DNA of 24,565 bases from a virus. The position numbers and the translations under genes were made by a program. The stretch lies in IMG/VR virus record IMGVR_UViG_3300042154_000664, positions 1 through 24,565 of that record. One strand, given 5' to 3'. Below are positions 1 through 24,565 of the stretch, piece by piece (the first letter of the stretch is position 1; each line of letters begins with the position of its first letter). The notes under the pieces were generated by a model. That model was given only the letters and a program-made list of their open reading frames with translations, searched no databases and was not told the origin of the DNA.

Positions 1-2
1 AG

Positions 3-167
3 GCAGCTCAGCTGTTTGGCTCATCTAACAATGCTAACACTATGAGTGCAGGAGGTGATAGTTCAGGTGGTGGTACTAATATGATGGTTACAGCTGTGGT
101 ATCAGAGACTCAGATAACAAACGTGCAAAAGAAAATTAACATGATAAATAAAAACTCAGAGCTATGA
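3..167 (+). CDS. C-terminal end of a large tail protein, probably the tape measure (partial)
   Basis: An open frame enters from the left edge and ends with TGA at 165-167, giving 54 visible residues. The visible part has a Gly/Ser-rich low-complexity stretch (SAGGDSSGGGTN), then TAVVSETQITNVQKKINMINK and a short end, NSEL. A closing 'VVSE(S/T)(E/Q)I..TQ..' helix followed by a short tail is how I remember many Bacteroidetes phage tape measure proteins ending, which is the basis of the call. It overlaps the next gene by 4 bases (ATGA at 164-167), so the two are probably translationally coupled. The position before a tail-terminator-like gene and a fibre gene also suits a tail protein. Too little is visible to exclude another long tail protein such as a baseplate component. 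Confidence 0.5.
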   Translation, partial: AAQLFGSSNNANTMSAGGDSSGGGTNMMVTAVVSETQITNVQKKINMINKNSEL

Positions 168-598
168 ACAGTCTACAAGCAATAACCAATAAAATAATAG
201 CATTTTACACAGCCCATAAGCAAGTATTTAAGGTAGGCACTGACTTCAAAGAACAGCTGTATAACTTTGCTACTCAGAATGAGAAGTATCCCCTGGTGTA
301 TATTGTGCCTAGTGGAGTAATACCTACAGAGAATACTACTGAGTTTACTTTCGATATCTACTGCTATGACATCATCCAAAAAGATAGAGCTAACATCATA
401 ACTATACTTAGTGATACTCAGCAGATACTTAGTGATTTAAATGTGTACTTTACTGATAGCACAGATTATGACTTTGATGTGGTAGGTATGCCTACCTTTA
501 CTCCCCTTAACAATGACTTGCTAGATTACGCTGCAGGGTATCAGATGAGTATCACACTAACAGTTAATGACTGGACTGATTGTGCTGTGCCAATCTAA
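164..598 (+). CDS. Putative tail terminator/completion protein
   Basis: This 144-residue protein starts in an ATGA overlap with the gene before it. The N-terminal half is helical and mixed; the middle holds FTFDIYCYDIIQKDRAN and LSDTQQILSDLNVYF; the end is a beta-rich segment closing in DWTDCAVPI. The pattern 'F..(D/W)IY..D...KD..N...ILSDT..IL.D' with a C-terminal 'C..P' ending is one I recognise from Bacteroidetes phage proteins encoded among tail genes. Length and context fit the small proteins that cap the tail tube and join it to the head. Function is inferred from family recall and position, not from catalytic residues. It could be another neck or tail-completion protein. Confidence 0.45.
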   Translation: MNSLQAITNKIIAFYTAHKQVFKVGTDFKEQLYNFATQNEKYPLVYIVPSGVIPTENTTEFTFDIYCYDIIQKDRANIITILSDTQQILSDLNVYFTDSTDYDFDVVGMPTFTPLNNDLLDYAAGYQMSITLTVNDWTDCAVPI

Positions 599-630
599 AC
601 AAATCACTTTACTAAACTAATATAGTTATG
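598..630 (+). promoter_or_regulatory. Late-type start element at gene 628
   Basis: AACAAAT at 598-604, 13 bases, then TAATATAGTTATG at 618-630, the last three bases being the start codon. The same two-part arrangement occurs before genes 3541, 6139, 19869 and 22116. Interpreted as a late promoter or a translation-start signal; the sequence alone does not decide. Confidence 0.45.
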
Positions 631-885
631 GCGAATAATACACTACAACAAATAGCAACAAATTTAGGAGTAACAGGTTATGATGATAGTAGCTTACTTA
701 TAGGCATAGCTCAATACTATGGAGTTAATACAAACCACTCACTATGTCTAATGTATGATATCTTAGAAGTTCAAGGTGGTGATGCTGCTAACTCTGTAAA
801 TTACATGGAGGATCTAGTAGTAACTTTATCAGGTACTCCTAATACTTTGAATGTAATACAGGCATGGGAGGACTCAACAATATAA
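628..885 (+). CDS. Hypothetical tail-region protein, 85 aa
   Basis: I do not recognise this protein. It is short and acidic, with no signal peptide or membrane segment. The first half is helical (LQQIATNLGV, SLLIGIAQYYGV) and the second half is Thr/Ser-rich (VVTLSGTPNTLNVIQAW). Its start codon is part of the recurring TAATATAGTTATG element at 618-630, so it probably opens a transcription unit that continues into the fibre gene three bases after its stop. Sitting directly before a fibre/receptor-binding gene suggests a small tail accessory protein or fibre chaperone, but that is inference from position only. Confidence 0.6.
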   Translation: MANNTLQQIATNLGVTGYDDSSLLIGIAQYYGVNTNHSLCLMYDILEVQGGDAANSVNYMEDLVVTLSGTPNTLNVIQAWEDSTI

Positions 886-888
886 ACT

Positions 889-1656
889 ATGGGATGGTGG
901 GGTAATTGGAGAGGAACAGCTCCAGCACATATTGGAAACTTACAGCCAACTGATTTACTAGACTGCACCTCTATCATAGGTGGGGTGGAAGTTAATAACA
1001 CTATCACAGGAGCTCAGATAATTGCAGGTGCTAGTGGTGGTAGTGCAACTTGGGGAGGTATCACAGGAACGCTATCTAGTCAAACAGATTTACAAACTGC
1101 ATTGAATGCTAAGCAGGCTACTTTAGTAAGTGGTACTAACATAAAGACAGTTAATGGTAACTCATTAGTAGGTAGTGGTAACGTAACCATAGGGCCTAAG
1201 CTATTAGGATATAGTGGCATACTAGGAACTCCTACCACAGGTGGAGCTGTCACTATTTGTCACTCACTATTAATACCTGCGAATACTTTTAACAGCAATA
1301 ACATTTTACAATTAGTTTTCAGGATGTATAGACAATCAGGCAACTTAGGGCAAATGTATGGTAGAATATACTCTAACACTACTAATAGTTTAACAGGTGC
1401 CACTTTGATTAGCAGTATATATACTATGAATGGTGGTGGTGTTGGTTTCTTAGGATATTGTGAACGTAACTATAGTTATGATGGAACTAGTCTTAGAACT
1501 ATGGTAGGTACTACACAATCTGAATATACTGTAGGAAATATCCAAACTACCACATTCAATAGAACAAGTAACCAATATATTCTATTTACTATGCAATGTC
1601 AAAATATAGCTGATGTAGCTAATGTAGATTTATTCAAAGTTTTTGCTTATGTTTGA
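889..1656 (+). CDS. Putative tail fibre / receptor-binding protein
   Basis: This 255-residue protein has the layout of a short phage fibre. The N-terminal part (about 1-60) may attach to the tail. Residues about 62-105 hold the linker WGGITGTLSSQTDLQTALNA followed by VNGNSLVGSGNVTIG, a pattern very common in tail fibres, where it forms a trimeric repeat. The rest (about 106-255) is beta-rich with many Asn, Thr and Gly, like a jelly-roll receptor-binding head. It would sit at the tail tip and contact the host surface, so the C-terminal part is expected to vary between related phages. The stop overlaps the start of the next small gene by 8 bases. Confidence 0.7.
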   Translation: MGWWGNWRGTAPAHIGNLQPTDLLDCTSIIGGVEVNNTITGAQIIAGASGGSATWGGITGTLSSQTDLQTALNAKQATLVSGTNIKTVNGNSLVGSGNVTIGPKLLGYSGILGTPTTGGAVTICHSLLIPANTFNSNNILQLVFRMYRQSGNLGQMYGRIYSNTTNSLTGATLISSIYTMNGGGVGFLGYCERNYSYDGTSLRTMVGTTQSEYTVGNIQTTTFNRTSNQYILFTMQCQNIADVANVDLFKVFAYV

Positions 1657-1798
1657 AATAAACGGAGAGACCTATACAATTACTGGACCTGTTGAGATTA
1701 TTAGTGATACTCAGATCCATGTAGAAACTGATAAGGGTATTATCTTAGTAGATGATACAGTAGAGATTTATAAAGATTTAAAAGATGGCATACGCTAA
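1649..1798 (+). CDS. Small hypothetical protein, 49 aa
   Basis: A 50-codon frame begins at ATG 1649 inside the end of the fibre gene and ends at TAA 1796-1798, 14 bases into the next gene. The product is acidic and beta-prone (FEINGETYTITGPVEIISD, then HVETDKGIILVDDTVEIY), resembling a single small beta domain. I do not recognise it. The tight overlaps at both ends match the packing of other real genes in this block, and the protein-like alternation of hydrophobic and charged residues supports it being translated. A small tail-tip or fibre-assembly protein is possible, but no function is assigned. Confidence 0.5.
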   Translation: MFEINGETYTITGPVEIISDTQIHVETDKGIILVDDTVEIYKDLKDGIR

Positions 1799-2255
1799 AA
1801 ATGGTATATTCAATGTGCTCTATCCTACTAGGAGAAAGATGGCTACTATTCTTAAAAGGATTGTAAGAGATGATATCTCTAATCCTACAGGCAGTACACT
1901 AGTAGATAGCATCAGAATTAATGCTCAGATAGTAAACATGGAAAGATTAGAGATAGAGATAATAGCTATGTATTATTTTATCTTTTTGAATAATGGGGTA
2001 CCACAAACTTCTAATGCTTATGGACCTAATAGTGGTCAGATAGCTCCTAGAGAATTTGTAGATAAATTTACTCAGGAAATGGAGAGCTCAGGTATCACTG
2101 CTGAAATATATCAACAGTACTTTGATTGGCTTAGTAAAAATTATCCTATGAACCAATGGGTGCCTGTTATCAAAGAAAATCAAAAGCTAGTATACACTTT
2201 CTATGCATTAGATCCTCCTGCTGATTTCATTGAGGGGTATCCGTTAAATGTCTAG
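1785..2255 (+). CDS. Conserved phage protein of the tail/neck region, 156 aa
   Basis: This 156-residue protein has features I recall from a Bacteroidetes phage family without a firm function: DSIRINAQIV near residue 41, EIIAMYYFIFLNNGV (about 58-72), a SGQIAPREFVDKFT segment, and a C-terminal YQQYFDWLSKNYP followed by LVYTFYALDPPADF. No catalytic motif is visible. It is soluble, with one hydrophobic core helix. It is the last plus-strand gene before the opposite-strand chaperone operon, and its TAG stop at 2253-2255 overlaps the end of that operon by 12 bases. A tail or head-tail completion role is plausible from position. Confidence 0.55.
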   Translation: MAYAKNGIFNVLYPTRRKMATILKRIVRDDISNPTGSTLVDSIRINAQIVNMERLEIEIIAMYYFIFLNNGVPQTSNAYGPNSGQIAPREFVDKFTQEMESSGITAEIYQQYFDWLSKNYPMNQWVPVIKENQKLVYTFYALDPPADFIEGYPLNV

Positions 2256-2978
2256 CTCTTTTTTCATACCTAGCATATTAAAAACATAAGTAAGGGGTAG
2301 AGCTCCTACAGCTTCACTCTTAGTAATGTCACCATCAGTGAGGCCATAGATCATACGCTCCCATGACCATTTGTTCTCTTTTACTTCTTTCTCGACCTCT
2401 TTAATCTCTTCAGGCTCCATGGCTGCCTTATCCTCTGCTGTTAGCTCCTCTTCAGCTTCGCCAAATAAATTCTTATACACATCTAGAAAATTCTCCCTAA
2501 ACTTCAGAAACTCAGCAACTATACCATAGACTTCAGTAATTGGTAGATCTAGAAACTTCTCAGCTCTTATATGGATGTCATAGTCATAAGTCTCCAGCAC
2601 TACCTCACCCCATTCATTTACCTTAGACTGCCTGTATAGGATAGCACATATCTTATCTATGTTAGTGTGGTAGTTATCATTGAAATAATAGTCAAGGTCT
2701 ATGTACTCAAAAAGGCACAGCTTAGACAAGGGCTTTATCTTCATACCTAGGAGCTCATGCTTATATTGTTTAGATGGTTGAGTGTTTGACCACTTCATAT
2801 CATTTACCATCTGCACCATATCATCTAGGTCTAGCTCATCTACCTCATCATAGGTCATATCAGTGACTATAGATATCAATTCACTATTGTAGCTATTAGC
2901 TCCCTGCTCTTTGTCTATTTGGCTAATTTCAATAAACTGCTCAACTGAGATATTACTCCACTTCTTCGGTAGGTACAT
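2244..2978 (-). CDS. Putative tail assembly chaperone, second of pair, 244 aa
   Basis: Read on the minus strand, this protein starts at 2978 within the end of the gene upstream (26-base overlap, different frame) and stops at 2244. The N-terminal pattern LPKKWSNISVEQFIEISQI closely parallels IPNHLDELTIEQFEVITEL in its partner, and both later carry an acidic DLDDMVQMVN / DVADFIEYTN segment, so the two are paralogues. Such tandem overlapping pairs with this N-terminal motif look like the tail assembly chaperones (functional analogues of lambda gpG/gpGT) that hold the tape measure during tube assembly. The C-terminal half is highly charged (EEELTAEDKAAMEPEEIKE) and extends beyond its partner. Lying on the strand opposite to all other genes is unusual. 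Function is inferred from family recall and tail context. Confidence 0.5.
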   Translation of the reverse strand: MYLPKKWSNISVEQFIEISQIDKEQGANSYNSELISIVTDMTYDEVDELDLDDMVQMVNDMKWSNTQPSKQYKHELLGMKIKPLSKLCLFEYIDLDYYFNDNYHTNIDKICAILYRQSKVNEWGEVVLETYDYDIHIRAEKFLDLPITEVYGIVAEFLKFRENFLDVYKNLFGEAEEELTAEDKAAMEPEEIKEVEKEVKENKWSWERMIYGLTDGDITKSEAVGALPLTYVFNMLGMKKELDI

Positions 2979-3498
2979 CTTCTGCTTTATCTACTTGTTT
3001 AATTAACTTGTTAGTAATGAATAGCAAGTAAGGGATAGCTATGTTTGCCTTAAGCTCTTTAATTAATTTTGCCTTAAGTTTAAGGTGAGCTTCAGCATAA
3101 TGCTCAGCAGGTGTAAGATCATCACGTTTAAAGAAAACTGCTAGCACATCTGAGATATATCCCTTAGGCTTAGCTATGGCTATTTTCTCAATTAGCTTAG
3201 TATCTCTTACTGTCATCTTAAGCTCAGCTGTGTAGCTGTATCCTGCTAACTCAATTTGTGAGATGGTAGGGTAGTCTACCTCAGGGATAGTATTAAATGC
3301 ATTGGTGTACTCAATGAAGTCAGCCACATCTACATCATAAAACTCACTTTCAGCTAAGCCTAAGCTAGCAAAGATTTGTAAGTGCTTATCTACAGCATCA
3401 AGCTCCTTGTTATTGCTAAGCTCGGTTATTACTTCAAACTGCTCAATGGTCAGTTCGTCAAGGTGGTTAGGGATATCCCTTCCTAAAATAGTTATCAT
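2953..3498 (-). CDS. Putative tail assembly chaperone, first of pair, 181 aa
   Basis: This minus-strand protein of 181 residues opens a two-gene leftward operon. The N-terminus holds ILGRDIPNHLDELTIEQFE, the middle is helical and acidic, and the end is Lys-rich with an acidic tip (DVPTEEVE). It shares its opening motif and a central acidic helix with the 244-residue gene that begins inside its last 26 bases. The layout of a short protein overlapped by a longer paralogue is typical of tail assembly chaperones. In most siphoviruses such genes directly precede the tape measure; here they lie after it and face the other way. A host-type promoter at 3514-3547 on the minus strand would drive the operon. 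Confidence 0.5.
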   Translation of the reverse strand: MITILGRDIPNHLDELTIEQFEVITELSNNKELDAVDKHLQIFASLGLAESEFYDVDVADFIEYTNAFNTIPEVDYPTISQIELAGYSYTAELKMTVRDTKLIEKIAIAKPKGYISDVLAVFFKRDDLTPAEHYAEAHLKLKAKLIKELKANIAIPYLLFITNKLIKQVDKAEDVPTEEVE

Positions 3499-3511
3499 AA
3501 TTGTTTTTTTT

Positions 3512-3543
3512 TACAAATATACAAATAATATAATATAGGTATG
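3512..3543 (+). promoter_or_regulatory. Late-type start element at gene 3541
   Basis: TACAAAT at 3512-3518, 12 bases, then TAATATAGGTATG at 3531-3543, ending in the start codon of the protease-scaffold gene. It is one of five such elements in the window and shares bases with the leftward promoter of the chaperone operon. Confidence 0.45.
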
Positions 3544-3547
3544 GCAA
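3514..3547 (-). promoter_or_regulatory. Leftward host-type promoter for the chaperone operon
   Basis: On the minus strand, TATATTTG (plus-strand 3514-3521) matches the Bacteroidetes -7 element TAnnTTTG, with TTG (3545-3547) 23 bases upstream of it, at the long end of the accepted range. Transcription would begin around 3509, some ten bases before the start codon at 3498. The element overlaps the rightward late-type element of the head operon. Confidence 0.45.
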
Positions 3548-4503
3548 AAGATAATTTACCAATATACAAAATTACGATTGATCCTGAATACTCTGAAAAT
3601 GGGGAGGACTTAGGCATTGAGCAGATAGCTTTTACATCCACTCCTGCTATTAAAGTAATGGGTATGGCTTTTAATAGTCAAGCTAAGAAAATGATATTCA
3701 AAGATAATGTTAAGTATCGTATTGTAGCACCTGCATTAATCCCTATGGAGATCTATCGCAAAGATGATGAGGATGGAAAAGAGTACTATGTATCATTCAG
3801 CAAAGAAGAGATAGAGAAAATTCATTCTAAGTTTATGAAGGATATGTCTAATAAGGACTTGTTCAATCTAGAGCATGATACTACTGAGACTGTGCCTGCC
3901 TATGTACTTGAAGCTTGGATTGTAGACAACCCTACTAAAGATAAAGCATATTCTAGTTTTGGTATAGAGGTTCCTACCGGTACCTTAATGGTAACAGCAC
4001 AGGTAACTGATGTTGAGTACTATAACCATCTAGTAGATAATGACCAGGTAGGCTTCAGCATAGAGGGATACTTAGGTATGAAATTAAAAGAGGTAACACA
4101 ATTAAAAACCAAAATAAATATGAACAAATTACCTGATGGAGAGCACACTATCGAGGGTAAAATCTATATCGTAAAAGATGGAGAGATTACTGAGATACGT
4201 GATGTTAAAGTAGAGGAGACCACTGAAGAGGTAGCCCTAGAAGATACAGTAGTAGAAGAGGAGGAAGTAGTAGAAGAGACTATGGCTGTAGATCCTGTCC
4301 TAGACGCTGAGGCAATACTAGCAATAGTTAAGCCTGCACTAGATGCAGAAGTAAATAATTTAGTAGCTATGATAGCAGATCTTAAAGCCCAATTAGAAGA
4401 GGCAATGTCTGTAGATAGTGAAGAGGAGGTAGTTGAGGAGGTTGTAGCTTTAAGCGTACAACAAAGATTAAGTAACTTTAATAAATTTAACACAAACAAA
4501 TAA
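3541..4503 (+). CDS. Prohead protease fused to a scaffold-like domain (XkdF-like)
   Basis: This 320-residue protein has two parts. Residues about 1-190 resemble the XkdF-type phage serine protease: NLEHDTTET carries His112, VLEAWIVDNP and SFGIEVPTGTLMV are core strands, and GFSIEGYLG carries Ser173, giving a likely His/Ser catalytic pair as in other prohead proteases. Residues about 215-320 are extremely acidic and low in complexity (many EEE/VEE runs), ending in a Gln- and Asn-rich helix before NKFNTNK, which looks like a scaffold or delta domain that guides capsid assembly and is then digested. The gene begins with a late-type start element and is followed 11 bases later by the major capsid gene, the usual partner and substrate. 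Confidence 0.7.
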   Translation: MAKDNLPIYKITIDPEYSENGEDLGIEQIAFTSTPAIKVMGMAFNSQAKKMIFKDNVKYRIVAPALIPMEIYRKDDEDGKEYYVSFSKEEIEKIHSKFMKDMSNKDLFNLEHDTTETVPAYVLEAWIVDNPTKDKAYSSFGIEVPTGTLMVTAQVTDVEYYNHLVDNDQVGFSIEGYLGMKLKEVTQLKTKINMNKLPDGEHTIEGKIYIVKDGEITEIRDVKVEETTEEVALEDTVVEEEEVVEETMAVDPVLDAEAILAIVKPALDAEVNNLVAMIADLKAQLEEAMSVDSEEEVVEEVVALSVQQRLSNFNKFNTNK

Positions 4504-4514
4504 AAACAAACAAA

Positions 4515-5462
4515 ATGAGAAAATTAAGATTTGACTTAAACATTGATGCTTCTGCATTATTAGCACCAAACGCTGAGGCATTTTATGCTCAAGCTTACCT
4601 AGGAGGTAGTGAGATAGTGGATAACTTCCGTACTTTACCAGGTATTAAATACAAGACAAAATTAGGAACAGTTACTTTTGGTAACCAATTACTAGCTTTA
4701 TCCCCTTGTAACTTCCCTAACTTAAATACTGATGATTTGAGCTCAGTAGAAATTGATGTATGTGCCCTATCAGCACTTGCACAGGTGTGTCAATTTGAGC
4801 TAGAGCAGTCTTTTGTATCTTTGCAAATGGCACAAGGTTCAAACGGTGATTTCACTGTAGCTAACTTCTTTAACTTCTACTGGTCAGAAATGGCTAATTC
4901 AATTAATGGACAAATTGAGTCTTTGAGATGGCAAGGTGATACATCTTTACCTCCAATAGCTCCAGGTGTACCAGATCCATTGTCTTTATGTGATGGTTAT
5001 GAAGTAAAATTAACTGCTGTAGGTTCAGGAGTTATCCCTTACAACATTGTACCTCCTACTACTTTTGCTACTTTGTTAGTAGATTTAGCTGCTATGTTTG
5101 CTTTAGTACCTGCTACCATTGCATCACGTACAGCTGATTTACGTATCTTCATGCCTACTCAAATGGTAAACCTTTACCGTTTAGGTGTGGCTAGTGGTAA
5201 CACTAATGCATATATCACTCAGGATTTATCTTTGACTTACTTAGGTATCAAAATAGTTCTTTGTCCAGGTATGTCAAACAACACTATGCTAATCACTTTG
5301 AAAGATAACCTTATCTATGCATTTGATGCTGAAGGTGATGCTTCTGATTTACGTGCTGTAAATTTAGCTGATACTGTAGCTGAGCCTGTAATCAGAACTC
5401 GTGCTAACATGAAGGTAGGTTTTAGCTTTGTTAATCCAACTGATATCGTTTACGGATCTTAA
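4515..5462 (+). CDS. Major capsid protein
   Basis: This 315-residue protein directly follows the protease-scaffold gene, the usual place for the major capsid protein. It matches a capsid family I know from Bacteroidetes phages: an N-terminal helix (FDLNIDASALLAPNAEAFYA), then GIKYKTKLGTVTFGNQL, a Cys-containing domain (VEIDVCALSALAQVCQFE), the helix MAQGSNGDFTVANFFNFYW, and the C-terminal MKVGFSFVNPTDIVYG. It would build the HK97-like shell. The leader (AAACAAACAAAATG) is A-rich with no Shine-Dalgarno. A compact UUCG-loop hairpin follows its stop, which may reduce transcription downstream so that capsid is made in excess. Confidence 0.8.
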   Translation: MRKLRFDLNIDASALLAPNAEAFYAQAYLGGSEIVDNFRTLPGIKYKTKLGTVTFGNQLLALSPCNFPNLNTDDLSSVEIDVCALSALAQVCQFELEQSFVSLQMAQGSNGDFTVANFFNFYWSEMANSINGQIESLRWQGDTSLPPIAPGVPDPLSLCDGYEVKLTAVGSGVIPYNIVPPTTFATLLVDLAAMFALVPATIASRTADLRIFMPTQMVNLYRLGVASGNTNAYITQDLSLTYLGIKIVLCPGMSNNTMLITLKDNLIYAFDAEGDASDLRAVNLADTVAEPVIRTRANMKVGFSFVNPTDIVYGS

Positions 5463-5476
5463 TTATTAATTCATAG

Positions 5477-5495
5477 AGGGGCTTCGGCCCCTTTA
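5477..5495 (+). terminator. Rho-independent terminator/attenuator after the capsid gene
   Basis: AGGGGC, TTCG, GCCCCT forms a 6-bp G-C-rich stem with a very stable UUCG tetraloop (5477-5492), followed by only three Ts and then TATATAAAA. The short T run suggests partial termination, which would fit graded expression between capsid and downstream genes. Confidence 0.7.
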
Positions 5496-5511
5496 TATAA
5501 AACTTAAAAAT

Positions 5512-6054
5512 ATGCCACTATGTACAGCCCTCGAGGGCATTCAAAAATCGTGTGATAATAACAGTGGAGGTATCTATCAGGTATGGTTTATACCTCAAGA
5601 GCAGATAGCTCTTGTTACAAGTAATACTACTTATCCAAACTACGAGGTTACAGCTATTACTTTAGCACCTACTACCCCTGTATTTGAAGGTTACTTCATT
5701 CGCAGAAATACATCAAACTATACAGAAGAGCAGGCTGCTGATTTAATCAATGGTTCAACTTTTGTAACACAAACTATTAACCTAGTATTTCACCGACGTG
5801 AAGCTGCTAAGTCTAATTCACTTAAGATACTTGCATCAGGCCAACAATACCTTGCAGGTGTAGTATTAGATGCTAATGGTAGATATTGGTACTTCCCATA
5901 CTTGCAGCTTACTGCTACTGGAGAAGGTTCTGGTGTTGCTAGAGCTGATGGTTCTAAGTACACAGTTACTTTGGTAGCTGAGAATGAGTCTTTAGCACTA
6001 GAGGTTATCCTCACAGGTGGTGTATCTTCTTACACTGCTTTAGGTTTAGTTTAA
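5512..6054 (+). CDS. Putative major tail tube protein
   Basis: This 180-residue protein begins MPLCTALEGIQKSCDNNSGG, an opening I associate with a Bacteroidetes phage tail-tube family (a Cys, then a CxxN-x-GG turn, then strands). It continues with FEGYFIRRNTSNYTEEQAAD, TQTINLVFHRREAAK, ANGRYWYFPYLQLTATGEGSG and DGSKYTVTLVAENESLALEV. The 'anGrYW' and 'DgsrYtvtL' strands toward the C-terminus fit a beta-barrel tube protein. It is flanked by terminators on both sides (5477-5495 and 6075-6101), as expected for an abundantly made structural protein. It lies between capsid and portal, an uncommon place for a tail-tube gene. It could instead be a head-decoration protein. Confidence 0.5.
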   Translation: MPLCTALEGIQKSCDNNSGGIYQVWFIPQEQIALVTSNTTYPNYEVTAITLAPTTPVFEGYFIRRNTSNYTEEQAADLINGSTFVTQTINLVFHRREAAKSNSLKILASGQQYLAGVVLDANGRYWYFPYLQLTATGEGSGVARADGSKYTVTLVAENESLALEVILTGGVSSYTALGLV

Positions 6055-6074
6055 GGTAAACTCCTAAGAAAACT

Positions 6075-6101
6075 AGCCCTGCAATTTGTGGGGCTTTTTT
6101 T
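6075..6101 (+). terminator. Rho-independent terminator
   Basis: AGCCCTGC (6075-6082) pairs with GTGGGGCT (6088-6095), including two G-U pairs, around a 5-base loop, followed by seven Ts (6095-6101). It closes the head/tail-tube transcription unit just before the late-type start element of gene 6139. Confidence 0.85.
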
Positions 6102-6108
6102 ATTTCTA

Positions 6109-6141
6109 AACATTTGCCTAACATCATATAATATAGTTATG
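6109..6141 (+). promoter_or_regulatory. Late-type start element at gene 6139
   Basis: AACATTT at 6109-6115, 13 bases, then TAATATAGTTATG at 6129-6141. It lies eight bases after a strong terminator, which supports its reading as a promoter that restarts transcription. Confidence 0.5.
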
Positions 6142-6489
6142 ATATACATTGAGCAAGGAGTTATTAACCAGGTAGTGCTAACCTTAACAGAGGTAACTAC
6201 TGTACCCACCCCTCATTATCTATTTGCGTTCACTAATGAGATGAATACTGCTAGTGTGCCTCAGTTATTTACTACTGCTGATACTAGCTTATGGCCTGAA
6301 AGGTACAATCTTTTTGTACTCAACGAACCAGTAGACATCATCTTAAAGCAAGGACAATTTATTTACCAAGTTTATCAGAGCTCAACACCTTACACTTTAC
6401 CTTTAACCATTGCACAATCCACAGGAGTAGTGATAGAAGAGGGTAGAATGGTGGTAAGTGGGCCTGTAGGCAACTCAATATACGATTAA
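6139..6489 (+). CDS. Conserved Bacteroidetes phage structural protein, 116 aa
   Basis: The frame is open from a GTG at 6088, but that start lies inside the terminator hairpin; ATG 6139, at the end of the recurring TAATATAGTTATG element, is chosen. The product has a pattern I recall from Bacteroidetes phages: VLTLTEVTTVPTPHYLFAFTNEM, then LWPERYNLF, and a closing LPLTIAQSTGVVIEEGRMVV, suggesting a small beta-sandwich. It precedes the portal gene by two bases. In related phages this family sits among virion genes, but its exact role (decoration, neck or baseplate wedge) is not known to me. Confidence 0.65.
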   Translation: MIYIEQGVINQVVLTLTEVTTVPTPHYLFAFTNEMNTASVPQLFTTADTSLWPERYNLFVLNEPVDIILKQGQFIYQVYQSSTPYTLPLTIAQSTGVVIEEGRMVVSGPVGNSIYD

Positions 6490-6491
6490 TT

Positions 6492-7793
6492 ATGGCATGG
6501 TATAACAACTTTTTTAAGAAAGAGAGCACAGCTCCTGAAGTGGTAGAAGGCTACCAATCCTTTAGCACCCCATTTATGCCTGTGGGCCCTGGCAATCTTA
6601 CACTACCTTATGTAGATAGTAGGTACAGTGCTAATATGTGGCAGAATTTCGGAGCTGATAATCTCTATCCTAGTCTACTTAATCAGATGTATTACTCATC
6701 ACCTTTGCATGGTGCCATTGTGGACTTTAAGACTAATGCAGTGATAGGTGGTGGCTTTGCCCTTAAGACTGATCTATTAACTACTGTTGAAAAATTAGAG
6801 CTTTATACTTTTGAAAGGAAAATTAACTTAAAGCATATAGTAAAGGCTACCACTAAGCAGCTCATCATCCATAATAGAGTATACTTTAAGATATGCTATG
6901 GCCAAGGTAAAAAGATTACTAGGATAGAGAATGTATCTCCTGAGAAGGTAAGAGTAAGTGCTGATAAAAGAATGTATTTTATTTGTGATGATTGGTCACG
7001 TAGGATAGGCATACAAGAGATAAAGCCATACCACATAGCCAATACTGACTATGAGCAACTATACTGCTACGAGATTAAGTCTATAGGTCAAGACCACTAC
7101 TCACTACCACAATATACAAGCTGTCTTAACTTTGCTTTCTTATCAGGTGAGCTAAGCTACTTTGCTAAGTCTAATATCCAAAACTCAGTTTTTCCTGCTT
7201 TTGCTATGATGTTCCCTAAGAGACCACAGTCTGAGGAAGAGAAGCACATGATAAAAGAGACACTGGATCGAATGAAAGGAGCGGCCAATGCTGGCAAAAG
7301 TGTGGCATTCTTTGCTAATTCTGCTGAGCAACTTCCTAAGATAGAGTCTATTCCTATTAATAATAATGATAAACTATTTCAGGAGGCATCACAGCTTAAC
7401 ACTGAGCAGATTTGCTTTGCCCACACAATAGATCCTATCTTAATGGGTGTACGTACTACAGGATCATTAGGTGGTGGTGCAGATATTAAGCAGGCATATG
7501 TGATCTTTGAAAAGAATGTAGTAATGGAGCTTAGGAGCTGTGTTCAGCATATTTTCAACGAGTTACTAACAATCTCTAAGATACCTGCAGATTTCACTAT
7601 CAATAACTTCCAGGTCATAGATGAAAGTATAGTAGAGCTAGAGGGTGATGCTTCTAGAATAAACAATCTAATTAGTGCTATGCACCCTACTGTAGCTCAG
7701 AAAATTTTAGATAACATGACACCAAACGAGATAAGAGCTCTAGCTGATTTACCTCCCATTGAAACAACCCCAACAATAACACCTACTGTATAA
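6492..7793 (+). CDS. Portal protein
   Basis: This 433-residue protein has the features of a phage portal. There is an N-terminal region with NFGADNLYPSLLNQMYYSSPLHGAIVDFK, the usual start of the portal wing, then a helix-rich middle. The C-terminal third holds QLNTEQICFAHTIDPILMGVRTTGSLGGGAD, the family's conserved segment near the stem and crown. It ends in a Pro/Thr-rich tail. Twelve copies would form the vertex ring through which terminase drives DNA. It overlaps the connector gene in TAATG at 7791-7795. Its position after the capsid gene, not between terminase and protease, is a departure from the common order. Confidence 0.8.
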   Translation: MAWYNNFFKKESTAPEVVEGYQSFSTPFMPVGPGNLTLPYVDSRYSANMWQNFGADNLYPSLLNQMYYSSPLHGAIVDFKTNAVIGGGFALKTDLLTTVEKLELYTFERKINLKHIVKATTKQLIIHNRVYFKICYGQGKKITRIENVSPEKVRVSADKRMYFICDDWSRRIGIQEIKPYHIANTDYEQLYCYEIKSIGQDHYSLPQYTSCLNFAFLSGELSYFAKSNIQNSVFPAFAMMFPKRPQSEEEKHMIKETLDRMKGAANAGKSVAFFANSAEQLPKIESIPINNNDKLFQEASQLNTEQICFAHTIDPILMGVRTTGSLGGGADIKQAYVIFEKNVVMELRSCVQHIFNELLTISKIPADFTINNFQVIDESIVELEGDASRINNLISAMHPTVAQKILDNMTPNEIRALADLPPIETTPTITPTV

Positions 7794-8359
7794 TGCTATA
7801 CTTCATAACTGAAACTTATCTAAAAGTTAATACTCCTATTACAGCCAATGTGGATGTTACAGATGTAACACCATACATAGCTACTCAGGCAGCTCTTAGA
7901 GTACAGCCTATCTTAGGCACTACTTTTTATAACTATTTATTAACTCAGTACAACAACACAGCACTTAACCCTGATGAGATAAATCTAGTAGAGTTTATAC
8001 AACCAGTGATAGCTTGGAGATCTGCAGAGGATGCTGTCTTTGGTTTGACTTACCAACTTAAGAACAAAGGACTTCAAACACAATCAGGTGACTACTCAGC
8101 TAGTGTATCACGTAATGAGGTGGCCTTTGGTATGGAGCATTATGCACAGAAAGCTAGCTTTTTTGAGCAGAGACTAATCAGATGGTTGCTAGTTAATAGA
8201 AACCTATTTCCTCAGTTTATCTCTACCACTAATCAGGATACTGATCTTAGGCCAATGTTCAATAACTGCAGCTGCATTAATCAATACCAAACAACCTGCC
8301 TAGGCACCTGTGGCACTTTCAGAGAGAACGGATATAATAACTCTATTCTTATTCTCTAA
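7793..8359 (+). CDS. Head-tail connector protein (DUF6712-like)
   Basis: This 188-residue protein opens with ITETYLKVNTPITANVDVTDVTPYI, followed by VQPILGTTFYNYLLTQYN and a helical middle (FIQPVIAWRSAEDAVFGLTY). This matches a Bacteroidetes phage connector family I know as DUF6712, which binds beneath the portal. The C-terminal part is less usual: a Cys-rich tail with five cysteines (NNCSCINQYQTTCLGTCG) that could hold a metal or form disulfides. It is coupled by TAATG overlaps to the portal gene and to the holin gene. Neck location is inferred from family recall and adjacency to the portal. Confidence 0.6.
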   Translation: MLYFITETYLKVNTPITANVDVTDVTPYIATQAALRVQPILGTTFYNYLLTQYNNTALNPDEINLVEFIQPVIAWRSAEDAVFGLTYQLKNKGLQTQSGDYSASVSRNEVAFGMEHYAQKASFFEQRLIRWLLVNRNLFPQFISTTNQDTDLRPMFNNCSCINQYQTTCLGTCGTFRENGYNNSILIL

Positions 8360-8850
8360 TGAAAGTACAGTTAGCCATTCTTTTATCCTCAATTCAAAAA
8401 TACATTATTCAACTTTTCGCAGTGGTAGGTTCTTTCTTTTTGCCTATCTCAGGTATACTTTTTTTAATTGGGTTTGCTATTTTTGTAGATACGCTAACAG
8501 GTATTTGGAAGGCTAAGAAGTTAGGGGTGCCCATCACATCTCGTAAACTATCAGCCATTGTGTCTAAGTTATTTTTATATGAGGTGGCTGTTATTGGTTT
8601 CTACCTGATAGATTATTTTATTCTTAATGATATCATTTTAGTTTTTTTCAGCATACCTTTAATGCTCACCAAAATTCTATCACTAGTGCTTTGTAGTATA
8701 GAAGTCATCTCCATTAATGAGAACATAAAAGCAGTAAAAGGCCTTGACATATGGGCAAGTTTTAAGCAGTTACTACAGCGTTCAAAAGAAATAAAAAACG
8801 ATATAGATGGAGTTAGATATAACAAAGATAATACAACACCGATTATCTAA
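8359..8850 (+). CDS. Phage holin (family 4-like)
   Basis: This 163-residue protein has about four predicted membrane segments: roughly 13-33 and 35-52, about 72-92, and about 95-120. Between segments two and three is FVDTLTGIWKAKK followed by ITSRKLSAIVSKLF, and after the last is EVISINENIKAVKG; these are the hallmarks of the toxin-secretion/lysis holin family. A basic and acidic soluble tail follows. It would open the inner membrane at lysis. It is followed by an amidase whose start lies 44 bases inside this gene, then a spanin, completing the lysis cassette. Confidence 0.8.
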   Translation: MKVQLAILLSSIQKYIIQLFAVVGSFFLPISGILFLIGFAIFVDTLTGIWKAKKLGVPITSRKLSAIVSKLFLYEVAVIGFYLIDYFILNDIILVFFSIPLMLTKILSLVLCSIEVISINENIKAVKGLDIWASFKQLLQRSKEIKNDIDGVRYNKDNTTPII

Positions 8851-9454
8851 GGATCAATACGTAGATGAGCTTACTGACAAAAAGCAGATATACCTACACC
8901 ATACAGCAGGAGGACCTGATGCAGTATCCGTAGCTAAGTACTTTAACAATAAGGTAGGCAAGGTAGCAACAGCTTTTATCATTGGTAATAGGGGTACTAT
9001 AGTGCAATGCTTTAGCTCTAAAAATTGGGCTTACCACCTAGGCCTTAAACAAGAGATATTTACTGAGTCAGGGATACCATATAAGAGCTTAGATAAGATA
9101 TCGGTAGGGATAGAGATATGCAACTATGGCCCATTAACTAAAAAGAATGGTTACTACTATAACTATGTAGGTGGTAAAGTAGATTACACTCAGCTAACTA
9201 TCTTAGATAAACCATACAAAGGGCACATCTATTGGCAAATGTATACAGATGCACAAATAGAGTCTACCCGGCAGCTTCTAGTATATCTTTGTGATCAGTA
9301 TAACATCCCTAGAGATTACTTTGCTACCATCTTTGATATAGACAAACGTGCTTTGAAAGGAGAAAGTGGTATATTTACCCACAATTCAGTGAGAAAGGAT
9401 AAGAGTGATATCTATCCCTGCCCTAGAATGATACAAATGTTACAGAACTTATGA
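8807..9454 (+). CDS. N-acetylmuramoyl-L-alanine amidase (endolysin)
   Basis: This 215-residue protein has the amidase_2/T7-lysozyme fold pattern. Likely zinc ligands are His31 (in IYLHHTAGG), His192 (in GIFTHNSVRKDKSD) and Cys205 (in DIYPCP). Other family segments include VATAFIIGNRGTIVQ and ISVGIEICNYGP. It would cut the amide bond between N-acetylmuramic acid and the peptide stem of peptidoglycan. No signal peptide is seen, so release depends on the holin just upstream. The chosen start gives a 44-base overlap with the holin gene and keeps a short helical N-terminus; there is no later in-frame Met before the HHT motif. Confidence 0.9.
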   Translation: MELDITKIIQHRLSKDQYVDELTDKKQIYLHHTAGGPDAVSVAKYFNNKVGKVATAFIIGNRGTIVQCFSSKNWAYHLGLKQEIFTESGIPYKSLDKISVGIEICNYGPLTKKNGYYYNYVGGKVDYTQLTILDKPYKGHIYWQMYTDAQIESTRQLLVYLCDQYNIPRDYFATIFDIDKRALKGESGIFTHNSVRKDKSDIYPCPRMIQMLQNL

Positions 9455-9894
9455 GACACTTACTACCACTTTTAATACTATCCCTACTATTTAGCTGTTC
9501 AGACGCTAAGAAAGCACAATACCACTATAAGAAGGCTGTTAAGTTTGGTCTAGAGTTAGTGGAGGATAGTGACACGATTAGAATTATCTCAGTAGATAGC
9601 TTTGCAGTGATACGTAATGATACGATTAGATACGAAAAGATAATAACTACAAAAGATACTATCATTAATTTTAAGAATGTTTATGTGCCTAAGACCAGGT
9701 GGCAAACTAAAATTGAATATAGGTACAAAACACAAATCTTAAAGCAGGATGTACTTAAGTATAAGTACATATACAAAACTGAAAAAAAGCAAAAAGCAAA
9801 AACTAATTGGATGCTCTTACTATGGGGCTTTATAATAGGAGTACTCCTGTCTTTCGTTACTAGACTTTTACTTAAACTATACCTCCCCTTTTAA
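9451..9894 (+). CDS. Unimolecular spanin (u-spanin) candidate
   Basis: This 147-residue protein has a lipoprotein signal at its N-terminus (LLPLLILSLLFSC, lipobox Cys16) and a hydrophobic membrane segment at its C-terminus (about 121-144, WMLLLWGFIIGVLLSFV). Between them is a soluble, beta- and charge-rich periplasmic region. A lipid anchor in the outer membrane joined to an inner-membrane helix in one chain is the defining layout of u-spanins such as T1 gp11, which fuse outer and inner membranes in the last step of lysis. It overlaps the amidase by ATGA. No sequence similarity to a named spanin is claimed; the call rests on topology and position. Confidence 0.65.
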   Translation: MRHLLPLLILSLLFSCSDAKKAQYHYKKAVKFGLELVEDSDTIRIISVDSFAVIRNDTIRYEKIITTKDTIINFKNVYVPKTRWQTKIEYRYKTQILKQDVLKYKYIYKTEKKQKAKTNWMLLLWGFIIGVLLSFVTRLLLKLYLPF

Positions 9895-10670
9895 TGATAA
9901 GAAAAAGATTGTTTTTTGACATTGAGACAAGTTTTAATGTTGGAATATTTTGGCGAAGTGGTTATAACTTAAACATTAATCCTGGAGACATTATACACGA
10001 GAGAGCCATCATATGCATATGCTATAAATGGGAAGGTCAAGACGAGGTACATAGTTTAGAATGGGACTCAAAGCAATCGGATAAGGCAATGCTTAAAAAG
10101 TTCTTAAAAGTTATGGCTCAAGCAAACGAAATTGTAGCTCACAATGGCGATAGGTTTGATATGAAATGGATTAGAACTAGGTGCTTATTTCACAATTTAG
10201 GAATGCCTCCAATACATAATACAATTGATACTCTTAAAGAGGCTAAGAGATATTTTAATTTTAACTCTAATAAACTTGACTACATAGCTAAATTTTTAGG
10301 TGTAGGTGCTAAGATGGACACAGGTGGCCTTGATTTGTGGAAAGACATCGTATTTAAAAAATCACCTGAGGCAATGGCTAAGATGGTGGCTTATTGTAAG
10401 ATGGATGTGACAGTACTAGAAAGTGTCTTTGATAAGCTTAATTCATACACACAATCAAAGGTTAATTATGCTGTATTAACAGGAGGTGATAAATTTGATT
10501 GCCCTCAATGTGGTACTACTAACATACGTTATAATAAGAAAGTCACTACCTCAGCAGGTACAATTCACCATTGGTTAATATGTAACCCTTGTAACAAATA
10601 TTTTAAAGTGAATAATAAAACTTATGAAGATTGGGTAAAGTATAGGATAATAAAGAAAAATATTTCGTAA
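9894..10670 (+). CDS. DEDDy-type 3'-5' exonuclease with C-terminal zinc ribbon
   Basis: This 258-residue protein carries the ribonuclease-H-like exonuclease motifs: FDIET with Asp9 and Glu11 (Exo I), AHNGDRFD with Asp89 (Exo II), and YCKMD with Tyr167 and Asp171 (Exo III, DEDDy). It resembles stand-alone DnaQ/PolB-like exonucleases. Residues 203-233 contain two CxxC pairs (CPQC and CNPC), a likely zinc ribbon for nucleic-acid binding. It starts in a TAATG overlap with the spanin gene, so it shares the lysis transcript, an odd place for a DNA-metabolism enzyme. A strong terminator follows. It may act in proofreading, host DNA breakdown or recombination; no polymerase is in the window. Confidence 0.75.
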   Translation: MIRKRLFFDIETSFNVGIFWRSGYNLNINPGDIIHERAIICICYKWEGQDEVHSLEWDSKQSDKAMLKKFLKVMAQANEIVAHNGDRFDMKWIRTRCLFHNLGMPPIHNTIDTLKEAKRYFNFNSNKLDYIAKFLGVGAKMDTGGLDLWKDIVFKKSPEAMAKMVAYCKMDVTVLESVFDKLNSYTQSKVNYAVLTGGDKFDCPQCGTTNIRYNKKVTTSAGTIHHWLICNPCNKYFKVNNKTYEDWVKYRIIKKNIS

Positions 10671-10707
10671 GTTTGCACCAGGTTAATGTGATCAATATAT
10701 TAGCTCA

Positions 10708-10752
10708 TAGCCCCCTATATCTTTGGTTAGTTTGGTAGGGGGTTATTTTTTT
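10708..10752 (+). terminator. Strong rho-independent terminator
   Basis: TAGCCCCCTA (10708-10717) pairs with TAGGGGGTTA (10736-10745), ten pairs with one G-U, around an 18-base loop, followed by seven Ts (10746-10752). It ends the late transcript after the exonuclease gene and insulates the control region. Confidence 0.9.
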
Positions 10753-10805
10753 GCACAATAAACTGAGTAGGTTTAGTAAGCAATTCTGCCAAGATTTGTG
10801 ACGGT

Positions 10806-10862
10806 TATAGCCAACATAATAGCTAGAATGGTGGCATAATGTAAGATATAGCTAACATATTA
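10806..10862. repeat. Pair of imperfect 16-base direct repeats
   Basis: TATAGCCAACATAATA (10806-10821) and TATAGCTAACATATTA (10847-10862) differ at two positions and are 41 bases apart start to start, about four helical turns. They could be operator sites for a regulator, or chance in AT-rich DNA. Confidence 0.4.
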
Positions 10863-11033
10863 CCTACTTTTTGTAAAGTATATTTAAGGTTATATCCTGC
10901 TATACCCTGATTTTTCTGCAGTTTTTTCAGTCTATTACCTTATTTTCTTATGTTCAAATTATTGCATTTTCTATACATGATAGGTTTATATGTTCACATT
11001 CCTTATTTAGAATGATTATTGATAACGATAAAG

Positions 11034-11066
11034 TTGTATACAATTAAATGTTTGTTCGTATATTTG
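11034..11066 (+). promoter_or_regulatory. Early promoter with palindromic operator candidate
   Basis: TTG at 11034-11036 and TATATTTG at 11059-11066, separated by 22 bases, match the Bacteroidetes -33/-7 promoter form. The TTG is the left half of the perfect palindrome TTGTATACAA (11034-11043), so a dimeric protein bound there would block the promoter. It lies 35 bases before the first early gene. Confidence 0.6.
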
Positions 11067-11101
11067 AAAATAATTATTTACTAACCAATTAAAACTAACC
11101 A

Positions 11102-11278
11102 ATGACAACAGAACAAATGAAAGCTACTATTCTCCTCTATTCAATAGAGTTGAGAGATGAGTACAATGAAATGGTAGGAGCATTCGGGCATACAGATCCT
11201 GCAGCTCAACGATTACAAACCAAGTATGCAACCCTTTTAGTATTAATCGAAAAATTAGGCTTAGATGAAAATTATTGA
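11102..11278 (+). CDS. Small early hypothetical protein, 58 aa
   Basis: A 59-codon frame from ATG 11102 to TGA 11276-11278. The product is helical (TEQMKATILLYSIELRDEY, then AAQRLQTKYATLLVLIEKLG) and soluble. I do not recognise it. It is the first gene after the promoter at 11034-11066, and its leader ends AAACTAACCAATG, identical to the leader of the ERF recombinase gene at 17189. Proximity to the strongest early signal suggests an early function such as host takeover or regulation, but no domain supports a specific role. Confidence 0.65.
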   Translation: MTTEQMKATILLYSIELRDEYNEMVGAFGHTDPAAQRLQTKYATLLVLIEKLGLDENY

Positions 11279-11345
11279 TTTTATCCAGGGCTTAGCAGCC
11301 TTGACACTATTTTTAGTAGGAATGTATATATCCTGTGCACTATGA
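11265..11345 (+). CDS. Tiny single-pass membrane protein, 26 aa
   Basis: ATG 11265 lies 14 bases inside the end of the gene before, and TGA 11343-11345 overlaps the next start as ATGA. The product is MKIIDFIQGLAALTLFLVGM followed by YISCAL, one hydrophobic helix. The overlaps at both ends suggest it is translated and couples its neighbours. Function unknown; small early membrane peptides in phages are sometimes involved in superinfection exclusion, which is a guess here. Confidence 0.45.
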   Translation: MKIIDFIQGLAALTLFLVGMYISCAL

Positions 11346-11593
11346 GCTACGAGATAGATTACTTAAAAAAAGGCTACATCAATGTATGGTGGGCCTCTGA
11401 AGATGGAGGTATTATTTACACTGCTGAGTTTAGATGCTACTTTGTTGAGGAGGGCGTTTACGAGGCACTGTTAGTTGATAGTTATCAAAGAGGTAAAAAT
11501 TACATCATCTTCACACCCTTGACTAGCAGAGAGCTAGAAGAGACAACCCAACTTGTAGAAGAGTGGGCTTACAATAACCCTGAATGTATCTAA
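11342..11593 (+). CDS. Hypothetical early protein, 83 aa
   Basis: This acidic 83-residue protein starts in an ATGA overlap with the tiny membrane gene. It alternates short strands and loops (YINVWWASEDGGIIYTAEF, then VYEALLVDSYQRG) and ends in an acidic helix (SRELEETTQLVEEWAYN). No membrane segment, signal or recognised domain is seen. The compact acidic character resembles small phage early proteins, some of which mimic DNA or bind host enzymes, but nothing in the sequence proves this. Confidence 0.6.
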   Translation: MSYEIDYLKKGYINVWWASEDGGIIYTAEFRCYFVEEGVYEALLVDSYQRGKNYIIFTPLTSRELEETTQLVEEWAYNNPECI

Positions 11594-11595
11594 AT

Positions 11596-11766
11596 ATGGA
11601 AACTAACGAAAACACATTTATACCTACCACTTTTAGCCTTAAGCGAAAGATGCAATGGTGGAGAGATCAAAGCTGTGATGGTGATAAAGGTGGAAGCTTC
11701 AACCTGGAGCTTTACCTTGACTACTTAAGTGAGCAAGACTTTAACGAAATAAAACAAGAGAAATGA
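11596..11766 (+). CDS. Hypothetical early protein, 56 aa
   Basis: ATG 11596 is chosen over ATG 11584, which lies inside the gene before; the later start is two bases after that gene's stop. The product (METNENTFIPTT at the start, then KRKMQWWRDQSCDGDKG and NLELYLDYLSEQDF) has a paired Trp and an acidic amphipathic helix. I do not recognise it. Its stop overlaps the winged-HTH gene by ATGA, so the two are probably made together. Confidence 0.55.
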   Translation: METNENTFIPTTFSLKRKMQWWRDQSCDGDKGGSFNLELYLDYLSEQDFNEIKQEK

Positions 11767-11948
11767 ACCAGCATAGGATAATGAGAATAATAAAGCTTAT
11801 GCAGTTTTTACAAGTTAAGCCTAGGCCCATTAACTCAATGTCTAGATACTTAGGCATAAGCAGTAGATCAGTTTACCGGTACTTAAAGATGTATGAAGAG
11901 ATAGGTTATAAATTAGAAAAGGATAATAACAAATACTACATAAAATGA
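11763..11948 (+). CDS. Small winged helix-turn-helix DNA-binding protein
   Basis: This 61-residue protein is almost entirely one winged HTH domain of the HTH_11/DeoR type: a first helix (about 4-17), then INSMSRYLGISSRSVYRYLK (about 23-42), the helix-turn-helix with its recognition helix, then a wing (GYKLEKDNNKYYIK). It would bind DNA as a dimer and is a candidate regulator of the early promoter at 11034-11066, where a palindrome overlaps the -33 element. It has no ligand-binding domain, so control would be by abundance. It overlaps its neighbours by ATGA on both sides. Confidence 0.75.
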   Translation: MNQHRIMRIIKLMQFLQVKPRPINSMSRYLGISSRSVYRYLKMYEEIGYKLEKDNNKYYIK

Positions 11949-12091
11949 AAAGATATAAAGTTACTTACAACTATTTTGAGGGTGGTAAGAAAATGGTAGG
12001 CACCAGGATCTTAGAGGCACTAGACAAAGAGCACGCTTTGCAACTTATGGCCATGTGGCCTAGACTAATACTTAAGGTAGAGACAGTATGA
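11945..12091 (+). CDS. Small hypothetical protein, 48 aa
   Basis: A 49-codon frame from ATG 11945 to TGA 12089-12091 with ATGA overlaps at both ends. The product begins KRYKVTYNYFEGGKKMVGTR, a likely beta hairpin, then ILEALDKEHALQLMAMWPRL, an amphipathic helix. It is basic and soluble. I do not recognise it. The beta-beta-alpha layout and place beside DNA-binding genes would fit a small nucleic-acid or protein-binding accessory, but this is only suggestive. Confidence 0.5.
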   Translation: MKRYKVTYNYFEGGKKMVGTRILEALDKEHALQLMAMWPRLILKVETV

Positions 12092-12696
12092 TAAAACAGC
12101 AGATTATAGATCTATATCCTAACCACAGCAGTAAGTACATAGCTGAGCTTCTAGGTGTAACCATAAGCAAAGTATACAATACTGCATGGGGTGCTAAGGT
12201 AAAGAAATCAGCTGAGTATATGCTTACACCTGAAAGTGGTAGGATTATAGAGCCATCTGTAGCTAATCAATTTAAGCCAGGGCACACCCCACATAATAAG
12301 GGGAAGCAGTTAAATGCAGAGATATATGAGAAGGTAGCACCCACAATGTTTAAGAAAGGTAATAAGCCTCATAACACTAAGCCTAATGGAACCATTAACA
12401 TAAGAGCTGATAAGACAGGTAGATTATACCAATATATCAAAATTAAAGATTGCCAATGGGAACTACTGCAGAGGCACGTATGGACTCAGGCAAATGGGGA
12501 GATACCTTCAGGATCTGTAATCATATTTTTAGATGGTAACTATTTGAACTGTGAACTAACCAACCTACAAGTAATAACTAGAAAAGAGAATATGGCTCGT
12601 AATACTATACAAAGATATCCTGCTGAGCTACAGGAAGTAATGAAACTAACAAGTAAACTAAAACGTAAAACAAATGGCAAACAACAAACTAAGTGA
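12088..12696 (+). CDS. HNH-endonuclease-family protein with degenerate active site
   Basis: This 202-residue protein has three parts. Residues about 13-45 look like an HTH (SSKYIAELLGVTISKVYNTA). Residues 62-73 and 88-98 hold two related FKxG.xPHN motifs. Residues about 128-172 match the HNH family common in Bacteroidetes phages: LQRHVWTQANGEIP, then VIIFLDGN and NLQVITRKENMARN. His130, Asp149, Asn151 and Asn159 are present, but the His that normally follows 'IPxG' is Ser143, and no HH precedes DGN. The nuclease activity is therefore doubtful; it may be a DNA-binding remnant or a variant. The C-terminus is basic. It overlaps the next gene by 23 bases. Confidence 0.65.
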   Translation: MIKQQIIDLYPNHSSKYIAELLGVTISKVYNTAWGAKVKKSAEYMLTPESGRIIEPSVANQFKPGHTPHNKGKQLNAEIYEKVAPTMFKKGNKPHNTKPNGTINIRADKTGRLYQYIKIKDCQWELLQRHVWTQANGEIPSGSVIIFLDGNYLNCELTNLQVITRKENMARNTIQRYPAELQEVMKLTSKLKRKTNGKQQTK

Positions 12697-12916
12697 TCTA
12701 AGAGATCACATCTTTATGGCACTAGAAAGATTATCTGATGAGGATATGACAAATGAGAAAATACAGCAGGAAGTCGAAAAGGCTAAGGCAATAGCTCAAC
12801 TGAGCTCATCTATTATAGCCAGTGCAAAAATAGAAATTGATTATATCAATGCAGTGGGATTAGTGGATAGTCAAAGTGAGCTGTTCAAATCAGTTAATCC
12901 TAAACTACTAACATGA
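12674..12916 (+). CDS. Conserved small phage protein, 80 aa
   Basis: This 80-residue helical protein (LSDLRDHIFMALERLSDEDM, then EVEKAKAIAQLSSSIIASAK and EIDYINAVG) belongs to a widely distributed phage family that I recognise by its 'L.DLR.HLF..LE.L.DE.....E...AKAIA...' pattern and usually find beside HNH or regulatory genes. Its function is unknown to me. It is probably a helical oligomer. It begins inside the HNH-like gene and its stop overlaps the DnaA-like gene as ATGA, placing it in the same tightly coupled unit as the putative replication initiator. Confidence 0.7.
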   Translation: MANNKLSDLRDHIFMALERLSDEDMTNEKIQQEVEKAKAIAQLSSSIIASAKIEIDYINAVGLVDSQSELFKSVNPKLLT

Positions 12917-13275
12917 CCAGACTAGAAGAGGTCCAGGCTATCATAGATAAGCACGATCTAAAACAAAAAAGCAGGTATATGTATGTACTTTACAAAAGGT
13001 ATTACCTCTATAAGGTGCTCAAAAGGGATGGCATGACACTATCTCAGATTGGTAGGCTGTTTGAACAAACACACGCAACTGTCATAAATGGGATAGCTAA
13101 GCATGACACGTACTCAAAGTATAAAGACAGTGCTTATATGATGCATACCTTAGAATTAAGGGAGAAGTTTGTGCTACCACAATACTACAAACCATTAAAG
13201 CAGAGGGTGTTAGAGTGTGTTAGCCTGGAGAAATTAGAGAAACTTAAAGAGCAGATTAGATGCAATTATTACTAA
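12913..13275 (+). CDS. DnaA domain-IV-like DNA-binding protein, candidate replication initiator
   Basis: This 120-residue protein has a central segment, about 24-70, that resembles the DnaA C-terminal DNA-binding domain: a first helix (YKRYYLYKVLKRDG), then MTLSQIGRLFEQTHATVING, where LSQIG (43-47) and HATV (54-57) match the DnaA signature in which a (D/T)H(S/T/A)TV helix reads the DNA. The AAA+ ATPase part of DnaA is absent. The C-terminal 40 residues are helical and basic. The gene ends three bases before a cluster of seven GTGCAAAGT-type iterons and 390 bases before the primase-helicase gene, so it is a good candidate to bind those iterons. It could alternatively be a transcription regulator. 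Confidence 0.65.
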   Translation: MTRLEEVQAIIDKHDLKQKSRYMYVLYKRYYLYKVLKRDGMTLSQIGRLFEQTHATVINGIAKHDTYSKYKDSAYMMHTLELREKFVLPQYYKPLKQRVLECVSLEKLEKLKEQIRCNYY

Positions 13276-13277
13276 TA

Positions 13278-13499
13278 GTGCAAAGTGAAAATAGTAAAAA
13301 TAAGTTTGCACATAAGTTTGCACAAAAAATAGTATTGATTATCAGATACTTAAGGGCAAAAGTGCAAAGTTTTGATAAAAAGCCCCTACCCTATATATAA
13401 TGTACTACCACTTGAAAAAAAAAAAAGTAAAAAAAAAGTCAAACTTTGCACAAAGCCACGCCAGTACTAGGGGAAGGTGTGCAAAGTGGGGTGCAAAGT
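13278..13499. repeat. Cluster of seven iterons, GTGCAAAGT core
   Basis: Forward GTGCAAAGT at 13278-13286, 13362-13370, 13479-13487 and 13491-13499. Reverse ACTTTGCAC at 13443-13451 and AGTTTGCAC at 13303-13311 and 13315-13323. The last two are parts of a perfect 12-base tandem repeat, TAAGTTTGCACA (13301-13324). The final forward pair is spaced 12 bases, close to one helical turn. Confidence 0.75.
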
Positions 13500-13528
13500 T
13501 GATTGTTAATAAAAAAAGATTGCACATT

Positions 13529-13560
13529 TTGTATCAGTATTGAATTAATTAATATATTTG
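13529..13560 (+). promoter_or_regulatory. Host-type promoter of the primase-helicase operon
   Basis: TTG at 13529-13531, 21 bases, TATATTTG at 13553-13560, matching the Bacteroidetes promoter form. Transcription should begin around 13565, exactly where the pseudoknot-forming leader begins. Confidence 0.65.
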
Positions 13561-13564
13561 TCAA

Positions 13565-13648
13565 GATAATCACCCTGATTAACAAAACATTTTGAGAGTA
13601 TAAACCCCTGCCATCTTATCATAGGGTGATTTATCGGCAGGGGCTCTC
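13565..13648 (+). ncRNA. Predicted H-type pseudoknot in the 5' leader of the primase-helicase mRNA
   Basis: Stem 1: GATAATCACCCT (13565-13576) with AGGGTGATTTATC (13623-13635), 12 pairs with one bulged T. Stem 2: GAGAG (13594-13598) and CCCCTGCC (13605-13612) with GGCAGGGGCTCTC (13636-13648), 13 pairs with a 6-base bulge on the 5' side. The two 3' strands abut with no spacer, so the helices can stack coaxially. The structure would begin at the mRNA 5' end and finish 17 bases before the start codon. Found by eye; no folding energy was computed. Confidence 0.55.
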
Positions 13649-13665
13649 TTTAATATAGGAAAAAT

Positions 13666-16020
13666 ATGAACTTAATTGACTATGCTAATGAGCTCCAAAG
13701 TGAAGGACTTAACCCTCTACCACTTAAAGATAATAAAGCCCCAATGCTTGAAGCAGGGCATAAGTTTTTATATGAGCCTATTGATAATATAGAAAGTAGA
13801 TTTTCTAATGCTCAAAAAATAGGTATAGCCTGTGGATTAGTTAGTGAATTTTACTGTATTGATTTTGATGCTCATAATGATGAGGATATAAGTGAGATAT
13901 ATAATGATTTTGTAGCTGTACCATCTGTAGCTAATATGATTGCCGAAGGTATGCTATCCTGTTACTCTACTGCAGGTGGTGGTTATCATGTTTATTTTAG
14001 GTTAAAGGATAAGATTAACGGCCAAGTGTTTGCTAAATACAGCACAGGATCTACAATGGTAGAATTAAGAGGTAATGGGCAGTATGCTGCCTGCTATCCA
14101 TCTACAGGATATACTAAGGTAAAAGGTGATGAGTACATTAAGCTAAGTTATTTTGAGGATGATATTAATAACCTATTTGATCTAATCAAATCATATAACC
14201 AACATCACTCTATTACTTTACCTCACAAAAATACTACAGATAAAAAGTGGGCAGAGACTTGGAAAGATACTACTCCTGATGGAAAATATAACTTAGAAGG
14301 TGAGGAAGAGGCTAAGGAGCTGCTTAAGAAAATAGGTTGGCAGTTTTGTAAGAAGAGAGCTGATGGATCAGAGTATTGGACCAGGCCTAACAAAGATATT
14401 AAAGATGGCTTCTCAGCTACTTTTGGACATCAAAAGAGTATGTTCTATATCTTTAGTGAAGATGGTAGCTCTATTGAGCCCTTTAATAGCAAACAAAGCT
14501 ATTCACCATTTAACATCTACACATTAGTTAATCACCAGGGAGATTGGAAAAAAGCTAAGGATGAATTGAAATTAAGGTATAATATGCCTGATGATGACTT
14601 TTGGAGTACTACACAGAATGGAGCTTACAATTTGAATAACTTAAGATTTAAGAAGTTTCTAGATAATCATGACTTTTTTAAGAACAGCCCTGAACCTAAT
14701 GGCACATTTCAGATGATTAAAAAGGAAGGTATATTCTTAAACCAAGTATTTGAGAAGGATGTAAAAGATTACGTATTAGATTACATATTAGATAATAAGA
14801 AACCTGAAGGAGTATACAACCTGATGAGTGGCAACCTTAAGTTTTTTAAGAGGGAGTTTTTAGGCATATTGAGCAGCAGGGATATTACCCTGCTAAAAGA
14901 TACTAAAGATTGTGCATACTTATTTTATACTAACTGCATAGTTAAGGTTACACAAACTGATAAAGAGGTGCTATCTTATGCCGATATGGATCTATCTATA
15001 TGGAGAGACCAGGTGATAGATAGAGATTTTGTAAAAGTAGATCATCACAAATCAGAATTTCGCACTTTTATATGGCATATATCAGGAAAGGATAGAGATA
15101 AGTACAAAGCATTTCAGACTGTAATAGGTTACCTACTGCACAGCTATAAGGATAGAAGTAACAATAAAGCAATTATCTTTAATGATGAGGCAATATCTGA
15201 TGTGCCTAATGGTAGAAGTGGAAAGGGTTTGTTTTGGAATGCAATGGGCCATCTTAAGAAGGTGCAGAGTTTAGATGGTAAGACCTTTGATTTTCTTAAT
15301 AAGTTTCCTTATCAAAATGTATCTACTGCCTGTCAAATATTAGTATTTGATGATGTAAAAAAGAAGTTTAATTTTGAGAGCTTATTCAGTGTGATTACTG
15401 AGGGCATTACCATTGAGTACAAAGGTAAGGATAGTATAAAGCTAGATGTAACTAACAGCCCTAAGATAATCATTACCACTAACTACACCATATCAGGTAA
15501 CAGTGCATCCTTTAATGCTAGAAAGTATGAAGTAGAGATGGCTAATACATTTAGTGATAAATATACTCCTGTAGATCTATTTGGACATGAGTTATTTAAT
15601 GAGTGGGATGATCAGGAATGGGCCTGCTTTGATAACTACTGCCAGGAATGTATACAGATCTATCTTAACAAAGGGCTTATACCAATGCCTACTAAGAATT
15701 TAGAATATAGAAAGATATTAGATGATATCAGCAGTGAGATGTATTTCTTTTTTGAGGATCTAAAAGCTGATACTTTCTACTCAGTTAAAGAGGAGCTCTT
15801 TGATAGCTTTAATAATAGGTTCCCTGAGAAGAGAAGCTATACTACTCAGAATAAGATAACCATTAATTTTAGAAAGTGGTGCGAATATAAAGGATATAAG
15901 CCTGATGATAATAGGAATGGAGGAAGTACTAAGCTATCGTACAGCTTACAGGAAAAAATAGAAGAGGAAGAGGATATATGGGATGAATTAAATAAACAAG
16001 CAAATAGTATAAACAATTAA
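13666..16020 (+). CDS. Primase-polymerase / SF3 helicase, replication protein
   Basis: This 784-residue protein combines two replication activities. The N-terminal PrimPol domain (about 1-180) shows ACGLVSEFYCIDFDAHND with Asp66 and Asp68, GGGYHVYFRL with His108, and MVELRGNGQYAA around Glu133, matching the metal and catalytic positions of archaeo-eukaryotic primases. A linker of about 300 residues follows. The C-terminal superfamily 3 (D5/VirE-like) helicase has a Walker A GRSGKG (516-521, Lys520), Walker B QILVFDD (Asp562, Asp563) and sensor IIITTN (Asn606). It would prime and unwind at the phage origin. The gene follows a host-type promoter and structured leader, and starts a replication and recombination block. 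Confidence 0.85.
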   Translation: MNLIDYANELQSEGLNPLPLKDNKAPMLEAGHKFLYEPIDNIESRFSNAQKIGIACGLVSEFYCIDFDAHNDEDISEIYNDFVAVPSVANMIAEGMLSCYSTAGGGYHVYFRLKDKINGQVFAKYSTGSTMVELRGNGQYAACYPSTGYTKVKGDEYIKLSYFEDDINNLFDLIKSYNQHHSITLPHKNTTDKKWAETWKDTTPDGKYNLEGEEEAKELLKKIGWQFCKKRADGSEYWTRPNKDIKDGFSATFGHQKSMFYIFSEDGSSIEPFNSKQSYSPFNIYTLVNHQGDWKKAKDELKLRYNMPDDDFWSTTQNGAYNLNNLRFKKFLDNHDFFKNSPEPNGTFQMIKKEGIFLNQVFEKDVKDYVLDYILDNKKPEGVYNLMSGNLKFFKREFLGILSSRDITLLKDTKDCAYLFYTNCIVKVTQTDKEVLSYADMDLSIWRDQVIDRDFVKVDHHKSEFRTFIWHISGKDRDKYKAFQTVIGYLLHSYKDRSNNKAIIFNDEAISDVPNGRSGKGLFWNAMGHLKKVQSLDGKTFDFLNKFPYQNVSTACQILVFDDVKKKFNFESLFSVITEGITIEYKGKDSIKLDVTNSPKIIITTNYTISGNSASFNARKYEVEMANTFSDKYTPVDLFGHELFNEWDDQEWACFDNYCQECIQIYLNKGLIPMPTKNLEYRKILDDISSEMYFFFEDLKADTFYSVKEELFDSFNNRFPEKRSYTTQNKITINFRKWCEYKGYKPDDNRNGGSTKLSYSLQEKIEEEEDIWDELNKQANSINN

Positions 16021-16032
16021 AAACAAACAATT

Positions 16033-16311
16033 ATGAAAAAAGGAACAGCAACTAGAAAATTAACAAAGGAATTTATATCAGCAAATGTCTTAGAGACAAC
16101 AGTAGAGCACAACGGATGTCAGGGAGGAGATGCAGGGCATGGAGGATTTGTAAGAATAACTTTTAGAGACTTGTCATGTACTTCTATGGAAGTAAATGGT
16201 GTAGAATGTGAAGAGTTTAGTTTCGAATTTCAAGGCTCTGCTGAAAGGGAAACACTTATAAACTCTTTAGAGATGATTTTAGATGAGTTGAAAAATAATA
16301 ATAGGGTATAA
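16033..16311 (+). CDS. Hypothetical protein, 92 aa
   Basis: I do not recognise this protein. It is small and acidic, with a central HNGCQGGDAGHGGFVRITF segment rich in Gly and containing two His and one Cys, which might hold a metal, then a beta pair (LSCTSMEVNGVECEEFSFEF) and a C-terminal helix (ERETLINSLEMILDELKNN). The leader (AAAACAAACAATTATG) resembles that of the capsid gene. It follows the primase-helicase by 12 bases and probably shares its transcript, so a role in replication or host takeover is possible. Confidence 0.6.
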   Translation: MKKGTATRKLTKEFISANVLETTVEHNGCQGGDAGHGGFVRITFRDLSCTSMEVNGVECEEFSFEFQGSAERETLINSLEMILDELKNNNRV

Positions 16312-16315
16312 TAAT

Positions 16316-16453
16316 ATGATGACTATAGAAGAGAAAAGAAAAAGAGATAAGATAAATAGAGAAAAATACAAAGAGCAAAGGAAACTAGCTGCGTGGATTA
16401 AATTCAAAAAACAATGGGAAAATGAACAAACAAAACAAACAGAGACTACATGA
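16316..16453 (+). CDS. Small charged helical protein, 45 aa
   Basis: A 46-codon frame from ATG 16316 (a second ATG follows) to TGA 16451-16453, five bases after the gene before. The product is extremely basic and helical (EEKRKRDKINREKYKEQRKL), with Trp residues near AAWIKFKKQWENE. It overlaps the VRR-NUC gene by 32 bases. Its composition suggests a nucleic-acid-binding or adaptor helix. The long overlap and low complexity make it less certain than its neighbours. Confidence 0.4.
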   Translation: MMTIEEKRKRDKINREKYKEQRKLAAWIKFKKQWENEQTKQTETT

Positions 16454-16883
16454 GCTCGAGGAGAAGTACATGAGCTACAGATACCCATCAGCACCAGGGC
16501 ACATCATACCATTCACTAAGTACTCAGATGCTACAGCTAATGGGCTCACTAGATGCATCACTGACTTTCTTAACTTCTCTAAGCATCAAGCTGAAAGGAT
16601 AAATACAATGGGAGTATTTAGGCAAAGCTATAGAACCGATGGTACTAAGACTGCAGGGCAGTGGACAAAGGGCACAGGTACCCCAGGATCTGCAGATATC
16701 TCTGCTACTATTTATGGTAGATCTGTAAAGATAGAAGTGAAGATTGGGAAGGATAAGCAGTCAGTGGTGCAAAAGCAATACCAATTAATGATAGAAGCTG
16801 CAGGAGGGATCTATATAATCTCTAAGACCTTTGATGATTTTGTGGAGTGGTATGATATATTTAGCCAAAACTATAAAATTTAA
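16422..16883 (+). CDS. VRR-NUC / PD-(D/E)XK nuclease
   Basis: This 153-residue protein has a C-terminal VRR-NUC-like fold. The core GTPGSADISATIYGRSVKIEVKIG places Asp92 and the EVK motif (Glu105, Lys107) as metal and catalytic residues, followed by KDKQSVVQKQYQLMIEAAGG with Gln117 and YIISKTFDDF. This pattern is typical of phage single-domain PD-(D/E)XK enzymes that act as Holliday-junction or flap nucleases. The N-terminal 60 residues are helical and basic. It lies in the replication block ahead of the annealase and exonuclease, so resolution of recombination or replication intermediates is the likely role. Confidence 0.75.
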   Translation: MNKQNKQRLHELEEKYMSYRYPSAPGHIIPFTKYSDATANGLTRCITDFLNFSKHQAERINTMGVFRQSYRTDGTKTAGQWTKGTGTPGSADISATIYGRSVKIEVKIGKDKQSVVQKQYQLMIEAAGGIYIISKTFDDFVEWYDIFSQNYKI

Positions 16884-16947
16884 CCACCTTTGGCGAAGTA
16901 CAGCACTAAAATATAATTAACGTACAACCTTAAAATATAGAAATGAT

Positions 16948-17151
16948 ATGAAAGCAACACTAGAATTTAACCTACCTGAGGATCAGGATGATTTTAACTA
17001 CGCTACCAATGGCTTTAACTATTATATGGCACTTGTAGAGATGGATGAGTGGCTAAGAGGTGAGTACAAGTACAATGGTAAAGAGGAGATGTATGAGGTG
17101 AGGGAAAAGCTGAGACAAATAATTTTTGAAAATAATGTGAAAATAGAATAA
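16948..17151 (+). CDS. Conserved small phage protein, 67 aa
   Basis: This acidic 67-residue protein (MKATLEFNLPEDQDDFNYAT, then NGFNYYMALVEMDEWLRGEYKY and EVREKLRQIIFENNV) belongs to a small family common in phages of many hosts, recognised by the 'ATLEFNLPED...F..A.....Y...L.E.D.WLR...KY' pattern. Function is not known to me. It is likely a strand followed by a helical bundle. It sits in front of the recombination genes, as it often does elsewhere, so it may assist them. A start-like ATG at 16943 is in another frame; 16948 keeps the family's opening. Confidence 0.7.
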   Translation: MKATLEFNLPEDQDDFNYATNGFNYYMALVEMDEWLRGEYKYNGKEEMYEVREKLRQIIFENNVKIE

Positions 17152-17158
17152 TAAGTAG

Positions 17159-17188
17159 TATATTTGTAAACAATTAATAAACTAACCA
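17159..17188 (+). promoter_or_regulatory. -7 promoter element and leader of the recombination operon
   Basis: TATATTTG at 17159-17166 matches the Bacteroidetes -7 element; the nearest TTG upstream (17126-17128) is 30 bases away, too far for a good -33. The leader ends in AAACTAACCA before the ATG, identical to the leader of the first early gene at 11102. Confidence 0.45.
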
Positions 17189-17740
17189 ATGGAACCAAAA
17201 ACAACTAAGGCTGTAAAGCCTCAGGAGGTTGAGCAGCAGCCTGCTCCCTTCTATGTTCGCCTTCACAAGGCAAAACAATTAATCGGTAAAGTACATAAGA
17301 ATGCTACTAACCCCCATTTCAAGAAGTCTTATGCAGATATCAATAGTATCCTAGAGACTGTTGAGCCTATCTTATTACAGCATGATCTACTTTTACTACA
17401 GCCTATAGATGGTGGTAGTGTATGCACTCAGATTGTTTGTATATACACTGGCTTTAGTATCTCTAGCTGTATGGCTATGGACTTAACCCTCAACGCACAG
17501 CAGCAGGGGAGTCAAATTTCCTATTTTCGTAGGTACACCATCCAAGCTCTGCTCACTCTTCAGGCAACTGATGATGATGGCCACATAGCTACAACTGCTA
17601 AGCCTAAGATAGATGCAAAGAGATTTGCTGAGGCTGTTAAGGCTATAGCTGATGGTAAATTCACTGTAGATAAGTTAAAGGATAGCTTTGACTTGAATGA
17701 TACTCAGATTAATTCACTGCTTTTAATACCTATGATATGA
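17189..17740 (+). CDS. ERF-family single-strand annealing protein
   Basis: This 183-residue protein matches the ERF superfamily of phage recombinases: LHKAKQLIGKVHKNATNPHF (about 25-44), YADINSILETVEPILLQHDL, and the signature GSQISYFRRYTIQALLTLQATDDDG (about 107-131). It would anneal complementary single strands, working with the exonuclease encoded next to it in a Red-like pair. The C-terminal 50 residues form a small helical domain. It is followed by the YqaJ exonuclease in a 4-base ATGA overlap. A host-type -7 element and the early AAACTAACCAATG leader precede it, so early expression is expected. Confidence 0.85.
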   Translation: MEPKTTKAVKPQEVEQQPAPFYVRLHKAKQLIGKVHKNATNPHFKKSYADINSILETVEPILLQHDLLLLQPIDGGSVCTQIVCIYTGFSISSCMAMDLTLNAQQQGSQISYFRRYTIQALLTLQATDDDGHIATTAKPKIDAKRFAEAVKAIADGKFTVDKLKDSFDLNDTQINSLLLIPMI

Positions 17741-18408
17741 AAATTAGATGCAGTGCTATAGGTAAGATAATGACTTCACCCAAAACTAAAGGGGAGGTGC
17801 TATCACAAACTACTAAGACGTATATTCAGGGCTTGGCCCTGGCACACGTTTATGGTATACGTAAAGAGTTTACTAGTAAGTATACTGATAAGGGTAATGA
17901 GTGCGAGGACATGTGCCTAAGCTTTGTAATGGAGCAGATAGATAAAGGCTTTATATTTAAGAACGAAGAGCACTTTAGTAATGATTGGCTAACAGGTACT
18001 CCTGATGTAGTCACCGACACTGTGCTAGTGGATGTGAAAAATTCATGGAGTGGATCTACTTTCCCCTGGTTTGATACTGAATGCCCTAACAAAGATTACT
18101 ACTATCAACTGCAGGGGTACATGTGGCTCACAGATAAGCAAGAGGCACTACTATGTTACTGCCTAACCAATACACCCCATGCCATAGTAGAGCAGGAGGT
18201 AAAGAGTGCACACTATAAGTTAGGGTTAATGGAGGAGAGCTTAGATCTTAGAGACCAGGTGCAAAAACAGCACAGCTTCAATCATATCCCTGATGCTAAA
18301 AGAGTAAAGACCTTTATAATACAAAGAGATGATGAGGTGATAGAGCAGATAAAATTAAGAGTAGAACAGTGCAGGGATTATTTTAACCAACTAATAAAAC
18401 AATTATGA
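17737..18408 (+). CDS. YqaJ-like viral recombinase exonuclease
   Basis: This protein of about 223 residues has the lambda-exonuclease/YqaJ pattern: GNECEDMC with Glu55 and Glu57, NDWLTGTPDVV with Asp90, LVDVKNSW with Asp99 and Lys101 (the D-x-K core), then YYYQLQGYMWLT with Gln124 and Gln126. It would resect double-stranded DNA 5' to 3' to expose strands for the ERF annealase encoded immediately before it. A Cys-rich N-terminus (IRCSAIG) replaces the longer N-terminal extension of some relatives, and the length is normal for phage versions. It is followed by a small gene in an ATGA overlap. Confidence 0.85.
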   Translation: MKIRCSAIGKIMTSPKTKGEVLSQTTKTYIQGLALAHVYGIRKEFTSKYTDKGNECEDMCLSFVMEQIDKGFIFKNEEHFSNDWLTGTPDVVTDTVLVDVKNSWSGSTFPWFDTECPNKDYYYQLQGYMWLTDKQEALLCYCLTNTPHAIVEQEVKSAHYKLGLMEESLDLRDQVQKQHSFNHIPDAKRVKTFIIQRDDEVIEQIKLRVEQCRDYFNQLIKQL

Positions 18409-18584
18409 TACAAAGAGAAGAGTTTAAGGAGAAGGCTATACTAGTGGCTATGGAGGCATTAATGCTAAGCCAACAAGGGATAAGCCCTAACTATGTGGCT
18501 AAGAAAGCCCTAGAGTATGCAGAAGCTATCACACTAGAGGTGTGTGGTGAGGAGATAGTATGGCCCAGTGATAGGATCGTATGA
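18405..18584 (+). CDS. Small hypothetical protein, 59 aa
   Basis: A 60-codon frame from ATG 18405 (overlapping the exonuclease stop) to TGA 18582-18584. The product is helical and acidic (EEFKEKAILVAMEALMLSQQ, then NYVAKKALEYAEAITLEV), ending VWPSDRIV. I do not recognise it. Its firm overlaps with both neighbours place it in the recombination operon. The helical composition suggests a small dimer, perhaps an accessory to the exonuclease or annealase. Confidence 0.55.
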   Translation: MIQREEFKEKAILVAMEALMLSQQGISPNYVAKKALEYAEAITLEVCGEEIVWPSDRIV

Positions 18585-18676
18585 TAATCCTACTAACAAT
18601 ACTACTAACCCCTGCTGTGGTGTGGGGGTGGTGGTGCACAATCGCTTATTTATTAACAATTTTTAACAATGATTAA
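18581..18676 (+). CDS. Tiny membrane protein, 31 aa
   Basis: A 32-codon frame from ATG 18581 (ATGA overlap) to TAA 18674-18676. The product is hydrophobic throughout (MIILLTILLTPAVVWGWWCT, then IAYLLTIFNND) and would form one or two membrane passes. The last third of the frame is made of the TTAACAAT repeats, so the end of this frame may be shaped by a regulatory signal and not by protein function. Small phage membrane proteins of this sort often have no assigned role. Confidence 0.4.
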   Translation: MIILLTILLTPAVVWGWWCTIAYLLTIFNND

Positions 18677-18680
18677 CAAT
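18653..18680 (+). repeat. Three 10-base-phased TTAACAAT repeats at the SSB-like gene start
   Basis: TTAACAAT at 18653-18660, 18663-18670 and 18673-18680, exactly ten bases apart, the last one running into the ATG at 18679. The phasing places all three on one helical face of DNA, or gives three regularly spaced A/U-rich sites in the mRNA leader, just where an SSB-like protein could bind. Confidence 0.65.
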
Positions 18681-18921
18681 GGAAACTAAAAACAACACAG
18701 GTGCTATCTTTAAGAACGACAAAAAGACAAGCGAAACTCATCCTGACTACAAAGGTAAGGTAAACGTTAACGGTAAAGATATGGAGGTAGCTCTATGGCT
18801 TAAAGAAAGTAAGACAGGTATAAAGTACTTTAGTACTACATTTCAAGAGCCATACGTGAAGCCAGTGCATACAGAGATACCTTTAATGCCAGATGACTCA
18901 GATGATGATTTGCCATTCTAA
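18679..18921 (+). CDS. DUF736-like single-stranded-DNA-binding-type protein with acidic tip
   Basis: This 80-residue protein opens NNTGAIFKNDKKTSETHPDY, followed by KGKVNVNGKDMEVALWLKE and GIKYFSTTFQEP, a pattern seen in DUF736-type small OB-like proteins of phages and plasmids. It ends in DDSDDDLPF, very like the acidic C-terminal tip (DDDIPF) with which bacterial SSB recruits partner enzymes. A single small beta-barrel with an SSB-like tail in a replication block suggests a minimal single-strand binding protein or an SSB-tail mimic that captures host replication proteins. Direct DNA binding is not proven by the sequence. Confidence 0.6.
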   Translation: METKNNTGAIFKNDKKTSETHPDYKGKVNVNGKDMEVALWLKESKTGIKYFSTTFQEPYVKPVHTEIPLMPDDSDDDLPF

Positions 18922-18939
18922 TTAATTTGATTATATTTG
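18910..18939 (+). promoter_or_regulatory. Host-type promoter placing the start at or next to the ATG of gene 18944
   Basis: TTG at 18910-18912, 19 bases, TATATTTG at 18932-18939, the best-spaced match to the Bacteroidetes consensus in the window. Only four bases separate it from the ATG at 18944, so transcription would start at or very near the start codon. Confidence 0.6.
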
Positions 18940-18943
18940 GGCC

Positions 18944-19192
18944 ATGATATTACTAGCCCTTATACCATTAGCTTGGTGGTTTGTTACTTTTGAGCCATTA
19001 CAAGCAACTTTTAACTACTTATTCAAGTATAACACCAGGTTACCATTAGCCATACATATACACTCTGCATTAGGATGTATTAAATGTGTGGCTTTTTGGC
19101 TTACTTTAATTTGTACCTTTGATTTTATCCTGGCTTGTCAGGCTGCACTATTATCCTTTATACTAGATGAATGTTTACAGAAGCTGAGATAG
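18944..19192 (+). CDS. Small membrane protein with a CxxC motif (DUF1360-like)
   Basis: This 82-residue protein has two or three predicted membrane helices: residues about 1-20 (ILLALIPLAWWFVTF) and about 45-75, with GCIKCVAFW between them. A CxxC next to 'FW' in a short membrane protein resembles the DUF1360 family found in many phages, in which the Cys pair may bind metal or form a disulfide. Function is unknown. The promoter four bases upstream suggests leaderless translation. Its stop lies 22 bases inside the next gene. Confidence 0.55.
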   Translation: MILLALIPLAWWFVTFEPLQATFNYLFKYNTRLPLAIHIHSALGCIKCVAFWLTLICTFDFILACQAALLSFILDECLQKLR

Positions 19193-19386
19193 AACTGATT
19201 GACAATATAGCTAAGATGCCTGATAGTGAAAGGTATACTAAGTACAGCTGTATTAAATTATTTAAGATAAAAGAGAAATACGAAGGTAGACAGCCTAGGG
19301 AGTGCTTTTGTGCATCTGTTAGGAGGAGGATATGGTCCAAGGACTTTATGCAATGGTATGAAAAGAGCCTTAGACAAGTACATTAG
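19171..19386 (+). CDS. Conserved small Bacteroidetes phage protein, 71 aa
   Basis: This 71-residue protein overlaps the membrane-protein gene before it by 22 bases and the sigma-like gene after it by 29. The C-terminal half, RQPRECFCASVRRRIWSKDFMQWYE, resembles a pattern I remember from Bacteroidetes phages (C.C...RR.IW..DF..WY), with a CxC and a run of Arg that could bind DNA or a metal. The N-terminal half is a helix rich in Asp and Glu. Its role is unknown, but it is tied by overlaps to the sigma-like gene and may help it. Confidence 0.55.
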   Translation: MFTEAEIELIDNIAKMPDSERYTKYSCIKLFKIKEKYEGRQPRECFCASVRRRIWSKDFMQWYEKSLRQVH

Positions 19387-19891
19387 CAGCAACTATGCTG
19401 AGGTGAGGGCTTACACTGCCTACTTTCTATCTAAGATGGGGAGTTATATTGATGCTGATACTGTTATCAATAACTCATACCTACACGTAGTTAATATAGA
19501 TGGTGATCCTGATAAGGTCAAAGGTTATCTACTCAATACAATTAAGTATCAGATCCTATGGAGTACATCAAAGAGCCACCGAGATGATAAGATAACAGCC
19601 ATTGAGCACCCAAACACTGAGCCTGCAGATGATGATGACCTGGTGCATAAGCTTAGGGAGGATAGAGCCTACTCTTTTAACAAAGGTTTGATAGAGATAT
19701 ATCGGAATGAGATAACAGATAAGATACAGCTAATAGTATTTGAAGCTTACATTGATAAAGGATATATTACCTCAAGAGCTATGGCTATTTATTTCGGTAT
19801 TACTCATACTTCTGCTTACTACCTGATAAAGGAATTAAAACAAAATATAAACAAATTACAATATAGGTATGAAACCGAGCCAAGTTATTAG
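19358..19891 (+). CDS. Sigma-70-family-like RNA polymerase sigma factor, candidate late-gene activator
   Basis: The frame is open from 19310, but ATG 19358 gives a start (MKRALDKYISSNYAEVRAYT) typical of the family and a shorter overlap. Residues about 14-75 resemble sigma region 2: AYFLSKMGSYIDADTVINNS, then VKGYLLNTIKYQILWSTSKS, where the aromatic-rich helix would read the -10 element. Residues about 122-168 form a region 4-like HTH (IQLIVFEAYIDKGYITSRAM, then GITHTSAYYLIKELKQNI). An acidic linker separates them. It lies just before the terminase genes and the first late-type start element, so it could direct host RNA polymerase to late promoters. It could instead be a sigma-like regulator without polymerase binding. 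Confidence 0.55.
   Translation: MKRALDKYISSNYAEVRAYTAYFLSKMGSYIDADTVINNSYLHVVNIDGDPDKVKGYLLNTIKYQILWSTSKSHRDDKITAIEHPNTEPADDDDLVHKLREDRAYSFNKGLIEIYRNEITDKIQLIVFEAYIDKGYITSRAMAIYFGITHTSAYYLIKELKQNINKLQYRYETEPSY
19839..19871 (+). promoter_or_regulatory. Late-type start element at gene 19869
   Basis: AACAAAA at 19839-19845, 13 bases, then CAATATAGGTATG at 19859-19871, the last three bases being the start codon. It differs from the other four elements by C for T at the first base and lies within the end of the sigma-like gene. Confidence 0.4.
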
Positions 19892-20033
19892 TATCTTTAG
19901 CCTGTTAATAGCTCTGAGCTGTGGACTTGCTTTGTTTTGTTTAGACTATGAGTGGGCCAGTAGAGCTGCAGGGTTATGGATAGCATTTTATTACACTTTT
20001 TTAATTTTAACACAGTATGAAGACAAAGAATGA
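19869..20033 (+). CDS. Small two-pass membrane protein, 54 aa
   Basis: A 55-codon frame from ATG 19869, inside the end of the sigma-like gene, to TGA 20031-20033. The product has two predicted membrane helices (about 5-24, VISIFSLLIALSCGLALFCL; about 36-48, GLWIAFYYTFLIL) joined by a short charged loop, with an acidic end. The start codon is part of a late-type element, which supports real expression. Function is unknown; a late membrane protein could be an accessory to lysis or a superinfection-exclusion factor. Confidence 0.5.
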   Translation: MKPSQVISIFSLLIALSCGLALFCLDYEWASRAAGLWIAFYYTFLILTQYEDKE

Positions 20034-20208
20034 GTATTTAGGTCAGTACATCACTACCTACAATGGCAACTATGAAAACACGATTGAAGTAACTGAAGAG
20101 ATGGCTAAAGAACATAAGTACTATACCTCTATTGGGTTAGGTTACTTGTTTGAAGAGAGCACTCCTAAGGTAAAGTATAAAGGGGTAGAAAATGAAAAAG
20201 CAGATTAG
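20017..20208 (+). CDS. Hypothetical protein, 63 aa
   Basis: This 63-residue protein (KNEYLGQYITTYNGNYENTI, then EEMAKEHKYYTSIGLGYLFE) overlaps the membrane gene before it by 17 bases. It is Tyr-rich, with a likely beta strand pair followed by a helix and another strand, ending in a charged tail. I do not recognise it; similar small proteins occur ahead of terminase genes in Bacteroidetes phages. It is followed by the basic RPGVHAKTK protein with another 17-base overlap. Confidence 0.55.
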   Translation: MKTKNEYLGQYITTYNGNYENTIEVTEEMAKEHKYYTSIGLGYLFEESTPKVKYKGVENEKAD

Positions 20209-20326
20209 CTCTACTTCGACACTATCTAAGCCTAAGGTCAAGAGACCAGGTGTACACGCTAAGACTAAACACTCTAAGCTGAAAGCATCTAAGAATTATG
20301 TGAAACAATATAAACAGCAGGGATAA
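20192..20326 (+). CDS. Small basic RPGVHAKTK-family phage protein, 44 aa
   Basis: A 45-codon frame from ATG 20192 to TAA 20324-20326, overlapping the terminase small subunit start. The product contains KRPGVHAKTKHSKLKASKNY and ends YKQQG, almost entirely basic and polar. I recognise this short motif from many Bacteroidetes phages, in which it lies directly upstream of the small terminase gene. Its extreme positive charge suggests DNA or RNA binding, perhaps as an internal head protein or a packaging helper, but its function has not, to my knowledge, been shown. Confidence 0.75.
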   Translation: MKKQISSTSTLSKPKVKRPGVHAKTKHSKLKASKNYVKQYKQQG

Positions 20327-20736
20327 TGAGACCTAAACACATACCTACTCCTGAAGCAATGTGGGAGCTATTTGAAGGATATAGAACGTGGTGTAAGTCT
20401 ACACCTAGATATTCTTACAGCTTATCTACTAAAACAGGTGAGGCTACAGCTATACCATTAGAGAGGCCTTTAACTCAGGTAGGGTTTAGAACTTATGCTG
20501 CTGATAAAGAGTGTAGTGTGCAGGATTACTTTGCTAACTATGAGGGGAGATATTCTGACTATACGACAATCTGCTCACGCATAGAGGAGGCAATCAGAAT
20601 GGATCAGATAGAAGGTGGAATGGTAGGGCAGTATAATGCATCCATCACTCAAAGAATAAACGCACTGAAAGAGCATACAGACGTCACTAGTGGTGATGAG
20701 AAGATAAGTGCTATTACTGTTACTATAGTTAAGTAG
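20326..20736 (+). CDS. Terminase small subunit
   Basis: This 136-residue protein precedes the large terminase. It contains PTPEAMWELFEGYRTWCKST (N-terminal DNA-binding helices), PLTQVGFRTYAADKECSVQD, and a C-terminal MVGQYNASITQRINALKEHTDVTSG, the conserved 'N.siTqRlnGL.eht' segment of a phage DNA-packaging protein family. It would bind the packaging site and pass DNA to the large subunit. Its start overlaps the stop of the small basic gene by one base. A 53-base gap with an ATA-rich tract separates it from the large subunit. Confidence 0.75.
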   Translation: MRPKHIPTPEAMWELFEGYRTWCKSTPRYSYSLSTKTGEATAIPLERPLTQVGFRTYAADKECSVQDYFANYEGRYSDYTTICSRIEEAIRMDQIEGGMVGQYNASITQRINALKEHTDVTSGDEKISAITVTIVK

Positions 20737-20789
20737 TAGTATAATAATAATAATACCAATATAGTATCTAACTAGGTACTAGCTTTGCT

Positions 20790-21938
20790 ATGGAGATAAA
20801 AAGCACAGTCATCTTTGAGAAGAACTATGAGGCCATAGCAGGAGACAAACGCTTCATAATTAATGAGGGTGGTTCCAGGAGCTCTAAGACTTACAGCCTG
20901 TGCCAGCTCATGATAATCTACTGCTTACAAAACAATAACAAGGTAGTCTCAGTTATCCGCAAGACCTTCCCTGCTCTACGTGCTACAGTGCTAAGAGACT
21001 TCATAGAGATACTTAGGGATATAGGGCTGTATAAGGAAGAGAACCATAATAAGTCTGAGCAGATTTACACCTTTGCCAATGGATCTATGGTGGAGTTTTT
21101 CTCAGTAGATAATGAGCAGAAAATAAGGGGTAGGAAGAGAGATATAGCCTGGTGCAATGAAGCCAATGAGCTCTACTTCGATGACTTCACTCAGCTGAAT
21201 ATGAGAACTGAGGACAAGCTTATCTTTGACTATAACCCTAGTGACTCGGCATCATGGTTATATGAGCTACCTGCTGAGGATAGCATTAAGATAAAGAGCA
21301 CCTATAAGGATAACCCCTTCCTACCTGAAAGTATCAAAGCACAGATAGAGGATCTAGCTAGAACAGATGAGGCACTCTATCAGATCTATGCCCTAGGTGA
21401 GAAGGCTATCAGTAAGAGTAACATCTATAGTCAATGGACCTTCGTAGCTCATAGGCCTGCTAAGTTTGTTAAGTACGTCTATGGCTTAGACTTTGGATAC
21501 AATCACCCCACAGCTTTGATGAGGGTGTACTACTGTGATAATGATATCTACATAGAGCCTGTGATATATGAGAGCTACCTGACTACCACAATGCTCATAG
21601 AGAAGCTAGCAACCCTGAACATAGAACAAACCGTTACCATCTTAGCAGATTACTCACGTCCAGAAATCATACAAGAAATGAACATAGCAGGGTATGATGT
21701 GCAGAATGCAAACAAGGTAGTTAAGAAAGGGATAGATAACCTTAAGACCTTTGGTGTATTTTGCCAGGATGATAAAGCTATAAGGAGGGAGTATGAAAAT
21801 TATAAATGGAAGAAGATAGCCGATTTTATAACTGACGAACCAGTCAAGCTATTTGATGATGCAATGGATGCCATCCGTTATGCCACTACTCACATAAGGC
21901 AGGAGTATTACACTGATGACAGCTACTATGCATTCTGA
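20790..21938 (+). CDS. Terminase large subunit (Terminase_3 type)
   Basis: This 382-residue protein has the two domains of a large terminase. The ATPase holds the Walker A-like GGSRSSKT (27-34, Lys33) and Walker B DIAWCNEAN with Glu124. The RNase-H-like nuclease has GLDFGYNHPTAL with Asp234, ILADYSRPE with Asp287, and FDDAMDAIRY with Asp356 and Asp360, the three metal-binding clusters. It would cut concatemeric DNA and pump it through the portal. Length is slightly short but complete, as usual for this PBSX-like type. A small gene begins inside its last 11 bases. Confidence 0.9.
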   Translation: MEIKSTVIFEKNYEAIAGDKRFIINEGGSRSSKTYSLCQLMIIYCLQNNNKVVSVIRKTFPALRATVLRDFIEILRDIGLYKEENHNKSEQIYTFANGSMVEFFSVDNEQKIRGRKRDIAWCNEANELYFDDFTQLNMRTEDKLIFDYNPSDSASWLYELPAEDSIKIKSTYKDNPFLPESIKAQIEDLARTDEALYQIYALGEKAISKSNIYSQWTFVAHRPAKFVKYVYGLDFGYNHPTALMRVYYCDNDIYIEPVIYESYLTTTMLIEKLATLNIEQTVTILADYSRPEIIQEMNIAGYDVQNANKVVKKGIDNLKTFGVFCQDDKAIRREYENYKWKKIADFITDEPVKLFDDAMDAIRYATTHIRQEYYTDDSYYAF

Positions 21939-22095
21939 TATACTACATAAGATACAAGTGGTGCAGGCTTTCATATACCATAAGACAGGTAAACAAGTGA
22001 GGATAGTATTTAATAGGCCCGATAGGATGCAGCTGCACCTACAACTGCTAGATCAAGCTTATGCTGTGGCCATGGCTCAGTTCAAAAACAAATAA
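21928..22095 (+). CDS. Small hypothetical protein after terminase, 55 aa
   Basis: A 56-codon frame from ATG 21928, inside the terminase end, to TAA 22093-22095. The product (HSDILHKIQVVQAFIYHKTG, then RIVFNRPDRMQLHLQLLDQA and AVAMAQFKNK) is basic with a strand followed by an amphipathic helix. I do not recognise it. The firm overlap with terminase and its position before a late-type element suggest it closes the packaging transcript. It may be a packaging or head-completion accessory. Confidence 0.5.
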   Translation: MHSDILHKIQVVQAFIYHKTGKQVRIVFNRPDRMQLHLQLLDQAYAVAMAQFKNK

Positions 22096-22118
22096 CCAAT
22101 TAAAATAATATAGGTATG
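22087..22118 (+). promoter_or_regulatory. Late-type start element at gene 22116
   Basis: AACAAAT at 22087-22093, 12 bases, then TAATATAGGTATG at 22106-22118, ending in the start codon. It separates the packaging genes from the tail genes. Confidence 0.45.
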
Positions 22119-23594
22119 GCAATTTCACAAATAGCAATAGCGCAGCCTTTAATGCCTGCATACAACCCTATCAAGTACATCTATGATAGCAACAATAATA
22201 ACCTACAAGGTTTTAAGTATATCTTTGATATCTATGAAAGTGGTACAGCTAACAAGATAGCAGAGTACAGGGTGATGCCTACCTATGGCACAGGTTATGG
22301 TGAGGTAGATCTATCGAAGCTGTTACAGGCTCAGGTAAGCTATGACCTTAACTTAACAAACACCTCAGTATACAACGCAGTCAACAGCCACTATCAGTAT
22401 GATGTAAAAGTAGGCGAAGAGTATCTGACTACTACCACTTATTCATTAGCACTTACTCAATGGCTAACAGCTCCCTATGTAGGCAAGGTAAGAATAAACG
22501 TAGCCAACACATTTGTGGTAGGAGACCAAATTAACATAACCCAAAACATACCTGGTCCTACAGCCAACCCAAACCTAGAAGGGCTCTTCACTGTGCTAGT
22601 AGCTAACCCTTTGTACATAGTAGTGAGCTCACCATGGGGATCTGTAACTAATTCAACTACAGGAGGAGCTATCACTTATGCAGATGGCCGAAAGACAATC
22701 ACTAGAAACATGATGACGGCCATTAAAAAATTTGTGTTCAACGGAGCAATCAGATGGGTAGAGTGGCCTACTTATGACTATAATGATTTTATGCTTAATG
22801 GCTTTCAGGATAGATTTTTAACCAACCTACCCCCTGCTAATTTCTATGCTACCTTATCGCAGGATCTATGGCTTAACGCTGTAGCTAATAACTCACCTAC
22901 TTCCCCTGACACTATGTTCTTTCAGACTAGTGATGGTGATACATTTGAAAAGAACGTAACAGCTACCGAGCATGTTAGTGGTATTTCAATAGGGCCTAAC
23001 AACTATGGCTTGCTATCTGTAGTATCAGGAGCACTGCCTATGATTAAGCCTACCACTGAATGGTACACAGTACGCTATGAGAGGAATGGTTTACCAAGCT
23101 CTAAGCAATACAAGGTGAACATAGATAGAAGAGTGAGAACAGTAGAGCACAGTATCTTATTCTTAGATCGTATGGGCTCATGGGGTAGCTTTGCTTTCAC
23201 CGGTAGGGCATACACTACAGGCAATATAACACGTGAACAATTCAATAAGGATATCCCAGGATACGTTGAGACAGTAGGTATAGATAGATGGCTATATGAA
23301 ACTACTGAGACAGGTATGACTAACACTTACATCTCTACTGATACCACCATAGCACTCAATACTAATTGGATGAACCAAGATATGGCTATGTACTTCACAG
23401 AACTTTTAAGCTCACCTAACACCTACATTAAGATCAGCAACTATGATGAAGATTGTGAGCTACCTGAGAGTGAACAGTATGTGAGCTGCACTATAGTCAC
23501 TTCTACCTTTGAAGAGTTTAAGCAGCGTAATAAGAATTTAATAAAGCAAAGCATAGTAGTTAAGCTAGCTAATAACAATATCGTAAACTCATAA
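22116..23594 (+). CDS. Putative tail structural protein, 492 aa
   Basis: This 492-residue protein opens AISQIAIAQPLMPAYNPIKY, followed by IYDSNNNNLQGFKYIFDIYE, an N-terminus that I associate with a structural protein family of Bacteroidetes phages. It is beta-rich throughout with many Thr, Asn and Tyr residues, no signal peptide and no membrane segment. A Gly/Thr-rich segment lies near residues 150-190 and a further beta domain around 330-400. It is the first gene of the tail block and is followed two bases later by a second virion protein. A distal tail, baseplate hub or tip role is plausible, but no specific domain is seen. Confidence 0.6.
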   Translation: MAISQIAIAQPLMPAYNPIKYIYDSNNNNLQGFKYIFDIYESGTANKIAEYRVMPTYGTGYGEVDLSKLLQAQVSYDLNLTNTSVYNAVNSHYQYDVKVGEEYLTTTTYSLALTQWLTAPYVGKVRINVANTFVVGDQINITQNIPGPTANPNLEGLFTVLVANPLYIVVSSPWGSVTNSTTGGAITYADGRKTITRNMMTAIKKFVFNGAIRWVEWPTYDYNDFMLNGFQDRFLTNLPPANFYATLSQDLWLNAVANNSPTSPDTMFFQTSDGDTFEKNVTATEHVSGISIGPNNYGLLSVVSGALPMIKPTTEWYTVRYERNGLPSSKQYKVNIDRRVRTVEHSILFLDRMGSWGSFAFTGRAYTTGNITREQFNKDIPGYVETVGIDRWLYETTETGMTNTYISTDTTIALNTNWMNQDMAMYFTELLSSPNTYIKISNYDEDCELPESEQYVSCTIVTSTFEEFKQRNKNLIKQSIVVKLANNNIVNS

Positions 23595-23595
23595 G

Positions 23596-24565
23596 ATGGT
23601 AAGGATACAACTAGCAACAGGCTACTTAGATGTTAAGGAGGGTACTGCCTTCCCATTGAACTTTCAAGTGGGAGATATTAGAGATGTATCGAAGAGACAA
23701 GGTAACTACTCTAAGACCATCACTCTTACCGGTAGCAAGAATAACAACAACTTACTCAACCACTACTATGATGTGAATATCATTGAGGGCACGTTCAACA
23801 TCAATGCTCTTACTACAGGATCAGTTATTCAGGATGGCATACCAATTATGGAGGATGTATCTATACAGCTCACCTCAGTTAAGAAGGCACAGATGACTGA
23901 TGGCTATGAGGAGCACGTTGAGTATGAGGTATTGATTAAGGATAGTAAAGCAGATTTCTTTACAGCCATTGCTAACAAGGAATTAACTGATATAGACTTC
24001 TCAGATTTCAACCATACCTATGATGCATTCAATGTAGTTAATAGATTTGATAACACTATAGTAGATGGCTTCAAGTATTTTCTACCTGCTAACTCAGCAT
24101 ACATATACAGCACTCAGGAGTTTAAGCCTGCTATATTTGCTAAGGTATACTTTGATAGAATTTTCGCTGATGCTGGCTTTACTTATGATTGGCCTACCAT
24201 TGCTTATGATAGATTTGATAAGCTCTTCATACCTTACAATGGAGGGGTAGATAACTTTGACTATAATGACTATTTGGTTAAAGCAGAAAAGACAACACCC
24301 ACTACTATTGCTAGCACTTATTCTATTCAAGGTCAAACACATATCGGAGTTGGAACAGGTAACACAGCTCCCTTTAATAAGATTAACATAACAAACTGGA
24401 CTGAGTTAGAAGATCCTCAAAGTATTTTTAATGATGTTACAGGTGTATACACTACTCCATTCAATATAAGTAATCAAAACTCACAGCAGTACGACTATAG
24501 TATTACTATGAGCTATCAGCTAAATATAATAAATAATACAGCTTTTACTTTTTATGGTGCTTATG
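23596..24565 (+). CDS. Putative tail/baseplate structural protein (partial, runs off the end)
   Basis: The frame starts at ATG 23596 and is open to the last base, giving at least 323 residues. The N-terminus, IQLATGYLDVKEGTAFPLNF, is followed by QVGDIRDVSKRQGNYSKTIT and LTGSKNNNNLLNHYYDVNI, a pattern that I recognise from a large family of Bacteroidetes phage virion proteins ('L.F.i.DIr.....asySKTI.lpgsk.NN..f...y.vni'). Later parts hold FKPAIFAKVYFDRIFADAGF, typical of the same family. It would belong to the tail, probably the baseplate or tip. The C-terminal part is outside the window. Confidence 0.65.
   Translation, partial: MVRIQLATGYLDVKEGTAFPLNFQVGDIRDVSKRQGNYSKTITLTGSKNNNNLLNHYYDVNIIEGTFNINALTTGSVIQDGIPIMEDVSIQLTSVKKAQMTDGYEEHVEYEVLIKDSKADFFTAIANKELTDIDFSDFNHTYDAFNVVNRFDNTIVDGFKYFLPANSAYIYSTQEFKPAIFAKVYFDRIFADAGFTYDWPTIAYDRFDKLFIPYNGGVDNFDYNDYLVKAEKTTPTTIASTYSIQGQTHIGVGTGNTAPFNKINITNWTELEDPQSIFNDVTGVYTTPFNISNQNSQQYDYSITMSYQLNIINNTAFTFYGAY

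Follow-up and report, generated by a model that had tools for sequence, protein, structure and literature searches.

The window analyzed here is a stretch of 24,565 nt of viral DNA (IMG/VR record IMGVR_UViG_3300042154_000664). It carries a primase-helicase gene behind a promoter of Bacteroidota type, and between the two lies a leader in which two stems, S1 and S2, interlock (Table 1). Direct reading of the sequence bears out the placement given in a preliminary description of this DNA: The stems lie where it put them, their 3′ strands meet without a gap at 13635/13636, 17 nt separate the end of the fold from the ATG at 13666, and the promoter box claimed at 13553-13560 reads TATATTTG, with TTTG 21 nt upstream. 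S1 (13565-13576 with 13623-13635) has 12 pairs and one bulged T; S2 (13594-13612 with 13636-13648) has 13 pairs and a 6-nt 5′ bulge, TATAAA. The −33/−7 pair of this promoter type has five matches in the window, compared with 1.0 expected. Judging by the promoter position, S1a probably lies at the 5′ end of the transcript, and the claim that the replication-gene mRNA has a structured leader at its very 5′ end is supported.

Table 1. Features of the leader and of the gene behind it (window coordinates; leader types are described in the text)
Feature	Position	Strand	Basis or remark
Promoter, Bacteroidota type: TTTG + 21 nt + TATATTTG	13528..13560 (TTTG 13528-13531; TATATTTG 13553-13560)	+	−33/−7 pair
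S1a, GATAATCACCCT, 5′ strand of stem 1, 4 nt after promoter box	13565..13576	+	Stem scan; sequence read directly
Loop 1, 17 nt, A-rich	13577..13593	+	Sequence
S2a lower part, GAGAG	13594..13598	+	Compensated to GGAAG/CTTCC in L315, L319, and L337
6-nt bulge TATAAA, conserved; TTTAAA in some W-type leaders	13599..13604	+	Leader comparison
S2a upper part, CCCCTGCC	13605..13612	+	Covaries
Loop 2, 10 nt	13613..13622	+	Sequence
S1b, AGGGTGATTTATC, 3′ strand of stem 1, within the S2 loop; proposed regulatory antisense segment	13623..13635	+	
S2b, GGCAGGGG+CTCTC, abuts S1b directly	13636..13648	+	Sequence, covariation, folding
Spacer, 17 nt, up to the start codon; no D (second S1a copy) in the window, D here in sister types E, F, G, H, M, and N	13649..13665	+	
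Putatively controlled gene: primase-helicase with Prim-Pol (PF09250) at the N-terminus and a C-terminal part as in phrog_28855	13666..16020	+	

Comparison with shuffled sequences, a check that had been proposed beforehand, gave 0/500 dinucleotide shuffles of the leader that reached its interlocked-stem score. When the scan was slid along both strands of the window, the leader ranked first with a score of 45.5, and the best of three shuffled whole-window controls scored 43.5. Taken as one sequence alone, the leader is striking but not astronomically rare. With the promoter and the position relative to the start codon required, there is one significant leader of this kind in the window. S2 alone has a folding z of −3.0.

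The preliminary description called the fold an H-type pseudoknot. The connectivity is indeed interlocked (S1a-S2a-S1b-S2b), but the linkers are the reverse of those in the classic coaxial form, in which S2a is followed by S1b after 0-1 nt and S1b and S2b are joined by a loop long enough to cross S1. Here, S1b and S2b are separated by 0 nt and S2a and S1b by 10 nt, so that the classic coaxial arrangement is impossible with a complete 12-bp S1. If both stems are complete, stacking must go through the continuous strand 13623-13648; the helices may stack in this way, with the RNA 5′ end at their junction and loop 1 spanning both, or the two stems may alternate.

A cluster of TTTGCAC/GTGCAAA repeats (13278-13527) directly follows a gene at 12913-13275 that has a weak match to a DnaA C-terminal HTH. 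In five relatives, the 400 nt upstream of the replication gene contain 5-6 matches to these repeats, versus 0.2-0.5 per 400 nt elsewhere, and the cluster is likely to be a replication origin. An origin-linked RNA was among the functions suggested for the leader at the outset, and the iteron-like repeats and the DnaA-HTH-like gene just upstream fit a DNA or primer-RNA element of that kind rather than an mRNA leader. However, the iterons lie upstream of the promoter, and the position of the fold follows the promoter and start codon of the gene, with G-U pairs kept in both S1 and S2, as would be expected of an mRNA leader; we regard an origin-linked element as very unlikely. Elsewhere in the window, ∼670 bases (10671-11341) contain no ORF of 60 codons and have two TTTGCAC copies near their start (10672 and 10750); this is possibly a regulatory region.

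Conservation of the two stems among related leaders

The primase-helicase is encoded at 42 IMG/VR loci. Their leaders are of three types (W, B, and C) that have GAGAG-TWTAAA...CTCTC in common but wholly different S1 pairs: GATAATCACCCT/AGGGTGATTTATC in W, GAACAGCCAA/TTGGCTGTTC in B, and AACATAACTGCCA/TGGCGGTTGTGTT in C. Pattern scans found further C-type leaders before a primase with another N-terminal domain family (BT4734-like/VirE), as well as leaders before other replication-type genes (L171 and L226). In one contig, the gene at L055:8012-10369 has the same helicase-like C-terminal part (phrog_28855) as the window gene at 13666-16020, with a BT4734-like instead of a Prim-Pol N-terminus; we take this exchange of the N-terminal primase behind the same leader class to be a domain swap.

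Some 40 distinct leaders from related phages agree in the two-stem plan, in where the start site lies, and in the distance to the ATG; they come mostly from metagenomic contigs, many of them near-identical, and only ∼13 types can be called independent. The interlocked stems of 18 leaders were each matched by 0/500 shuffles; these scan scores, like the type assignments, come from our own simple stem scorer, and in some leaders the best-scoring pair differs from the named S1/S2 (in H and M, for example, S2 and the pairing of S1b with D score best). Altogether, 48 of the 120 leaders tested scored, which is not an unbiased frequency because the loci were fetched by gene or motif.

S2 covaries strongly. 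In an alignment of 14 leaders, 96% of cells are paired and 7 of the 13 pairs have changed on both sides; the covariation score was reached by 0/500 shuffles, and sliding the partner strand by 1-3 columns reduces pairing to 43%-54%. S1 was judged separately because the MAFFT alignment is out of register over S1 for some types. Within the C type, one S1 position occurs as C-G, U-G, and A-U. Across 20 leaders, the duplex between a leader's own 5′ part and its own S2 loop has an energy of −11 to −22 kcal/mol, compared with a mean of about −5 to −12 for foreign loops; in 20/20 leaders, the own pairing exceeds the foreign mean in strength, although in several related types one foreign loop pairs as well as the leader's own or better. 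It is therefore the pairing, and not the sequence, of S1 that is maintained. The search for covariation in related phages, also suggested in the preliminary description, upholds both stems: S2 by compensated change, S1 by complete rewriting with pairing kept.

In our analysis, it is this comparative evidence that is decisive for the fold. The only point for chance complementarity with no function is the shuffled whole-window control that came close to the observed score; chance is refuted by the many unrelated leaders that repeat the arrangement in the same position and with compensatory changes, and we give it practically no weight.

In B and C leaders (e.g., L013 and L046), an ATG right after S1a opens a uORF of 28-29 codons that has no counterpart in the W type. 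Its stop overlaps the gene start (ATGA) in nearly all variants, and its internal frame differs between subtypes. A conserved leader peptide was rejected as a general function, given that the W type lacks an upstream ATG and that C subtypes differ in the frame of the peptide.

Leaders with the same order of segments, from the TANNTTTG box to the ATG, also precede DUF6291 and related replication-initiator genes. The genes behind the leaders encode Prim-Pol or VirE-like primase-helicases or DUF6291 proteins, always with a TANNTTTG box upstream, and the box is at the same place in all leader types. DUF6291 has no match in the window's own record or in 14 control genomes. Among isolates, the leader occurs in the Flavobacterium phages elemoE and elemoA and in the Olleya phage Harreka_1, where it precedes a small ORF and a "replication protein" and, in the elemo phages, also the primase/helicase. 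Blastn of the leaders in named phages gave only short or promoter-sized matches; the elemoE leader was found by the stem scan. On the promoter type and the named isolates, the phages with this leader appear to infect Bacteroidota.

Broader searches added little. The pattern GTATAAACCGCC...TGGYGGC returned no new leader types but mostly one unrelated sequence family without the leader fold, and the motif pattern had three scattered matches in an 84,980-species genome collection, all in MAGs of other phyla and taken as chance. Rfam 15 gave no relevant match for the window or the related loci, at the gathering score or at a relaxed E-value, in agreement with the initial impression that this is no named riboswitch or ribozyme. 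We found no description of this leader in open-licence papers, which, for the literature so covered, points to a family so far undescribed.

Several other leaders were seen along the way. A similar interlocked two-stem leader precedes the small gene Leef1_21 of Polaribacter phage Leef_1 (L285:19407-19520), where no TANNTTTG box was seen. In an unrelated contig (L198, reverse strand), an ORF of 60 aa at 463 is preceded by an interlocked leader with ACGTGAGAGT/GCTCTCACGT as S1 and an S2 that resembles a terminator. A different conserved hairpin, GAGAGTTTAAAAAGGGCCC...GGGCCCGACTCTC, lies before various genes in other viral contigs (L075:5735; L091, reverse strand; L129:3028).

The composition of the wider class bears on two of the functions first proposed for the leader, autoregulation and ligand sensing. 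Bulged hairpins are usual sites of protein binding, and in the W, B, C, E, and F leaders conservation is highest in the bulge and lower stem; the primase-helicase or another phage protein might bind the bulged stem GAGAG-TATAAA-CC/GG-CTCTC and repress translation, with S1 as a clamp, in the manner of T4 gp32. The TATAAA bulge is, however, absent from about half of the wider class, and the S1 swaps and D copies described below would be left unexplained. Simple autoregulation by a single family of proteins is excluded, since the proteins encoded behind the same core are unrelated. Both a ligand-sensing RNA and an autoregulatory operator are less likely because only the self-complementarity of S1 is kept, S1 being wholly rewritten, and the GAGAG/TATAAA core is missing in about half of the class. 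We consider a protein operator unlikely.

Swaps of S1 and alternative partners of S1b

Two leaders allow change in S1 to be compared directly with change in the scaffold. Between L325 and L302 (CCTCTCAC/GTGAGAGG versus CATCCTAC/GTAGGATG), there are 6 differences in the 16 positions of the S1 strands, each of them compensated, versus 2 in 63 compared positions of the scaffold (P = 6e-4, Fisher's test, for one chosen pair). Similarly, the elemoA_7-9A and elemoA_2-5C leaders have flanking leader sequence and the start of the downstream gene in common, but their pairing loops are different, each internally complementary; these loops were read by eye and fall below the stem-scan thresholds. Such concentration of change in the pairing segment is a feature of antisense immunity and incompatibility determinants, as in plasmid control RNAs. 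The exchange of S1 pairs on near-identical scaffolds suggests, at the level of sequence comparison, that S1 is a specificity code.

Several sister leaders have a second copy of S1a, which we call D, whose end falls on the start codon or beside it. D is 10 nt long in type E, 9 in F and N, and 7 in G/G2, and is shorter or imperfect in H and M (by leader, 10 nt in L226, 9 in L171 and L336, and 7 in L315/L337). S1b can therefore pair either upstream with S1a or with the start site, and in the D-bearing leaders the two pairings have similar energy. Support for the D pairing in each leader is modest, with 2-32 of 500 shuffles doing as well (105/500 in one H variant), but recurrent, and the alternative pairing is found in about half of the leader types.

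A second candidate output device is a terminator-like stretch of five or more T immediately following S2b, found in types H, I, J, K, and N and in the elemo and Harreka leaders; the B leader has six T. Types C, E, F, and G have no U-run, and most of these have D instead. W and C leaders have neither. The D copies, the terminator-type variants, and the S1 swaps do not figure in the preliminary description. D is absent from the window leader and from its B and C sisters, and there is no terminator-like site in the window, its own leader included, so the output device is not seen in the window leader. A search for a remote S1b target at start codons in the window and in the B- and C-type contigs gave no consistent gene. 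An S1a-like sequence with one mismatch, AATAACCCT, occurs at 11573, just before an ORF at 11584, and may be due to chance.

These devices weigh on two simpler readings. The leader could be an attenuator only, an S2 terminator tuned in cis by S1 pairing with no trans-acting RNA, and the U-runs of the types just listed are what this would predict. The window leader has no terminator-like site, the C, E, F, and G leaders have no U-run, and a device acting only in cis gives no reason for the S1 swaps; we judge a pure attenuator to be unlikely. Alternatively, the fold might simply bury the 5′ end and shield the mRNA from decay, with no switch at all. In all bulge-type leaders, the promoter box is followed by S1a at a distance of 4-9 nt, and the continuity of S1b and S2b would place the 5′ end at the helix junction, both of which are consistent with such protection. 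It leaves unexplained the D copies, the U-runs, and the rapid, compensated turnover of S1, and we hold it to be quite unlikely.

Comparison with known leader RNAs and a proposed switch

In phage P4, the CI RNA immunity leader (seqA, cI/seqB, seqC) lies upstream of the replication genes, which include the primase-helicase alpha. The P4 CI RNA pairs with an upstream segment, seqA, and a downstream segment, seqC, and stops expression of the replication genes (PMC4825925). The leaders described here likewise lie before replication genes, in the window (Prim-Pol primase-helicase) as in its sisters (DUF6291, VirE-like), and types E, F, G, H, M, and N have all three elements: a segment complementary to one partner upstream and another downstream. 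The window leader differs in this respect, having S1a upstream but no downstream copy, as do W, B, and C leaders in general. There is also no detectable sequence or Rfam relation to P4 CI, the fold here is an interlocked two-stem one, and the hosts belong to another phylum. The order S1a-S1b-D before a replication gene is the P4 order, and we therefore read S1b as a regulatory antisense segment.

Three further systems are comparable in part. The c4 antisense RNA of phages P1/P7 (Rfam RF01695) is derived from a leader, has a target within the same transcript that overlaps a translation start further downstream, and controls an antirepressor. The proposed antisense segment resembles it in its origin from the leader and in its target at a downstream start in the same transcript, but the gene concerned is here a replication gene and not an antirepressor, and RF01695 matches neither the window nor the sister loci (the c4 and c4-a1b1 motifs are listed in PMC2864571). 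In plasmids of the IncFII/IncB type, leader RNA controls the replication initiator, and the specificity of the pairing loops diverges with compensation. These plasmids use a counter-transcript from the opposite strand, whereas no opposite-strand TANNTTTG box for such a transcript is present between 13500 and 14230. The T4 gene 32 leader contains a pseudoknot and serves autogenous translational control (PMC535899). Both are pseudoknots in the leader of a phage replication-protein mRNA; the gene 32 fold is a classic H-type with protein-specific recognition, whereas here S1 is replaced entirely between leaders and the genes behind the leaders encode unrelated proteins.

Our preferred reading, to which we assign a probability of roughly 0.45, is that the leader is a regulatory 5′ switch on the replication gene, and possibly also the source of a trans-acting RNA. 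The promoter at 13528-13560 would start the RNA at or near S1a, and S1b, exposed in the loop of the S2 hairpin, would pair back to S1a to give the interlocked fold, whose end lies just short of the start codon. S1b would be the working part. While held by S1a, it would leave the downstream start free; if S1a were lost or captured by another RNA, S1b would be released and the gene shut in cis. In sister leaders, the released S1b would pair with D at the start codon, or the terminator-like S2 hairpin would act. By the logic of the P4 leader, copies that contain S1b might also act in trans, their targets being S1a or D in sister genomes, and so bring about feedback on replication or exclusion of relatives. 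What the sequences themselves show is the two-stem plan with its conservation and covariation, its place between the promoter and the start codon of replication genes, the D pairing in about half of the types, and the S1 swaps; we infer the transcription start, the direction of the switch, the production of a small RNA, its action in trans, and the output step of the window leader.

A broader proposal is more tentative, and we put it forward as possible rather than probable. The leaders would form an unnamed, widespread family in Bacteroidota phages in which the swappable S1a/S1b code (in many leaders also with D at the start codon) amounts to RNA-based incompatibility or immunity directed at the replication gene. 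The system would have no sequence relationship to P4 CI or P1 c4, and phages that live side by side would vary their codes and so evade one another. A role in immunity would suggest temperate phages; no integrase was recognised in the families searched.

Members of the Bacteroidota naturally lack Shine-Dalgarno sequences in their mRNAs (PMC6847099), and for this phylum there are few descriptions of how phage replication is controlled post-transcriptionally. A leader switch common to unrelated replication genes would offer a general handle on the timing of replication in these phages. Should the S1 code act in trans, mutual exclusion between phages could in addition be predicted simply by reading the sequence.
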